The notes beneath the pieces are model-generated. The model was not told where the DNA came from, did no database searches, and saw only the letters and a list, made by a program, of their open reading frames with translations. Source: Saprospiraceae bacterium (lineage in GTDB: Bacteria > Bacteroidota > Bacteroidia > Chitinophagales > Saprospiraceae). Taken from it: DNA of 64,000 nt. This document shows positions 1-64,000 of the stretch, piece by piece. The stretch lies in assembly GCA_027080725.1 (NCBI GenBank), contig JALWRC010000080.1, positions 1 to 64,000 of the forward strand, written 5' to 3'. Numbering within the stretch: position 1 is the first letter of the stretch; each line of letters begins with the position of its first letter. A program made the position numbers and the translations under genes.

Positions 1-2
1 CA

Positions 3-473
3 ACTGACAAGGCAAAATTTCGAGTGAGTTCATATTTCCTACATGATAACCACCCCGACCTTACTCCCTTCAGTCATAAAAATAAGCACTTTTCTGGCGG
101 GCACTATGTAATCGTAGGCAATCATCGATTTGATTTTAGTTCTTGTACTCTCAATAAAGATATATTTGGAAAGAATATTATTTCGGCTTTTAGCTTTGAA
201 GCAAAGAACGATATCCTTTCAATAAACCACTTGTATTTGAAGCGCAAAGTGAGCAACGTCTCCAAGCCCATTTGGTCTGTTAAAGATAACACAAGCGCAT
301 CTTTTGGATATCAAGTTGTGTCACTGGTTACCCCCCCATTGATAAAAAAAACAAATCAAATTGATGGAAAGGAATGGATTGAATTTGAAATAAGCGATGT
401 TACCCTCAAGGATGTCCAGGATGGCAGGGAGATTCAACATTGCCGTCTTTACTACTTTGCCCCATTACAATAA
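3..473 (+). CDS. Unrecognised protein, 5' end cut by window edge
   Basis: The reading frame is open from base 3 to a TAA at 471-473, so at least 156 residues are visible. A GTG at 24 could serve as a start, but the open frame upstream suggests the true start lies outside the window. The visible part is a soluble, mixed-composition protein with many aromatic and Lys residues and no signal peptide or membrane segment. I do not recognise a family. It is followed 12 bases later by an ECF sigma factor gene and may share its transcript. Confidence 0.55.
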   Translation, partial: TDKAKFRVSSYFLHDNHPDLTPFSHKNKHFSGGHYVIVGNHRFDFSSCTLNKDIFGKNIISAFSFEAKNDILSINHLYLKRKVSNVSKPIWSVKDNTSASFGYQVVSLVTPPLIKKTNQIDGKEWIEFEISDVTLKDVQDGREIQHCRLYYFAPLQ

Positions 474-485
474 AGCATCGAATAA

Positions 486-1058
486 GTGAAATTGGCTGAA
501 GAAAAGATACTTTCCATAGTGAAAGGTTGTAAGAGAGGGCAAGGGTCTTCACAGCGAGAATTATTCCGGCTGTATGCTCCTAAAGTGATGAGCATGTGTC
601 GCCGGTATTCCTCCAATAACGAAATGGCAAAGGACGTAATGCAAGAGTGTTTCATACAGGTTTTTTCTTCAATAGATCAGTATTGCGAAGCATCTGGAAT
701 CTTTGAAGGATGGTTACATACGGTATCACAAAGGACGATATGGCGCGTGGTAAAAAGGGATTGGGGAGAGAAAACTATTTATAGTGAACAAACGGAAAAC
801 ACGACATTCACAGTGGAGCCGGATGCCTTTGCAAAATTGTCGAATGATGAAATTATCGGTGAGATACAAAAACTACCAATAGGATACAAGACCGTTCTCA
901 ATATGTATGTTTTTGAAAGTCTGAGTCATAAGGAAATCGCTGAAATATTGGGAATTGAAGAAAATAGTTCACGATCCCAGCTGGCTCGGGCCAGACAGCT
1001 CTTAAAAAGAAAAATAGAAGCAAAAAATAAAACAAGTTATGTCAAAAATACCCTTTGA
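486..1058 (+). CDS. ECF-type RNA polymerase sigma factor
   Basis: A 190-residue protein with the two-domain layout of extracytoplasmic-function sigma factors. Region 2 lies at about residues 24-90, with the usual helix rich in acidic and aromatic residues (DVMQECFIQVF). Region 4 lies at about 120-175 and includes an HKEIAEILG-type helix-turn-helix followed by SQLARARQLLKR. It should direct core RNA polymerase to a small regulon. The start is GTG at 486. Its last 20 bases overlap the next gene, which has one membrane segment and is a likely anti-sigma partner, so this is probably a translationally coupled sigma/anti-sigma pair. Confidence 0.88.
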   Translation: MKLAEEKILSIVKGCKRGQGSSQRELFRLYAPKVMSMCRRYSSNNEMAKDVMQECFIQVFSSIDQYCEASGIFEGWLHTVSQRTIWRVVKRDWGEKTIYSEQTENTTFTVEPDAFAKLSNDEIIGEIQKLPIGYKTVLNMYVFESLSHKEIAEILGIEENSSRSQLARARQLLKRKIEAKNKTSYVKNTL

Positions 1059-2454
1059 TGACTGGTTATTTGATCGACTTAACGATCACGATTCTCCTTT
1101 GGATTTGAATACCGAATGGGAAGCGCTTGCCCCTATGATTGGCAAGAAGGAGGAGAAGAGAAAGAGAATCTTCCTGTGGTGGATTCTCGGGACGGCGGCA
1201 GCTATGTTAGTGCTTTGGATTGTTATGGGGCAAAGAACATCTACTCGATCTCCCTATTCTCAAGCTATTCAGATACCGCAATCGAAACAAGATATTCAAC
1301 CCTCATCCACATTCATTCATCCATCTCAAACCATATCTTCATCTAGCTCTAAAGGCAAACGTATATCTGATGAAACCCCAAAGTCAAAGGATACAAATAG
1401 TAATTTGGCAGAGGGTATATCGACCAATAATAACTCTATGTATTACCGGAATCTTAGAAAATCATTAGATAGTAAGAGTCATTACAAGAATCATCCGTTC
1501 ATACGGAAACAATCCACCATTTCATACCAAAAAGCTACAAATAACTCGCGACAGAATAAAATAATATTGTCACCTAAAATGTCGCGGAATTCTTCCTTGG
1601 TTAATATGGATAAAATACCAATAGTTTCTTCTTTGGTCCCTATGCAGTCTAAGGTAGAATATAGATCAAATCTCGATATTCAGAGAATCACCACTAAGCC
1701 GGACATGCAATTTAGTACAGTGACTCAAAGGAGTATATCTTACTTGACTACTGCCATTCTTCTGGGCGGATATACCCGGAGTTTTAAATCAAACAGCGAA
1801 CAGGCGAAAAGATACATCGCACAAAAAGACCAAACAGAAAGATTATTAGAAGCTTTGGGTATAGAAGTAACCTATCACAAAGCGCTCTTTCAATCTGATT
1901 GGCATATAGGGATGGGGCTCGGAGTCCAGCAAGATAATTTTCAGTTGTATCAAAACTTTAGAGATACTATAGACAAGCGGTTTGATCATCATCCGACAGA
2001 AGTGAAAGTTTCACGTGACTTGACGCAATCAATCTCTAAATACGATGATGTGAGAGGGAAAGCCGTTTATTATGTCCATCGTAGGATAAATGGTTATCGA
2101 AGAGTGCTCTACATTCCTTTTGACATTACTTACAGTAAGGCAATATCCCTTCGACATCGCATAGGGTTTTCCGTAGGTGGCGCATTAGGGCTCAAGACCT
2201 CGTACTTCGGTCAGGTTGTTCCGAATTTGGAACACAATATATGGACTGTAAATTACAAACAAACCATCGAACAAAAACTGACATCAAGTTACTATTTCGA
2301 CATAAAATATAGCTACAAGTTTCTTCAAAGAGCTACAATTTTTGTCGGACTGAGGTATCAATCAGAGATAAGCGGCGATGAGGGGACGACCTTTCGCTGG
2401 CAAGAAAATAGAAAGTACTTATTTCTCAATGCAGGTGCAAAAGTATATCTGTAA
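1039..2454 (+). CDS. Anti-sigma-like membrane protein with barrel-like C-terminal region
   Basis: 471 residues. Residues 1-40 are charged and cytoplasm-like, with a short DDWLFDRLN-type segment. Residues about 44-64 form one strong membrane helix (FLWWILGTAAAMLVLWIVMG). Then comes a Ser/Thr/Asn/Lys-rich low-complexity linker to about residue 235. The last about 230 residues alternate polar and hydrophobic residues, with repeated Gly/aromatic strands and a strand-like C-terminus ending in KVYL, resembling outer-membrane beta-barrel proteins of Bacteroidota. The 20-base overlap with the ECF sigma gene supports an anti-sigma role for the N-terminus. Seen: one membrane helix, long linker, strand-rich tail. 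Inferred: the protein may span the periplasm. A copy of the dispersed TATGAAATG motif lies inside the gene at 1518-1526 (minus orientation). Confidence 0.6.
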   Translation: MSKIPFDDWLFDRLNDHDSPLDLNTEWEALAPMIGKKEEKRKRIFLWWILGTAAAMLVLWIVMGQRTSTRSPYSQAIQIPQSKQDIQPSSTFIHPSQTISSSSSKGKRISDETPKSKDTNSNLAEGISTNNNSMYYRNLRKSLDSKSHYKNHPFIRKQSTISYQKATNNSRQNKIILSPKMSRNSSLVNMDKIPIVSSLVPMQSKVEYRSNLDIQRITTKPDMQFSTVTQRSISYLTTAILLGGYTRSFKSNSEQAKRYIAQKDQTERLLEALGIEVTYHKALFQSDWHIGMGLGVQQDNFQLYQNFRDTIDKRFDHHPTEVKVSRDLTQSISKYDDVRGKAVYYVHRRINGYRRVLYIPFDITYSKAISLRHRIGFSVGGALGLKTSYFGQVVPNLEHNIWTVNYKQTIEQKLTSSYYFDIKYSYKFLQRATIFVGLRYQSEISGDEGTTFRWQENRKYLFLNAGAKVYL

Positions 2455-2518
2455 TATATCAACATGTTGTTATTTTTTCTTAGAGTATTTAAACAATATT
2501 TAATTAAAATCAATTATT

Positions 2519-4996
2519 ATGAAAACAACTATCAACCCTGTTTATTTAAGCTATAACCTATTGGTAGTGCTATTAGCCTACTTTATACACCCTCAGATTT
2601 CAATAGGGCAGTGCAGAGATACTTCCCTTATGGTATGTAATAGTGAAATCAATTTAAGCCTCAATGCTGGGGACTCTATTCCTCTTAAGGCGAGTATGTT
2701 TCTGGTGGGAACAGATCTTTGCCCGGACGACTCATTCAATATTATTGTTAATATAAACAATAAAGATATTTATAACCCTATCGTTACGGCTTCTTTTCCA
2801 AGAAGTACATTTGTACAAGTACAAAGAAAATCTACGAAGAATAGCTGTTGGAGTTCTCTTTTACTAAGAGTTTGTACCAGTGGTGCTATTCCTGACCTAG
2901 TATGTCCTCCTGATTCAGCTTTTCCATGCACCACGAGCAGGAGTCCATTTCAATTAGGATTCCCTTTAGATTCCGGAGTATACCAATTTAGCGTGGGTGT
3001 TGGCAATCATTATAGTGCGACTAAATGTGATACATGTGGGGAATTGGATTTAGTTTACAACGACAAGGTGACAACCTTTAATTGTAAAGATCCATATGAG
3101 GCCACTTACGAAAGAACATGGACTATAAGTGGTTGTTCTGGCGCTAGTAAAACGTGTACTCAGATTATTCATTTTAAGCATGACAATATTCCGGATGATG
3201 TCGGATTGCACAATTATGACGATGTTGACCGACCTAAGTTAGATTGTTTTGGTTCTTGGAAGAAAACAAAGGGAGGGGCGCCTACGCCTCAATTCACGGG
3301 GTTTCCGAATACAAAAAGATGTAGTTTTATTGGTACTACTTTTACTGATGTTGTCTTTATAGGAGACTGCAATCAACCCAAGAAAGTACTCCGCAAATGG
3401 ATACTGGTCAATTGGTGCACCAATGAGGTAAAGGAATTTACCCAATTGCTTTATTTCAAAAACTGTAACAACACTGATACTATTTTGCCGGTTGTAATAT
3501 GTGATGCAAATATTACCATATCTTTAGGAGTAAATGGTACTGCTACAATTAAAGCTACAACACTGGATGATGGAAGCTATGATAATTGTGGAATAGCCAT
3601 ATTTAGTTTTGACCCTGACGGCAAACAGATTACAAAGACCTTTACTAAGGATGATATAGGGTCAAACTATGTTAAGCTGTATGTAACAGATTTTGCCGGA
3701 AATCAAAGTTATTGCATTATTAACATTAATGTCAAAGCTAATGCTAATGCTGGTAACGGCATCATTGCCGGACGATTTCTAGATTATTTTTTGAAGCCGA
3801 CTAAAAAGACGGTTCCCTTGGTCGTCGAAGCAGTTGACAAGAATTTTAATAATCTCCATCCGTTTGAATGCTCCCTACCTAAAGCCACCAAAGCAAGTTA
3901 CTCATTTTGCTCAGAGGAGGATAACATTAGAACACCCATCTACTTTGACGCCCACACAAATAAGGTGGACAAGAATACATTGAACGGATTATCCTCTTTA
4001 GATTTTGTTATAATGGTTCAGTATTTGTTAGGCTTAAAAGAGTTTAATAAGATTCAACACTTTGTAGCTGATATTAACTGCTCCGGCGGAGTAAATGTTA
4101 CGGATCTTGTCTGGCTTAAAAAAAGAATATTAGGCCAAAAGAATTCTTTTCCCTGCGGTGACTACAAGATTCTTGAAGCAGACAGCGTAAACGTAAGGGA
4201 ATTTTCTACCCATACTATTAATTCACTTCCAGATTATCAATTAGATATGGTTCCCGTTAGAATGGGGGATGTGAGTGGCAATTGGAACCTGACACAAGAT
4301 GGTAAGATTAAAAATCGTTCCGGCAATGTTGTGGATATGTACCTTGAAGAACAAACATTCACCAAAGGTGAAAAGTATGATGTTTGGTTAAAAATCGAAA
4401 AGCCATTAAACTTTGCCGCTGCCCAACTTTCTATAGGATATGATCCTAAAGCCATCCACATTTTCGGAGTACAATCTCCTTTTATCAAGTCGTCTAATTT
4501 AACGTATTTAGTAGCGAATGAGCAATTGCGACTGTTTATCTCTGACGAAGAACTAAAAACATTGAAAGTTCAAGACAGTTGGTTGAAAATATCATTTAAA
4601 GCGACACAGAGTGGAAAGCTCACTGATTTTTTCTATGATAATAAAGAGTTTGCCAGCCTGTATGTAGATGATGATATTCAAGAAAACTCCATTCATATCA
4701 ATTTTGGTCCCAGAGTGGCTACTTCAGACCTGAACTTTGATATTAAGCCCTTGGTAGCACCCAATCCATTTAGGAACAAGATTAATATCGACCTAATGGG
4801 GCAAGCTACAGAGCGAGGATTGATAGAAATGTTTGACCTCAGTGGCCGTAAGGTTATAAGTCAAAAGATTGATAAGAATCAAAACAACATCGAGCTAAAT
4901 CTCGAGCAAACGAGCCCCAATTTACAAGGCATGTACTACCTCAAAATTACAGTAGGATCAAAGCTGTATATCCACAAAGTGGTACGGTCGAAATAG
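2519..4996 (+). CDS. Secreted T9SS cargo protein with dockerin-like and cohesin-like regions
   Basis: 825 residues. A signal peptide covers about residues 1-31, ending near SIGQC. The N-terminal half is Cys-rich and includes an HYR/Ig-like repeat region near residues 325-410 (DGSYDNCGIAIFSF, VTDFAGNQSYC). Near residues 490-545 two calcium-loop/helix units resemble a type I dockerin (LDFVIMVQYLLG and ADINCSGGVNVTDLVWLKK). Residues about 615-725 resemble a cohesin-like fold (FAAAQLSIGYDP). The last about 80 residues are a T9SS type A sorting domain (APNPF, MFDLSGRKV, GMYYLKI). Export to the cell surface by the Por system is expected; the substrate is unknown. It lies 64 bases after the anti-sigma-like gene and may belong to that regulon. 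Confidence 0.75.
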   Translation: MKTTINPVYLSYNLLVVLLAYFIHPQISIGQCRDTSLMVCNSEINLSLNAGDSIPLKASMFLVGTDLCPDDSFNIIVNINNKDIYNPIVTASFPRSTFVQVQRKSTKNSCWSSLLLRVCTSGAIPDLVCPPDSAFPCTTSRSPFQLGFPLDSGVYQFSVGVGNHYSATKCDTCGELDLVYNDKVTTFNCKDPYEATYERTWTISGCSGASKTCTQIIHFKHDNIPDDVGLHNYDDVDRPKLDCFGSWKKTKGGAPTPQFTGFPNTKRCSFIGTTFTDVVFIGDCNQPKKVLRKWILVNWCTNEVKEFTQLLYFKNCNNTDTILPVVICDANITISLGVNGTATIKATTLDDGSYDNCGIAIFSFDPDGKQITKTFTKDDIGSNYVKLYVTDFAGNQSYCIININVKANANAGNGIIAGRFLDYFLKPTKKTVPLVVEAVDKNFNNLHPFECSLPKATKASYSFCSEEDNIRTPIYFDAHTNKVDKNTLNGLSSLDFVIMVQYLLGLKEFNKIQHFVADINCSGGVNVTDLVWLKKRILGQKNSFPCGDYKILEADSVNVREFSTHTINSLPDYQLDMVPVRMGDVSGNWNLTQDGKIKNRSGNVVDMYLEEQTFTKGEKYDVWLKIEKPLNFAAAQLSIGYDPKAIHIFGVQSPFIKSSNLTYLVANEQLRLFISDEELKTLKVQDSWLKISFKATQSGKLTDFFYDNKEFASLYVDDDIQENSIHINFGPRVATSDLNFDIKPLVAPNPFRNKINIDLMGQATERGLIEMFDLSGRKVISQKIDKNQNNIELNLEQTSPNLQGMYYLKITVGSKLYIHKVVRSK

Positions 4997-5093
4997 TGCT
5001 CCTGGAATGAAATAGCCGATGATATCCACTCCTCTAGTTATTATTTATCTGCGCGGAGCATAAATAATACTATAAATTCCCATTTGATATCTA

Positions 5094-5125
5094 AAAGCGC
5101 TGCAATTACTGCAGCGCTTTTTTTA
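5094..5125 (+). terminator. Rho-independent terminator
   Basis: Perfect 11-base-pair stem (AAAGCGCTGCA at 5094-5104 pairing with 5110-5120), 5-base loop ATTAC, followed by a T-rich run. It closes the transcript of the sigma factor and dockerin-like gene group. Confidence 0.9.
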
Positions 5126-5188
5126 TTTTGCAGGGTCATTAAACCATGCCGGTTTGTTGGAGTCTTAGACGTATAATATTTCAATAAC

Positions 5189-5202
5189 TCAACCATTTCA
5201 TA
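5189..5202 (-). repeat. Dispersed motif copy, intergenic (core at 5194-5202)
   Basis: On the minus strand this reads TATGAAATGGTTGA, the full right part of the motif repeated across the window. It sits 3 bases before the ATG of the esterase-like gene, between the upstream terminator and that start codon. Confidence 0.6.
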
Positions 5203-5204
5203 TC

Positions 5205-6689
5205 ATGAAAATCACACCGCGCTTCTTGTCTTTTTTTGTCTTTGTCCTGGCATTACAACTCCATGCTCAGACCTATGACCTGATGGTCGATAATGGGGTA
5301 GGGAGTGGCAGGTATGAAATGGGAGAAAAGGTACATATATTTGCCAATACTCCCAAGCTCAAGACCGTCTTCATCAGATGGGAGGGGGAAGGCAGCCAAT
5401 ACCTTGCATGCCCGGAAGAGTGGTACACCACCTTGGAAGTCCCTAAAGGCTCTGGCGTGACAACTCTGGAGCTCAGACCGGTATTTGACCAATTGAGCCC
5501 AAAAGTGAAAGTCAAATTTGACTCCGTTTTACTTTGGGGAGAGAGAAATGAAGATCCCTCCACTCGATTTCGCATGAAAAAGCCTGCATATGTTGTGTTT
5601 CCCGGGACGAAGCCCAAAGGCTGTGTCTTTATTTTTCACGGTACCGGTGGAAGTGCACACTCGTTCTTTCAAAAATACGACATGATTACCCTCCTCCAGG
5701 ATTTGGCGTATCACAATTATGCCGCTTTCGTCCTCAGCAGCAATGAGACGGATTTGGGCGATCAAAATGGCAACGACGACATCCAATGGTTGAGTCGTAA
5801 AAACAGGTACACGACCGATAACAACATAGACCTGTTCAATATCAATGAGTGGAAAAAGATGCTCATCAGCCAATACCACTTAGAAGACGTACCCTTCTTC
5901 TCCTTTGGCGTATCCAACGGTGCCAACTTCGGAGACCTGTGCTCGGCTTCTTTGGACTTTAACGCCACAGCGCATATGGTGGCCCACGGAAGTTACCAGC
6001 TCTTCCTCAACCATCCCAATATGAAGCCCCATATCTGGTTGCAGGCGCGCAATGACAATCATCCACAGGCAGATCCGTCCATTGCCTTAGCCAATCACAA
6101 AGTTCTTATTAAAAGGGGAATCCCTTCCGAATGGCACTGGTTGGACAAATCTCCTATTTATCCCACCAGATTCACCCGCTCTATCAATGGTATTGACGAA
6201 AAACTCTCTAGAAAAATATTCAATACCATCAAGTCCATCGGCTGGCTGGATAAGGAGGGTTTTTTGACGTACGATGCCATATCCAGGGATTCCTTTAAGG
6301 TTTTGTTTTCAAAGATTCATCTCAAGGGCAAGCAGCAAAAGGATGTTCAGGAACAATTTAAAGTTGCCAATGCTGAACATGGTGCTGAGGGGAATTTTAA
6401 CAAAAAAATTATTGCCTTCTTTGACCGGTTTTTAAGTCCATCGACAGCCGTCAAAACTCCCAAAAGGAGCCTTAATATCCATGTCTTCCCCAGTCCCTGT
6501 ACCAGATATCTGAAGGTGTATGGCGAGGCCAATGTTGAAACATATCAGATATTTGATGCCAAGGGCAATGCGGTTACCAAAGACGCCTATCATGAATCTA
6601 TTGATGTAACAGAGCTGCCATCGGGATATTATTTTATACAAATCAAAACAGATGAAGGTACTACCACAAAGCGATTTATAAAATCGTAG
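5205..6689 (+). CDS. Secreted esterase-like alpha/beta hydrolase with T9SS sorting domain
   Basis: 494 residues. The signal peptide ends near residue 22 (LQLHAQ). A Bacteroidota-type beta domain is followed by a hydrolase region: an HGTGGSAHS oxyanion-type loop near residue 146 and a nucleophile-elbow-like GVSNG near residue 236, as in esterases and PHB-depolymerase-like proteins. A candidate His lies in HGAEG near residue 391. The last about 70 residues form a T9SS sorting domain (FPSPC, FDAKGN, LPSGYYFIQI). It is probably exported and surface-attached or released; the ester substrate cannot be named. A dispersed TATGAAATG copy lies in the coding sequence at 5313-5321. Confidence 0.7.
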   Translation: MKITPRFLSFFVFVLALQLHAQTYDLMVDNGVGSGRYEMGEKVHIFANTPKLKTVFIRWEGEGSQYLACPEEWYTTLEVPKGSGVTTLELRPVFDQLSPKVKVKFDSVLLWGERNEDPSTRFRMKKPAYVVFPGTKPKGCVFIFHGTGGSAHSFFQKYDMITLLQDLAYHNYAAFVLSSNETDLGDQNGNDDIQWLSRKNRYTTDNNIDLFNINEWKKMLISQYHLEDVPFFSFGVSNGANFGDLCSASLDFNATAHMVAHGSYQLFLNHPNMKPHIWLQARNDNHPQADPSIALANHKVLIKRGIPSEWHWLDKSPIYPTRFTRSINGIDEKLSRKIFNTIKSIGWLDKEGFLTYDAISRDSFKVLFSKIHLKGKQQKDVQEQFKVANAEHGAEGNFNKKIIAFFDRFLSPSTAVKTPKRSLNIHVFPSPCTRYLKVYGEANVETYQIFDAKGNAVTKDAYHESIDVTELPSGYYFIQIKTDEGTTTKRFIKS

Positions 6690-6790
6690 TATTGAAGAAA
6701 AAGAAAAAAATAGACCGAATCAGGCAGCGTTTTGTCAATTGGAAGCATTTATACAGAGACAGACTTTTCAAAACCATTAAATGCTTCGAC

Positions 6791-7579
6791 ATGAACTTTC
6801 GCATATTAACCCTTTTATTTGTCCTTACTACCCTGATTTCTTCCTGCAAGAAAACATGTAATGACCCAAATTCTATCAACTTTGACAAAGAGGGAGCCTG
6901 TCTCTATGCCGATTCGAGTCAAAGGAATTTGGTACTCAAGGTAACCGCAGCATGGTGTAAACCATGTGGGTCATATGGAATCAGACAAATGAACAGTCTG
7001 CTCAGAAGGAACGCCTCGTTAATAGGTCTTGCCATACATAGACAAGACGTCATGAGTTCCGATGTGGGAGATGAGTTTATAAAGTACGCACGCAATACCT
7101 CCGTACCCTCTTTTTACTTCGATGGAAAGAGTAGAACCTTGCCTCAAAATCAAAATACAACTGCCAAAGTAGGCCTCTATTTGGATTGGTCTAAAGAGGG
7201 CAATGAGCTTTCGGTAACTACCTCCATTCAAACCAGGGCCGCCTTAGAAGGCACCTACAACCTTGCCGTCTATTTGGTAGAGGATAGTCATGTTGCCGCC
7301 CAAAAAGCCTCTGATCATACTGCAAGGCCCGATTTGGAATACAATAATGGCACCTATCCTGCCTTCGAACACAATCACGTATTACGGGGTGAGGCTACCG
7401 GTAAGATGTTTGGTGAGCAAATAATATCTGATGGATTGAGTAGCGGAGAAGTGATGAACTTTGACAAAAAGCTTACCATTAATGAAAAAATAACCGGCAC
7501 GGTGTATCCCGTAGTTGCCGTTTGGAAAAAAGAGGGAGCGAGTTATGTCCTGGAAAATGTTATCAGCGGAAAGGAATAA
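6791..7579 (+). CDS. Omp28-like lipoprotein with thioredoxin fold
   Basis: The ATG at 6791 is preferred over an upstream TTG at 6692 because it gives a good lipoprotein signal peptide (MNFRILTLLF...LISSC) with a lipobox Cys. A thioredoxin-like domain follows, with the redox motif WCKPCG about 50 residues into the protein. It resembles Omp28-related outer-membrane proteins of Bacteroidota. Total about 262 residues. It lies about 100 bases behind the esterase-like gene on the same strand and may be co-transcribed. The gene is followed by 244 bases before a convergent gene, in which I see no further gene or clear terminator. Confidence 0.68.
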   Translation: MNFRILTLLFVLTTLISSCKKTCNDPNSINFDKEGACLYADSSQRNLVLKVTAAWCKPCGSYGIRQMNSLLRRNASLIGLAIHRQDVMSSDVGDEFIKYARNTSVPSFYFDGKSRTLPQNQNTTAKVGLYLDWSKEGNELSVTTSIQTRAALEGTYNLAVYLVEDSHVAAQKASDHTARPDLEYNNGTYPAFEHNHVLRGEATGKMFGEQIISDGLSSGEVMNFDKKLTINEKITGTVYPVVAVWKKEGASYVLENVISGKE

Positions 7580-7823
7580 TATATCTTTAAGCAGAAGAGA
7601 GGGCGCAGATAAATGATTTCGCGTTGACCAAGCAAAGAAACCAATTATAGTCAAACAATGAGAGTGATTTGAAATGTTTTTCTGTTACCAAACAAAGGGT
7701 CATAAATAATTTTTATTCCTCAATAATAGAGAGTTATCTCAGAGATACATATTCTCAGCGTTTTGATTTTGGGAAAACTATGTAATGAATTTAGTGTTAC
7801 TGTTCTTTTTGGAGTAGTCTCAT

Positions 7824-9842
7824 CTAAGTTGTCATCCACCTGAAATCACAAATTTTATCACCGTTAGCGATGCTTCCTTTTCTTTCTAATTTTCCACCCC
7901 ACTTTTCAGCTAAGGCAAAATCTAGTTTACACCAAGTATTGTAACAAACATCTCCTATTCCGTTTTCGACAAAATAATCCGCTACTCTACACTGCTTACA
8001 ATCAAATGCCACCGTATTCTTGTCAGCTACTACATCTTCCCAAATATAATCGGGGGAAGAAAATGGAAATATGCGAAATATCTGTGTTGCAATTTCCATT
8101 CTTTTGTGTTTGTCATTCGAAAACACATTAGCAATTAGCATCGGTAAATCCCCCATTTTGCTATAGATACTCCAACAAATATTATAGAGGATTTTTATCG
8201 ATTCTTCCTTATTTTTTCCAATTGAGATTAAGTTCTCATAAAAAGCAACTGAATAGCATGCCATTCGAATGGTGATCGAAGCGCCAAGTGATTTTTGTTT
8301 AGATAAATCGGGCTCTTTATTTTTGTATTGAATGAGTGTGTTGTTTAATATTATGTCTGTAACTTTTTCATTAAAATGCATTCGTAATTCTTTTTCTGCG
8401 AAGTGCTTGATCAGATAAAAAATAATGTCATTCTTGTCTGTATAGTTTTTGATGCTTTTGAAAATTTTTTCATAAAGTATTGAAAACATCAAATCTTCTT
8501 CAACACCTTTAGTATTACTTGATAAAGAAGGAACTATTTCTCCTAAAAGAAAAAAGTCAGGCATGGTTTGGGTAACTCGTTCTTTTATTATGTCTCCTTC
8601 AATTATCAAACGGGTAAGCTCCTTTAGAATAATTGGTTTGGTTATTTTCTCATAGTGTGCATTTGGTGCTAGCTCAAAAGATAAAGCTTCTGCAGTTGTT
8701 AATGCTTTGGCGTGTAATAGCAAGTCAGCAGGAAAAATATAGCCAAATTTGACACCAGCCTCTATCATTTTAATATAGACTTTAGTAATAGAAACCTCTT
8801 TTAATTTACTTGAATAAAAACTATTTGCCAATTCTTCGAATACCTTATAAAAGGCCTCTTCATCAGCATTGTTAAGCTCCTTACATTGTTTTTTGAAATG
8901 ATAAAACGCTTTTTTAACATCATTATTTACAACTGATAACCAGTATAATACAAACCTATTTCTCTCTTCTTTTGTTAACTCGCCAAACATTCCAAAGTCA
9001 AGCAATACGATTTTTCCATCTTCTCTGAAGAAAATATTACCTGGATGTAAATCTGCGTGAAATAGTCCATCAGAGATGAACATTTTTAATTCCATTTCAG
9101 CAAGACGTATATTAAGGCTGCTTTTTTCTTGCTCTGATAATATCTCAATCGCTTCTTTGAGCCTTAGACCCTGAACTCTTTCCATTGTCAATACTTTATC
9201 AGAACTGTAAGGCCAGAATACTCTGGGAAAGACGATATCCTCCCAATTGGAAAAGTTGTGGGCAAATCGCTCAATGGTTTCTCCTTCTTTCAAATAATCA
9301 AGTTCTTGTATTGTATAACGTTTAAATTCAAGAAAGCCATTTAACAGATTCATCTTACGAATTCGATTTGGAGCAAAGAACCTAGCGATGTCCAATAGTT
9401 TATTCAATCGCTTCAAATCTTGAATAACTTTGCTCTTTACGCCCTTCCTCTGAACTTTAATAGCAACTTCGTCTCCCTGTATCGTCTTCCCTATATGTAC
9501 TTGAGCTAAAGAGGCTGCAGCAATTGGCTCTTTGGCAAAGAAAATAAATAAATCTTCTATTGGTTGCGATAGTTCCGTCTCGATAATCTCTTTTACCTCT
9601 CTGTATTCAAAAAATGGAACACCCTCTTGAAGACGTTGTAATGCATTTGTATATTGAGTAGGTAGCATGTCGGTTCGGGTACTTAAAATCTGTCCGATTT
9701 TAATAAATACCGGCCCCAATTCTAGTAGATCATTAACTAATTTATCAGGATAATTTGACAATTCTTTCTCCTCTTCTCCTAATTTAGAGAACCTCCTAAT
9801 CCTTGTCAATTGCTTGATTCCTATCATTATTATTCTCCACAT
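7824..9842 (-). CDS. UbiB/ABC1-family kinase-like protein fused to an ATC-hydrolase-like domain
   Basis: 672 residues. Residues about 30-450 are an atypical UbiB/ADCK kinase-like domain: the IKIGQ motif at 47-51, the Ala-rich AAASLAQVH loop at 108-116, Lys in VAIK at 129, HADLHPGN at 262-269 and DFG at 282-284. Family members support quinone biosynthesis. The C-terminal about 170 residues match the family of L-2-amino-thiazoline-4-carboxylate hydrolase-like proteins, ending in a Cys pattern (FDCKQC near 613, DVCYNTWC, ICDF). The same pattern occurs in the separate gene at 15979-16623. No C-terminal membrane pair typical of UbiB is obvious. It is the last gene of the minus-strand metal island, 58 bases after the CopB-type ATPase gene. 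Confidence 0.8.
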   Translation of the reverse strand: MWRIIMIGIKQLTRIRRFSKLGEEEKELSNYPDKLVNDLLELGPVFIKIGQILSTRTDMLPTQYTNALQRLQEGVPFFEYREVKEIIETELSQPIEDLFIFFAKEPIAAASLAQVHIGKTIQGDEVAIKVQRKGVKSKVIQDLKRLNKLLDIARFFAPNRIRKMNLLNGFLEFKRYTIQELDYLKEGETIERFAHNFSNWEDIVFPRVFWPYSSDKVLTMERVQGLRLKEAIEILSEQEKSSLNIRLAEMELKMFISDGLFHADLHPGNIFFREDGKIVLLDFGMFGELTKEERNRFVLYWLSVVNNDVKKAFYHFKKQCKELNNADEEAFYKVFEELANSFYSSKLKEVSITKVYIKMIEAGVKFGYIFPADLLLHAKALTTAEALSFELAPNAHYEKITKPIILKELTRLIIEGDIIKERVTQTMPDFFLLGEIVPSLSSNTKGVEEDLMFSILYEKIFKSIKNYTDKNDIIFYLIKHFAEKELRMHFNEKVTDIILNNTLIQYKNKEPDLSKQKSLGASITIRMACYSVAFYENLISIGKNKEESIKILYNICWSIYSKMGDLPMLIANVFSNDKHKRMEIATQIFRIFPFSSPDYIWEDVVADKNTVAFDCKQCRVADYFVENGIGDVCYNTWCKLDFALAEKWGGKLERKGSIANGDKICDFRWMTT

Positions 9843-9869
9843 ACTTTCTTTTAATTATTTAAGCTAGAG

Positions 9870-9887
9870 GGGGAGTTGTCCCCCTAC
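9870..9887 (-). other. Short intergenic hairpin between ATPase and UbiB-like genes
   Basis: A 7-base-pair GC-rich stem (AGGGGGA at 9870-9876 with TCCCCCT at 9881-9887) and a 4-base loop. On the minus strand it follows the ATPase stop codon but lacks a clear U-tract, so it may stabilise or attenuate the message and is not clearly a terminator. Confidence 0.4.
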
Positions 9888-9900
9888 CTCATTTTATAAG

Positions 9901-11937
9901 TTAATTGCTCCCAATTTTCCGCTTCAATAACTGTGCATTGATGGCGACAATAACCGTACTAAGACTCATAAAAACAGCCCCAATAGCAGGACCGAGCACG
10001 AAGCCGGAAGAATACAAAACACCGGCAGCAAGGGGGATTGCGATGATGTTATATGCTGTTGCCCAAGCCAGATTTTGAATCATCTTGTTATAGGTCGCTT
10101 TACCGAATAAAATCAAATTGGCAATGTCTTTAGGATTGCTATTGACGAGGATAATATCCGCTGTTTCGGCGGCTACGTCTGTGCCGGAGCCTACGGCGAT
10201 GCCGACGTTTGCCTTTGCCAAGGCAGGGGCATCGTTGACCCCATCACCAGTCATGGCAACAAACTCTCCTTTGTTTTGGAGCTCTTCTACTATTTCCACC
10301 TTTTGGTGTGGGAGTACCTCTGCATAATAACCGTCTAGTCCGAGTTTTTTGCTAACGGCTTTGGCGGTTTTTTCGTTATCGCCGGTTGCCATGAATACTT
10401 TGATATTGTTTTGCTTGAAGGTCTTAATGGCTTCGTCAGATTCCGGTCTTATTTCATCCGCCAGAGCGATATATCCGATTAATTGATTACCTATCAATAC
10501 AAATACAACTGTTTCTGCCGCATCGCTATAAGCATCTTCGGGGATGTTTATTCCTTCATCCCGTAGGTAACCGGGACTGACGATTTTTATTTTTGCTCCA
10601 TCTACTTCCCCTTCTACACCTTTGCCCGTGATGGCGTTGAAGTTTTTAGGAGTTAGAATCGTGATATTCTCCGCTTTTGCTTTATTGACGATCCCTACAG
10701 CTATGGGATGCTCCGAACCTTGCTCCAAAGCACTGGCAAGCCGTAGAATTTCATTTTCATCGTATCGTTTATCGACGGATTCGATGCGGGTGACACCAAA
10801 GTCGCCCTTGGTCAGCGTTCCGGTCTTATCAAACAGCAAGGCAGAAATCTTACGGGACTCTTCAAAGGCGGTTCGGTTACGGATAAGTAGCCCGTTTTGG
10901 GCAGAGACCGCAGTTGAAATAGCGACAACCAAAGGAATAGCTAATCCCAAGGCGTGGGGACAGGCGATGACCATGACGGTCACCATTCGCTCCAATGCGA
11001 AAACAAAAGGGTAGCCCAAAATAAGCCAAACGGCTAAGGTGATAAAACCAACAGCAAGTGCGATGTAAGTAAGCCATTTGGCCGCCCTGTCCGAGAGATT
11101 TTGCATTTTTGATTTACTTTTTTGTGCATCCTCGACCATTTTGATAACCTTATTGAGGTAGCTGTCTTTTCCTGTATTGACCACTTGCACTCGTAGGGAG
11201 CCGTTGCCATTGACAGAGCCACCTATTACCTTGTCTCCCTTCTCTTTTCCTACCGGTTTGGATTCACCGGTGAGCATGGACTCATTGATGTAACTATTAC
11301 CATCGACGATGATGCCGTCCGCAGGCACTTTTTCTCCGGGTTTAATCAGAATGGTATCGCCCTTCAATAAATTTTCGAGTTTGATGTCTATTATCTTGTC
11401 ACCTTCCACTTTATGCGCCTCTGATGGCATCATGCTGACCAGTAATTGCAGCGCTTCTGATGCGCCCAATATGCTTTTCATTTCTATCCAGTGTCCCAAT
11501 AGCATAATTGTGATAAGTGTGGCTAATTCCCAGAAGAAATCAACACCCGGCAAGCCAAATACAGTTGCCGAGCTATAAAAATAAGCGACTGTTATAGCCA
11601 TGAATATAAGGGTCATCATCCCCGGTATCCGCTTTTTCATTTCGGATAGGAATCCTTTGATAAATGGCCAACCTCCGTAGAAGTAAACAATGGTTGACAA
11701 GACGAACAGGACGTATTGATTGCCCGGGACGGACAATTCATACCCAAAAAACTTTTGTATCATTGGCGAAAGCAATAAAATGGGAATGGCAAGTGCCAAA
11801 GTAACCCAGAATCGCTTTTTAAAGTCATTTATCATCATCTGATGATGGTCGTGGCCGGGCTTCCCCATAGGAGCATTGCCTCCTCCGTGATCCATTTTTG
11901 AGTGATCCATATTTTTATGGTGTTTGTGATTTTCCAT
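9901..11937 (-). CDS. copB: CopB-type copper P1B ATPase (CPH motif)
   Basis: 678 residues. The N-terminus is rich in His, Met and Asp (about residues 1-36) and replaces the usual CxxC metal domain. P-type ATPase signatures: TGES at 223-226, the transmembrane metal site CPH at 326-328, DKTGT with the phosphorylated Asp near 370, SEHP, and GDGVNDAP. CPH together with a His-rich N-terminus is typical of P1B-3 (CopB) ATPases, linked to export of Cu(II) or Cu(I) from the cytoplasm. It lies 74 bases after the multicopper oxidase gene in the same direction, so the exported copper would meet that oxidase in the periplasm. Confidence 0.9.
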   Translation of the reverse strand: MENHKHHKNMDHSKMDHGGGNAPMGKPGHDHHQMMINDFKKRFWVTLALAIPILLLSPMIQKFFGYELSVPGNQYVLFVLSTIVYFYGGWPFIKGFLSEMKKRIPGMMTLIFMAITVAYFYSSATVFGLPGVDFFWELATLITIMLLGHWIEMKSILGASEALQLLVSMMPSEAHKVEGDKIIDIKLENLLKGDTILIKPGEKVPADGIIVDGNSYINESMLTGESKPVGKEKGDKVIGGSVNGNGSLRVQVVNTGKDSYLNKVIKMVEDAQKSKSKMQNLSDRAAKWLTYIALAVGFITLAVWLILGYPFVFALERMVTVMVIACPHALGLAIPLVVAISTAVSAQNGLLIRNRTAFEESRKISALLFDKTGTLTKGDFGVTRIESVDKRYDENEILRLASALEQGSEHPIAVGIVNKAKAENITILTPKNFNAITGKGVEGEVDGAKIKIVSPGYLRDEGINIPEDAYSDAAETVVFVLIGNQLIGYIALADEIRPESDEAIKTFKQNNIKVFMATGDNEKTAKAVSKKLGLDGYYAEVLPHQKVEIVEELQNKGEFVAMTGDGVNDAPALAKANVGIAVGSGTDVAAETADIILVNSNPKDIANLILFGKATYNKMIQNLAWATAYNIIAIPLAAGVLYSSGFVLGPAIGAVFMSLSTVIVAINAQLLKRKIGSN

Positions 11938-12011
11938 GTTGTGATATATTTAATTGTTTTTTACTTGCTAATTTTTTAGTGATAATGAGTGGTAGGTAGT
12001 TGCTTTTTTAT

Positions 12012-14294
12012 TTAAAATCTTATTGATAGCCCTCCACCGGCACCAAACCTATTGTCATAGTTTGCCATTAGTGAGAAATTTCTGGAAAACATATATTCCA
12101 GTCCGGCACTCCATACTACCTCCGATTCGTATTTTTCACCTTCCGGGAAATTGTTGACAAGCCCCAAATCCATTTGATATTCGTAATATCCGAAAATGGA
12201 TAACTTAGGAAAAATCATGATGCTCCTTCCCAATGAAATTCTGGGGCGAAGTTGGTTGTCAATACGGGCATCCAGACTAAACAGATAGGGGGTTAATAAG
12301 CGGACTCCCGCTACAGCAGTAGTCGTTAAAGTATCGAGATTGCCCGGATACTCGTTTTCTACATTTATACCACCAAAAACACGGAAGAAATCGTGTATGT
12401 AATATTCATAACTCGCTTCTGCTTCCAGATTTTTATTCCAGCCGTATTCCACGGAGAGGTTGAACTGATTTCGAATGTTAGATGTCGATAAATTGAGCAT
12501 CATGGCATTTGAAGCAGCATCGAGCATACCCCAGAAATAGAATCTATCCGTCTCTGCAACTAATGTTTTCACAGGATAACCTTTCAGGCGGGTATCTCGC
12601 GGTGTGTCATAACTGATGACACGTGCCATGCCTCCCATCATGTGGTATAGAATATGACAGTGGAAAAACCAATCCCCGTATTCATTCCCGTAAAACTCAA
12701 TGGTTACCGCCTGCATGGGGGGGACATTAACGGTGTGCTTCAAGGGCGAGTATGCTCCGTTTTTATTGATTACCCTGAAAAAATGCCCATGTAAGTGCAT
12801 AGGGTGGTGCATCATTGTTAGGTTGTTCAGGGTGATTCTTGTAACCTGATTCCCCTTGATTTTTATCACGTCGGCTTCTGATAGCGGCACGCCGTTCATA
12901 CTCCAAATATACCGCTGCATATTTCCCGTTAAATTCAAAAGAATTTCTTTGACCGGGACATTTTTATCATAGCTCGTCTTATCCGGAGATTTAAGATAAT
13001 CATAAGTGTAAGTCATGTATTTATCCATCTCATTCGCCTTGTCCTTTTTCATTTTCATGGGTTCATTTTTAGTCACTGTAGAGCTGTCCTTTTTCATGCT
13101 TTTCATGTCATTGCCCATTTTCATGTCACCGCTCATTTTCATGCCGTATTTCTCTTTCATTTGATAGCGAGTATCCTTTTTTGGACGACTTTTGAAGGCA
13201 TGAGCACCCATTTTCATGTCCATTTTGGCCATTTTTTTCATCATGGCGATTTTATCTGGTTTGGGTACGCTAGGCGCTGGGATAGTAGTACCACTACCAA
13301 GGAATGCAGAAGTGCCACCAGAGCCATCCTGTGCCTTAATTTTGAATTCAAATTTACCATTTTCGGGGATGGTGATGATAAAGTCATAGGCTTCGGCGAT
13401 GGCAATGAAAATATAGTCTTTCATAACTGGCACGACATCTAGCCCATCTGCTGAGACAAGAAGGGGATTGCCGCCGCCCATGGTAATCCAAAAGCTGGTT
13501 GAAGCCGCTCCGTTCACAATTCTCAATCGGACTTTTTCGCCGGGTTTGAATTCGGGATATTCTACATTTTCTTTACCGTTGATTAGAAAGGCAGGATAGT
13601 AAATGTCAGCAATGTCTGCTCCTTCCATTCGCTGTTTCCAGAAGTTGAGTTGTGCTTTTAGTCCGCCCCTTGCGATAACTTGGTTTAGTGGCGTATTGGT
13701 TCCCTTTTTGATGCCGTACCACTCCGAACCCCGCTTGAGGTTGCGCAGGACGCTCATCGGGTTTTCATTCGTCCAATCAGAGAGTAGAAGCACCTGTTCT
13801 TTATCATAATCGAGCGACTCCTGTTTGGGGTGGATGACAAAGGCACCAAATACCCCGATTTGCTCCTGTAGCATGGTATGTCCGTGATACCAATAGGTAC
13901 CCGATTGTTTGATGGGAAATTCGTACTTTTGGGTCTGCCCGGGCAAAATAGGTGGAGTCGTCAGATAAGGAACGCCATCGTAAAAATTGGGCAATAATAA
14001 TCCGTGCCAGTGAATAGAGGTCTCCTCGTGCATTTCATTTTTAACATAAATGACGGCATATTCCCCTTCGGTAAATTCTAATGTTGGTCCGGGAATACTG
14101 CCATTGATGGTCATTCCGTTGACTTCTTTTCCTGCTTTATTGACTTTTTCCTGTCGGAGTGTCAAGGTGTATTCCCTGACGGGCAGGTTGTCCTTATTCC
14201 CTTCGACGGATTGCTTCATTTGCGCGAATAAAGCGCTACTTGCAAATAGACAAAGCGCAAGAACTAAAAGAGATATTTTCCTTATTTTTCTCAT
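12012..14294 (-). CDS. Multicopper oxidase (CopA/PcoA type) fused to an outer-membrane barrel (CopB/PcoB type)
   Basis: 760 residues. The signal peptide ends near residue 24. Copper ligand motifs of a three-domain laccase-like oxidase: HWHG at 95-98, YHGHT at 136-140, HPMHLHGHF, and HCHILYHMMGGM. A Met/Lys-rich segment lies between (KMDMKMGAH, MKMSGDMKM). From about residue 583 to the end the protein is strand-rich with alternating residues and finishes in a terminal Phe (LSIRF), resembling the copper-resistance outer-membrane protein PcoB/CopB family. In Proteobacteria these are two proteins; here one chain would tether the oxidase to the outer membrane. It lies 3 bases after the NADH dehydrogenase gene, so the two are tightly coupled. 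Confidence 0.85.
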   Translation of the reverse strand: MRKIRKISLLVLALCLFASSALFAQMKQSVEGNKDNLPVREYTLTLRQEKVNKAGKEVNGMTINGSIPGPTLEFTEGEYAVIYVKNEMHEETSIHWHGLLLPNFYDGVPYLTTPPILPGQTQKYEFPIKQSGTYWYHGHTMLQEQIGVFGAFVIHPKQESLDYDKEQVLLLSDWTNENPMSVLRNLKRGSEWYGIKKGTNTPLNQVIARGGLKAQLNFWKQRMEGADIADIYYPAFLINGKENVEYPEFKPGEKVRLRIVNGAASTSFWITMGGGNPLLVSADGLDVVPVMKDYIFIAIAEAYDFIITIPENGKFEFKIKAQDGSGGTSAFLGSGTTIPAPSVPKPDKIAMMKKMAKMDMKMGAHAFKSRPKKDTRYQMKEKYGMKMSGDMKMGNDMKSMKKDSSTVTKNEPMKMKKDKANEMDKYMTYTYDYLKSPDKTSYDKNVPVKEILLNLTGNMQRYIWSMNGVPLSEADVIKIKGNQVTRITLNNLTMMHHPMHLHGHFFRVINKNGAYSPLKHTVNVPPMQAVTIEFYGNEYGDWFFHCHILYHMMGGMARVISYDTPRDTRLKGYPVKTLVAETDRFYFWGMLDAASNAMMLNLSTSNIRNQFNLSVEYGWNKNLEAEASYEYYIHDFFRVFGGINVENEYPGNLDTLTTTAVAGVRLLTPYLFSLDARIDNQLRPRISLGRSIMIFPKLSIFGYYEYQMDLGLVNNFPEGEKYESEVVWSAGLEYMFSRNFSLMANYDNRFGAGGGLSIRF

Positions 14295-14296
14295 TG

Positions 14297-15634
14297 TTAC
14301 TTTTTTTTGTTTCTAATAATTAGACGATTGCTCTTTTCATAGCTGAAGTAGCTTATTGTCCAGTTGATTCCTACTAATATTTTATTTCTAAATCCACTAA
14401 TGGACATTAAATGCACAAATGACCACAAAAGCCAGGCGATGTATCCTGCGAATTTTAGTTTGCCTAAATCCGCTACAGCCCTGCGTTTGCCTACTGTGGC
14501 GAGGGAGCCTTTGTCCTTGTACACAAATGGTTTTAGGGGTTTATTACGGATGGTATTTAGGATGTTTTGAGCCAATAATTTCCCCTGTTGAATAGCGGGT
14601 TGTGCCACCTGAGGGTGTCCTTTAGGCGTTTTTTTAGAGATAATGGCAGCAATATCTCCAACGGCGAAGACATCCCTGATACCGGTCACTTGAAGGTATT
14701 GGTCAACTTCGATTCTGTTACCTGCCACCAAATGATTTTGGTCAATCCCCGATGGTAATTGCCCTTTGACACCTGCTGTCCAGATAAAGTTTCTCGCAGA
14801 AATTTTTCTGCCGCTTTTTGTCGAGACAATGTTGCCGTCATAATCTGTTACCAATTCGTTTAATAGCACATTTACATTCAAATCTTCTAAGTATTTCAGC
14901 GTCTTGGCGGAGGCATTTACGGACATGGCGGGTATGACTCTTTCCGTACCTTCCACTAGTGTTATCTCCATGTTTGAAGCTGGGTACTCCGAGTAATCTT
15001 TAGGCAAAATATAATTGCGGAATTCGGCAAGAGCACCCGCCATTTCGACACCCGCCGGTCCACCTCCAACCACTACAAAATTGGTAAGTGCAGCTCTTTC
15101 CTCATCATCGCAAGTGATGGCGGCCTGTTCCAGATTTTGAATCATCTGATGGCGAATGTCTAATGAATCTCTGAGTCCCTTCATCCCGAGGGCGTATTTT
15201 TCTACGTTTTTCATCCCGAAGAAATTGGTTGTTGTCCCCGTTGCCAATACCAAATAATCATAGCTCAGCGTGCCTTTGTTTGTTTGGACCATTTTAGTGT
15301 CGGTATCGACAGTCTCAACTTCTGCTAACCGGAAAATAACATTTTTATACCCGGAAATTTGTTTGCGAAAAGGAAAGGCAATACTGTCGGGTTCCAACCC
15401 ACTCGTCGCTACCTGATAGAGTAGGGGCTGAAACTGATGAAAATTATTTTTGTCAATCAGTACAACCTGAACCGGCTTTCTTTTCAACCCTTCGATTAAT
15501 GACAGCCCCGCAAAACCACCACCTATAATGACAACCCTGGGCAATTCTGTTGCAGGCAGACATATTGGTGCAGTTTTGTCGGGGCTGTGATGGTTTGCTT
15601 TACTGTTATGCATTTTATGATGAACTACTTTCAT
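14297..15634 (-). CDS. ndh: Type II NADH dehydrogenase-like FAD oxidoreductase
   Basis: 445 residues with two Rossmann dinucleotide sites (IIGGGFAG near residue 35 for FAD and VVVGGGPAG in the middle for NADH), the FHQFQPLLYQVAT segment, and a C-terminal hydrophobic stretch (YIAWLLWSFVHLMSI) for membrane attachment. Such enzymes pass electrons from NADH to quinone without pumping protons. The first about 20 residues are unusually His-rich (HHKMHNSKANHH), which is not usual for the family and suggests metal binding. Six bases separate it from the PII-like gene upstream and three from the oxidase gene downstream. Confidence 0.88.
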   Translation of the reverse strand: MKVVHHKMHNSKANHHSPDKTAPICLPATELPRVVIIGGGFAGLSLIEGLKRKPVQVVLIDKNNFHQFQPLLYQVATSGLEPDSIAFPFRKQISGYKNVIFRLAEVETVDTDTKMVQTNKGTLSYDYLVLATGTTTNFFGMKNVEKYALGMKGLRDSLDIRHQMIQNLEQAAITCDDEERAALTNFVVVGGGPAGVEMAGALAEFRNYILPKDYSEYPASNMEITLVEGTERVIPAMSVNASAKTLKYLEDLNVNVLLNELVTDYDGNIVSTKSGRKISARNFIWTAGVKGQLPSGIDQNHLVAGNRIEVDQYLQVTGIRDVFAVGDIAAIISKKTPKGHPQVAQPAIQQGKLLAQNILNTIRNKPLKPFVYKDKGSLATVGKRRAVADLGKLKFAGYIAWLLWSFVHLMSISGFRNKILVGINWTISYFSYEKSNRLIIRNKKK

Positions 15635-15640
15635 GAGAAA

Positions 15641-15982
15641 TTAAATTAACTCCAATTTATTATCGTCTGTTCGGATTTTATAGACCTCCTCGACAGGTGA
15701 GACCATTACCATACCATCTCCTTTGTAGCCTGTTCTTGCTGTTTTTCGGATAATGGATACAACCCTTTCTACCTCTGATGAGCTAATGAGCAGTTCTATT
15801 TTCAAAACTTTATACGCATCAGCAAAAGGGTATTTTTGACTGATGTGTTCTTTTTCGCGATCAGAATAACGTCCGGTTCCTTCGCACTCTACGAATGTCA
15901 TGCAGCAAAAGCCTTCCGATTTGAGTGTGTAATAGACTTCCTGTATTTTTCGCCGTCTGATATAGGCTTTTATTAGTTTCAT
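15641..15982 (-). CDS. PII-like signalling protein
   Basis: 113 residues with the GlnB/GlnK layout: MKLIKAYIRR start, a C-terminal TGYKGDGMVMVSPVEEVYKIRT segment closely like the PII nucleotide-binding end, and a central loop that lacks the uridylylated Tyr of classical PII. Divergent PII proteins of this kind (the PII-NG group) are known next to heavy-metal efflux genes. It probably senses a nucleotide or metal and modulates a partner in this cluster. Its start overlaps the end of the ATC-like gene by 4 bases. Confidence 0.75.
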   Translation of the reverse strand: MKLIKAYIRRRKIQEVYYTLKSEGFCCMTFVECEGTGRYSDREKEHISQKYPFADAYKVLKIELLISSSEVERVVSIIRKTARTGYKGDGMVMVSPVEEVYKIRTDDNKLELI

Positions 15983-16623
15983 ATTTTTCTTTTTTCGATA
16001 AATTTAAAATTGCAACAATTATTTTCGTTTGCAAGTGTCTTGTCTCGTTTGAGCCTGACGTTCCACTTTTCTGCAAGTGGGAAATCGAGATTACACCAGG
16101 CTTCAATACATAGATCGTTCAAATTATGCTTCTTGAAAAAATTAGCTGCCGGGCACTTTTTTACGTCAAAAGCAACTATTGATTTTTCTGTGTCTAAAAT
16201 TTCCATTTCATATCCGGGGCTTTTATACGGAAAGTAATTTATAAAAAACCCCATCGCTATTTTTACTCTTGTTATCGGCTTCCTTGAAAACGGTCGTGTC
16301 AAAACCCAAAATCGATTGGTCAATTTTTCGTACACCATCCAATTGATTGCTGATGTTAGCTTGATGGCCTCCTGTTTGTTTAGAGATGCCTCTAATAGCT
16401 GTTCGTATATTATCAATGTCAGTAGTGAAAGTCTGAGCATCACATTCGCACCAAAGGTTCCCTCCTTTTTAAGTGTCGTCGAGCGAATATCAAGTTCTCG
16501 CCAGACGATGCCTGGGAGGTTGTCGAGTTTATTCTTATCGATTTTCCCTGTCAGGATTTGCTCTAAGGCTACTTTTGCTGTCTGATGGATATTGAAATAG
16601 ATGAATTTATTCAGTAGATTCAT
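15979..16623 (-). CDS. Stand-alone ATC-hydrolase-like protein
   Basis: About 214 residues from the ATG at 16623; an in-frame ATG at 16665 would add 14 residues but overlaps the upstream gene further. It resembles the L-2-amino-thiazoline-4-carboxylate hydrolase-like family. The C-terminus carries conserved Cys residues (KKCPAANFF, DLCIEAWC, NNCCNF) matching those at the end of the UbiB fusion at 7824-9842, with nearly the same spacing and an identical LAEKW segment. The catalytic reaction in this setting is unknown; the Cys pattern would suit metal binding. A dispersed TATGAAATG copy lies inside at 16204-16212. Confidence 0.7.
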   Translation of the reverse strand: MNLLNKFIYFNIHQTAKVALEQILTGKIDKNKLDNLPGIVWRELDIRSTTLKKEGTFGANVMLRLSLLTLIIYEQLLEASLNKQEAIKLTSAINWMVYEKLTNRFWVLTRPFSRKPITRVKIAMGFFINYFPYKSPGYEMEILDTEKSIVAFDVKKCPAANFFKKHNLNDLCIEAWCNLDFPLAEKWNVRLKRDKTLANENNCCNFKFIEKRKI

Positions 16624-16891
16624 TCGATAAAATTTTATTGTAAACGCTGCTGAAGATAAATCCAATCAACCCCCATAAAACAAATGATACCGCGATACCT
16701 AAAATTGTCTCCATGATAGGAATACCCATTCTTAAGTCATTGGTGAAGTCAACACCATGAAAGATTAAATTACCCAATTTTACCAAAGTGCTTTTTGGTA
16801 GGATAGACATCAATACAAAGCAGGAAAGATAAATAATTGCTCCTGTGATACCGGATGCTGTGGCGAACTTTTTTACATTAAGCTTATTCAT
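16607..16891 (-). CDS. DUF5676-type small membrane protein
   Basis: 94 residues with two hydrophobic segments (about 15-32 and 60-82) and an N-terminal NVKKFATASGITGAI motif as in the DUF5676 family, which is often found near copper-resistance genes. Its role is unknown. It overlaps the start of the ATC-hydrolase-like gene and so is part of the same unit. Confidence 0.65.
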   Translation of the reverse strand: MNKLNVKKFATASGITGAIIYLSCFVLMSILPKSTLVKLGNLIFHGVDFTNDLRMGIPIMETILGIAVSFVLWGLIGFIFSSVYNKILSNESTE

Positions 16892-16956
16892 GATTTTTAA
16901 GTTTTAGAGTGAGAATATATTGTCAGCCTATTTTTCACAGGCTGACAATGTTTCAA

Positions 16957-17400
16957 TTAGTGTTCATGCGAATGACCATCACCTTCTTTCATATCCATAT
17001 CTCCCATATCCATGCCTTTGTCGCCCATCATTTTCATGCAGGATTGCATACATTCTTCGCTCATCATGCCTTTTTCCTGCATCATTTTCATCATCATTCC
17101 CATCATTTTGCCATCCTTCATCATTTCTCCCATCATTTTGCCTTTCATTATCTTCATTCCATCGCCTTGCATCATCATGTTCATCATGTCTTTATTGCTT
17201 TGCATCATTTGCATGGCATGTTCATTGCCTTTCATTTTTTCCATGAATTCAGTCATCATATTGTGATCACTAACAATGGCATCCATCATCTGTCCTCTCA
17301 TTTCTGAGTTTTGCATCATGGTGTTTACATTTGCACCTTGCTCGCATCCTGTTAGCAAGAAAAAGCTAACAACTGTTAAAATTACTACTACTTTTTTCAT
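16957..17400 (-). CDS. Met-rich periplasmic lipoprotein, probably copper-binding
   Basis: 147 residues with a lipoprotein signal (LLTGC, Cys 19). I count 41 Met, mostly in MM or MMM clusters, plus a His-rich end (DGHSHEH) and a CMQSC pair. Met clusters bind Cu(I), as in periplasmic copper chaperones and CusF/CopC-like proteins, so copper buffering in the periplasm is likely. No known fold is recognised. It sits between the DUF5676 and cytochrome genes. Confidence 0.72.
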   Translation of the reverse strand: MKKVVVILTVVSFFLLTGCEQGANVNTMMQNSEMRGQMMDAIVSDHNMMTEFMEKMKGNEHAMQMMQSNKDMMNMMMQGDGMKIMKGKMMGEMMKDGKMMGMMMKMMQEKGMMSEECMQSCMKMMGDKGMDMGDMDMKEGDGHSHEH

Positions 17401-17575
17401 GATTCTTAAATTTTGTTTGATTAATAATTTATTTATTTGAATATAATTTACTTCATACAGATAGCTTAATATGTCGAAATTGAGATAATTAGTGAATAAA
17501 ATTACTAAAGCTCAATAATAATCTATATACACCTCTTACCTATTGTTTGAGTGTGAGGTGAATACCTTGGTTTAA

Positions 17576-17845
17576 TTAATTGGCTGTTTTTAAAAATTCT
17601 ACAATTTTGGTCGCTTCACTAGCTGTCAAGTTTGCTCTAACGCGCATATGCAGAACTGCTGCGTCCCATTCTGCGTCACTAAATGTTTTGGGTGAAGGAG
17701 TATTGTGGCATCGCAGGCAGTTTTCTCCCCATAATTGTGCTCCTGATTTGGCAGTAGCGATATTGCTCCTCGCAGAGCATCCAGTATAGATAAAACTAAA
17801 TACTACTACTATGATAAAGAAGGAAAGAATTTGTATTTTTTTCAT
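17576..17845 (-). CDS. Small c-type cytochrome lipoprotein
   Basis: 89 residues. A lipobox Cys in YTGCS, then one CxxCH haem motif (CLRCH near residue 45) and a downstream Met (LHMRVR) as possible sixth ligand. It is likely a periplasmic or membrane-anchored electron carrier. It precedes the Met-rich lipoprotein gene and follows the porin gene. The 175 bases between it and the Met-rich gene hold nothing I recognise. Confidence 0.78.
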   Translation of the reverse strand: MKKIQILSFFIIVVVFSFIYTGCSARSNIATAKSGAQLWGENCLRCHNTPSPKTFSDAEWDAAVLHMRVRANLTASEATKIVEFLKTAN

Positions 17846-17869
17846 TTTTTCATTTTTTATGTTCTATAA

Positions 17870-19090
17870 TTAAAATCCCAATGCCCAGTGTACGAAGAAA
17901 GCATTTCCAGCAATTTCATCGTGTTCGGGTTCTACGTGGTCTTCCTCAGCGCTGCTACTTATCCGATAGCTAAATTTTAAAAGGGTACGCCAGTCAATCC
18001 AGTAATTCACTCCGAGATCTATTTGAGTTTCATCCACTTCCCATGCTGCCCCTTCTGGTGTTTTTAAAGTGGAATATCGTGCCGCAAATTCAAGGTTTCG
18101 GAAAAATTTATTATCGATTAGTGCAGGACGAATGGAGACCTGTGCAAACCATGCAGAACTATTATTGTCAAAAGTGACAAAATTCGTAGGGTCTTCCGGA
18201 TCGGGATAAGCGGCTTCGTCAACTTTGGTTCCGCTGTATTGCGCTTTTAGATCCAGTACGCTGCTCAGAGATGGCAAACTTTTTACGAATGACAAGTCAA
18301 AGGCGTAGTGAAGTGCATTGATATCTTCCAGCTTAGAACTCTTCGCCCCAACCGTACCATACATGCCGGATACACCCAACTCAAGACTAGAATTTGAAAA
18401 TGGGAAAAACCCCAATCGACCACCGATGGTTTTACCTCTATTATTATCCGGGAATACAGCATGGTGTAGTATTCCACCTTCTTCGGCATCCTCCTGCCCA
18501 TCGTTCAATTGAGAGCCATTGACGGCATAAACCGAATAATTGATTTTCAGGTTACCCAGATAGGAGCCTCCTCGTAGTTCAACCCCGATGTCATTAGATG
18601 GAACAATACCATCGTGTCCGACGCCCAATGGAGCGGTTGGAAACCTGTTAATCCAAGCCGGGTGAAGATTTGGAACAAATATACCAAAAGGTACTAGAAA
18701 TTTACCTGCACGCAATGTTAGATTTTTAGAGAGGAGGTAAGACATATTGGCATATTCGAGTCCAATACCTAGATTTCCATCCTCTAGTTCAAACTCCAAC
18801 TCGCTTTCAAAAAGCAGGCGATCGGATTGTTTGTAAATAAATATTGGATTGAAAGCTCCGCCAATAAAACTGAAAGATTCATCTGTCACCTGTAAGCCGG
18901 AGTGGGCATAACCTCTCAATAAAAACTTGCTAGTACCTTGTTTGTGAGCAGCACTTTCATTTTTTAGCTGCTCAATCTGTTCTCTAAGTTTTTGTATCTC
19001 ATCTGTCGATTGCACCTCTTGTGCGTCCGCCTGTCTTGGTGAGAAGAGGAAAATCGACATTGAAAAATAAATTAAAAATTGCACTTTCAT
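17870..19090 (-). CDS. Outer-membrane porin with N-terminal coiled coil
   Basis: 406 residues. The signal peptide ends near residue 23, followed by a short coiled coil (EIQKLREQIEQLKNE) and a long strand-rich barrel with periodic Gly/aromatic strands, ending in ALGF. It resembles the phosphate-selective porin O/P group of Bacteroidota. The transported solute is unknown; passage of metal ions or electron-transfer substrates is only a guess from its place between two cytochrome genes. Confidence 0.65.
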   Translation of the reverse strand: MKVQFLIYFSMSIFLFSPRQADAQEVQSTDEIQKLREQIEQLKNESAAHKQGTSKFLLRGYAHSGLQVTDESFSFIGGAFNPIFIYKQSDRLLFESELEFELEDGNLGIGLEYANMSYLLSKNLTLRAGKFLVPFGIFVPNLHPAWINRFPTAPLGVGHDGIVPSNDIGVELRGGSYLGNLKINYSVYAVNGSQLNDGQEDAEEGGILHHAVFPDNNRGKTIGGRLGFFPFSNSSLELGVSGMYGTVGAKSSKLEDINALHYAFDLSFVKSLPSLSSVLDLKAQYSGTKVDEAAYPDPEDPTNFVTFDNNSSAWFAQVSIRPALIDNKFFRNLEFAARYSTLKTPEGAAWEVDETQIDLGVNYWIDWRTLLKFSYRISSSAEEDHVEPEHDEIAGNAFFVHWALGF

Positions 19091-19137
19091 GATTTGAGAA
19101 TTAAATTGTTAGGAATTAAAGTTGTGTCTTTCAATAA

Positions 19138-19572
19138 TTATTTGTCAAATGTTCGCAGGTAATTCACCAATTGCCAGCGCTGCTCTTCAGATAAGACATC
19201 TTTATAAGCTGCCATTGGCGCTTTCCCCTCTGTAATTTTCCAAAAGAGTGCACCATCCGATTGTTTTTGGATGTCATCTTTAGTGAAGTTGGCAGGGCGT
19301 GGCTTAAGAGTCATTCCAGCCATGCCATCGCCTTTCCCTTTATTGCCGTGGCAGATGACACACATTTGAGTGTATAATTTTTTTCCCGCCTTTGTCGCCT
19401 TTTCATCCCCTTTGTACGGGTTGTTGTAAGAGTCTGCGCCAGCGGGAGCAATCCACTGATTACTTTGGGCAAAGAGGTTATTTTGAACGCCTCCTAATAC
19501 AAATAGTAATGCGAATACAAAGGCTATGCGAGTGCCCTGTTTTTGATTGTTGAAACGAATTGATTTTTTCAT
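19138..19572 (-). CDS. Periplasmic c-type cytochrome
   Basis: 144 residues with an N-terminal signal segment (VFALLFVLGGVQ) and a cytochrome c domain: CVICHGNKGKGDG haem motif near residue 70, and a Met ligand region (APMAAYKDVLSEEQRWQLVNYL) typical of class I cytochromes. It is probably an electron carrier for an oxidase or reductase. It lies upstream of the porin gene in the same direction. Confidence 0.82.
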   Translation of the reverse strand: MKKSIRFNNQKQGTRIAFVFALLFVLGGVQNNLFAQSNQWIAPAGADSYNNPYKGDEKATKAGKKLYTQMCVICHGNKGKGDGMAGMTLKPRPANFTKDDIQKQSDGALFWKITEGKAPMAAYKDVLSEEQRWQLVNYLRTFDK

Positions 19573-19590
19573 GTTTAATTTTTTAATATA

Positions 19591-19704
19591 TTAATTTTTG
19601 CCATTGATAAGTCGTTTGAGTTTTTCGTACTCCTCTTCGGTGATTTCACCGTTTGCAAGGCGTTTATTAAGTATAATAAGGCTGAACTCCTTGTATTTAT
19701 TCAT
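19591..19704 (-). CDS. 37-residue SHOCT-domain protein
   Basis: Reads MNKYKEFSLIILNKRLANGE and then ITEEEYEKLKRLI, the SHOCT pattern (RLANGEITEEEY) found at the end of many small bacterial membrane proteins. It ends with TAA at 19591-19593. Its ATG overlaps the TGA of the upstream membrane peptide (ATGA at 19701-19704), so translation is probably coupled. Related proteins usually have a membrane helix and SHOCT in one chain; here they are split. Confidence 0.7.
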   Translation of the reverse strand: MNKYKEFSLIILNKRLANGEITEEEYEKLKRLINGKN

Positions 19705-19772
19705 AAGAATTCAAATTCCCTTGAGATTAGCCAAACCGCTACAATTAAGATGATAATCCATGTATACATCAT
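19701..19772 (-). CDS. 23-residue single-helix membrane peptide
   Basis: Reads MMYTWIIILIVAVWLISREF then EFL and a TGA stop at 19701-19703. Almost all of it is one hydrophobic helix with a charged C-terminus. It precedes and overlaps the SHOCT gene by 4 bases. The pair together resembles the usual single-chain membrane-SHOCT proteins of metal and stress operons. Confidence 0.5.
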   Translation of the reverse strand: MMYTWIIILIVAVWLISREFEFL

Positions 19773-19939
19773 GACAAAAAAGTATTTTAAGTTAGAAATT
19801 GATTAACGCTTTTAATATATGCCGAAACCAACAGAGACAATCACACGAACTACTACTATTATTATCACTGTGAACATGATAACTCCATTGAAACTCCGCC
19901 ACTCCAGAGTAGTGGATTCGTGATTCGTTTGACAGTAGT

Positions 19940-20419
19940 TTATAATAGATAAGATTCAAAAAGGACCTGGGCGTCCCTCGAAATTATTGGTGGTTGATAA
20001 TGAATGAAATGAGTGCTATCATACTTATTACTCAAATCATCAATATAAAGGTGTGGAACACTCACAGTGAAATATTGCTGCAATTGCCCACTAACTATAA
20101 TTTGAGTGGCAGGGGTATTTTGGTCATCATTAAAGCAAAAGAAAATAGTTCTATTGTGGCAACAGTCATTTTTGCCTATCATATCGCACTTGTGTAGATG
20201 CTTTACTTGTTTCTGATTAAGTTTGCAACAAGCTTTATAAGCTTCATTTCCCATTGGTACTTCATGGCAACTATCTGCTTTTCCAATAAAACTGAAAGAA
20301 ACCAAATGATTTTGGCAATAGTGCATATCCATTGTAAAGCCAATCGATATCCAAAACATCAGTACCGCCATCGTCAAGGCAAAAAGTCGATATGAAAAAT
20401 TAAATGAATGCATCAACAA
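19940..20419 (-). CDS. HYC_CC_PP-type membrane or secreted protein
   Basis: 159 residues. Hydrophobic N-terminus (LFALTMAVLMFWISIGF) followed by MDMHYCQ, a DCCHN pair and a YQPPI segment, the three marks of the HYC_CC_PP family of Bacteroidota. The Cys/His residues suit metal binding outside the cytoplasm. A second member lies at 32752-33213. Both are near the upstream end of a metal-export sub-cluster. Confidence 0.68.
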   Translation of the reverse strand: MLMHSFNFSYRLFALTMAVLMFWISIGFTMDMHYCQNHLVSFSFIGKADSCHEVPMGNEAYKACCKLNQKQVKHLHKCDMIGKNDCCHNRTIFFCFNDDQNTPATQIIVSGQLQQYFTVSVPHLYIDDLSNKYDSTHFIHYQPPIISRDAQVLFESYLL

Positions 20420-20434
20420 CTTTTATTTACAAGA

Positions 20435-20506
20435 CAAAAATATGATTAATTTTTGTAGAAATGTTATAAAATTTTGTCATTATCTTTTGAAATTTTGTTA
20501 TAAAAT
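20435..20506 (-). promoter_or_regulatory. Promoter-like box and direct repeats before the HYC gene
   Basis: On the minus strand TATTTTTG (20442-20435) fits the Bacteroidota -7 pattern TAnnTTTG and lies about 16 bases before the HYC start. Upstream, TGTTATAAAAT occurs twice on the plus strand (20462-20472 and 20496-20506), 34 bases apart, flanked by two AATTTTG copies. Two direct repeats at this spacing suit an AraC-family operator, possibly for the regulator encoded just upstream. Confidence 0.45.
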
Positions 20507-20509
20507 CAC

Positions 20510-21070
20510 TCAAGCCTCATCCAACGCCTTACGGATATGAGAATAATTCTTCTTAAAGGCGGACGGAGTCATTCCAGTTGTTTTCTTGAATTGAGCCGAG
20601 AGGTGGGCAGAGCTACTGTAGTTCATTCGAAAAGCAATTTCGGCGAGGCTTAACTCGTCATAGGTCAATAGTTCTTTCACCTTTTCTATTTTTTGGGCAA
20701 TGACAAACTTCTCAATCGTCTGTCCTTCAATCTTGGAAAACATACGACTCAAATAGCTGTATTCATAATGAAGTTTTTCAGATATTAAGGTTGAGAAATT
20801 CACAAGAAAAGGTTCTTCCTTAAAATGGATTTCTTTAATGATAATAGATTTAATCGCATTCACTAAACATGCGTTCTTATCATATATTAACTCGAATCCT
20901 TTTTCTATAAGGAGTTTTTCCAATGACTGTTTTTGCTCTTTCGATAAATCTAATTGAATTGTAACTCTTCCCAACTCTATTTCCGCATAAGGGATTGTTA
21001 ATTCATCTAGAATCATTTTAATAGATGCAATACAACGAGGGCAAACCATATATTTTATTGATAATTGCAT
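20510..21070 (-). CDS. AraC-family regulator with CxxC metal-domain-like N-terminus
   Basis: 186 residues. Residues 1-70 look like a reduced heavy-metal-associated domain (YMVCPRCIASIKMIL, beta-alpha-beta size). Residues about 95-180 form an AraC helix-turn-helix pair (LAEIAFRMNYSSSAHLSAQFKKTTGMTPSAF). A metal-binding sensor joined to AraC would allow direct response to Cu or a similar ion. It lies in the middle of the metal island, in the same direction as its neighbours. The 233 bases upstream (21071-21303) hold no gene. Confidence 0.82.
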   Translation of the reverse strand: MQLSIKYMVCPRCIASIKMILDELTIPYAEIELGRVTIQLDLSKEQKQSLEKLLIEKGFELIYDKNACLVNAIKSIIIKEIHFKEEPFLVNFSTLISEKLHYEYSYLSRMFSKIEGQTIEKFVIAQKIEKVKELLTYDELSLAEIAFRMNYSSSAHLSAQFKKTTGMTPSAFKKNYSHIRKALDEA

Positions 21071-21303
21071 ATTTGTCAGCTTTATATGATGTCTGAATGT
21101 TAAGTTTTATGGCTAATTTAAGTACTTAATAGTAGCTTCGATAGAAAATTGGCACTACTTTATTTGATTAATGATTCTTTTATTCAGATAGATTATATCA
21201 GACTAAATTCATTCCAATCACGGTACTAATTTGTAATATCAATGCCTCAAAACTTATTCCCGATGTAAAGTATTCAAGAATATAACTACACAGCTATATT
21301 CTA

Positions 21304-23337
21304 TCAAAATAATACCTTCATAGAATAAGCACCCTTATCTGTAAACACTCGTATCAAATAAGATCCCTTAATGTATTTCTGGATAGGGATTGAAAAAGTG
21401 TTACTCTTTTCGTTGTCATTTACAATATGATAAGACAGTATTCGTCCTAGTTGGTCAACAATCGAATAGGCATTGATTCTTTCATCTTCATTTTTCATCT
21501 TTAAGGTAAGATAGGTTGATTGAATCGGATTAGGATAAAGAACTAGTCCTTCTTCCGTATTCAAGTCTAAGGACTTTGTACTAAAATCAACAACAACAAA
21601 AGATCCCATCATGCCTCCATCTTCATGCTTTAACATATGACAGTGATACATATATGGAATAGAGTCATTTGCAAAATGATCAAATTTTGTGATTATTCTC
21701 ATAGTACTGTGCATACCCGGAACGAGATATGTATCCTTCTTTCCTCTAGCATACGCAGGGGGAGGGTTGCCATTAATATCAAGTATAAAAAATCCAACAT
21801 CATGCAAATGAAAAGGGTGAGAGATTGGAGTGCTATTAGTAATAGTCCATATTTCTGTATTATTCAACGGAACAGTGACATTGATAACATCTTTATCAAA
21901 GCTGACGCCATTTATGTAAAAATCTCCATTTAGTTGATTTGGTCCGGGATTCTTCCCTCTAAATTCAAAACTTCTAGTCTCATTAACATCCTTTTCTTCT
22001 AAAACTTGCTCTCCAATGAGCATGGTTGGTATACTATTTACAGGATTGCTTGATTTTTCTCCAACTACAAACTTTAGTATTCTAAAGTCATTACCATTCA
22101 TTGGATTTGGATTGTAACCATCCAATTGCATCCTGCTTCCTACTCCAGGATATTTCGCTCCATAAATACCATTTGGCAGTTCAGAAGCAAAGCTCATTAA
22201 TTCGACTGTCTTCCCCTCTAACCCTGTAAAATCTACAAGTATTTCAGCTCTTTCCCCGTTCGATAGAGGTAGTCTCGTTAATTCTATTGGATGTTCTACC
22301 AAACCGCCATCTGTAGCAATTAGATAGAACTTAACGTCTCCTTCAATTCCAAAATTGAAAGTTCTTTGTGAAGAGCCATTTAATAACCTAAAACGAACTA
22401 CTTGAGCAGGTACATCTAAATATGGCTCTATAGTTGCATTCACCATTAATACGTCATCCGAATTAGTATGGTGTAGAATCTGATACTTACTATCAAAATC
22501 CTTTGTTTGTACTGCAAGAGGAAAATCATCAACTCCATAGGTTCTAGGTAAGTTGAATTGGACCTCTTCTTGATCCTTAACAATTATAAATCCTGCAATT
22601 CCTTTGCTGACATGTTCGTCTGTATATGTATCTAGGTGGGGATGATACCAACATGTACTAGCTCTATTAAGAACTTCAAACCTTGGATTCCATATTTGCC
22701 CGGGTTCTATTATTATATGTGGTCCACCATCATTTACCGAAGAGACATGCATGCCATGCCAATGCAGAGTACTTCTTTGGCCCAGCGTATTATGCACTTT
22801 GATATCTAGAAAATCACCTTTGTTTACCATAAGGGTTGGGCCCAAAACTGGTCCGTTTACTCCCATTGTAGCTGTTTTCTGTCCCGAAAAAAACTCAAAT
22901 TCACCATTTTGTAATGTCAAATCTATTTCTGTTCCAGAAATGACTTCTGGAATAATTAATTTGTTTCCAGCAGGAATTGATTTGCTAATAGTAAAAGGAG
23001 CACTTATGCTTTCATAATCTGTCCCGACATTATCTTGAACAATTCTCATCTTAGCCATATCTGTATTTATGTCTGGTACTTTCCAAGAATAAGTCATTAT
23101 ATTTGGATCTATATTTTCTTTAACAACTTCCCAGGTTTTTCCTCCATCAGTGCTTAGGTATAAATCCCAATTTTTTGTATTATGAGATATAATAGTTTTC
23201 CATTTAACCATTATTACTTGTCCAGCAGAAAAGGATTCACCTCCCTTTGGATTTTCGATTTTACAATGAGCATAAGTAACTGTAGAAGATATAGTTAACA
23301 GTGTAAGAATCAATAAAAATGTGTTTAACTTTTTCAT
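21304..23337 (-). CDS. Multicopper oxidase with T9SS sorting domain
   Basis: 677 residues. Signal peptide (ISSTVTYAH), an Ig-like N-region (residues 28-120, DLYLSTDGGKTWE), then cupredoxin domains with copper ligands HWHGMH, WYHPHLD, HPFHLHD and YHCHMLKHEDGGMM. The final about 75 residues are a T9SS type A sorting domain (LYPNPIQ, VDQLGRIL, KGSYLIRVF). It should oxidise Cu(I) or phenolic substrates on the cell surface or outside the cell. It lies 19 bases after the CopA ATPase gene. This oxidase differs from the barrel-fused one at 12012-14294 in how it would be anchored. Confidence 0.88.
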   Translation of the reverse strand: MKKLNTFLLILTLLTISSTVTYAHCKIENPKGGESFSAGQVIMVKWKTIISHNTKNWDLYLSTDGGKTWEVVKENIDPNIMTYSWKVPDINTDMAKMRIVQDNVGTDYESISAPFTISKSIPAGNKLIIPEVISGTEIDLTLQNGEFEFFSGQKTATMGVNGPVLGPTLMVNKGDFLDIKVHNTLGQRSTLHWHGMHVSSVNDGGPHIIIEPGQIWNPRFEVLNRASTCWYHPHLDTYTDEHVSKGIAGFIIVKDQEEVQFNLPRTYGVDDFPLAVQTKDFDSKYQILHHTNSDDVLMVNATIEPYLDVPAQVVRFRLLNGSSQRTFNFGIEGDVKFYLIATDGGLVEHPIELTRLPLSNGERAEILVDFTGLEGKTVELMSFASELPNGIYGAKYPGVGSRMQLDGYNPNPMNGNDFRILKFVVGEKSSNPVNSIPTMLIGEQVLEEKDVNETRSFEFRGKNPGPNQLNGDFYINGVSFDKDVINVTVPLNNTEIWTITNSTPISHPFHLHDVGFFILDINGNPPPAYARGKKDTYLVPGMHSTMRIITKFDHFANDSIPYMYHCHMLKHEDGGMMGSFVVVDFSTKSLDLNTEEGLVLYPNPIQSTYLTLKMKNEDERINAYSIVDQLGRILSYHIVNDNEKSNTFSIPIQKYIKGSYLIRVFTDKGAYSMKVLF

Positions 23338-23356
23338 AATTTTTATTTAATTGTAT

Positions 23357-25867
23357 TTATAAATTATTTCCTCTTAATCTAAGCGAATTCATTATCACCG
23401 ATACCGAACTAAAACTCATAGCCGCAGCTGCTATCATCGGTGACAGTAATAACCCAAAAAATGGGTAGAGCACCCCTGCTGCTACCGGAACCCCAATCAC
23501 GTTATAGACAAAGGCAAAAAACAAATTCTGCTTGATATTTTTCATCACTGCTTTCCCCAGGTTAATGGCTTTCACTATGCCCTTGAGGTCCCCTTTGACC
23601 AAAGTCACTTCACTGCTCTCTATGGCCACGTCCGTACCCGTCCCCATCGCAATCCCAATGTCGGATTGTGTAAGTGCGGGAGCATCATTGATGCCGTCTC
23701 CCGCCATAGCCACTACCTTGCCTTCTTTTTGCAATTTCTTTATGACATTCAACTTATCTTCCGGCAAGCATTCCGCTTGAAACCCGGATAAATGGAGACT
23801 GTCGGCTACCCATTTTGCCGTCAGTGCATTGTCTCCGGTCAACATAATCACTTCTACGCCCTTATCCTGAAGCGCTTCGATGGCTTGTTTACTCGTAGGC
23901 TTTATCGCATCGGAAATAACAACAAATCCTTCGACTTTTCCATCTACTGCAACGTAGGACACCGTCTTGCCATGCCCTTGTTCCTCTTGGACAGCTGCCT
24001 CTAAGGATGGGGGAATGGTCGCCTTCACCTGCTCCATCAATCTTGCATTGCCGACGGCAATAGATTTACCTTCGACTCTCCCGATCACTCCCTTGCCGGC
24101 GATAGCTTCAAAGTTCTCTACCTCCTTTGGCTTAACATCTCCTTGCGCCTTTCCATAGCGTACTATGGCTTCTGCTAACGGGTGTTCACTATGTGCATTG
24201 AGTGCAACAATATATTCCAGCAGTTGTATCTCTCTCGTCCCTCCTTCACTCACTATCTTCTCTACCGATGGACGTCCTTCGGTAATAGTGCCGGTCTTGT
24301 CCACGATCAAGACATCCACTTTATTGAGATTTTCCAATGCTTCTGCATTCTTGATAAGTACCCCATTTTGCGCTCCTTTGCCCACTCCGACCATTACGGA
24401 CATCGGGGTAGCCAAACCAAGAGCACAGGGACAGGCGATGATCAATACCGCTATCGCATTGACAAAGGCATATACCAAAGCGGGTTCCGGCCCAAACATG
24501 CGCCACACTATAAAGGTGATTATCGATACCAGCACGACAATCGGCACAAAATACTTGGATATCTTATCCGCCAGATTTTGGATTGGTGCCCGGGAGCGGC
24601 TCGCAGAGTTTACCATCTGAATGATTTGGGACAAGAGGGTCTCCGAACCCACTTTCTCTGCCCTCATGACAAATGACTTTGACCCGTTAATCGTCCCGGC
24701 GCGCACCTTGTCTCCGACCTGCTTATCGACGGGAATGGGCTCTCCCGTTATCATGCTCTCATCGACATTGCTCTGTCCCGAGGTGATCTCCCCATCGACC
24801 GGAATTTTATCCCCGGGCTTTACGCGCAACAAATTCCCTCGTTGGATGGAGTGAATAGAGACCACTTTGTCCCCTTGCACTGTCACCAAAGTGGCTTCCG
24901 AAGGAGCGAGTTTCAATAGCTCCTTTATGGCTCCACTCGTCTTGCTGTGCGCCTTGGCCTCCATCAACTGCCCCATCAACACCAAGGTCAATATTACCGT
25001 TACAGCTTCAAAATACACATAGACAGTACCGCTATCTGTCTTAAATGCCTCCGGAAAAACACCGGGAAACAACAGGGCAAATACACTAAATACAAACGCG
25101 ACTCCGGAACCGATTCCTATCAATGTAAACATGTTGAGATTCCAGGACACGATAGATTTGTAAGCGCGCTCAAAAAACATCCAAGCAGCATAAAATACCA
25201 CCGGTAGCGAAAGGGCAAACTGTATCCAGTTCCATGTGTACTGTGAAAAAACTTTACCCAAAGGATTTCCGGGTATCAAGTCTGACATCGCAATGATAAA
25301 AACCGGAACAGTAAAAAGCAAGGCTATTTTAAACTTGTAAAGCAAGTTTTGATACGTCTTGTCCTCCGCACTTTCCTCCGGCTCCATGGGGACCAAGTCC
25401 ATCCCGCATATCGGACAATCGCCGGGCTCTTCGCGGACGACCTCCGGATGCATTGGGCAGGTGTACCTGACATTGGGTACCAGGGCGGGTTGCTCTACTA
25501 AGTCCATTCCACAGACCGGACACCCCACTTGGCTGTCGTAAGTTTTGTCCCCTTCGCACATCATAGGGCAATAGAATACACCATTGCCGGGAACCTCCTT
25601 CTTGGGGGCGTCGTGCGGATGGCCTCCGCTGCAGCATTCCTTTTTTTCTTCCGGATCTGAGATGGAGTAATGGAGCCCTTTCTCTTTAAATACTTTCTTC
25701 AATTCATCCACAGAAAGAGCTCGATCGGAGGACACCAAAGTCTCTCCCGTTTCGAGGTTTATTTCTACATCCTGAACTCCTTCGACGGACCGCAAGGCTG
25801 TTTCCACTCCGGTTTTACAACCGAGGCAGGACATTCCATCCACTTGAAATTTTTTAATTTTATTCAT
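23357..25867 (-). CDS. copA: CopA-type heavy-metal P1B ATPase (CPC motif)
   Basis: 836 residues. An N-terminal HMA domain with CLGC at residues 14-17, then two small heavy-metal-binding modules (YCPMM...CPVCGMDL near 100-125 and YTCPMHPEV...CPICGMDL near 133-160). The ATPase core shows TGEP, the CPC metal site (IACPCALGL), DKTGT, SEHP and GDGINDAP. This is the P1B-1 type that exports Cu(I) or Ag(I) from the cytoplasm. It lies 19 bases upstream of the T9SS-tagged oxidase gene. The second, CPH-type ATPase of this island is at 9901-11937. Confidence 0.93.
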
Positions 25868-25916
25868 TTTATTCTGTTGTTTTTATTTTAGTAATTATCG
25901 AATATTATCGCTTTAA

Positions 25917-26057
25917 TTGAACCACAAAGGCACATTAGAACACATAAGGTTTTTTTCTAACACCTGCACCCTCTGTGTTCTCTAACGCCTGTGGCGTCAC
26001 AGTTGTGGTGAAAATTACCCCATTCTTTGAACCACATTAAAACACAAACTTACACAG
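25917..26057. repeat. ACCACAnAGG/ACACAGAGG-like repeat element
   Basis: Between the copA and adaptor genes: TTGAACCACA occurs twice (near 25917 and 26028), followed by degenerate CACA-rich units (AACACAT, AACACAA, TACACAG), with an inverted part CCCTCTGTGTTCTCTAACG near 25969. It resembles the longer ACACAGAGG array at 59878-60183. No gene is evident in the 237-base gap. Confidence 0.5.
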
Positions 26058-26104
26058 ACTTTTCTGTGCAAATTTATTTTTTATTATCAAGAGTGTAATA
26101 GCTC

Positions 26105-27604
26105 CTATTTCATATCCTTGCCGCATTTGCCCGCCCCGCATTTCATATCTGATTTGGGAGGCATTTGTGATTTTTCTGTTTTCATACTCTTCCCACATTT
26201 GCCTTCCCCGCATTTCATGGCTTCCTCTTTTTCTTTCGCGGGTTGCTTCATCTTCATATCCTTTCCGCACTTGCCCGGTCCACATTTCATGCCCCCATCA
26301 GTATTATCTCCTTCCTCCCCGGATGGGTTGGATTCGACCTTGACCAATTGGTTCATCATACTTTGTCTGTTGTTGAGTTGGGCGGAAGCGTCGATGGCAA
26401 AGGCCCCGTAGGTGACGACCTCCTCCCCGGGTTGGAGACCGGAAGTAATGACATAGCCCTCTCCCGTAGAAGGCCCGAGCAAGACCTCTCTATAACTAAA
26501 GGTGGGCACTTCCATCTTCGGGTCTTTAACCCACACCACGCTTCTTTTGCCCGTCCACAATACGGCCGTTTTGGGCAGAACGATACGTGCCGTTTTATCC
26601 TCCTTTGTGAAAATCGTACCTCGTATAAACATCTCCGGTTTGAGGAGTCCCTTGCGGTTGGAGATTTCACCACGTACCGATGCCACCCGCGTCTTGGGAT
26701 TGATAATCGGGTCGATAAAAGTGATTTTGGTATGAAATGTTCGCCCGGGAATAGCAGCCACCGTAAAGGCAATGTCATCCCCCTTTCTGATGTGCTGTAG
26801 GTCTTCTTCGTAGGCATCAAACATGACCCAAAGCCGGCTCAAGTTGTTGAGTTTGTACAGTACGGTTCCCTCCATAACATGGTCCCCGACATTGAGGTGT
26901 CGCTCTGTCACCACACCGGAAGCATCGGCATAGATAGCAAATGTCTCCCTTGGTTTACCGATGCGTATAATCTCTTCAATATCCTTCTCCGGAATCTTCC
27001 AATTTCGCAATTTCCCCTTAGCTGACTCAATCATGGCCGGGTTAATATCCACATATTTGATGGATTCCAAGAGTTCTTGCTGTGCGGTAATCACCCTTGG
27101 AGAATATATCTCCGCAATCTTCTGACCTTTATAGACTTTCTCTCCGGTAAAGGATACGTACAGTTTTTCGATGCGTCCGGGGATATGAGCGGTTTGGCTC
27201 CAGGTCTTTCGCTCATCGGAGGTTATTTTTCCGTTGAGTACCACTTGTTTTTCTATGGCTCCGGTTGTTTTGACCACCGTCGTTTGAATATTGGCCAGTT
27301 GGACGGCTGCTTCAGTCATTTCAAACTGCAGCGGGTCATCGTTTCCGGAACCCTCCTCCAGAGGGATGAGGTCCATTCCGCAAATCGGGCATTGCCCGGG
27401 TTCCGGCTGACGAATCTGCGGATGCATCGAGCACGTCCAAATCGTACCCTCCGATTCCTCAGCTTGATGATTATGGCCGGAGGAGTGCACTTCCGGGGTT
27501 TTATCGGAGGTTTGAGCCGTTTTGCCCGGCAACAACCAATAGCCGATAGCCATCCCTATGAGCAGGATGGGGATGAAATATTTGATTTGAGATGATAATT
27601 TCAT
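26105..27604 (-). CDS. cusB: CusB-like RND periplasmic adaptor with Cys-rich tail
   Basis: Start at the ATG at 27604, giving an N-terminal membrane/signal segment (KLSSQIKYFIPILLIGMAIG); an upstream extension to 27715 would run into the pump gene. A heavy-metal-binding module (WTCSMHPQI...CPICGMDL) precedes the adaptor core of the HlyD/CusB type (beta-barrel, lipoyl and hairpin parts, for example YSPRVITAQQELLES). The last about 60 residues hold three copies of MKCGxGKCGKxMK separated by Lys/Glu linkers, an unusual tail suited to metal binding. It sits 49 bases after the pump gene and would bridge pump and outer-membrane channel. TATGAAATG copies lie at 26139-26147 and 26731-26739. Confidence 0.88.
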   Translation of the reverse strand: MKLSSQIKYFIPILLIGMAIGYWLLPGKTAQTSDKTPEVHSSGHNHQAEESEGTIWTCSMHPQIRQPEPGQCPICGMDLIPLEEGSGNDDPLQFEMTEAAVQLANIQTTVVKTTGAIEKQVVLNGKITSDERKTWSQTAHIPGRIEKLYVSFTGEKVYKGQKIAEIYSPRVITAQQELLESIKYVDINPAMIESAKGKLRNWKIPEKDIEEIIRIGKPRETFAIYADASGVVTERHLNVGDHVMEGTVLYKLNNLSRLWVMFDAYEEDLQHIRKGDDIAFTVAAIPGRTFHTKITFIDPIINPKTRVASVRGEISNRKGLLKPEMFIRGTIFTKEDKTARIVLPKTAVLWTGKRSVVWVKDPKMEVPTFSYREVLLGPSTGEGYVITSGLQPGEEVVTYGAFAIDASAQLNNRQSMMNQLVKVESNPSGEEGDNTDGGMKCGPGKCGKDMKMKQPAKEKEEAMKCGEGKCGKSMKTEKSQMPPKSDMKCGAGKCGKDMK

Positions 27605-27628
27605 GATATATGTATTTTTATTTTTTGT

Positions 27629-27642
27629 TATGAAATGGTTGA
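27629..27642 (+). repeat. Dispersed motif copy, intergenic (TATGAAATGGTTGA)
   Basis: A full TATGAAATGGTTGA match in the 49-base gap between the adaptor and pump genes. It lies on the strand opposite to transcription. Confidence 0.6.
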
Positions 27643-27653
27643 CCAATGTCCTT

Positions 27654-30600
27654 TTATAATCCTTCGTACAGCCTCTTGACTGCCGCGACGGCCATGGCTT
27701 TTTGTATGAAGGCATCCAGTTTTTTTAAGTCGTAGTCTATCAAACTGACATGATACTTTAGTAATTCATCAAAACTCTTCCCGGCACTGCTGTAATCTGC
27801 TTGTAGAATATGGATGATGGTCCGTGTTGTTTGAGATTGTTCCTCATACAGTTGGTACCGTATCCCGGCGGTGTTATACTGCTCCCAAGCCTGTCTGGCC
27901 CTGTCGGCCAGTTGCAAGGCAAATGCTCGCTCTTGTTCCTCCAGCGCGGCAATCCTCCATTTTTGCTCGTTATCTCTGGCTCGATATTGTTTTCGATAAA
28001 GGGGCACCTTGATCTTCATCTTTGGGATGAGGATATCTCTGCCATTGCCGGAAGGGTCTGCGTCTGTCCTTCTTCCTACCGCGATGTAATCCAATCCCAC
28101 TCCAAAGACCGGTTTGGACCGGTATTGATTGAGGTCTATGTTGCGCCGGGCAATCTCCTTTTGCAGTTCCAACATCTCTAATCCCGGATGGACGGCCCGA
28201 ACCTTTTGCAGCAGGGCTTCATACCTCATGGGCATTGTCGTATCCGGAATGCTCCTTATTCGTATGGGGACATCGCTCATACGTCCGATTGCGGTATTAA
28301 TGGCAGAGGTGGGTTTTTGTTTTGCCGTCTCGAGCAACTCCAACTGCCGGTGGAGCTCTCTGATTTTGAGTTGCACCCGCAACACATCGGACATACTGCC
28401 TTGTCCGTTGCGGGTCTTCACCATCGAAAGGGACTCCAACGCTTTGAATAATTCCAAATCCTCCTTCAGAATCCGTTGCTTTTGCTCGAGCTTATACAGG
28501 GTATAGTATGCCGTGCGAATCCGCCATGCGAGATCCAGTGCCACTCCGGCAGATTGTATCGGCTTGGCTTCGGCTTTGGCATCGGCAATGGCGGCCCTTG
28601 CTTGTAGGGTCCCTTTCCATGGAAACATTTGCGAAGCTCCTATCGACAACCTCTGAGGTCCGAGTCGCGTCTCCGGCGGAAGGGCAAAAATTCCCACTCC
28701 CACTTCCGGGTCGGGCAACACATTGACCTGTGGTGCCATGTACTTATCAGCCCGGTATCCTTCTTCCAATGCTTTGAGCGTAGGGTTTTCCTCCTTTGCT
28801 ACCTTCAAAAGGCTGTCGAGGGATTGGGCGTGTGCCGGCACACTTAAAGCCACCATTGCTACAATACTCAACCATTTCATACCAAATCCTTTACTATTCT
28901 TCCATTGTAATTTTCCCTTTTCATACATGAAGTACAAGACGGGGACGACAAACATGGTGATGACCGCCAGCAACATGCCTCCAAAGGATGGGATGGCCAT
29001 CGGAACCATGATATCTGAGCCTCGTCCCGTGGAACTCAATACCGGCAATAACGCCAATATCGTCGTCGCGGAAGTCATTACCGCCGGGCGTATCCTGCGC
29101 TTTCCCCCTTCCAACACCGCCAGTCGCAAGGCTTCCGTCGTCTGTGGCTTGTTCTTCCTGAACGACTCCTGTAAGAAGGTGGCGATAAGTACCCCATCAT
29201 CTGTCGCTATCCCAAACAAAGCCAGGAATCCCACCCATACCGCGACGCTAAGATTGATGGGGTGGATGCCAAACATATCTCTCATATTGACTCCGAGCAC
29301 TTCGAAATCCATAAACCACGGCTGACCGTACAGCCAAAGCATGATAAATCCCCCGGCGAAGGCCACAAATACTCCGGAGAAGACCATCAGGGTCACCGGA
29401 ATGGAGTGGAATTGGAAGTACAGGATAAGGAAGATGACCAACAGGGCAATGGGAACCACGATGCGAAGCCGCTTGTTGGCCCGTTCTTGCTGCTCGAAGT
29501 TGCCCGCAAATTTGTAGGTCACTCCTGGGGGCACCTTCAGAGCGCCGGACTGTATCTTTGCATTGAATAGCCGGTTGGCATGGTCCACGACCTGCCCTTC
29601 AGAAAACCCACTTTCCTTGTCAAACAATACATAACCCACGAGGAATCCGTCTTCACTCTTGATGGACTGCGGCCCGCGAACAAAACGGATATCCGACACC
29701 TCCCCAAGCGGAATCTGGCCTCCTGTTCCGGTGGGTAACAACACTCGACTTATCGCATCAGGGTCATTTCTCAGCTCCCTGGGATAACGCAATCGAATCG
29801 CATAACGCTCCCGTCCTTCGACCGTCTCCGTCATTTTCATACCTCCAATGGCGGTTTGGATGTAGTTTTGCACCCGTGCGATGGTCAATCCGTGTCGTGC
29901 GATGGCATTGCGGTCAATCGCAATCTCGAGATAGGGTTTGCCGATCATTCGCTCGGCAAAAACCGCTGCATCCTTGACTCCTTCTACCTCTTTGAGATGC
30001 TTTTCGAGTTCCAGACCAAAGGACTCTATGACTTTCAAATCGGAGCCAAAAACCTTAATGCCCATCGGTGCGCGCATCCCGGTCTGAAGCATGACCAGCC
30101 GGGTTTCAATCGGTTGGAGTTTGGGCGCCGAAGTGACTCCCGGCAAGCGGGTCGCCTTGACAATCTCTTGCCAAATATCATCGGGAGAATGGATGTGCTC
30201 CCTCCATTGGCGGAAGTATTGTCCGTCTTCGTCGGGGATGAGTTGACCGGTGGAATCCCGGACAAATACCCCATCATCATCCACACGGAAACGCACCCGG
30301 TGCCCGGAAGCATCCGTCTTGTATTCCGATTTGTACAATATGACATTCTCGTACATCGATGTGGGGGCCGGATCCAGGGCACTCTCGACATGACCGAGTT
30401 TGCCGACTACCGTCTCCACCTCCGGAATGGCGGTCACCGCCATGTCCAAAAGTCGAACATTATTGATATTTTCTTCCATTCCTGCATGTGGCATGGCGGT
30501 AGGCATGAGAAGGAAGGAACCCTCATCCAGAGAGGGCATGAACTCCTGCCCGGTATTTTTCATGATCTTGAATCCCCAGACCACTATCAGCAAAACACCT

Positions 30601-32555
30601 GCTAAAAAGAACCAGCGCAAACGGATGATTGTGCGAAGAATACTTTCATACCATCGTATCACCGAGAAGAAAAATCCCATCAGTAAGGCGATGATGAGGA
30701 GGAGAAAAAGGAAATTGGTTAAGGTCGTATGCTCCACCCCCAAAGGCATCCAGGCTTCTGCGAGAAACCAGGTGACGACCAGCGCATAGAGGATGTTTTT
30801 GACAAAATCAACCCTGCTTTTCCATCTTGTCCCTGCCAACAAAAGCACGAGAACGGAGATGAACTCTACAATTCCTATAAAAAGGGCGATCAACCCTAAG
30901 CCTGAACCGCTTCCCCAAAATAAAATCCCTCCTCCTGCGGTCAGCAACAAGGGGCTGATGAGCTTTGCCCTGCCTTGTCTGCTCCTGATAGAAAAAATCG
31001 AGTGTGCCATCGCTGGGATAATCGTTATGGCGATGATAATAGAGGACAGTAGCGCAAAGGTCTTGGTAAAGGCCAGGGGGCGAAACATCTTTCCCTCTGC
31101 TGCTTCCATCGTAAAGACCGGTAGAAAACTCACAATAGTTGTCATTACCGCCGTAATCACCGCTGAAGCGACCTCCGTCGTAGCTACATATACCGAAGTC
31201 AACAGGTCCTCTCCTTCGGGGGCGGTCTTAAACCGGTGGATCATACTCTCGACCAGGACAATGCCCATGTCCACCATGGTCCCTATCGCAATGGCAATTC
31301 CGGAAAGCGCTACAATATTGGCATCTACACCAAATTGCTTCATGGCGATAAATACCATCAGAATCGCGACGGGGAGTGCTCCGGCGACGAGTAAGGAGGA
31401 ACGGAGATTCATCAGTAACAAAATCACCACAATGATCGTAATCAGCACTTCCAATCTCAATGCTTCGTCCAAGGAGCCGAGTGTTTCCTTAATGAGGTTG
31501 GTCCGGTCATAAAACGGAACGATGGTCACTTGTGACCGTGTGCCGTCGGCAAGGGTTTTGCTCGGCAATCCGGGGGCTAACAGGGCGATTTTCTCCTTGA
31601 CATTATTGATGACCTGGAGTGGATTCGAGCCATAGCGTGCGACTACCACTCCCCCGACGGCTTGTGCACCCGACTTATCCAAAGCGCCTCTCCGGTCTGC
31701 GGGGCCCAAATTGACACGGGCGATATCTTTAATCTTTATAGGCACATTGTTACGGGTGGCGACGACGGATTCTTCGATGTCGGAGATGCTTTTCACATAG
31801 CCGAGGCCACGCACGAAGTACTCCGCATTGTTAATCTCTAAGGTTTGTGCGCCGATATCGCGATTGCTATTCTTGACGGCAGCCATGACCTGTTCGAGAT
31901 TAATATTGTAGATGCGCATGGCGTCGGGGTCAACGTCCACCTGATACTCCTTGACATATCCCCCTATGGAAGAAACTTCGGATACCCCTTCGGCAGCAGC
32001 CAATCCATATCGCACAAAGTAATCCTGGATGGAGCGAAGCTCCTGCAAATCCCATCCTCCTGTCGGATTCCCTTCGGGATCCCGGCCTTCGAGGGTGTAC
32101 CAGAATATCTGCCCCAGTGCCGTGGCATCTGGTCCGAGAGCGGGTTGGACGCCGTCCGGCAAAATCCCGGAGGGCAACGAATTGAGTTTCTCCAAAATAC
32201 GGGAGCGACTCCAATAAAACTCCACGTCTTCCTTGAAAATGATATAGATGCTCGAGAAGCCAAACATCGAATTGCTGCGGATGCTCTTGACTCCCGGGAT
32301 ACCGAGCAATGCGCTCGTTAGAGGGTAGGTGATCTGGTCTTCTACGTCCTGTGGGGAACGCCCCGGCCAAGGAGTAAACACGATTTGTTGGTTCTCCCCG
32401 ATATCCGGAATGGCATCCACGGAGACAGGGTCTTTGGGTAGCCAGTCCAACCCCAGGTCAAAGGGCGCATGTACGATGCCCCAACCCACCATCAACAGGA
32501 GGAAGAGATAGGCTACTAATTTGTTTTCTAAAAAGAATCGGATGATTTTATTCAT
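27654..32555 (-). CDS. CusA/CzcA-type RND metal pump fused to a TolC-like outer-membrane protein
   Basis: 1633 residues in one uninterrupted frame. Residues 1 to about 1215 are a heavy-metal RND pump (FWTPWPGR-like FTPWPGRSP, GIPGVKSIRS, charged and Met residues in the membrane helices), longer than the usual about 1045 residues because of an extra hydrophobic stretch near residues 530-640. At residue 1226 a perfect signal-peptide-like start appears (MKWLSIVAMVALSVPAHAQ), followed by an outer-membrane efflux protein of about 390 residues with long helices (LDSLLKVAKEENPTL, YYTLYKLEQKQRIL). A separate TolC gene would start at 28880. A TATGAAATGGTTGA motif copy lies exactly at the junction (core 28873-28881). 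Either it is a true fusion or internal initiation also makes TolC alone. Confidence 0.85.
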   Translation of the reverse strand: MNKIIRFFLENKLVAYLFLLLMVGWGIVHAPFDLGLDWLPKDPVSVDAIPDIGENQQIVFTPWPGRSPQDVEDQITYPLTSALLGIPGVKSIRSNSMFGFSSIYIIFKEDVEFYWSRSRILEKLNSLPSGILPDGVQPALGPDATALGQIFWYTLEGRDPEGNPTGGWDLQELRSIQDYFVRYGLAAAEGVSEVSSIGGYVKEYQVDVDPDAMRIYNINLEQVMAAVKNSNRDIGAQTLEINNAEYFVRGLGYVKSISDIEESVVATRNNVPIKIKDIARVNLGPADRRGALDKSGAQAVGGVVVARYGSNPLQVINNVKEKIALLAPGLPSKTLADGTRSQVTIVPFYDRTNLIKETLGSLDEALRLEVLITIIVVILLLMNLRSSLLVAGALPVAILMVFIAMKQFGVDANIVALSGIAIAIGTMVDMGIVLVESMIHRFKTAPEGEDLLTSVYVATTEVASAVITAVMTTIVSFLPVFTMEAAEGKMFRPLAFTKTFALLSSIIIAITIIPAMAHSIFSIRSRQGRAKLISPLLLTAGGGILFWGSGSGLGLIALFIGIVEFISVLVLLLAGTRWKSRVDFVKNILYALVVTWFLAEAWMPLGVEHTTLTNFLFLLLIIALLMGFFFSVIRWYESILRTIIRLRWFFLAGVLLIVVWGFKIMKNTGQEFMPSLDEGSFLLMPTAMPHAGMEENINNVRLLDMAVTAIPEVETVVGKLGHVESALDPAPTSMYENVILYKSEYKTDASGHRVRFRVDDDGVFVRDSTGQLIPDEDGQYFRQWREHIHSPDDIWQEIVKATRLPGVTSAPKLQPIETRLVMLQTGMRAPMGIKVFGSDLKVIESFGLELEKHLKEVEGVKDAAVFAERMIGKPYLEIAIDRNAIARHGLTIARVQNYIQTAIGGMKMTETVEGRERYAIRLRYPRELRNDPDAISRVLLPTGTGGQIPLGEVSDIRFVRGPQSIKSEDGFLVGYVLFDKESGFSEGQVVDHANRLFNAKIQSGALKVPPGVTYKFAGNFEQQERANKRLRIVVPIALLVIFLILYFQFHSIPVTLMVFSGVFVAFAGGFIMLWLYGQPWFMDFEVLGVNMRDMFGIHPINLSVAVWVGFLALFGIATDDGVLIATFLQESFRKNKPQTTEALRLAVLEGGKRRIRPAVMTSATTILALLPVLSSTGRGSDIMVPMAIPSFGGMLLAVITMFVVPVLYFMYEKGKLQWKNSKGFGMKWLSIVAMVALSVPAHAQSLDSLLKVAKEENPTLKALEEGYRADKYMAPQVNVLPDPEVGVGIFALPPETRLGPQRLSIGASQMFPWKGTLQARAAIADAKAEAKPIQSAGVALDLAWRIRTAYYTLYKLEQKQRILKEDLELFKALESLSMVKTRNGQGSMSDVLRVQLKIRELHRQLELLETAKQKPTSAINTAIGRMSDVPIRIRSIPDTTMPMRYEALLQKVRAVHPGLEMLELQKEIARRNIDLNQYRSKPVFGVGLDYIAVGRRTDADPSGNGRDILIPKMKIKVPLYRKQYRARDNEQKWRIAALEEQERAFALQLADRARQAWEQYNTAGIRYQLYEEQSQTTRTIIHILQADYSSAGKSFDELLKYHVSLIDYDLKKLDAFIQKAMAVAAVKRLYEGL

Positions 32556-32751
32556 ATTCCGTTTGTGTTTTTAAAGCCATATCCACTATCTTTTGGCTGA
32601 CTAAAAGTGTCTTGCCTCGATAGTTGATACAACCATATACGCTATGAAATGAAATCGTCTCCCCCTATACATGGTATAGGCCGGGGCGACATAAAGAAGC
32701 TCAAGGTTCTCTTGAGAACGGTCCTGTATCAGGCCATCAGAATACAGCGTA

Positions 32752-33213
32752 TTATAAACGGAAATTTTCAAAAAGGACATACCTGTCCCTGGGAAGATTA
32801 AAGTCTGCATGGATTTTGAAAACAGGAAGGGACTCCTGCTCACTTGTTGAAAACAATACTCTATAAGGAGGTACTACCGCCACCAAACCGGGAGAAGTAT
32901 ACACCGGACTTGCGATAGTTGTCGCAGAGCCGAAAGCAATATTTACGGGTAATTTGGTATAGGAGGCTTCGTTGTGGCAGCAGGGTTTGGTTTTTTTCTT
33001 GCTGTGCTTGCAGTGATGATGCTTCTTGCAAGAAGAAACCCCGCTTTGTTGCGAATTCATCTCGAGGCAGGTCTTCGCTTTACCGAACAAAGAGATGCTT
33101 TTGACTCGCCCTTGACAAATATGACGATCCATGCTTACCCCAATAGAGGCAAAGCCGACCAAAAAGGCCAGAATCAATGCCACGGGGCGCAATATTCGTT
33201 TATTATTTGTCAT
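32752..33213 (-). CDS. HYC_CC_PP-like protein of the efflux operon
   Basis: 153 residues. Hydrophobic N-terminus (VALILAFLVGFASIGVSM), then MDRHICQ, a Cys/His/Lys-rich part (CKKHHHCKHSKKKTKPCCHN), a VPPY segment and the ending YVLFENFRL. It is a divergent relative of the protein at 19940-20419. Probably periplasmic metal binding. First gene of the minus-strand efflux unit; the pump gene follows after 196 bases in which I see no gene, only a TATGAAATG motif copy at 32643-32651. Confidence 0.58.
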   Translation of the reverse strand: MTNNKRILRPVALILAFLVGFASIGVSMDRHICQGRVKSISLFGKAKTCLEMNSQQSGVSSCKKHHHCKHSKKKTKPCCHNEASYTKLPVNIAFGSATTIASPVYTSPGLVAVVPPYRVLFSTSEQESLPVFKIHADFNLPRDRYVLFENFRL

Positions 33214-33427
33214 CCAATCGCAATTTGACGGTTTGTCTCGTAATACTATCTAACACAAATTGGGCCAAATTTGTTGTGCGGGGGAGGAAAATAGTAGTTT
33301 AGATTAATCTATTCCTCCTACAGTATATATAACCATCGTTAGCAGGATAGCCCAAAGTTACATTTTTAGTTTTGTTGTCTTCTATCGCCCACTCTTCAAG
33401 AAGAAAGTCGCTTTATATCCTCTTAAG

Positions 33428-33460
33428 AAAAAAAATTCCGGCTGTGTCCAACCGGAATTT
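33428..33460 (-). terminator. Rho-independent terminator, minus strand
   Basis: Nine-base-pair stem (AAATTCCGG at 33433-33441 with CCGGAATTT at 33452-33460) followed on the minus strand by a run of U (plus-strand A-tract at 33428-33435). It ends transcription of the basic-tail gene. The rest of the 278-base gap (33214-33491) shows no gene. Confidence 0.82.
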
Positions 33461-33491
33461 AAAGGGGCATTGCAAAAAATGGATGGGGGTG

Positions 33492-34547
33492 TTAACGGTG
33501 CCTTCTTCTCGTCTTTGTGACCTTTTTGGTAGTGGTCTTTTTGACGGTGGTTTTGCCACCGTTTTTGTTTCTGCGGGTCACAGAAGTGGATTTGGTTTTC
33601 TTTTTGGTTTTTGTGACTTTACCGCGATTGTTGACGGATACCTTCTTGGTGGTGGTGTTGGTACGTGTCACTTTTTTACCATTGACCCGCGCACTACGCG
33701 TAGTGGTCTTTTGTTTGCCGACCACGACCTTGCCGTTTTGTTTCTTGACCCCTATTTTTGTAGTGGTCTTTTTGCCTGCGATGGGATTGTTGCGTTTGCG
33801 GGTTTTAATCACGGTCGTTCTCTTTGTGACGGTTACAGAAGTTCTTCTTCGCGGTGTATATACGCGGTGTGCATGTACTACCCGATGTCTGGGTGCTACC
33901 CTGTAGTGCACATGATATACGCGTACTCTGGGGTAAAATACGTGCCAGGGGTGTGGTCTCCAGGGTCTCCACCATACCGGATAAACCGCCCATCTCCAGG
34001 GGGATCGCCAAGGGCGATACACCGGGGCGTAGACAAAACGAACAGAAGGCCACAACCAGACATTGATTACGATGCGCTCGATATGCAAGGTGCCATCGGG
34101 TCCTGAACCATCGCCTTGCGTTTCGACTACTTCTGTGGGCTCTACAATTTTGGCCGTTCCATAGACGGTGGAGTCTCCTACAATCTGTACAATGGCTTCC
34201 TTTTCACCGGTCTTTTCGATTTCGATAACGGCTACATCTTGCGTTTCGTTTTCGTTTAAAGCGACTTGCAATACGAGCGCATGCGCCTTGTCATCCATAT
34301 AATCCTCGACGCGGACATAGTCGACCTTTCCATCTTCATTGAGATCGAGATTGTTGACATAATTGTCAGGGTCATTGAGCTTTTTTTCAAAATCTTCGGG
34401 ACTTTTGGCATTCTTGAAAAGTTCCAAAGCCCCTTCAAGGCTGAAGTTATCACCGGGAAATCCGGTACTGTCTTGAGGTACACCTGCGTTCATTCGCGGT
34501 GTGAATAACGATGCAAAGACTAGAATTAAAATTTGTAAGCGGGTCAT
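33492..34547 (-). CDS. Secreted protein with acidic N-domain and very basic tail
   Basis: 351 residues. Signal peptide to about residue 21. Residues 25-150 are acidic with an EF-hand-like loop (DLNEDGKVDYV). A Trp/Arg/Pro-rich segment (WPSVRFVYAPVYRPWRSPWR) follows near 190-220, and the last about 130 residues are mostly Lys, Arg, Thr and Val in short repeats (TTTKK, VTKTKKKTK). The tail would bind acidic polymers such as DNA or polysaccharide. I know no function for it. Confidence 0.65.
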   Translation of the reverse strand: MTRLQILILVFASLFTPRMNAGVPQDSTGFPGDNFSLEGALELFKNAKSPEDFEKKLNDPDNYVNNLDLNEDGKVDYVRVEDYMDDKAHALVLQVALNENETQDVAVIEIEKTGEKEAIVQIVGDSTVYGTAKIVEPTEVVETQGDGSGPDGTLHIERIVINVWLWPSVRFVYAPVYRPWRSPWRWAVYPVWWRPWRPHPWHVFYPRVRVYHVHYRVAPRHRVVHAHRVYTPRRRTSVTVTKRTTVIKTRKRNNPIAGKKTTTKIGVKKQNGKVVVGKQKTTTRSARVNGKKVTRTNTTTKKVSVNNRGKVTKTKKKTKSTSVTRRNKNGGKTTVKKTTTKKVTKTRRRHR

Positions 34548-34949
34548 GATATTGATAATTTTTATGAAAAAACCAAAGAATATATATTGCCATTTTCAGC
34601 AGCAACACCTCTATGACTCTTTCAATCTGAAGAGGTTTAACGAGCCTATTACAAAATATCCTGGAAGGTCCGGATTTGCACCATCCTGCTAATACTCCCA
34701 TCCTGCCAGGTGTCCTTGTTGCTCCGGGAACGCTAAACAAGGGACTTATTCCATACGAAGTACAGCTTATGGTAATTTTAGGTATCGTCTGTAATAATGC
34801 GATTGCACTTCGCATGAACTTATCATACAGAGCAAGCGAGTTTATATATGAAGTTATTTTTTGCGTAGCACTAGGAGTTACTCTTGGTGATGAGAGCAAA
34901 TAAAATAATAAAGTAAAATTATTAAGTCGAAATGAAACTTATACCTGAA
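34548..34949. other. Gene-free stretch before the toxin-antitoxin pair
   Basis: About 400 bases with only short incoherent reading frames on both strands. I see no convincing gene, tRNA or repeat here. Confidence 0.5.
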
Positions 34950-34969
34950 TTGTACGTTATACGGTACAA
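34950..34969 (+). promoter_or_regulatory. Palindromic operator before the YefM/YoeB operon
   Basis: Inverted arms TTGTAC (34950-34955) and GTACAA (34964-34969) with an 8-base centre, ending 14 bases before the antitoxin start. YefM-YoeB complexes repress their own promoter by binding such short palindromes, so this is the likely autoregulatory site. Confidence 0.6.
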
Positions 34970-34983
34970 AACAGTCCTTCATT

Positions 34984-35250
34984 ATGAAAGCAATAACAGT
35001 ATCCAATTTCAGGGCAAAATTAAAAACGCACTTAGATTCAGTTAGTCAGAATTCTGAAATTATTGTAATTTCAAGAAACAATAAGGAAGAGGATGCGATA
35101 ATAGTTATGTCAATAGCCGAATATAATTCAATAAAAGAGACGGAATATCTTTTAAGTTCGAAGGAGAACAGCAAACGGTTAAGAAAGGCTTTGAAAGAAG
35201 CAAGTGAAGGCAAAACCCGAAAAGTTGATATGGAAGTGATAAAAACATGA
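34984..35250 (+). CDS. yefM: YefM/Phd-family antitoxin
   Basis: 88 residues. The N-terminus (MKAITVSNFRAKLKTHLDSV) and SIAEYNSIKET segment are typical of Phd/YefM antitoxins: a DNA-binding N-half and a C-terminal helix that blocks the toxin. Its end overlaps the toxin start by 4 bases (ATGA). Confidence 0.92.
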   Translation: MKAITVSNFRAKLKTHLDSVSQNSEIIVISRNNKEEDAIIVMSIAEYNSIKETEYLLSSKENSKRLRKALKEASEGKTRKVDMEVIKT

Positions 35251-35522
35251 ACATAGAATTTACTGAAACCGCTTGGGAAGATCTCATTTATTGGATAGAA
35301 AATGATATTTCATTGGTTAAAAGAATCAAAGAACTAATTGCATCAATAAAACAAAATCCAACTAAAGGGATTGGAAAACCGGAACCCTTAAAGCATGAAT
35401 TTATTGGCTGTTGGTCAAGAAGGATAAACAGAGAGCACCGATTGGTTTATCAGATTTGTGGAAAACGAGGGGAGGATCAAAAATGTATTATCCTCCAATG
35501 TCGATACCACTATGCTAAATGA
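35247..35522 (+). CDS. yoeB: YoeB-family mRNA-cleaving toxin
   Basis: 91 residues. Strong YoeB signatures: KGIGKPEPLKHE, WSRRINREHRLVYQ and a C-terminal CRYHY with the catalytic His/Tyr. YoeB is a ribosome-dependent endoribonuclease. Translation is coupled to yefM. The downstream sequence is a remnant of a carbonic anhydrase gene in the opposite direction. Confidence 0.93.
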   Translation: MNIEFTETAWEDLIYWIENDISLVKRIKELIASIKQNPTKGIGKPEPLKHEFIGCWSRRINREHRLVYQICGKRGEDQKCIILQCRYHYAK

Positions 35523-35536
35523 AAGCACCAAGAGCC

Positions 35537-35671
35537 CCTGCTATCCGAACAACCAATATACAATATTTCAGGGCTTTGCCCTTCTGCCAACTGATCGAAA
35601 TACCGCTCATCCAGCTCCAACTTTTGGGCTATCCACTGCCGGTTATTCTCGAATATGGTTTCTATTTTCAT
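35537..35671 (-). pseudogene. 5' remnant of a beta-carbonic anhydrase gene
   Basis: From the ATG at 35671 the protein reads like the first 45 residues of a beta-carbonic anhydrase (MKIETIFENNRQWIAQKLEL, LAEGQSPEILYIGCSDSR). Immediately after the catalytic-region motif CSDSR similarity stops, and 8 unrelated residues precede a stop. The rest of the gene is missing. The break is about 15 bases from the yoeB stop codon, which suggests the toxin-antitoxin segment replaced the 3' part. Confidence 0.8.
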
Positions 35672-35711
35672 GCGGAATAGTATCTCTTTGATGGAAAATG
35701 ATATCCACCCC

Positions 35712-35719
35712 CAAATGTA
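35712..35719 (-). promoter_or_regulatory. -7 promoter element of the carbonic anhydrase remnant
   Basis: TACATTTG on the minus strand, fitting TAnnTTTG, 40 bases before the remnant's start codon. No good -33 partner is seen. Confidence 0.4.
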
Positions 35720-35761
35720 CGCATTTTTCATACCTTTACTACCCAATCAAAAGCATAAGTT

Positions 35762-37213
35762 ATGGCCTTGGATAAGATTTACAATTATATTGGAGGGCGT
35801 CTGGCGGAGCCGTCCGGAGGCAATTATCTGGACAATATCAATCCAGCGACAGGCAAAGCCTACAGCAGGGTTCCCGCGTCTGATGCCCGGGACATTCAAG
35901 ATGCTGTAATGGCGGCAAAGCAGGCATCGAAGGCATGGTCACAGCGGTCGGTCGATGAGAGAAGCGAGGTGTTGCTGCGCATAGCAGAGGGTATCGAAGC
36001 AAGACTAGACGATTTAGCGGAGATCGAATCCATCGACAATGGAAAGCCACTCAAATTGGCCAAGTCTGTGGATATTCCCCGGGCGGCCAAGAACTTTAGA
36101 TTCTATGCCACCGCTATCCTCCACTATGGGAGTACCTCGTATGAAATGGTGGAGCAACCGGCCATCAACTACACCTTACGTCGTCCCCTCGGTGTAGTGG
36201 GATGTATATCGCCTTGGAACTTACCCCTGTATCTATTCACCTGGAAGATTGCCCCGGCCCTTGCTGCCGGGAATACCGTGGTGGCCAAACCGTCGGAATT
36301 GACCCCGATGTCTGCTTATCGCTTGTCGGAGATTTGCATGGAGGCCGGATTGCCTCCGGGTGTGCTCAATATTGTCCATGGGTTGGGTCCCGAGGTGGGA
36401 GGGGCCATCACCTCCCACCCGGAAGTGAAGGCAATTTCCTTCACGGGCGGGACTAAAACCGGGGCGGAGATCGCGCGGGTGGTGGCACCAAAGTTCAAGA
36501 AACTGTCGCTGGAGCTCGGCGGCAAAAACCCCAATATCATTTTTGATGACGCACCATTTGATGATATGATGCGCATGACACTGCACTCGTCTTTCGCCAA
36601 CCAAGGGCAGATTTGTCTGTGTGGTTCGAGAATCTTCATCCAATCAGGCATTTACGACAAGTTTAAAGAAACCTTTGTCAAGGGGGCCAAGCGGCTCAAA
36701 GTAGGACCTCCGGCGGATAAAGATACAAAAATAGGCGCCGTGGTCTCAGAAGCACATATGAACAAGATACTCTCTTATATTCACCTGGCCGAAGAAGAAG
36801 GGGGGACGATATTGGCGGGAGGACAAAGGGTAATAGTCCCCGGAGAATATTGTGGTGGATATTATATAGCACCTACCATCATAGAAGGACTGCAATACCA
36901 CTGTAGAACCAATCAAGAAGAGATATTTGGTCCTGTCGTGACGATTACCCCTTTTGATACCGAAGAAGAGGTGCTCGAGATGGCCAATAGCGTGCGCTAT
37001 GGTCTTTCGGCGACCGTTTGGACCAAGGACGTATCCCGTGCACATCGCATGGCAGCCCGGCTCGAAGCCGGTATCGTATGGGTCAACACCTGGTTATTGA
37101 GGGATCTGCGCACCCCTTTCGGGGGAGTCAAGGACTCCGGACTCGGAAGGGAGGGGGGCTTCGACGCCCTGGATTTCTTCACAGAGCCCAAGAATGTATG
37201 CATCAAATACTAA
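35762..37213 (+). CDS. Aldehyde dehydrogenase (2-aminomuconic/2-hydroxymuconic semialdehyde type)
   Basis: 483 residues with all ALDH marks: SPWNLPLYLFTWKIAPALAAGN, LELGGKNPNI with the general-base Glu, the catalytic Cys region NQGQICLCGSR, and the end PFGGVKDSGLGREGG. The WLLRDLRTPFGG segment points to the semialdehyde branch of the superfamily (as in tryptophan/kynurenine or aromatic breakdown) rather than glycolytic enzymes. Single gene between the toxin-antitoxin region and the TonB receptor. A TATGAAATG copy lies at 36140-36148. Confidence 0.86.
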   Translation: MALDKIYNYIGGRLAEPSGGNYLDNINPATGKAYSRVPASDARDIQDAVMAAKQASKAWSQRSVDERSEVLLRIAEGIEARLDDLAEIESIDNGKPLKLAKSVDIPRAAKNFRFYATAILHYGSTSYEMVEQPAINYTLRRPLGVVGCISPWNLPLYLFTWKIAPALAAGNTVVAKPSELTPMSAYRLSEICMEAGLPPGVLNIVHGLGPEVGGAITSHPEVKAISFTGGTKTGAEIARVVAPKFKKLSLELGGKNPNIIFDDAPFDDMMRMTLHSSFANQGQICLCGSRIFIQSGIYDKFKETFVKGAKRLKVGPPADKDTKIGAVVSEAHMNKILSYIHLAEEEGGTILAGGQRVIVPGEYCGGYYIAPTIIEGLQYHCRTNQEEIFGPVVTITPFDTEEEVLEMANSVRYGLSATVWTKDVSRAHRMAARLEAGIVWVNTWLLRDLRTPFGGVKDSGLGREGGFDALDFFTEPKNVCIKY

Positions 37214-37411
37214 TCTACCCTCCTTTTATCACCACATTTCAAATCGGTTCAGTTTAAAAGACCAGCGGGCTTTTTTTGAAGGTGAGTAATGATATCCGGG
37301 CAGGTCACCTAACAACGGGTTGATTTCGATACTTATATATTTTACAATTTCATATATGAATAAAAGTTAAATTAATTTTATTTTTATTATGTAATATTTA
37401 ACTGACTGAAA

Positions 37412-37419
37412 TACATTTG
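37412..37419 (+). promoter_or_regulatory. -7 promoter element for the TonB-dependent receptor
   Basis: TACATTTG fits the Bacteroidota -7 consensus and lies 42 bases before the receptor start codon in an AT-rich region. No clear -33 element. The rest of the 248-base gap shows only a weak hairpin before a T-run near 37259-37277. Confidence 0.5.
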
Positions 37420-37461
37420 CCGTTGTAAATCTCATTTTACTCATCCAATAATTATAAAAAA

Positions 37462-40400
37462 ATGAAACGAAAACCTTTCCCGTTACTCCTGGGCGTATTG
37501 ACCTTTCTCTTGGCTATATCGGTCCATGCACAGGTGACGACGGCTTCCCTTCAAGGGAGAATCTTAGACCAATCGGGAGTGCCGCTCATCGGCGCCACGG
37601 TGGTGGCCACCCACACACCCTCCGGGACCAATTATGGGACGGTCACAGACATTGACGGTCGGTATCGCATCGCTAACATGCGGATCGGAGGCCCGTACAC
37701 TATCCAATTGACATATGTCGGATATGAAGACAAAGCTATATCCAATATCTTCTTGACATTGGGGCAAAAACGGGTTATTGATGCCTCGATGAAGAGTGCA
37801 TCCGTAACGCTGGAAGGGGTGGTTGTGTCTGCCAACAAGAACGGAATCCTGAATAGTGACCGCACGGGTTCTTCTACCAATGTAAGCAACGAACAAATTA
37901 AAAAACTGCCGACCATCTCGCGCTCCGCCAAGGATTTTACCCGTTTGACCCCTTCGTCTGACGGCAATTCATTCGGCGGAAGAAACAATAAGATGAATAA
38001 TTTCACCCTTGACGGATCTATCTTCAACAATCCCTTTGGATTGGATGCGGCAACTCCGGGAAGCCAGACCAATGCACAGCCGGTATCCCTTGACGCCATT
38101 GACCAAATACAGGTGGATATTGCTCCTTTTGATGTCAGGCAGTCGGGCTTTACGGGTGCTGCAGTCAATGCTGTCACCAAGTCCGGGACCAACGAATTGC
38201 ACGGGACAGCCTTCGGGTTCTACAGAAATCAGGATTTCACAGGTGGAAAAGTCCGGGGAAAGGAAATATTTGTACCCGACCTCAATCACCTTCAAACAGG
38301 TTTTAGCCTGGGTGGGGCGATTATTAAGAACAAGCTTTTCTTCTTTGCCAATGCGGAGATAGAACGCAGAAGTGACTTGGGGAGCAATTATCTGGCAGCC
38401 CGTCCCGGACTTAGCGGCCCCAATGTGTCCCGTGTCTCTGCTGAAGATATGGAGCGCGTGTCCCGTTTGTTAAGGGACAATTATGGATATGAGACAGGCG
38501 CCTACGAAGGTTTCTTGCATCGCACGGACAATAATAAGGGATTGTTTAAACTCGATTGGAACATTGGTCGCAACCACAATCTCACCGCCACGTACAACTT
38601 TTTGCTGGCGAGCCGGGACAAACCCGCTCACCCCGAGGCCATCGGACGAAGAGGGCCCGACCAGACCACTTTGCAGTTTGAAAACTCCGGATATACGATT
38701 ATCAATAATTTGCACTCGGGCATAGTGGAGTTAAACTCCCGATTTTCCAACATGTTTGCCAACAAGTTTCAAGTAGGTTATACCGCCTTTAGAGATTCAA
38801 GAGACCCCAAATCCGACCCCTTCCCTGTGATCAACATCAATCAGGCAGGGGTGCGGGCTATCGTCGCGGGACACGAGCCATTCTCGATCCACAATAGATT
38901 GTTTCAGGATGTCATACAGGCTTCGGACAATTTGGACATCTACCTCAACAAGCATACGATCACTGTCGGATTTAGCTTTGAGAAGTTCTTATTTGACAAC
39001 TCCTTCAACCTAAACACATATGGTGGAACCTTCGGTCCCGGGTTTGCCTCTGTCGATGCTTTTGAAGCGGCTGTCAAGGATGGTTCTTTTGGCAAACAAG
39101 TCGATCAGGCACGCAACACTTACAAACAGTTTGGTGGGGATGATTCTCCCTTGGGTGTCGATCAGGACACGGCCAAAGGATACCAGGGTTGGGCCTTGGC
39201 AGAGACCAATGTCGGACAGCTGGCTTTCTACTTGCAAGACGAGATTAATGTCACTCCGGATTTTACCTTGACTTTGGGATTGCGCATCGACAGACCAGAG
39301 TATTTTGACACGCAGGAAAAAATTAAAGAAAACATCGCAAGAAACTGTTGTTATTTTGGTGACATCGAATACTACGATGAAGAAGGCAATCCGACAAAAT
39401 TCGATCATACCGTCTTGCCCAAAGAGACTCCCAATATTTCGCCACGGTTTGGTTTTAATTGGGACGTGCAGGGCGATAGAAGCACCCAGGTAAGAGGTGG
39501 AAGTGGATTATTCTCCGGTAGGTTCCCGTTCGTATGGATTGGTAACCAGGTAGCCAACCCCAATTTCTTCTTCTATTGTGTCACCCGGGAAGACTTCCGT
39601 TTCCCCCAAGTCTGGAGAACCAATCTCGGGCTGGATAAGCGATTGGGAGACGGTTGGATCGGTACATTTGACGTGGTGTACACCAAGGATATCCACGCGA
39701 TGATGGTCAGAAACTACGGACTAAAACCTCCCTCCGGCACCCTCAAAGGAGTGGACAACCGCCCGTTTTATGTCGATTCTTTGGATCGAACCTCCTTTAA
39801 GAATGATGCTTATGTCTTTACCAATACCAACTTGGGGCGCTCCCTCAATGTGAGCGTACAACTCCAAAAACGATGGGACAATGGCATGTTTGCCTCCCTG
39901 GGGTACGATTATCTCGATTCCCGCGATGCGAGTTCGATACCCGCCGAAATCTCCAGCGATGCCTACGCGCGCAATCCCGCCTATGGCAATGTCAATCTGC
40001 CTGTCTTGTCTCCTTCCCTTTACGGTCACAAACACCGTATCTTGGGAGCGGCATCCAAGCGATTTGAATACGGCGGCAAATGGGCAACCACAGTTTCTAC
40101 CTTCTTCGAATACGTCAAGGGAGGAAGATTTAGCTATACCTACAGCGGCGACATCAACCATGATGGGTCCAACCTCAACGACCTCATCTATATTCCCACC
40201 AAGGAGGATATTGCCAAGATGAATTTCGACGAAACGACTTATAGTGCGGAGGAGCAAAGAGCCGCGTTGGAAGCCTATATCCAGCAGGATGACTACATGA
40301 GCGCCAATAGAGGGAAGGTTGCCGGCAAATACGCCCTCTTGCGCCCCTGGTATTCCACCTGGGATGTCAAAATCGCACAGGAATATATGCTTCCAAAAGG

Positions 40401-40626
40401 TCAAGCGCTGGAATTTACCGTGGATATTCTGAATTTTGGTAACTTACTCAATTCCTCCTGGGGCGTGCGTCAAAACCCGACGGCAAGCCAGCCGATTGGG
40501 GTTTCTACCGACAATGATGGCAATGTGACCTACTCCTTTGATCCGGCGATTAAAAACACCTTTACGGATGACTTCAGTCTCCTGTCGAGGTGGCAAGCAC
40601 AATTTGGATTGAGATTTAGATTTTAG
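37462..40626 (+). CDS. Oar-like TonB-dependent outer-membrane receptor
   Basis: 1054 residues. Signal peptide to about residue 24 (AISVHAQ), a carboxypeptidase-regulatory-like domain (residues about 30-115, GATVVATHTPSGTNYGTVTD), a plug domain (NNFTLDGSIFNNPFGL, VDIAPFDVRQSGFTGAAVNAVTKSG written here in two parts: VDIAPFDVRQSG and FTGAAVNAVTKSG), and a long barrel ending in WQAQFGLRFRF. Oar-like receptors take up large or unknown substrates with energy from TonB. No SusD-like partner follows. A terminator ends the gene. Confidence 0.88.
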   Translation: MKRKPFPLLLGVLTFLLAISVHAQVTTASLQGRILDQSGVPLIGATVVATHTPSGTNYGTVTDIDGRYRIANMRIGGPYTIQLTYVGYEDKAISNIFLTLGQKRVIDASMKSASVTLEGVVVSANKNGILNSDRTGSSTNVSNEQIKKLPTISRSAKDFTRLTPSSDGNSFGGRNNKMNNFTLDGSIFNNPFGLDAATPGSQTNAQPVSLDAIDQIQVDIAPFDVRQSGFTGAAVNAVTKSGTNELHGTAFGFYRNQDFTGGKVRGKEIFVPDLNHLQTGFSLGGAIIKNKLFFFANAEIERRSDLGSNYLAARPGLSGPNVSRVSAEDMERVSRLLRDNYGYETGAYEGFLHRTDNNKGLFKLDWNIGRNHNLTATYNFLLASRDKPAHPEAIGRRGPDQTTLQFENSGYTIINNLHSGIVELNSRFSNMFANKFQVGYTAFRDSRDPKSDPFPVININQAGVRAIVAGHEPFSIHNRLFQDVIQASDNLDIYLNKHTITVGFSFEKFLFDNSFNLNTYGGTFGPGFASVDAFEAAVKDGSFGKQVDQARNTYKQFGGDDSPLGVDQDTAKGYQGWALAETNVGQLAFYLQDEINVTPDFTLTLGLRIDRPEYFDTQEKIKENIARNCCYFGDIEYYDEEGNPTKFDHTVLPKETPNISPRFGFNWDVQGDRSTQVRGGSGLFSGRFPFVWIGNQVANPNFFFYCVTREDFRFPQVWRTNLGLDKRLGDGWIGTFDVVYTKDIHAMMVRNYGLKPPSGTLKGVDNRPFYVDSLDRTSFKNDAYVFTNTNLGRSLNVSVQLQKRWDNGMFASLGYDYLDSRDASSIPAEISSDAYARNPAYGNVNLPVLSPSLYGHKHRILGAASKRFEYGGKWATTVSTFFEYVKGGRFSYTYSGDINHDGSNLNDLIYIPTKEDIAKMNFDETTYSAEEQRAALEAYIQQDDYMSANRGKVAGKYALLRPWYSTWDVKIAQEYMLPKGQALEFTVDILNFGNLLNSSWGVRQNPTASQPIGVSTDNDGNVTYSFDPAIKNTFTDDFSLLSRWQAQFGLRFRF

Positions 40627-40703
40627 GAGAATATGACTCTTTTGCGAGTGTGGTAAAGCCGCACAGGAGCACCGAAAGGTAGCTACAGAATGATTGACAA
40701 ATG

Positions 40704-40734
40704 GCCCGGATAATTGGTTTTATCCGGGCTTTTT
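40704..40734 (+). terminator. Rho-independent terminator after the TonB receptor
   Basis: Ten-base-pair stem (GCCCGGATAA at 40704-40713 with TTATCCGGGC at 40720-40729), six-base loop and a TTTTT run. Confidence 0.9.
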
Positions 40735-40755
40735 GTATGGGTGAAGGGGCGGGGA

Positions 40756-41466
40756 TTACCTACCTATTGTTTCTATGATATGAAATGTTTGACAAGCTAC
40801 CAACGCAGCGGTCTCAGTCCGAAGGCGGGACAATCCCAGTCCTACGGGCTGCCAACCCCGCTCCACAGCATCCTTAATCTCTTGGGTGGTAAAATCCCCT
40901 TCCGGCCCGATAAGGATGTGGAGGGTATCTCCTGAAAGGGGCTTCCGGGCTAATGGGGGCAGGGTCCCCCGGCAATGGGCGATAAAGGCGTCCGAGGTGT
41001 CCCGTTGGGCGGAGAGGTATGCTTGTAGAGGGAGCGGCTCATGGAGTGTGGGAAACTGTCCTTTGAGGGACTGGGTGCAAGCACTGATGATCTTTCGACG
41101 GAGTTTTTCGGTTTTGACCGTTCTGCGCTCACTGTTTTGGGCGATAACCGGGGTGATAGAGTCCACCCCCATCTCACAAAGTTTTTCGATCATCCACTCG
41201 GTGCGCTGGATGTTTTTCGTCGGACAAACGGCGATGTGAATGTCCCGCTTCCAGGTCTTTTGCCAGGGAGTCGTGCGCTCTACCACCGCAACCGCCTCCC
41301 TTTTTCCCACCGACAGGAGGGCTCCGGAATACATCATCCCCTTGCCATCTGTCCATTGCAAGCGGTCACCGCTTTTCATGCGGAGGACCTTCCCGATATG
41401 CACGGCTTCCTGCCCGGAAAATACGGCTCTTTGACCATCGATTTCATCAGTATAAAATAGAAGCAT
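40756..41466 (-). CDS. rsmE: 16S rRNA (uracil-1498-N3)-methyltransferase
   Basis: 236 residues from the ATG at 41466 (MLLFYTDEI). RsmE features: N-terminal PUA-like region (HIGKVLRMKSGD), VCPTKNIQRTEWMIEKLCEMGVD in the SPOUT domain, and the knot GPEGDFTTQEI and LGLSRLRTETA. It methylates U1498 of 16S rRNA using S-adenosylmethionine. Convergent with the receptor gene. A TATGAAATG copy lies in the last codons (40779-40787). Confidence 0.92.
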   Translation of the reverse strand: MLLFYTDEIDGQRAVFSGQEAVHIGKVLRMKSGDRLQWTDGKGMMYSGALLSVGKREAVAVVERTTPWQKTWKRDIHIAVCPTKNIQRTEWMIEKLCEMGVDSITPVIAQNSERRTVKTEKLRRKIISACTQSLKGQFPTLHEPLPLQAYLSAQRDTSDAFIAHCRGTLPPLARKPLSGDTLHILIGPEGDFTTQEIKDAVERGWQPVGLGLSRLRTETAALVACQTFHIIETIGR

Positions 41467-41583
41467 ACACAAAGGTATTCTATTCCGGTCGTTGGTATAA
41501 TAAACTAAAGCAATTTGTTTTGCAACAAAGCATACTTATATCTTAGCCAGCAAGAATGCTTTGTAATGCAACTGTAATGCGGC

Positions 41584-42756
41584 CTAGCAGTGCTGCCGCA
41601 TGACGGTATTATAAATGGATTCCATTTTTTTTGCCAAGCGTATGGAATCGAAATTCATTTCGATTTGGTTTCTACATGCACGAGACATCTTTTGGTACTC
41701 GTGGGGGGGCATTTCATACATGCGAACAATCGCTTTGGAAAGCGCTTCGATATCCCTCTCCGGCACGATGAATCCCATCTCTCCGTCAATGACCCGCTCC
41801 GGGATGGAGCGGTGTGCAGTACTGAGTACCGGGAGGCCACTCGCCATGGCTTCAAGGATGGCGAATGTCGCTCCGCCCTCGCTGTCTCTATCTTCGGTAT
41901 AATGGCTGGGGTGGATAAACGCGTCGTACTGTTCCATCAGTTGGTATATTTCATCGTGTGCGACAAATGGTAGCATATTTACTGCGTGATGTAGCCCGTG
42001 TTTATCGATATATTCCTCGATGGTGCGGACATAGGATTTATCCCATCGCTCTCCCACGAAAGTCAACCGGATATCCGGATAGACCGATAAGGCGCGACGT
42101 AAGGCTTTAAGCGCGTCGAGCTGTCCTTTCTTGGGAGTTAAAGTGGCTATTTGCAAGAGTCGCAGCCCGGTGGATGGTTTTTTGCGGGTATGAAATGGCA
42201 GACTCTTGACATCGATACCCAACGGGTGCACCCAAATCCTCTCTCGCTGGAATCCGTATTGCTCCGCAAGGGTCCTTTTGCTGGAACTCCCCAGGACGAG
42301 CACAGCTGTTACGGTATCGGCGAGTGTTCTGTAATACGCCCGGTATTCCGGTTTTTTATAGGGTAATTTTTCCATATCAAAACCGTAAAAAGAAGTAATA
42401 AAGGGAATACCGGTGTGCTTAATCCATTTCATATGTCTTACCCCAACTCCACCAAAATGCGCGTGGATAATATCCGGTGGGTGCTTCATGACGTATCGTC
42501 TCAACCAACTCTCGTACACACCGGGCAGCAATTTGTCAAACCCCCGGTAATACACCGGAACAGACCATTCGTCCCGCGGCATGGGGAGGACGTGTTGATG
42601 CGGTGCTGTGAGCAACTGTACCCCTCTATCGAATGCATTCTCAAAGCGGATGGGAGCGGTGACAATGTGTTGAACTTCGGGCAAGGACAGCATAAAGTTG
42701 TGCGCCCAATTCATCGTAGTATTGAGGTAGCGATCGAAGATATGTAGAACCTGCAT
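41584..42756 (-). CDS. GT4-type glycosyltransferase
   Basis: About 390 residues from ATG 42756 (MQVLHIFDRYLN); an ATG at 42783 would add 9 residues. GT-B features: an N-terminal acceptor domain (DIIHAHFGGVGVRHMKWIKH), and a C-terminal donor-binding part (FVGERW, HPSHYTED, EGGATFAILEAMASGLPVLS with the Glu pair of the EX7E motif). It transfers a sugar from an activated donor; the product is unknown. It directly follows the C25 peptidase gene in the same direction. TATGAAATG copies lie at 41710-41718, 42189-42197 and 42425-42433, the densest place in the window. Confidence 0.82.
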   Translation of the reverse strand: MQVLHIFDRYLNTTMNWAHNFMLSLPEVQHIVTAPIRFENAFDRGVQLLTAPHQHVLPMPRDEWSVPVYYRGFDKLLPGVYESWLRRYVMKHPPDIIHAHFGGVGVRHMKWIKHTGIPFITSFYGFDMEKLPYKKPEYRAYYRTLADTVTAVLVLGSSSKRTLAEQYGFQRERIWVHPLGIDVKSLPFHTRKKPSTGLRLLQIATLTPKKGQLDALKALRRALSVYPDIRLTFVGERWDKSYVRTIEEYIDKHGLHHAVNMLPFVAHDEIYQLMEQYDAFIHPSHYTEDRDSEGGATFAILEAMASGLPVLSTAHRSIPERVIDGEMGFIVPERDIEALSKAIVRMYEMPPHEYQKMSRACRNQIEMNFDSIRLAKKMESIYNTVMRQHC

Positions 42757-42787
42757 TGCTCTTTTTGATCCGAAGAATGACACAGCA

Positions 42788-45700
42788 CTAATGCATCAAT
42801 ACCATTTTTCCGATGTTGTTTTTGAAATATTTGTCCAAATCGTTTAACCTGCCGTAGTCTTCATTCGTCAATCGCTCCATATCCTCTCCGTCCTGTTTTT
42901 TGATATAAAACCGGTAGAGGTACACTCCTGCGGCCAGGGGCTCCCCAAATGCATCCTTGCCATCCCAGGCAAATTCCGTCATATGGGTGCCAAAGCGCAA
43001 GGGCCCCAACTCCTCTTTACTCACTTCGCGAATGACCTTTCCGGTGACCGTCATAATCTGAAGGTGATAATCTTCCGGCAAGGTCTCCCCTGTAAGCGTA
43101 TAGACAAAGCGGGTCGAAGAGGTAAATGGATTGGGGTAATTGACGATATTGGAGATGGCATTTTTATTGATGACCCTGAACGAAATGCGGTAATCGACCT
43201 GCCCTGCTTTATTGCCCACATTGTCCTTTGCGGAGACCATCATGTAATACTTGCCATCTTCAAATCTCCGGTGTATCACGAGACGCGCTTCGTTTTTTCC
43301 GGTGCTTAGATCTGCGGGAAAGAAGGCGACATCCGGGTCAGATAAGTTCAGCTTTTTACTGTCTTTATTGTGAGATGTAATCGGCGTCTCTTTGCTGATA
43401 TACACATCAAACAGAGAAGTGTCTTTTAGTGCGAAAAAATCATTGTTATCCCGGAGGGTAATTTGAATTTCAGGTTTGCTCGAGACGAGTTCCTCATCGA
43501 GGATATGAGCTTTGTCAAAGGTCACATCCAATAAAGGTTTTTCGTTATCCCCATTGACATAAAAATCAAAGGTAGCGATATTGTTGTAGTGCAATAACTC
43601 CGGCTGATCATTGTTGGGGTTGAGCTCTACAATCAGACGGTAATCTCCGTGGAGTTGGAGGGTAGAGTGACGATAACTTATTAGCTCTTCAGCGTTGCCG
43701 GCCAGAGGGGAGACTCTACTCTGACTATTCACACTTTCATTTGTGGAACGGTTGATTATCGTGTATTTGACAAGTATGCTGTCCATGCCCACCGGAGTAA
43801 GATTGTGAATAGGCATGGTTAACATTATTTGCTCGCCCTGAATTAAGGTATCAGACTTAAAAATCAAATTTGATTCGGTACTCACCGCCGCATCCGGAAG
43901 TGGGTCGTAATACACCCGCCAATAGGGCATTTGTACCGTGGTGTGATTGGTGTCGTCCTTGGCGTAGAACCGGAGTTGGAGCTTAGGGTATTGCTTATTG
44001 CTTATCATGGATAAATCGTATGAGCCCATTTTTAGATTATCTAATAAAACTTCATGTGCGCCTTTATCATCAATACCAATGACAGAAGCTTTATAAATGT
44101 CATTTTTCTCAATTTCTTTGACGTTCCACTCGAAAGATTTCCAACCCTGACCAGGACCAATATTTAAACTGTTGGCCCACCCTTCATTGCGAAAGGGATG
44201 AATATCAAGTCGGGCTTCGATAACATCTGTATCATTCCCGATGCGTTCAACAGGCATAAAGCTGGAGGAACCATTTTTCTTATAGCAAAAAATATAGGGG
44301 ACGGAGCCTTTATTAATTAGCCCTTTTACTTCTTTGGCCCCTTGCTCTTCGAGGATAGTTATGATGTTGTCACCGGGGTCTTGCGCCCATTGTTCCGGAT
44401 GATAGTTTGTTCCCTTTTGGACGATGGTATAAAACAATATAATACTCCCATCAGGAATAATGTCGCTCAGGAATTTTTCTACATTGTCTCTCTCCTCTGC
44501 AGTCCTGACATAGAAAGGAAAGACATTAATGGGGGCTGCTCCCTGTCTTTTGGGGTTAAATGCCCCATATAGTCCACCTACAGGATTTTGCCACAATTTT
44601 CCTGTGATAGGATTGATAACAGCAATAGCGATAGCTGAAGATGGCATCCAGTTTTCCCAACTCTGTTTTACATCATTGCCGTAATACCATCTCGGGCGGT
44701 ATCTATCCGGTCTTGGGAAAGTGTTATTGGTGACGCGGATATTGAGACCTACTTTCTCGAAACTCAATAGTCCTTTAGACATGTCCACCTCCATTTTACT
44801 GAGTTTATCCCTTTCAAACTGATATCTATGGGATTGGTTCCAACCCGTAGGGCCGTCCGGAAAATAAATAAATGAGCGCGTTTTCCATGCAAACCCCCTC
44901 CGACCTGTACTATCCACTGTTGTGCGCCAATAATATACTCTATTGGGTATGAGTTTGAAAGGCAAGTTCCATCGGACATCAGGTGATGAGGTTGTTACAT
45001 CGTATGTTGAGAGCTCGGGGCTGTCAAACAATGCCGTAGTATCTATTTGAAAATAATATTTTCTTTTCGATAGTCTGTATTTTGAATTGGACGCGGTAAG
45101 TGTAATATCATCCTTATTGACTATTGCAAATTCCTCCGGATAAACGGGAAAGACATCATCACTGGCAATAAAGGCGGGGTATCCTTCCTCACCACTAACT
45201 ATGAGAGTATTGTTAAATTCTGCCTGTGGAGTGGGATATTCTTCGACCTCATTGTTAGCATCAAGCGTAATCAAAAAGTGATTGAGTCCGATGATGCTGT
45301 TATCATTGGGCAAAGGAAGGATGGTGGTAAAGGTATCCCTGTCGTAGGGCGCTTTTATCCGGATATTATTGAGATCCATTACTTTGCCATTTGGTAAGCG
45401 ATGCTGCAATTTAATATCAAATGATGTATCGATGGCAGCACCAATATTGGCCACGGCAAATCTGACTAAAAAGCTGTCAAGCCCTTTGTACAGGGTTTTA
45501 GGCCGCAATTCGACACTGGACACATCTATCAGATAGTCTGGATCTTTGCGAAAGGGTAATTGCAATGCCGGGTCTCCATCGTATGTCGTGCTCCAAACCT
45601 GCTCATTGAGACGTAGCAATTGACGTTCTGTTCTCTGTGTCTCTTTATTATTGAGGTGGATAACATCCTTTCCCGTCAACATAACCACTTTGCCAAAAGG

Positions 45701-47881
45701 CATTCTGTAATTTTTTTCATTCAACCTATGATACAATACGGACGAATACCTCCTCAATGGAGGCTGATACTCATTGGTGGTATTACCCATAAAAACAATT
45801 CCTCCTCTATCCGGTATTAGAGTATGTTGCTCTCCAAAACTTCTATTATTTGGCCGGAATAAGTCCCCTACCAAACAGCCCAAAGACATGAAGATATAAT
45901 ACCGTCCCTTGTTGAGATAGGTCTCCGGAGGGTCGATATTAAAGTCTATTAGTGAAAAATTGGAATGCCCCAAATATGTGATGAAGGAGGCCCCGTTATT
46001 AATTCTCTCCCTCATACGTTTAGAGGCGGGATCTTTAAATCCTAGGTTTTGTTTATAAAAGGTTGTAGTATGGGCTCCAATGAAAGGTTTTCTTACAACA
46101 TTTTCTAGTTGTTTAAGGTGATTAGCTATAGGTATAATCTCCTGTTGTACCTTAGTAATATCCCCACCGGACATGTGAATAAATTCCTTTGTCCAACCCC
46201 TATTTTCTATCGTCTGATCGGTATTAGAACCAATGGCCTCATATTCTTTTAGCTTATTCAGATAAATCATTATCTCTTCTCCATTGATAGCCGGTATTCT
46301 GCCAATAGCGATAACGGGCAGATCTGATGTGTCCGACCCCAAAAGTACATCTGAACCGGGCTGACCAAAAGTGGGTACAAATAACCAATGATTTTCCGGG
46401 GGATCCGGAGAATAATTAAAAAACGGATATCCCGCCCCTCGTCCAATAAGTAGTGTGTATTGGGCATCCGGCCAATTGCTGTTGATATACTGATTGAACT
46501 GCCGGATGGCAATGCTATGACGAAGTACTCCCCACGCGAAAGCATCTTCGATTTCATCAATATGAAAAACCATCACTTTATAGCTCCCGCCTTCAGCACT
46601 ACTCCTATAATTAGCATAGGCTTGTATGGGATTTACACCGTTAGTCTCTCTATCGAAAACTGAATTGGTAATGATTACAAAATTCGAACTGTTGGTTTTG
46701 ATATTTTGAAATACTCTTTTCTCCAAGCGCGTAATAGGTTTGGTGATTTGAGTATTAAATATTACCATCTCACGGTCTTTTACTGAAGGTGGCAGCTGGA
46801 CTTTGTATTTTCCGTCATTTGGATCTTTATCAATCACCAATCGCAAAAGATTAGTACGATCGAGCATAATTATCCGGTCACTTCCCCCAAAGTGCTCCAT
46901 TTCAAGATATGTCGGTAAGCTACTTTTTTCGATCTTCAAAGTCTTAAATTGCACGTCTTCAAAGTTAAATTCTCTTGGATACTTCAGTGTGACAAAGGGA
47001 ATATTGAGATAATCGCTGGAGTTTTGGGTGCCCGAAAGGGAGACTGTTGTTAGCGGATTTAAATATACATTATCGATATCAAACTCGACTTGCCTTACTG
47101 ATTCTTCCTTAAAGTTGTCTACCTTGAAGAGCTCCCCGTTGATATGAATCTCTGCTCTGGAGTTTTTAGCACCGTTGGTACTTACATTGGAATAGCGAAT
47201 CACGCACTTCCCATCGGCATTTCCCAAGTACAGGTGCGGAAGTTCAAATACTATATCTTGCTTGAGATAACGCCCTTTGTTATTGTTGGCATACCCTTCT
47301 CCGACATCAAAGAGAGAGAGCTCTAGGGCTTCTTCCGTGATTTTATACCATGTGTCGTGGAACACTTGGGTGATACTATCCATAAAATACGTCTCAGCAG
47401 GGGGATGATTACTCAAGTCGTTGGAAATCGATTTGTAATGCAACGGATTTCCTTCCGAACCATCGAATGCCAAAAAATACACTGCGGTATCCGTAAACAT
47501 GCTCCAAAGGGGATTGAGCTGTTGCTCGTCCGGTTTATGGTACAAAAACCGGTCTAATTCCCCACGGTTTTTCTTTCCATAGAACTCAATAAAATCATCA
47601 TCGGCAAACACTCCCTCCTCACTGACATAAACCGGGACTTGCTCTCCGTTATGAAATAAGCGAATTTTTTTGCCCAGTACACTACCGGTAGGAATGCCAT
47701 GCTCCCGCAGTGTGGCTCCTGTAATGTGGTAAACACTGTCCTTTGCCACTTTGACTTTGTAATAAGTGGCATCGTAATCTATCCATTCGTTGCCATAGTA
47801 ATGCATCCCGTCTTTCTCGATCATTTGGGCTTGAGCATCCCAAACTATGAAGAGGAGTAAAAAAGAGAGTATCTTATACAT
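42788..47881 (-). CDS. C25 (gingipain-like) cysteine peptidase, PorU2-type T9SS sortase candidate
   Basis: 1697 residues. Signal peptide (LLLFIVWDAQAQ). The N-terminal part resembles the beta domain before the catalytic region of PorU-like proteins (YYKVKVAKDSVYHITGATL). The peptidase core is near residues 410-740 (LLIGRGAGYPFFNYSPDPP), with likely catalytic His 639 in YLGHSNF and Cys 669 in SLGCLVGD. The spacing of 30 is like the His-Cys pair of gingipains. A long Ig-rich region follows, then a FlgD-like C-domain (YPNPFTSSTRFVYTLTG, AWDGKDAFGEPLAAGVYLYRF). PorU cleaves the sorting domain of T9SS cargo and attaches it to surface polysaccharide. This longer relative may do the same or may itself be surface-exposed. 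Confidence 0.82.
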   Translation of the reverse strand: MYKILSFLLLFIVWDAQAQMIEKDGMHYYGNEWIDYDATYYKVKVAKDSVYHITGATLREHGIPTGSVLGKKIRLFHNGEQVPVYVSEEGVFADDDFIEFYGKKNRGELDRFLYHKPDEQQLNPLWSMFTDTAVYFLAFDGSEGNPLHYKSISNDLSNHPPAETYFMDSITQVFHDTWYKITEEALELSLFDVGEGYANNNKGRYLKQDIVFELPHLYLGNADGKCVIRYSNVSTNGAKNSRAEIHINGELFKVDNFKEESVRQVEFDIDNVYLNPLTTVSLSGTQNSSDYLNIPFVTLKYPREFNFEDVQFKTLKIEKSSLPTYLEMEHFGGSDRIIMLDRTNLLRLVIDKDPNDGKYKVQLPPSVKDREMVIFNTQITKPITRLEKRVFQNIKTNSSNFVIITNSVFDRETNGVNPIQAYANYRSSAEGGSYKVMVFHIDEIEDAFAWGVLRHSIAIRQFNQYINSNWPDAQYTLLIGRGAGYPFFNYSPDPPENHWLFVPTFGQPGSDVLLGSDTSDLPVIAIGRIPAINGEEIMIYLNKLKEYEAIGSNTDQTIENRGWTKEFIHMSGGDITKVQQEIIPIANHLKQLENVVRKPFIGAHTTTFYKQNLGFKDPASKRMRERINNGASFITYLGHSNFSLIDFNIDPPETYLNKGRYYIFMSLGCLVGDLFRPNNRSFGEQHTLIPDRGGIVFMGNTTNEYQPPLRRYSSVLYHRLNEKNYRMPFGKVVMLTGKDVIHLNNKETQRTERQLLRLNEQVWSTTYDGDPALQLPFRKDPDYLIDVSSVELRPKTLYKGLDSFLVRFAVANIGAAIDTSFDIKLQHRLPNGKVMDLNNIRIKAPYDRDTFTTILPLPNDNSIIGLNHFLITLDANNEVEEYPTPQAEFNNTLIVSGEEGYPAFIASDDVFPVYPEEFAIVNKDDITLTASNSKYRLSKRKYYFQIDTTALFDSPELSTYDVTTSSPDVRWNLPFKLIPNRVYYWRTTVDSTGRRGFAWKTRSFIYFPDGPTGWNQSHRYQFERDKLSKMEVDMSKGLLSFEKVGLNIRVTNNTFPRPDRYRPRWYYGNDVKQSWENWMPSSAIAIAVINPITGKLWQNPVGGLYGAFNPKRQGAAPINVFPFYVRTAEERDNVEKFLSDIIPDGSIILFYTIVQKGTNYHPEQWAQDPGDNIITILEEQGAKEVKGLINKGSVPYIFCYKKNGSSSFMPVERIGNDTDVIEARLDIHPFRNEGWANSLNIGPGQGWKSFEWNVKEIEKNDIYKASVIGIDDKGAHEVLLDNLKMGSYDLSMISNKQYPKLQLRFYAKDDTNHTTVQMPYWRVYYDPLPDAAVSTESNLIFKSDTLIQGEQIMLTMPIHNLTPVGMDSILVKYTIINRSTNESVNSQSRVSPLAGNAEELISYRHSTLQLHGDYRLIVELNPNNDQPELLHYNNIATFDFYVNGDNEKPLLDVTFDKAHILDEELVSSKPEIQITLRDNNDFFALKDTSLFDVYISKETPITSHNKDSKKLNLSDPDVAFFPADLSTGKNEARLVIHRRFEDGKYYMMVSAKDNVGNKAGQVDYRISFRVINKNAISNIVNYPNPFTSSTRFVYTLTGETLPEDYHLQIMTVTGKVIREVSKEELGPLRFGTHMTEFAWDGKDAFGEPLAAGVYLYRFYIKKQDGEDMERLTNEDYGRLNDLDKYFKNNIGKMVLMH

Positions 47882-48073
47882 AGTATATTTATTGATTATT
47901 CGTTATTATCTGAACTATAAAAGATTGGCTCAAAGATAGCAAGACAAAGCCATTCTTGAATCAATACGAATGGAAAAGTTAATGTTTTGTAATCGATAAA
48001 CGCTTTTGTCCACTTGTGTAGTATAACGCAAGCCGTATAATTGTTATTGCTTATACCCTGTATTCCAATATGT

Positions 48074-48131
48074 TATATTTGTTTTTTTTATATGTGAAAT
48101 GGATTTTCTGACAAGAATTAACCATTTCATA
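48074..48131 (+). promoter_or_regulatory. -7 box and inverted motif pair before the polysaccharide locus
   Basis: TATATTTG (48074-48081) fits the -7 consensus. Right behind it two dispersed-motif halves face each other: TGAAATGG (48095-48102) and CCATTTCA (48122-48129), an 8-base stem with a 19-base loop. Outside these, the 420-base gap (47882-48301) between divergent genes shows no convincing gene. Confidence 0.45.
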
Positions 48132-48301
48132 CCCTTCCTTCTACCTTCTTTAATGTGCTCATTGGATATAAGTCTTCGGTTGTTCTATTATTCAACGTAT
48201 TTATTTTGCAGTCCATCTCTACACTTTAGAAAAAAAATTATATGTAACTTGCGCTTTCTAACGCGCCTATGCATTTATAAAATATTAATATCTGTCGAGA
48301 A

Positions 48302-49372
48302 ATGGCATCCGCTCAAAACAATGAAGATTTGATTACTGTCAAGGAAATTGTCTTGACGGTTAAGGCTTATGCCGCAGAAATCCGTCGCAGGTGGAAGGTT
48401 ATTCTCATCCTTTTTATCCTCTTGGGAGGGTATAAGTTGTACCATGCACTTACGACAGACCCCGTTTATCAAGCCAAGTTGACCTTTATGCTCAATGAAG
48501 AACAGGGAGGTATCGGCGGCGGGCTGAGTAGTATCCTCGGAGATTTTGGGCTCGGAAAAGGAAAGGAGTACAATTATCAAAAACTTATAGAGTTGTCGAA
48601 AAGCCGGAAGATATTCACTCGTGTTGCTTTTGATACTATCGAGATCGAAGGCAGGCGGGTATTGTTGGCCAATGCTCTAATCGATGATTTTGAGACATAC
48701 GGAAACTGGGGGAAAAATGTCTGGTATAAGCCTTGGGAAGAAGAAAGTGCACTTAAAGGATTCCGGTTTCGACAAGCAGATCCCTCGACTTTTAATCGCC
48801 TGCAACGCGCTGCGTGGCTTACCTTGCATACGATGGTCCGGAGTGTTTTGACAGTGCAGGCAGATGAAGAGACCGGCATCCTCACAATGCTATCAATACT
48901 ACATTCTGAGGACTTGGCCCGGATATTAGTCGAATTGCAATTTGATAAACTATCTGAATATTATGTTAACAAAACTGTCGAAAAGCAAGAATATACTTTC
49001 CGTGTCCTTCAGCAAAAAGTAGATTCTCTCCAAGGCCTGATTAATGAAAAGCAATATAAAATCGCAGCTTATCAAGATGCAAGCCGGGCGGTTTGGTCGC
49101 ACAAAGCTAAAGTCCCACTTAGCAAACTCAAGAAAGAGCTACAGCTGCTCTATATCATGCTTGGCGAAGCTATCAAGAATAAGGAAGTTGCAAATTTTAC
49201 ATTAACTAACAAAACCCCATTCATCCAGGCCATTGACAGACCCATCTTGCCTTTACCTGCTATCCAACCTCTATGGTGGAGGGAGCTCATCCGGGCGTTG
49301 ATAGTCTCTGTTATCCTCGGTGCGATATATATCGCAGTTACCAAATGGTATAAAGACGTAATGAAGGTGTAA
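48302..49372 (+). CDS. Wzz-like polysaccharide chain-length/transport protein
   Basis: 356 residues with two membrane helices, near 32-50 (WKVILILFILLGGYKLYHAL) and near 330-348 (LIRALIVSVILGAIYIAV), and a periplasmic part with coiled-coil potential (QQKVDSLQGLINEKQYKI). This is the Wzz/co-polymerase layout without a fused kinase. It would set chain length or help export of the surface polysaccharide encoded downstream. First gene of the plus-strand locus. Confidence 0.78.
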   Translation: MASAQNNEDLITVKEIVLTVKAYAAEIRRRWKVILILFILLGGYKLYHALTTDPVYQAKLTFMLNEEQGGIGGGLSSILGDFGLGKGKEYNYQKLIELSKSRKIFTRVAFDTIEIEGRRVLLANALIDDFETYGNWGKNVWYKPWEEESALKGFRFRQADPSTFNRLQRAAWLTLHTMVRSVLTVQADEETGILTMLSILHSEDLARILVELQFDKLSEYYVNKTVEKQEYTFRVLQQKVDSLQGLINEKQYKIAAYQDASRAVWSHKAKVPLSKLKKELQLLYIMLGEAIKNKEVANFTLTNKTPFIQAIDRPILPLPAIQPLWWRELIRALIVSVILGAIYIAVTKWYKDVMKV

Positions 49373-49410
49373 TTTTCATAAAAAGAAAAGGTCAATTATT
49401 AAAAATTGAG

Positions 49411-49418
49411 TAATTTTG
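49411..49418 (+). promoter_or_regulatory. -7-like box before the winged-helix gene
   Basis: TAATTTTG fits TAnnTTTG. It overlaps an upstream in-frame TTG start at 49406, which supports the ATG at 49430 as the real start. Confidence 0.4.
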
Positions 49419-49429
49419 TTACTCGAATT

Positions 49430-49960
49430 ATGATAGAATCGCTTATTTCATCCAAGACCCGCATCAAACTCCTGTTGAAGTTCTTTCTCAACAGTGAGGT
49501 TCGCTCCTATTTGCGTCAGCTGGAGGGGGAATTTGGGGAGTCTTCCAATGCCGTCCGGGTAGAGCTCAATCGCCTCGAAAAAGCCGGGCTACTCAACTCA
49601 TATTCGGAGGGCAACAAGCGGTTTTTCAGGGCCAACAAACAACACCCTCTGTTTGAAGATATCCACAACATCGTGCGTAAGTATATCGGTATTGACAAAA
49701 TCATCCTGGAGGTAATTAAAAAACTCGGTGACGTCGAAGAAGTCTATTTGACCGGTGATTTTGCCAAGGGGAGGAACAGTCCGGTCATCGACATTATCAT
49801 TATCGGAGACATCGACAAGGCCTATCTCACCCAATTGATTGAAAAAGCAGAGAATTTGATAAACAGAAAGATAAAATATTTGAATTATTCATCTAGTGAG
49901 CAAGGACTCTTTGAAGTTCATCACAACAAAGAAACGGCATTGTTATTATGGAGAAAATAA
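49430..49960 (+). CDS. Winged-helix regulator with nucleotidyltransferase-like domain
   Basis: 176 residues from the ATG at 49430 (MIESLISSKTRIK). Residues 1-75 are a winged helix of the ArsR/MarR kind (LEGEFGESSNAVRVELNRLEKAGLL). Residues about 95-160 resemble a minimal nucleotidyltransferase fold (TGDFAKGRNSPVIDIIIIGD, the G-D...D-x pattern). Similar proteins often stand near polysaccharide genes in Bacteroidota and probably regulate them. It overlaps the next gene by 13 bases. Confidence 0.66.
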   Translation: MIESLISSKTRIKLLLKFFLNSEVRSYLRQLEGEFGESSNAVRVELNRLEKAGLLNSYSEGNKRFFRANKQHPLFEDIHNIVRKYIGIDKIILEVIKKLGDVEEVYLTGDFAKGRNSPVIDIIIIGDIDKAYLTQLIEKAENLINRKIKYLNYSSSEQGLFEVHHNKETALLLWRK

Positions 49961-51258
49961 ATACATCGATCTACGATCGCCTCCTGACCAAGGAAGCAGC
50001 CATCGGCGTAGTCGGATTGGGATATGTGGGTTTGCCCTTAGCGTTGGCATTGGCCAAGAAGTTTGAAGTCATCGGTTTTGACATCAACCGTCAAAGGGTG
50101 GAAATGATGCGACGCGGCGAAGATCCATCCAATGAGTTGGAGGCAGAAGCTTTTGAAGGGAGAGATATTCGTTTTACAGCAGATTTGGATGATTTGCGGA
50201 AGGCGAATTTTTTTATCGTGGCGGTGCCCACTCCAGTGGATAAGCATAAAGTCCCCAATCTTAAAGCCGTTCTCGGGGCTTCGGAGACCATCGGCAAGGT
50301 ACTGAAACCGGGAGATTATGTCGTATTCGAATCTACGGTGTACCCGGGATGTACCGAAGAGGATTGTCAGCCTATTATGGAGCGATTTTCCGGCCTTCAG
50401 GGCTGTAAAGACTTCAAAATAGGCTATTCTCCCGAGCGCATCAATCCGGGTGACAAGGAACACACGGTGGAGACGATACTCAAGATTGTAGCAGGATGCG
50501 ATGAGGAAGCCTTAGAAGAGATAGCCAAAGTCTATGGGGCGGTTATTAAGGCCGGTATTTACAAGGCCTCTTCTATCAAGGTGGCTGAAGCCGCCAAGGT
50601 CATCGAAAACACCCAACGCGACCTCAATATCTCTTTTGTCAACGAACTGGCCATTATCTTCGACCGGATGGGGATAGATACCCGCGAAGTTTTGAAGGCT
50701 GCGGGCACCAAATGGAATTTTATAAATATGACACCGGGATTGGTCGGGGGGCATTGTATCGGTGTGGACCCCTATTATCTCTTATACAAATCCAAACAGT
50801 TGGGTTATGACCCACAGGTGATTTTGAGTGGTCGTCGCATCAATGATGGCATGCCGGCTTACATCGCCAAGCGATTGGTTCAGATACTCATCGCAGATGA
50901 CAAAAACCCCGGACAATGCAAAGCCCTCGTCCGCGGACTGACCTTCAAGGAGAATGTATCGGATATCCGCAATTCGAAAGTGGCCGATCTCGTTCGCGAG
51001 TTGGAAGATTACGGTATCCAAGTGGATGTGGTGGACTGCTATGCTGACAAAGAGGAGGTCAAGGAAGAGTACGATATAGATTTACTGGATCAACCCAATG
51101 GACCCTATGACGCCGTCATTGTAGCAGTAGCGCATAATCGCTACAAGGAAGAAGGCATCGATTATATCCGCCAAATCATCCAACCGGAAGGTATTGTCAT
51201 GGATTTGAAAGGGATATTGCCTCGAAAAGTAGATGGATTGACATTATGGAGACTGTAG
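49948..51258 (+). CDS. UDP-N-acetylhexosamine 6-dehydrogenase (WbpA/WbpO/TviB type)
   Basis: 436 residues. Rossmann site VVGLGYVGLPLALALA, PTPVDKHKVPNL, STVYPGCTEE, and the catalytic Cys in GLVGGHCIGVDPYYL. The HCIGVDPYYL form is typical of enzymes that oxidise UDP-GlcNAc or UDP-GalNAc to the uronic acid. It would feed the WbpB/E/D-like enzymes further down. It overlaps upxY by 13 bases. Confidence 0.88.
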   Translation: MEKINTSIYDRLLTKEAAIGVVGLGYVGLPLALALAKKFEVIGFDINRQRVEMMRRGEDPSNELEAEAFEGRDIRFTADLDDLRKANFFIVAVPTPVDKHKVPNLKAVLGASETIGKVLKPGDYVVFESTVYPGCTEEDCQPIMERFSGLQGCKDFKIGYSPERINPGDKEHTVETILKIVAGCDEEALEEIAKVYGAVIKAGIYKASSIKVAEAAKVIENTQRDLNISFVNELAIIFDRMGIDTREVLKAAGTKWNFINMTPGLVGGHCIGVDPYYLLYKSKQLGYDPQVILSGRRINDGMPAYIAKRLVQILIADDKNPGQCKALVRGLTFKENVSDIRNSKVADLVRELEDYGIQVDVVDCYADKEEVKEEYDIDLLDQPNGPYDAVIVAVAHNRYKEEGIDYIRQIIQPEGIVMDLKGILPRKVDGLTLWRL

Positions 51259-51788
51259 ACCAAACATATAGAAGTAACGAGGACCGACGCCGTTGGTATG
51301 CTGTATATACGGGATTTCGCAAGGAGAAGTCGGTTTACAGGGAGTTGGCCAAGTATGGCATTGAAGCGTATGTCCCTGTCATAAAGAAAGTGCGGCAATA
51401 CCGGCGCAAAGTCAAGGAGTACGAGCTCCCGTTGATCAGTCATTATGTATTTGTGCGTATTCACCAAAGCGAGCGCAGTCGTGTATTGAACGCCAGGGAT
51501 GTGTTCCGGTTTGTTGGATTTGGTGGAAGACCCTCTCCCATTCCGAAAGAGGAAATAGCGTTGTTGCAGCGGATTACCGGTGAGATAAACGAGGTGGAAG
51601 CCATGCCATTGCAGGATTTGAATGAAGGCAGTGAAGTAGAAGTAATCGGCGGGGCCTTGACGGGCTTGCGAGGCACCGTACGCTCCAAAACCGGCAAGCA
51701 CCGGTTATTGATAGATTTGAAGAATATAGGGTATACCTTAAGCTTGGAGGTGCCCGCCAAATATTTGCGAATTCTCAAGCGAGCTTAA
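51246..51788 (+). CDS. UpxY-type NusG-like transcription antiterminator
   Basis: 180 residues. A NusG N-terminal domain (RRWYAVYTGFRKEKSVYREL, VPVIKKVRQYRRK, LISHYVFVRI) and a C-terminal KOW domain (GSEVEVIGGALTGLRGTV). UpxY proteins of Bacteroides let RNA polymerase read through long polysaccharide operons. Unlike the Bacteroides loci, where UpxY is the first gene, this one is the fourth and overlaps the dehydrogenase gene. Confidence 0.87.
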   Translation: METVDQTYRSNEDRRRWYAVYTGFRKEKSVYRELAKYGIEAYVPVIKKVRQYRRKVKEYELPLISHYVFVRIHQSERSRVLNARDVFRFVGFGGRPSPIPKEEIALLQRITGEINEVEAMPLQDLNEGSEVEVIGGALTGLRGTVRSKTGKHRLLIDLKNIGYTLSLEVPAKYLRILKRA

Positions 51789-51834
51789 CCTAAATTTAGG
51801 GATAACTCCTTGAAATGGTTGAATTTATGGGTAG

Positions 51835-51849
51835 TAGGTCTGCGACCTA
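51835..51849 (+). other. Short hairpin behind upxY
   Basis: TAGGTC (51835-51840) pairs with GACCTA (51844-51849) over a TGC loop, in the 97-base gap before the next start codon. It is a candidate RNA or DNA signal for UpxY or a pause site. A motif-like CTTGAAATGGTTGAATT lies just upstream at 51810-51826. Confidence 0.4.
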
Positions 51850-51885
51850 TTGACGGCGAAGCCTTGCTTTTATAAAAATATTGAT

Positions 51886-53190
51886 ATGAAAATTGCAGTA
51901 ATTGGAACCGGCTATGTCGGATTGGTCACCGGAACTTGCTTTGCAGAGACCGGCAATGAAGTCATATGTGTTGACATCGACGAAAAGAAAGTCCGTCAAA
52001 TGCAGGAAAGCAAAGTCCCAATCTACGAACCGGGTTTGGAGGTGATGTTCAAACGCAATATCCAACAAGGGAGACTCTCCTTTACCACTTCTTATGAGGT
52101 AGCGATGAAGGAGGCCGAAATCGTTTTTTTAGCTCTCCCCACTCCTCCCGGTGAAGACGGATCGGCAGATTTGTCTTACATATTGTCTGCCGCCCGAACG
52201 CTTGCCCCTTTTATACATAAATATGTCGTCATCGTGGACAAAAGTACGGTACCGGTGGGAACTTCCGAAAAGGTCTATGACACGATCGCCCAAACAGTGG
52301 ATGAAAGCCTCTTTGATGTCGTATCCAATCCGGAGTTTTTGAGGGAGGGGGTAGCCGTAGATGACTTTATGAAACCGGATCGCGTGGTGGTCGGAACGCG
52401 ATCAGACAAGGCAGCTGCGATGATGAAAAAACTGTATGCTCCCTTTGTCCGTCAGGGGAACCCCATCATTTTTATGGATGAGAGAAGCGCGGAGATGACA
52501 AAATACGCCGCCAATTCCTATCTCGCTACGAGGATTAGCTTTATGAATGAGATTGCCAATCTTTGTGAGCGTTTGGGGGCCAATGTGGACTACGTTCGCA
52601 GGGGGATGGGAAGCGACACCCGCATAGGCAAAAGGTTTTTGTTCCCGGGGGTAGGGTACGGTGGGAGTTGCTTCCCAAAGGATGTACAAGCCCTTGCCCT
52701 GATGGCAGAGCAAGCGGACTATGACTTCAAACTCGTCAAAACCGTGATGGAGGTCAATCACCGTCAAAAAACCATCCTGGGCGAGAAGATGAAACGGTAT
52801 TTCATGCGGGACCTGAAGGGAAAGAAGGTCGCTATCTGGGGATTGGCCTTCAAACCCGAAACGGATGATATTCGCGAAGCTCCTGCTTTGGATTTGATAC
52901 GGGAACTCCTGGAAGAAGGGGCTGTAATACATGCGTTTGACCCCGAAGCCATGGACAATGTCCGGGCGCTTTTTGGAGACAAGCTCCAATTTGGATCCAC
53001 TCCTTATGATGTTCTGAAGGAGGCTGACGCCTTGGCGATATTGACCGAATGGCAGGTATTCCGTACACCCGATTTCGACAAAATGATAGAATTAATGCAC
53101 CATCCGGCCATTTTTGATGGACGCAATCTCTACGATATCGCAGAGATGAAGGGGCGATCTTTTTACTACGACAGCATTGGAAGAAAATAG
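51886..53190 (+). CDS. ugd: UDP-glucose 6-dehydrogenase
   Basis: About 434 residues from the ATG at 51886 (MKIAVIGTGYVGLVTGTCFA); an upstream in-frame start at 51850 would add 12 non-homologous residues. Catalytic Cys in GVGYGGSCFPKD, plus FLALPTPPGEDGSADL and KSTVPVGT, typical of UDP-glucose dehydrogenases making UDP-glucuronate. It follows upxY and lies 6 bases before the aminotransferase gene. Confidence 0.93.
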   Translation: MKIAVIGTGYVGLVTGTCFAETGNEVICVDIDEKKVRQMQESKVPIYEPGLEVMFKRNIQQGRLSFTTSYEVAMKEAEIVFLALPTPPGEDGSADLSYILSAARTLAPFIHKYVVIVDKSTVPVGTSEKVYDTIAQTVDESLFDVVSNPEFLREGVAVDDFMKPDRVVVGTRSDKAAAMMKKLYAPFVRQGNPIIFMDERSAEMTKYAANSYLATRISFMNEIANLCERLGANVDYVRRGMGSDTRIGKRFLFPGVGYGGSCFPKDVQALALMAEQADYDFKLVKTVMEVNHRQKTILGEKMKRYFMRDLKGKKVAIWGLAFKPETDDIREAPALDLIRELLEEGAVIHAFDPEAMDNVRALFGDKLQFGSTPYDVLKEADALAILTEWQVFRTPDFDKMIELMHHPAIFDGRNLYDIAEMKGRSFYYDSIGRK

Positions 53191-53196
53191 GGCATT

Positions 53197-54321
53197 ATGA
53201 ATGATAAAATACAAATGGTGGACCTTCGGTCGCAGTATATGCGATTGAAGGAGGAGATAGATACGGCCATGCAAGCGGTCTTGGATAGCGCCTGGTACAT
53301 CAAAGGGCCGGCCGTCGCCTCTTTTGAAACGCACCTCGCCGGATACCTCGACGTGGAACATGTGATAGGATGTGCCAATGGAACAGATGCCCTCCAAATC
53401 GCTTTGATGGCACTCGGATTAGAGCCGGGGGATGAGGTGATTGTGCCGGCATTCACCTACGTGGCGACGGCAGAAGTAATTGCATTACTGCACTTAAAAC
53501 CCGTAATGGTCGATGTCCGTCCCGACACATTTGATCTCACGGCTGAGGTGGTAGAAGCAGCCATAACACCGCGCACTAAGGCGGTGGTACCCGTCCATCT
53601 TTTTGGCCAGACAGCGGACATGGCCCCCATCATGGATGTCGCCCGCAAACATGGCATCTTCGTCATCGAGGACAATGCTCAGGCCATAGGAGCGAGGTAT
53701 GAAATGGCCGGAAGCCGGTTAGCGGCCGGAACGATAGGTGACATCGGGACAACTTCCTTTTTTCCGGCTAAAAATCTGGGATGTTTTGGGGATGGAGGCG
53801 CGATTTTTACCCGGGAGGAAGGGCTCGCTGCCCGGATTCGAATGATTGCCAACCACGGCCAATCCAAACGGTATTACCACGATGAAATAGGGGTCAATAG
53901 CCGTCTGGATGCCCTGCAAGCTGCTATTTTGGATGTCAAATTGAAGCACTTGGATGATTTTGCGGCAAGACGGCGCAAAGTGGCAGATACCTACGATGCA
54001 GCATTCAGCAAGCTGGAGACGGTCCAAACTCCTGTGCGATCTCTCAAAAGTGATCACGTCTTTCATCAATATACCCTCCGCATCAAAGACGGCCGGAGGG
54101 ATGCCCTCAAAGCACACCTCAATGCACAAGGCATTCCCGCCAATATCTACTATCCGGTCCCCCTTTACAAACAAAAAGCTTTTGCTCCCTTTTCGGAGGT
54201 AAAGCATTTGCCGGTGACAGAGATGCTCTGTAAAGAGGTGCTGTCCCTACCCATCTACACAGAGATGCGACCGGAGATACAAGAGCGTATCATCCAAGGG
54301 GTTCGCTCCTTCTATGAGTAA
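53197..54321 (+). CDS. DegT/WbpE-type sugar aminotransferase
   Basis: 374 residues. PLP-dependent DegT/DnrJ/EryC1 fold with the Schiff-base Lys at residue 192 (FFPAKNLGCFGDGG), IEDNAQAIGA and ANGTDALQIAL. With the WbpD- and WbpB-like neighbours it probably aminates the 3-keto group of UDP-2-acetamido-2-deoxy-3-oxo-glucuronate. A TATGAAATG copy lies at 53698-53706. Confidence 0.88.
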   Translation: MNDKIQMVDLRSQYMRLKEEIDTAMQAVLDSAWYIKGPAVASFETHLAGYLDVEHVIGCANGTDALQIALMALGLEPGDEVIVPAFTYVATAEVIALLHLKPVMVDVRPDTFDLTAEVVEAAITPRTKAVVPVHLFGQTADMAPIMDVARKHGIFVIEDNAQAIGARYEMAGSRLAAGTIGDIGTTSFFPAKNLGCFGDGGAIFTREEGLAARIRMIANHGQSKRYYHDEIGVNSRLDALQAAILDVKLKHLDDFAARRRKVADTYDAAFSKLETVQTPVRSLKSDHVFHQYTLRIKDGRRDALKAHLNAQGIPANIYYPVPLYKQKAFAPFSEVKHLPVTEMLCKEVLSLPIYTEMRPEIQERIIQGVRSFYE

Positions 54322-54326
54322 TCAGT

Positions 54327-54341
54327 GGTATGAAATGGTAG
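54327..54341 (+). repeat. Dispersed motif copy, intergenic (GGTATGAAATGGTAG)
   Basis: One of eight 11-base GGTATGAAATG matches in the window, in the 48-base gap between the aminotransferase and acetyltransferase genes. Confidence 0.6.
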
Positions 54342-54369
54342 AAGTATCTCAAAAAAATCAATATTAACA

Positions 54370-54951
54370 ATGCAAGACAAAAAAACATTTTTTGCTCATC
54401 CTACGGCAGTCATAGATGAGGGATGCACGATAGGAGAAGGCACTAAAATCTGGCATTTCTCTCATATAATGCCGGATTGTTCGATCGGGGAGCGCTGCAA
54501 CATAGGACAAAATGTAGTCGTCTCTCCCCAAGTGGTACTCGGCAACAATGTCAAGGTACAAAACAACGTGTCCATCTACACCGGTGTCATCTGCGAAGAT
54601 GACGTATTCCTCGGGCCCTCCATGGTCTTTACCAACGTCATCAATCCGCGCAGCGCCGTCAATCGGCGCGGGCAATATGCCCGGACCTTGGTCAGAAGAG
54701 GGGCCTCTATTGGTGCCAACGCCACCATCGTTTGTGGACATGATATCGGAGAATTTGCTTTCATAGGCGCCGGCGCCGTAGTGACCAAAGAGGTGCCCGC
54801 ATATGCTTTGGTCGTCGGTAATCCGGCCCGCCAAATCGGATGGATGAGCGCCTACGGGCATCGATTGGAGTTTGATGAAAATGGCCTGGCCATTTGCCCC
54901 GAAAGCGGAGAGAAGTATGAATTAAAGGACGGAGTAGTTTCTAAAATCTAA
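54370..54951 (+). CDS. WbpD-type sugar N-acetyltransferase (left-handed beta-helix)
   Basis: 193 residues with many hexapeptide repeats ([57 protein letters not shown]), the trimeric left-handed beta-helix fold. It matches enzymes that acetylate the 3-amino group of UDP-2-acetamido-3-amino-2,3-dideoxy-glucuronate. It sits between the WbpE- and WbpB-like genes, which supports this role. Confidence 0.9.
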
Positions 54952-54980
54952 ATAAAGCATTTTAAAACAATTTGAATAAT

Positions 54981-55961
54981 ATGAAGAACTTTGCATTAAT
55001 CGGCGCTGCGGGATATGTGGCTCCAAGGCATATGCGGGCAATAAAAGACACCAGCAACAGGTTACTGGCAGCATACGACCCTTTTGATTCGGTCGGCATC
55101 ATCGACAGTTATTTTCCCGACGCCGATTTCTTTACCGAATTTGAACGCTTCGACCGGCACATCGAAAAAATCAAGCATACGGACGGAACCCAACTCGATT
55201 ACGTCAGCGTTTGCTCTCCCAATTATCTGCACGATGCCCATATTCGCTTTGGTCTCCGGCAGGGAGCGGATGTCATCTGCGAAAAGCCGATCGTCCTCAA
55301 CCCATGGAATCTCGACATGCTCGAAGATATCGAAAAAGAATCGGGGAGCCGGGTTTTCAACATTCTTCAACTGCGCCTGCACCCCAGTGTCATCGCTCTA
55401 AGGGAAAAGGTGCAAAACGGGCCCAAAGACAAAATATACGATGTGGATTTGAGCTATTTCACGAGTAGGGGTAAGTGGTATTACACGAGTTGGAAAGGGG
55501 ATATCTCCAAATCCGGCGGCATTGCCACCAATATTGGGGTACATTTCTATGACATGTTGGGCTGGATATTTGGTAAGGTAAAGAAAAATATAGTTCATAT
55601 CCACCGTCATGACCGTGCTGCCGGGTATCTCGAGTTTGACCGCGCGCGGGTGAGATGGTTCTTGAGTATCAATTACGACAATCTACCGGAGGAGATCAAG
55701 GCAAAGGGATTGCGCACCTACCGTTCGTTGACTATCGAGGGAGAGGAATTTGAGTTTAGCGGAGGTTTTACCGATCTCCATACCAAGAGCTACACCTATG
55801 TCCTCGAGGGCAAGGGGTTTGGACTCACCGCACCAAGACAAGCCATAGAAATCGTGCACGATATCCGGCATGCTACCCCCATCGGTCTCCAAGGCGATTA
55901 CCATCCCTTCGCCAAGATACCTTTGACCCCCCACCCGTTCGAATGGTCAAATAGGGGATGA
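54981..55961 (+). CDS. WbpB/WlbA-type UDP-N-acetylglucosaminuronate 3-dehydrogenase
   Basis: 326 residues from the ATG at 54981 (MKNFALIGAAGYVAPRHM); a TTG at 54972 is less likely. Gfo/Idh/MocA family with N-terminal Rossmann site and the CEKPIVLNPWNL motif typical of the WlbA/WbpB group. It oxidises C3 of UDP-GlcNAcA. Together with the genes at 49948, 53197 and 54370 it gives UDP-2,3-diacetamido-glucuronate; a WbpI-like epimerase may be the NeuC-like protein at 62488 or lie elsewhere. Confidence 0.88.
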   Translation: MKNFALIGAAGYVAPRHMRAIKDTSNRLLAAYDPFDSVGIIDSYFPDADFFTEFERFDRHIEKIKHTDGTQLDYVSVCSPNYLHDAHIRFGLRQGADVICEKPIVLNPWNLDMLEDIEKESGSRVFNILQLRLHPSVIALREKVQNGPKDKIYDVDLSYFTSRGKWYYTSWKGDISKSGGIATNIGVHFYDMLGWIFGKVKKNIVHIHRHDRAAGYLEFDRARVRWFLSINYDNLPEEIKAKGLRTYRSLTIEGEEFEFSGGFTDLHTKSYTYVLEGKGFGLTAPRQAIEIVHDIRHATPIGLQGDYHPFAKIPLTPHPFEWSNRG

Positions 55962-56152
55962 TGGGGATAAATAATAAACAAAACTCCGCGTTTCATATTT
56001 TGCGATTCATATTTTATGAAATATAAAACAAGTCTACTTCAGTTTTGAGTCGTATTTTGATTTTATCCGACGACAATTTGATGACAATGACAAAAAAATC
56101 GGAGATGAGGTGATAGGATTTATTAAAAGAAGACAAGAGATGAACTATAAAA

Positions 56153-56206
56153 CTCTCACAAATGTGCGACATTTTGTATTTTTGAATTCTCTCACAAGCG
56201 TGCGAG
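56153..56206 (+). promoter_or_regulatory. Twin palindromic operators around a -7 box
   Basis: CTCTCACAAATGTGCGAC (56153-56170) and CTCTCACAAGCGTGCGAG (56189-56206) are direct repeats, each an imperfect palindrome of form CTCnCAC-n4-GTGnGAG. Between them lies TATTTTTG (56177-56184), a -7 box. This is a likely repressor-controlled promoter for the yhcG-like gene. The rest of 55962-56224 is AT-rich with no gene. Confidence 0.55.
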
Positions 56207-56224
56207 ATTTATATAAGGATTATA

Positions 56225-57268
56225 ATGAATGAGTTGACAACATATAAAGAGTTTTTCAACGAAATATTCGAAGCGATTAATAAAGCTAAATACAAAGCTT
56301 ACAAGTCGTTAAATAGATTTCATATAGAACAAAATTTTGAGATTGGAGAGATAATTGTTGAAAATCAAGAAAAATATGGTTGGGGAAAATCAATAGTAGA
56401 TACGCTCTCAAAAGATATAAATAAAATTATAGATGGTGTTAAAGGCTACTCACCTCAAAATTTATGGAGAATGCGTCAATTCTATCTTGAATATAAAGAC
56501 AAACCTGAATTATTAGAACTTACATACAAAATTCCTTGGGGACAAAATTTGGAAATTCTTCACAAAATAAAAAACGATGAATAAAAGAAATACTATCTGA
56601 TTGCTACCGATAAATTGGCTTGGAGTAGAGCTGTATTGATTAATCAGATTAAAGCTGACGCATACAAAAGACAGTTATTAGATAAAAAACTTCATAATTT
56701 TGACAGAACACTTCCTGCTCACTTGTCAGAACAAGCAAACGAAGCGTTAAAAAGCGAATATAATCTTGATTTTCTTGGAATAACCAAACCTATTCTTGAA
56801 CGAGAATTGGAAAACAGATTAGTAGAAAAAATAAGAGATTTATTGCTTGAATTGGGATATGGATTTAGTTTTATCGGAAATCAATACAAATTAAAACTGA
56901 ATAATAAAGAGTATGCAATAGATTTGCTTTTTTATAACAGAATACTCAAATGTTTAGTTGCTATTGAGTTAAAGACTGTTGAATTTGAACCGGAATTTGC
57001 TGGTAAAATGAATTTTTATCTTGAACTACTTGATGCACAAGAAAAGCTTCCGGATGATAATCCTTCGATAGGTATAATTCTATGTCCTGAAAAAGACAAT
57101 CTTGAAGTAGAATTTGCATTAAGACCGAGCAATAAACCAATAGGTGTTTCCGAATATAATTTAACAAAAAAATTACCTAAAAAATTAATCGGGAAAATAC
57201 CAACAAGTGATGAATTAAAACAAATGCTAACAAAGGCTATACGTAATGCGGGGGATAGTGATAAATGA
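56225..57268 (+). pseudogene. yhcG-like (DUF1016) nuclease gene with an in-frame stop
   Basis: The first part (56225-56584) matches the N-terminal domain of YhcG/DUF1016 proteins (EIGEIIVENQEKYGWG, YSPQNLWRMRQFY). The second (up to 57268) matches the C-terminal PDDEXK nuclease domain (SRAVLINQIKADAYKRQ, YAIDLLFYNR, VAIELK). Both are in the same frame and only a TAA at 56582-56584 separates them, with family-like residues (KKYYLIATDKLAW) directly after the stop. A point mutation is the simplest cause; two separate peptides or a recoded stop are less likely. The region is clearly more AT-rich than its neighbours, so probably acquired. Confidence 0.82.
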
Positions 57269-57749
57269 AAAACTTTTACAAGAAATAAAAATTAGTGATA
57301 CTCTGAAAAGTAATCGTATCAAAAACCTCGCACTACGCATGGCTAAACCGATAGGAGAAATACTCCGCTGGACACGTCGGCACACTTTTTATACGCATTT
57401 CCTGTGCAATCAGTTGTACGGCTCAACCGGCCAAAAGGTAGATATGCACGATTTGGAAAGTGCCAAATACCGGTGTTTGCAGCAGTTTGAGTTGACCTAT
57501 CTGTATTATAAAAAGCTATTGAGTCCAAATCAGTGGAAGGTGACCGCAGCCATTGCCAAGGAGGATATGGTCGAGGAAGTTACTGCAAAAGATTTTTTGA
57601 ACAAATACAATCTGTCGGCCTCTTCTACCCATCAGGCGGTAAAAGCCCTTGTAAAAGATGGAATATTGTATGAAATGTTAGACAATGAAAGGGTAAAATA
57701 TGTGGTTTACGATGTGTTTTTTAGTCGTTGGTTGCAGTGGATGGTCTGA
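57246..57749 (+). pseudogene. C-terminal remnant of an ATPase with winged-helix end
   Basis: From about 57300 the frame resembles the C-terminal part of AAA-type archaeal-like ATPases of Bacteroidota (EILRWTRRHTFYTHFLCNQL, SASSTHQAVKALVKDGILYE, and the ending VFFSRWLQWM). The ATP-binding part with Walker motifs is missing, and the first about 15 residues look unrelated. It overlaps the yhcG end. The AT-rich yhcG segment probably replaced the 5' part of this gene. A TATGAAATG copy lies at 57669-57677. Confidence 0.68.
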
Positions 57750-57774
57750 GTAGAATTTACCAAAATTGAAGCAA

Positions 57775-58584
57775 ATGACCCAAGAAGAATTTGTTAAGGT
57801 ACTTTACGGCAAGCACCGGGATTGTCTCCGGCTCCCGACGCCGGCATCTATCTGTGCGGTATTGGACCGGTTGATGCAGTGGATGTTTCCCGAGTTGGCC
57901 AACAAACAATACACCTACGAGGAGGAGCTTACCATCGAGCGGGAAGTGATACGCCTTGAAATGTTGAAAATCATGGAAAAAATGAAGCCGCATTACGAGG
58001 GGGACATCGAGCAATTGGTCAACGATTTCATACAAGCTCTCCCGGGCATTTATGCGATGTTAATTGATGACGCTGCAGCCATTGTCGAAGGGGACCCTGC
58101 GGCAAAGGACTCCCGCGAAGTGATACGCTCTTATCCGGGATTTAGCGCCATAGCGATGCACCGGATAGCACATTTTTTCTACGAGAGAGCCTTGCCATAC
58201 ATCCCGCGGATCGTCTCCGAGCACGCCCATGAGAAGACGGGAATAGACATCCATCCCGGGGCGGAGATTGGAGCGCGATTCTGCATCGACCATGGCACGG
58301 GCATCGTCATCGGCGAAACGACACATATCGGTGCCAATGTTAAGATTTACCAAGGGGTGACCCTGGGCGCCCTCAGTGTAGACAAGGGCATGGCCCAAAG
58401 CAAGCGCCACCCTACCATAGAAGATAATGTCGTCATCTATGCGGGTGCGACGATCCTCGGTGGAAATACCGTCATTGGGGAAGGGAGCGTCATCGGTGGT
58501 AATGTTTGGCTGACGAAATCCGTTCCGTCCGGTAGCCGGATATATTACCATTTCAATCAAAATCCTAAATCTGAAAAGAGTTAG
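57775..58584 (+). CDS. cysE: Serine O-acetyltransferase
   Basis: About 269 residues from the ATG at 57775 ([16 protein letters not shown]). An N-terminal helical region is followed by left-handed beta-helix repeats with the catalytic region ([32 protein letters not shown], given in parts: [31 protein letters not shown]). It makes O-acetylserine for cysteine synthesis. The cysM gene follows after 4 bases. Confidence 0.9.
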
Positions 58585-58588
58585 TCTT

Positions 58589-59467
58589 ATGTCAGGAATC
58601 GAGGAGCTCATTGGCCATACGCCTCTTGTCCCGGTAAAACACCTCAATCCGAAACACGGCAAGGTCTTTCTATATGCCAAACTCGAAGGGCAAAACCCCG
58701 GAGGGAGCGTCAAAGACCGCCCTGCCTACAACATGATTCGCTCTGCACTGGAGAGAGGGGAGATTAATAAAGATTCGAGGCTCATAGAGGCCACTTCGGG
58801 CAATACGGGTATCGCTCTGGCGATGATATCGGCCGTATTGGGTTTGGACATGACCTTGGTAATGCCGGATACCGCCACAGTCGAACGCGTCAAAACGATG
58901 CAAGCGTACGGAGCGAATGTGATATTGACGCCGGGGGATAAGGGCGGAATCGAATATTCGCGGGAGTTGGCTGAGAAAAAAGTCGCAGAGGAGGGATATT
59001 TTATGCTCGATCAGTTCTCCAATGACGACAATTGGAAAGCGCATTTTAAAACCACCGGACCGGAGATATGGCGCGACACAAAAGGGGAAATTACCCATTT
59101 TGTCTCTGCTATGGGGACGACCGGAACCATCACCGGTACGTCTCGCTTTTTGAAGGCGCAGAACAACGACATTCGGGTCATCGGAGCGCAACCCACAGAG
59201 GGATCCCGCATCCCGGGTATTCGCCGGTGGTCCCCTGCGTTTTTGCCTAAGATATACGATCCTTCGGCGGTCGACAGGACAGTAGATGTCTCCCAATCCG
59301 AAGCGGAAGAGATGGCCCGGAGAATGGCAAAAGAGGAGGGCATTTTCTGCGGTATCAGCAGCGGCGGTGCTCTCGCTGCGGCTATACGAATCATAGGCGA
59401 GCTCGAATCCGGGGTCGTCGTGTCTATCGTCTGTGACCGGGGTGACAGATACTTGAGTGCTATGTAA
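58589..59467 (+). CDS. cysM: Cysteine synthase B
   Basis: 292 residues. PLP Lys at residue 42 in NPGGSVKDRP, SGNTGIALAM, and the CysM-type EGSRIPGIRRW segment. It joins O-acetylserine and sulfide (or thiosulfate) into cysteine. It forms an operon with cysE. Its presence in a polysaccharide locus is unusual. The Cys supply might help the metal island, but that link is only a guess. Confidence 0.92.
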   Translation: MSGIEELIGHTPLVPVKHLNPKHGKVFLYAKLEGQNPGGSVKDRPAYNMIRSALERGEINKDSRLIEATSGNTGIALAMISAVLGLDMTLVMPDTATVERVKTMQAYGANVILTPGDKGGIEYSRELAEKKVAEEGYFMLDQFSNDDNWKAHFKTTGPEIWRDTKGEITHFVSAMGTTGTITGTSRFLKAQNNDIRVIGAQPTEGSRIPGIRRWSPAFLPKIYDPSAVDRTVDVSQSEAEEMARRMAKEEGIFCGISSGGALAAAIRIIGELESGVVVSIVCDRGDRYLSAM

Positions 59468-59473
59468 TCGATT

Positions 59474-59863
59474 GTGACTAAAGAAGACTACGATAGAATC
59501 ACAAATGCCATTATCGGATGTGCCATTGAAGTACACCGAGAATTGGGGCCGGGACTCTTGGAGTCGGTATATGAAGAGTGCTTGTTTTATGAATTGCGCC
59601 AAAAGGGAATCAGAGTAGAACGGCAAAAACGGTTTAATGTCCCATATAAAGACCAACTACTTAACAAAGGGTTTGTAATCGACCTCCTCGTTGAAGATAG
59701 GGTCATTGTAGAATTAAAAAGTGTGGATTATGTATTGCCTGTCCATGAAGTTCAATTGGTCACCTATTTAAAATTGGCAAGCAAAAAACTCGGCCTTCTG
59801 ATCAACTTTAATGTCCCTCTGCTGACCGAAGGCGTAAAGAGAAAGATAAATGGCACCCTCTAG
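59474..59863 (+). CDS. GxxExxY-family protein
   Basis: 129 residues with GTG start at 59474. The family motif GPGLLESVYEECL, then VIDLLVEDRVIVELKSVD, resembling the PDDEXK nuclease core (D...ExK). Function unknown. It is directly followed by the ACACAGAGG array. Confidence 0.85.
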   Translation: MTKEDYDRITNAIIGCAIEVHRELGPGLLESVYEECLFYELRQKGIRVERQKRFNVPYKDQLLNKGFVIDLLVEDRVIVELKSVDYVLPVHEVQLVTYLKLASKKLGLLINFNVPLLTEGVKRKINGTL

Positions 59864-59877
59864 TGCGCCGAGGAAGG

Positions 59878-60183
59878 GGGAAACACAGAGGACACAGAGG
59901 TCACTGAGGGGAACACAGAGGACACAGAGGGAACACAGAGAGCCCTGAGTGTAAACAGAGAAGAAAACTCCGTGTGCTCAGTGTCTCCGTGTGCTCCGTG
60001 TTAATGAATTGCCTTATGAGGGGAACACAGAAAACACAGAGGACACAGAGGGCACAGAGGGGGAACACAGAGAGCACTCAGGACACAGAGGGGACACAAA
60101 GGACACAGAGGTCACAGAGGGCACAGAGAGAAAACTCCGTGTGCTCCGTGTTAATGAATTGCCTTATGAGGAAAATACAGAGG
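59878..60183. repeat. ACACAGAGG tandem array with inverted CTCCGTGT units
   Basis: About fifteen degenerate copies of (G)ACACAGAGG in one direction, interrupted by inverted CTCCGTGTGCTCCGTGT blocks. A 37-base segment starting CTCCGTGTGCTCCGTG and ending in TTATGAGG occurs identically at 59985-60021 and 60135-60171. The array can fold back on itself. Reading frames through it are low-complexity and are not genes. Units are too short and uneven for a CRISPR. Confidence 0.8.
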
Positions 60184-60235
60184 ACTCTGAGGGAACGGAG
60201 AATATCTGCGATAGCATTTGCAGGGGATGAAAAGA

Positions 60236-61459
60236 ATGGATAAGAACCCGGAAAAGAAGAGAAAAATCCTTTTTTTATATCCCACGCCGGATGTAGTGGG
60301 GCCACGAAGCATTCGCATATCCCATCTATCGGAATTACTGCGAGACAGGTACGACATTCAGATTGCAGGATTCAGGACAACAAGTAGAACAATTGAAATT
60401 CCGGGAGTGGAAATAACAAGAATAGAACCCTCCCTTTTTGTACGACAATTTTTTCATTACACAGCCACAAATATCCGGGGCAAAAGGCCCATTGGCAGCA
60501 AATGGCAAGGCCGGCTCAAAAAGCGCATAAAAGCCCTGTTTTTTCCCGACCCCTGGGTGAGGGACCAACGCAAGATTCGGAGTTATTTTTACAAGAACCA
60601 TAGAGCCACGTCCCCTGATATTATCATTGCGGAGATGGGGCCTTATTCGACCGGGGCATTGGCGATATCCATTCAAAAGCTGTTTTCCGGGCGACCAAAA
60701 GTGATTTTCGACATCGGAGACCCTTTGTGCAACAATGCGGCCCGGCTTTCGGACAAAAAAAGATGCCGCAACTACGAAGAAAAATTGCTTAAACAAGCGG
60801 ACCATATTATCGTGACCAACGCAGAGACAAAAGACCATTTCATAACAGATTACGGTATTGCAAGCTCACAATGTACGGCGCTTCCCCAAGGGGTATCGAC
60901 TTCGATGATCGTGTCGAATGGCGTAGAAGCGGATAAATCTCTTCACACCGGATTGCATTTTTTCTACGCCGGAGCTTTTTACCCATCCTTGAGGGACCCT
61001 TCTGCGTTTATACGAGCCTTCGAAGGGATGGAGGCGTCCAATATGCTTCTTACGATTGTGGACAGGCTTAGGTTTCTCAATTCCAATCCTGTCGACAAAA
61101 GAATTCGTGTTCTTGGGGCTGTGGAGCAAGAACAGCTCAAAGAATTCTACCAATCTGCGGATGTTTTATTATATTTTGACAATGCAACGGGGATTCAGAC
61201 ACCCGGCAAGATATACGAACTGCTGGCATGTCAAAAGCCCATTTTGTTTGTTTATGAAAACCCGTCTTCCCCGGCGAAGCGACTGCTGAGGGCCTATAAG
61301 CATATCGTGTATTGCAAGAACAATCCACAGGATATCAGCCGGGGCATTCGTGAAATACAGACGAAGGATTTTGATATGGAGTATGAAACGGTTGATTTTA
61401 CGTGGGAGAGAAGAGCAGAGGAGCTGGATAGGTTGATAGGTAGTTTATTGGAGGATTAG
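60236..61459 (+). CDS. Glycosyltransferase-like protein
   Basis: About 407 residues; ATG at 60236 (MDKNPEKKRKIL) is preferred because AGGGG lies 9 bases upstream, though an ATG at 60227 is possible. GT-B features: ILFLYPTPDVVGPRSIRI at the start, FDIGDPLCNNAARLSDKK and IIVTNAETKDHF in the middle, and a donor-site-like C-half (FFYAGAFYPSL, DVLLYFDNATGIQTPGKIYELLACQKPIL). It adds a sugar in the polysaccharide pathway; the donor is unknown. A TATGAAATG copy lies at 60836-60844, and a near copy with GGTTGA at 61382-61396. Confidence 0.75.
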   Translation: MDKNPEKKRKILFLYPTPDVVGPRSIRISHLSELLRDRYDIQIAGFRTTSRTIEIPGVEITRIEPSLFVRQFFHYTATNIRGKRPIGSKWQGRLKKRIKALFFPDPWVRDQRKIRSYFYKNHRATSPDIIIAEMGPYSTGALAISIQKLFSGRPKVIFDIGDPLCNNAARLSDKKRCRNYEEKLLKQADHIIVTNAETKDHFITDYGIASSQCTALPQGVSTSMIVSNGVEADKSLHTGLHFFYAGAFYPSLRDPSAFIRAFEGMEASNMLLTIVDRLRFLNSNPVDKRIRVLGAVEQEQLKEFYQSADVLLYFDNATGIQTPGKIYELLACQKPILFVYENPSSPAKRLLRAYKHIVYCKNNPQDISRGIREIQTKDFDMEYETVDFTWERRAEELDRLIGSLLED

Positions 61460-61469
61460 ACAGTAGTTT

Positions 61470-62501
61470 ATGGGAGATAAAATAAAAAAATCCACTTTTA
61501 TCATTGCCGAGATAGGTCAGGCCCACGACGGCAGCTTGGGGATGGCGCATGCATATATAGATGCCTTGTCAGAAACAGGAGTAGACGCAGTCAAATTTCA
61601 AACTCATATAGCCGCGGCAGAAAGCAGCATTTACGAGCCCTTCCGCATTAAATTCAGCCAACAAGATGCCACCCGGATGGATTATTGGAAGCGGATGGAA
61701 TTTACCGAGGGACAGTGGAAGGGTCTCAAGGAGCATTGCGAAGCGGCGGGAATGGAGTTTATGTCCTCTCCGTTTTCTCAGGCAGCAGTTGATTTGCTCG
61801 AGCGGCTGGGGATGGGACGTTATAAGATTGGGTCCGGGGAAGTCAATAATTTTCTCATGCTTAAGAAGATAGCCATGACGGGCAAGCCCATCATCCTGTC
61901 ATCCGGGATGAGTTCTTATGAAGAGTTGGATGCGGCGGTCGATTTTATAAGGGGATATGGCAATCAATTGTCGGTTTTACAATGCACAACAAGCTACCCT
62001 ACGACGGCTTCCAATGCGGGATTGAATGTCATAGGAGCGTTAAAGGAGCGTTACCCGGATTTAACCATAGGATTTTCAGACCATAGCGGAGAGATATATG
62101 CCGGGTTGGCTGCAGTGAGCATGGGAGCGGAGATACTGGAGTTCCACACGGTCTTTGACAAGCGACAATTTGGCCCGGATACCCTTTCGTCTTTGACCAT
62201 AGACGAGATAAAGTACATGGTAAAGGGGATAAGATATATTGACGAAGCCATCAACCATCCTGTCGATAAAAAGGACAATACTTCATTTGCCGGCTTGAAG
62301 TCCATCTTTGAGAAGTCATTGGCGATTTCAAGGGATATGAAAAAGGGAGAAGTGCTGAAATTTGAGGATTTGGAGGCAAAGAAGCCCGCAGGAAAAGGGA
62401 TTTCTGCCCGGCAATACAAACGGCTTATCGGAAAGCGATTGGCGAGGGACATGGAGCAATATAGTTTTATAAATGAAGAAGACATAGATGGGAAAACGTA
62501 A
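61470..62501 (+). CDS. Sialic-acid-type synthase (NeuB/LegI/PseI family)
   Basis: 343 residues. TIM-barrel motifs FIIAEIGQAHDGSLGMA, VKFQTHIAA, YKIGSGEVNNF, and a C-terminal SAF/antifreeze-like domain (ARQYKRLIGKRLARDM). It condenses a hexosamine with phosphoenolpyruvate to a nonulosonic acid. Whether the product is neuraminic, legionaminic or pseudaminic acid cannot be told. It overlaps the epimerase gene by 14 bases. Confidence 0.88.
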   Translation: MGDKIKKSTFIIAEIGQAHDGSLGMAHAYIDALSETGVDAVKFQTHIAAAESSIYEPFRIKFSQQDATRMDYWKRMEFTEGQWKGLKEHCEAAGMEFMSSPFSQAAVDLLERLGMGRYKIGSGEVNNFLMLKKIAMTGKPIILSSGMSSYEELDAAVDFIRGYGNQLSVLQCTTSYPTTASNAGLNVIGALKERYPDLTIGFSDHSGEIYAGLAAVSMGAEILEFHTVFDKRQFGPDTLSSLTIDEIKYMVKGIRYIDEAINHPVDKKDNTSFAGLKSIFEKSLAISRDMKKGEVLKFEDLEAKKPAGKGISARQYKRLIGKRLARDMEQYSFINEEDIDGKT

Positions 62502-63645
62502 AGTATGTGTCGTGGTGACGGCCCGGCCGAGCTACAGCAGAGTTCGTACGGCATTAACTGCGATTAAGAATCATCCGAAACTCGAGTTGCAATTGGTCTT
62601 GGCTGCTTCGGCGTTATTGGACAGGTATGGCTCGGCTATTGACTATATTGAAGAGGATGGGTTTGAGATTGAGGCCAAGGTGTTCAATGTCCTCGAGGGG
62701 GAAAACCTTACGGCCATGGCCAAGACTACAGGGTTGGGTATCCAAGAACTGGCTATGGTGTTTGAGCGGTTAAATCCCGATATGGTAGTGACGATAGCGG
62801 ATCGTTTTGAGACGATGTCCACCGCCATTGCAGCGAGCTATATGAATATACCCTTAGTGCACATTCAAGGTGGGGAAGTGACGGGCAATATCGATGAAAA
62901 GGTGCGTCATGCTATCACAAAATTGGCTGACATTCACCTTGTCGCATCACAAAAAGCAAAGGAGCGTGTGATAAAAATGGGCGAAGAATCGGAGACGGTA
63001 TTCCAAACGGGGTGCCCTTCTATCGACCTCGCTAAGGAAGTACGTGACTTGCAAGACAATAGTATTAATCCATTTGAAAAGTACGGTGGGGTAGGACCGG
63101 TTATCAACTACCAATCCGGCTATATCGTCGTCATGCAACACCCGGTCACCACCGAGTACGAAGAATCGAGAGCCCATATCGAAGAGACCCTGTATGCAAT
63201 AAAAGACTTGGGTATCCCGACGTTTTGGTTTTGGCCCAATGTCGATGCCGGATCAGATGGTACTTCCAAGGGTATCCGCTCTTTCAGGGAGCGCTTTGAC
63301 CTCCCCAATATCCATTTTTTTAAAAATATGAAACCCACGGATTTTCTCAAACTACTCATCAACGCAAAGTGCCTCGTGGGCAATTCGAGCGTGGGTATCC
63401 GGGAAAGTGCCTATATGGGAGTGCCGGTGGTCAATATCGGGTCGCGCCAAAACGGTCGCGAAAGGGGCAAAAATGTGGTAGATGTGGATTATGAAAGAGA
63501 CGCCATTGCTGAGGCTATCAGGGCACAGATACACCATGGGTTTTATTCGCCGGATGATATTTATGGGGATGGAAAGGCCGGTGAGCGCATCGCAGAACTC
63601 TTGACCACCGTACCCCTAAGGATCGAAAAGAGATTGGTGTATTGA
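62488..63645 (+). CDS. UDP-N-acetylhexosamine 2-epimerase (NeuC/LegG type)
   Basis: 385 residues. VCVVVTARPSYSRVRTALTA, DMVVTIADRFETM, HIQGGEVTGNIDEKVRHAIT and VGNSSVGIRESAYMGVPVVNIGSRQ match the hydrolysing epimerases that give ManNAc-type sugars for NeuB. It could instead serve as the WbpI-type epimerase of the diamino-uronate route. No cytidylyltransferase is in the window; it may follow outside. Confidence 0.88.
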   Translation: MGKRKVCVVVTARPSYSRVRTALTAIKNHPKLELQLVLAASALLDRYGSAIDYIEEDGFEIEAKVFNVLEGENLTAMAKTTGLGIQELAMVFERLNPDMVVTIADRFETMSTAIAASYMNIPLVHIQGGEVTGNIDEKVRHAITKLADIHLVASQKAKERVIKMGEESETVFQTGCPSIDLAKEVRDLQDNSINPFEKYGGVGPVINYQSGYIVVMQHPVTTEYEESRAHIEETLYAIKDLGIPTFWFWPNVDAGSDGTSKGIRSFRERFDLPNIHFFKNMKPTDFLKLLINAKCLVGNSSVGIRESAYMGVPVVNIGSRQNGRERGKNVVDVDYERDAIAEAIRAQIHHGFYSPDDIYGDGKAGERIAELLTTVPLRIEKRLVY

Positions 63646-64000
63646 TGAGAGAAGGGGAGAAAAGAAAAATGAAGTTGTTTCTGGCAGAAAGTGAAGATTT
63701 TGATTCCGGCGTTCTGCAATTATTGCGAGACAACTTCGACCTTACGATAGCTGAAGATTCGTCCTGGAAGGTAAGTGACATATTGAAAGAATACGACATC
63801 TTTTGGTTTCGCTTGAAATACCAAATCGATAAGGAGGCTTTGGCGGGGGATATAAGGTGCCAGTTTCTAGTCTCTCCGGTCACAGGGATTGACCACATCG
63901 ACGAGGCTCTTTGCGCACAAAAAGGCATCCGGATCGTTTGCCTGAGGGGAGAGCGGGAATTTCTCAAAGAAGTACGCGCAACAGCCGAGATGACCATCGG
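63645..64000 (+). CDS. 2-Hydroxyacid dehydrogenase, 3' end cut by window edge
   Basis: The frame is open to the window end. ATG at 63645 overlaps the previous stop (TGATG); an ATG at 63669 (MKLFLAESEDF) with a purine-rich stretch upstream is equally possible. Family marks: VSPVTGIDHIDE, LCAQKGIRIV and RATAEMTI, the N-terminal catalytic domain of D-isomer-specific 2-hydroxyacid dehydrogenases. The NAD-binding part lies outside the window. Confidence 0.72.
   Translation, partial: MREGEKRKMKLFLAESEDFDSGVLQLLRDNFDLTIAEDSSWKVSDILKEYDIFWFRLKYQIDKEALAGDIRCQFLVSPVTGIDHIDEALCAQKGIRIVCLRGEREFLKEVRATAEMTI

Follow-up and report, generated by a model that had tools for sequence, protein, structure and literature searches.

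What UbiB/COQ8 proteins do biochemically has been asked for a long time, and the locus described here raises the question in a particular form: what does a UbiB-like ATPase do when it carries a cysteine-rich domain at its C-terminus and is encoded among copper genes? The gene lies in a window of 64,000 nucleotides, which is the whole stretch of DNA that was analysed, from a contig of a Saprospiraceae bacterium (JALWRC010000080.1). A preliminary description had pointed to this protein (P0001) and to a stand-alone relative of its C-terminal domain (P0002) in the same island.

The ATPase, its additional domain and the copper island

The features of the locus are the following, with P0001 and its parts given first.

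7824..9842, minus strand: P0001, ABC1/UbiB ATPase with a C-terminal ATC_hydrolase-family domain (PF14196), 672 aa (Pfam)
8907..9635, minus strand: ABC1 atypical-kinase domain of P0001, residues 70-312, with AAAS, K129, E180/D182, HADLHPGN and DFG
7827..8375, minus strand: C-terminal domain region of P0001, residues 490-672, standing where the membrane helices of UbiB usually are
7848..8000, minus strand: five-cysteine cluster of P0001 (C615, C618, C633, C638, C665), invariant across 13 aligned fusions
9901..11937, minus strand: CopB-type P1B ATPase with a CPH motif, directly upstream of P0001 (gap 58 bp)
12012..14294, minus strand: multicopper oxidase (CopA-like), His-rich cupredoxin motifs in the translation
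14297..15634, minus strand: NDH-2, type-2 NADH:quinone oxidoreductase-like (Pfam Pyr_redox_2 and NDH2_C)
15641..15982, minus strand: P-II-like protein (Pfam PF00543, E=3.7e-16), overlapping the end of P0002 by 4 bp
15979..16623, minus strand: P0002, stand-alone PF14196 protein, 214 aa, with C157, C172, C177 and C204
16607..16891, minus strand: DUF5676 protein with two TM segments (Pfam, E=2.4e-15), overlapping the start of P0002 by 17 bp

P0001 combines an ABC1 domain (PF03109, residues 70-312, E=3.6e-69, 233 bits against a Pfam cut-off of 22.9) with a PF14196 domain (residues 602-669, E=1.4e-10, 42.6 bits against a cut-off of 28.1). The set of UbiB ATPase motifs is complete, as had been claimed: KIGQ, AAAS, HADLHPGN and DFG can all be read in P0001, the KxGQ motif at residues 48-51 just upstream of the ABC1 domain, and in the alignment of fusions these motifs are invariant or nearly so, except for Anaerolineae members in which DVG or DAG replaces DFG. 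P0001 has the ABC1 fold and the KxGQ, Ala-rich loop, HADxHPGN and DFG elements in common with the known UbiB/COQ8 proteins (PF03109; COQ8A, 5i35/4ped; Rv3197 MABP-1, 5yk0), and the ATPase part of its AF2 model has COQ8A as the best structural match (Foldseek, E=1.6e-17); the mean pLDDT of the model is 81.9, and at a pTM of 0.58 the mutual arrangement of the domains is not resolved in it. Unlike these proteins, P0001 has PF14196 in place of the C-terminal helices, belongs to a separate clade, and with 303.9 bits stays below the cut-off of the UbiB equivalog TIGR01982 (487.55). Long ordinary UbiBs of its class end in hydrophobic, apparently transmembrane segments that are missing in P0001, the best 19-residue hydropathy mean of which is 1.23, versus 2.05-3.12 at the C-terminus of 11 long control UbiBs. 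The lack of these segments and the separate clade rule out an ordinary UbiB extension, which is what the preliminary description had itself named as the alternative to its proposal. P0001 is the only full ABC1 protein that was found in the host genome, two further PF03109 matches being partial and weak. A role as anti-phage defence kinase was also considered and dismissed, as PADLOC gave only weak general kinase matches.

P0002 matches PF14196 (E=1.3e-12, 49.2 bits, Pfam cut-off 28.1) and no other domain. It is encoded about 6 kb from P0001, and both genes are on the minus strand, a detail absent from the preliminary description. The cysteine strings of the two proteins had been read correctly, and the kinship that they suggested is real: the C-terminal domain of P0001 and P0002 align over 163 residues with 34% identity (E=2e-35), by which chance or a local repeat as the source of the similar strings can be rejected. 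The 3.8 Mb host genome contains no third copy of the domain and no copy of this kind was found in 60 related genomes, and it is therefore likely that the domain has been acquired from outside the host lineage.

The genes for DUF5676, P0002, P-II, NDH-2, the multicopper oxidase, the CopB-type CPH ATPase and P0001 follow each other in this order on the same strand, with gaps of 6, 2, 74 and 58 bp where they do not overlap, and the run looks like one transcription unit; in a promoter and terminator scan of it, terminator-like sites were no commoner than in shuffles. The surroundings are rightly called a copper island: besides ATPases of the CopB type (CPH) and the CopA type (CPC), they encode two multicopper oxidases and efflux proteins of the Cus type. 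Islands of the same types are formed by the copper modules already known from bacteria (CopA/CopB/MCO/Cus, with DUF2933 and ICMT as cargo), and DUF2933/ICMT genes adjoining CopA have already been described in Alteromonas (PMC8478169). In the open-access literature, which leaves most subscription journals uncovered, no description of a UbiB/AarF or UbiB-PF14196 protein in copper islands was found.

The window contains some further uncommon gene products. A 1633-aa ORF (27654-32555, minus strand) combines a CusA-type RND permease and a TolC-like half of the outer-membrane-factor type, as judged from the translation by eye. A small regulator (20510-21070, minus strand) has an HMA-like CxxC N-terminus and an AraC-type helix-turn-helix, and relatives of it are encoded beside Cus genes in two of the related loci (L077, L078). 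Parts of the island are flanked by two similar small Cys/His-rich secreted proteins (19940-20419 and 32752-33213, both minus strand) that by eye appear to be paralogues.

Relatives of the fusion and their genetic neighbourhoods

The preliminary description had proposed a search for fused and split pairs and for their co-occurrence with copper ATPases, and this search was productive, as both forms are widespread, and copper or other metal ATPases accompany them much more frequently than they accompany the ordinary members of the two families. A scan of genome contigs with a three-row profile gave 25 loci. Twelve relatives are UbiB-PF14196 fusions that align end-to-end with P0001 at 40-56% identity, counting the near-identical L047 and L048 once; the N-terminus of L055 is cut, the L041 gene is in two pieces, and only fragments are present in L057, L063 and L064. 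In L041, L062 and L064 the fusion or domain gene is broken by a frameshift or stop, and these genes are possibly pseudogenes or assembly errors. The hosts of fusions are Anaerolineae, Burkholderiales, Halomonadaceae, a Rhodobacteraceae MAG, Spirochaeta and Bacteroidia, and thus belong to the Chloroflexota, Pseudomonadota, Spirochaetota and Bacteroidota, whereas the stand-alone forms were found in Acidobacteriota, Myxococcota, Chloroflexota and Alphaproteobacteria. Among the carriers is the culturable Modicisalibacter ilicicola DSM 19980 (L046). No UbiB-PF14196 fusion was found in plasmid records, and the only plasmid match to P0002 was a distant Sulfitobacter protein. The islands of L047 and L048 are nearly identical, yet were binned as a Bacteroidia MAG and a Cyclobacterium MAG, respectively, which can be due to recent transfer or to mis-binning. 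A 474-aa ORF in L075 was rejected as a further fusion, because the N-terminal half matches nothing in Pfam and looks like a spurious extension upstream of the gene; this gene probably starts at MKWLRPML.

Heavy-metal P-type ATPases are encoded in the flanks of 17 of the 25 loci, and several of the remaining loci are on short contigs or carry multicopper oxidase, DUF5676 or NDH-2 genes. Where the motifs of these ATPases can be read, they are mostly of the copper types CPC or CPH. Genes known from the window recur near the relatives: DUF5676 in L047, L048, L051, L053, L060, L064, L077 and L078, NDH-2 in L064 and L078, and multicopper oxidase homologues in several loci. In two cases a metal-binding domain is even part of the fusion itself, namely an N-terminal HMA domain (E=2.8e-15) in the Burkholderiales protein of L049 and an N-terminal YHS domain (E=7.9e-9) in the Anaerolineae protein of L042, both in one uninterrupted frame with ABC1 and PF14196. 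Some observations count against the function favoured below: stand-alone members occur also without a UbiB nearby, a metal ATPase is absent near L052, L063 and L065, and the SPC-, TPC- and CPD-type ATPases among the neighbours are not copper pumps. The ATPases with CPD instead of the usual CPC/CPH are those of L049:7675-10125, L054:4811-7405 and L055:3-2033, which adjoin fusion or stand-alone genes. Furthermore, many loci are general stress islands with genes for phosphoketolase, GAPDH and the like, and copper may therefore be just one of the contexts. Islands that include phosphoketolase or related sugar-phosphate genes also surround plasmid-encoded UbiB or PF14196 genes (L113, L115, L003), some of them with DUF2933 and ICMT.

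An unselected sample of about 1,090 genomes was drawn from the class of the window, the order of L049, the class of L042 and the family of L046. It contained five new close relatives (more than 200 bits) along with many distant PF14196 members. Every one of the five is encoded in a metal-efflux locus: in four cases the gene of a heavy-metal P-type ATPase (CPC, SPC, CPC and CPH) is no more than 10 kb away, and the fifth, L078, has CusA, CusB, NDH-2 and DUF5676 nearby. Such an ATPase was found near none of 20 ordinary PF14196 loci (Fisher, p=4e-4 for the ATPase alone and p=2e-5 for any metal-efflux gene), and 18 ordinary UbiB loci from the same class likewise gave none; in some of these controls the flanks were shorter than 10 kb at contig ends. 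The association of the subfamily with metal islands is strong.

In quick tree searches without bootstrap, with SH-aLRT supports, the UbiB parts of the fusions form one clade (99), the sister of which (99) is a UbiB from a Haloarcula litorea plasmid (WP_276274186.1). This protein has no PF14196 domain, a C-terminal tail unlike that of the fusions and no predicted membrane helices, and it is encoded 3.6 kb from a CPH ATPase gene. In the tree of the domain, a branch with a support of 85 sets the 26 metal-linked sequences apart, and among these the fusions are placed close to some of the stand-alone proteins. The pattern suggests that the UbiB in a copper setting came first and that the domain joined it once.

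Cysteine signature and fold of the domain

The cysteines C157, C177 and C204 as well as D180 (numbering of P0002) are kept in all 47 sequences that were compared. A fourth cysteine (C172 in P0002, C633 in P0001) is present in 26/26 members of the metal-linked clade and in 0/21 ordinary members, and an additional one that forms a CxxC motif (C615-x2-C618 in P0001) is shared by all fusions, three metal-linked proteins of the stand-alone kind and two ordinary members. The fourth cysteine is missing in L065 of the scan, where no metal ATPase is nearby. P0001 and P0002 share with the ATC_hydrolase family the core of three cysteines and the aspartate and score above its Pfam gathering threshold, but in contrast to ordinary PF14196 proteins they belong to a subfamily with a fourth cysteine (and a fifth in fusions), the ABC1 fusion and metal islands. 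The domain had been suspected to be a new cysteine metal-binding module. It belongs to a known Pfam family for which a relation to HNOB and V4R has been published (PMC5847659), and it is the extra cysteine that is particular to the metal-linked clade.

Structure prediction, which had been proposed for both proteins, tentatively places the domain near ligand-binding folds. The AF2 model of P0002 (mean pLDDT 94.4) has its best Foldseek matches with H-NOX, TRAPP Bet3 and the phenol sensors PoxR, MopR and DmpR, above other folds (best E=5.2e-4, probability 1.0). In VIA comparisons, the Z scores are 8.4 for Bet3 (rmsd of 4.0 over 146 aligned residues), 8.0 for H-NOX, 7.3 for DmpR, 7.2 for MopR and 7.1 for PoxR; the H-NOX/TRAPP/V4R superfamily dominates the list, although such Z scores are near the level common for unrelated models and can arise by chance. 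A survey of archaeal two-component systems from 2018 linked HNOB, V4R and ATC hydrolase domains, which share a cluster of three conserved cysteines (PMC5847659). The identity to H-NOX/TRAPP/V4R structures is 5-10%, no useful sequence relatives of the PF14196 domain were found in the PDB, and hhalign of the domain against V4R, represented by one sequence only, gave no match. Unlike H-NOX, the domain has no invariant haem histidine: in a 22-row alignment, all members of which match PF14196 in Pfam, no invariant or nearly invariant histidine was found. From the models, the PF14196 domain of P0001 and P0002 may fold like the ligand-binding proteins of the H-NOX/TRAPP/V4R type.

Possible functions

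What is new is the domain architecture and the subfamily, as both parent families are known. We tentatively favour, at somewhat less than even confidence, that P0001 is a member of an undescribed, horizontally spread UbiB/COQ8-like subfamily that acts as a partner of metal efflux, chiefly of copper, with a lipid- or quinone-directed ATPase gated by the cysteine domain. The cysteine cluster of the ligand-pocket-like domain would take a soft metal (Cu(I) or Zn) or a thiol-reactive ligand, this binding would alter the state of the ABC1 ATPase, and the ATPase, as has been proposed for other UbiB proteins, would spend ATP on moving, presenting or protecting a lipophilic compound of the membrane, here during copper excess. 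P0002 could be the free sensing or binding domain that acts in trans, or a separate buffer. A lipid or quinone target is suggested by what is known of the UbiB family and by neighbours such as NDH-2, VKOR, UbiE-like (L060) and ICMT methyltransferases; in yeast, UbiB proteins control the distribution of CoQ (PMC8346625). The VKOR domain is that of a protein in L047 (6828-8507) that also has a heavy-metal-binding HMBD and SPW repeats and is encoded 29 bp upstream of the fusion. Bacteroidota have menaquinone and not ubiquinone, and the compound in this host would most plausibly be menaquinone or a prenyl lipid. A more specific version is doubtful: the domain would be a thiolate-metal (Cu(I)) switch of the H-NOX/V4R fold on a COQ8-like ATPase, which directly couples copper sensing to the ATP-driven handling of membrane quinones or prenyl lipids in several bacterial phyla, with the haloarchaeal protein near a copper ATPase as a relative that lacks the domain.

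It is unlikely that the C-terminal domain is instead a Cu(I) chaperone or buffer and that ABC1 spends ATP to hand the metal to the CopB or CopA pump, without any lipid being involved. The HMA and YHS domains of some fused members and the extra cysteines of metal-linked members would fit such a transfer, as would the gene order, as CopB directly precedes P0001 in the window and the fusion in L058, and the stand-alone gene of L043 overlaps that of a CPC ATPase, but the core cysteines are present also in ordinary members without metal neighbours, the tail of P0001 is neither His-rich nor Met-rich, and metal transport is not a known property of the ABC1 family.

The domain could also be a true C-S hydrolase like the L-ATC hydrolase of Pseudomonas, which would open thiazoline-type cysteine adducts that are formed or needed under copper stress and supply cysteine or thiols, with ABC1 as its regulator. 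The PF14196 scores above the cut-off and the three cysteines and the aspartate in every sequence compared are in line with this, as is the cleavage of a thiazoline ring by the named member of the family (PMC5847659), but with 42-49 bits P0001 and P0002 score low in comparison to the best ordinary members (82-92 bits), and no genes of cysteine or cyanide metabolism were recognised among the neighbours, so that we regard this function as rather improbable.

That the protein is general cargo of stress islands, namely a UbiB-like ATPase that counters membrane or oxidative stress and is carried along with metal pumps without serving them, appears improbable as well. Phosphoketolase, type II GAPDH, PPK2, NhaA and AMP phosphorylase-like genes are among the neighbours, and ordinary UbiBs too are found in such plasmid islands, but the covalent HMA and YHS fusions, the subfamily-specific cysteine and the compact run with DUF5676, CopB and the multicopper oxidase in the window speak against mere cargo. 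Finally, it is highly improbable that P0001 protects or adapts ubiquinone or haem synthesis, a reading that goes back to the role in quinone or haem metabolism suggested in the preliminary description, since the family name, the adjoining NDH-2 and a UbiE-like methyltransferase in some loci are outweighed by the score under the UbiB equivalog cut-off, the use of menaquinone in Bacteroidota and the lack of an invariant haem histidine; for the first two of these reasons, ubiquinone synthesis by P0001 in this host is unlikely in any case.

The favoured function as a gated partner of metal efflux would give a physiological context to a part of PF14196, a family that is named after a single cysteine-producing enzyme. 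As the same fusion is found beside metal pumps in very distant bacteria, it hints at an unrecognised part of metal defence and at a component of copper and metal resistance in bacteria that has been overlooked. For the UbiB family, an anchor-less ATPase with a soluble, cysteine-rich ligand domain, and in places with HMA or YHS domains, would be a tractable system with an input that can be guessed, namely a metal or a thiol ligand.
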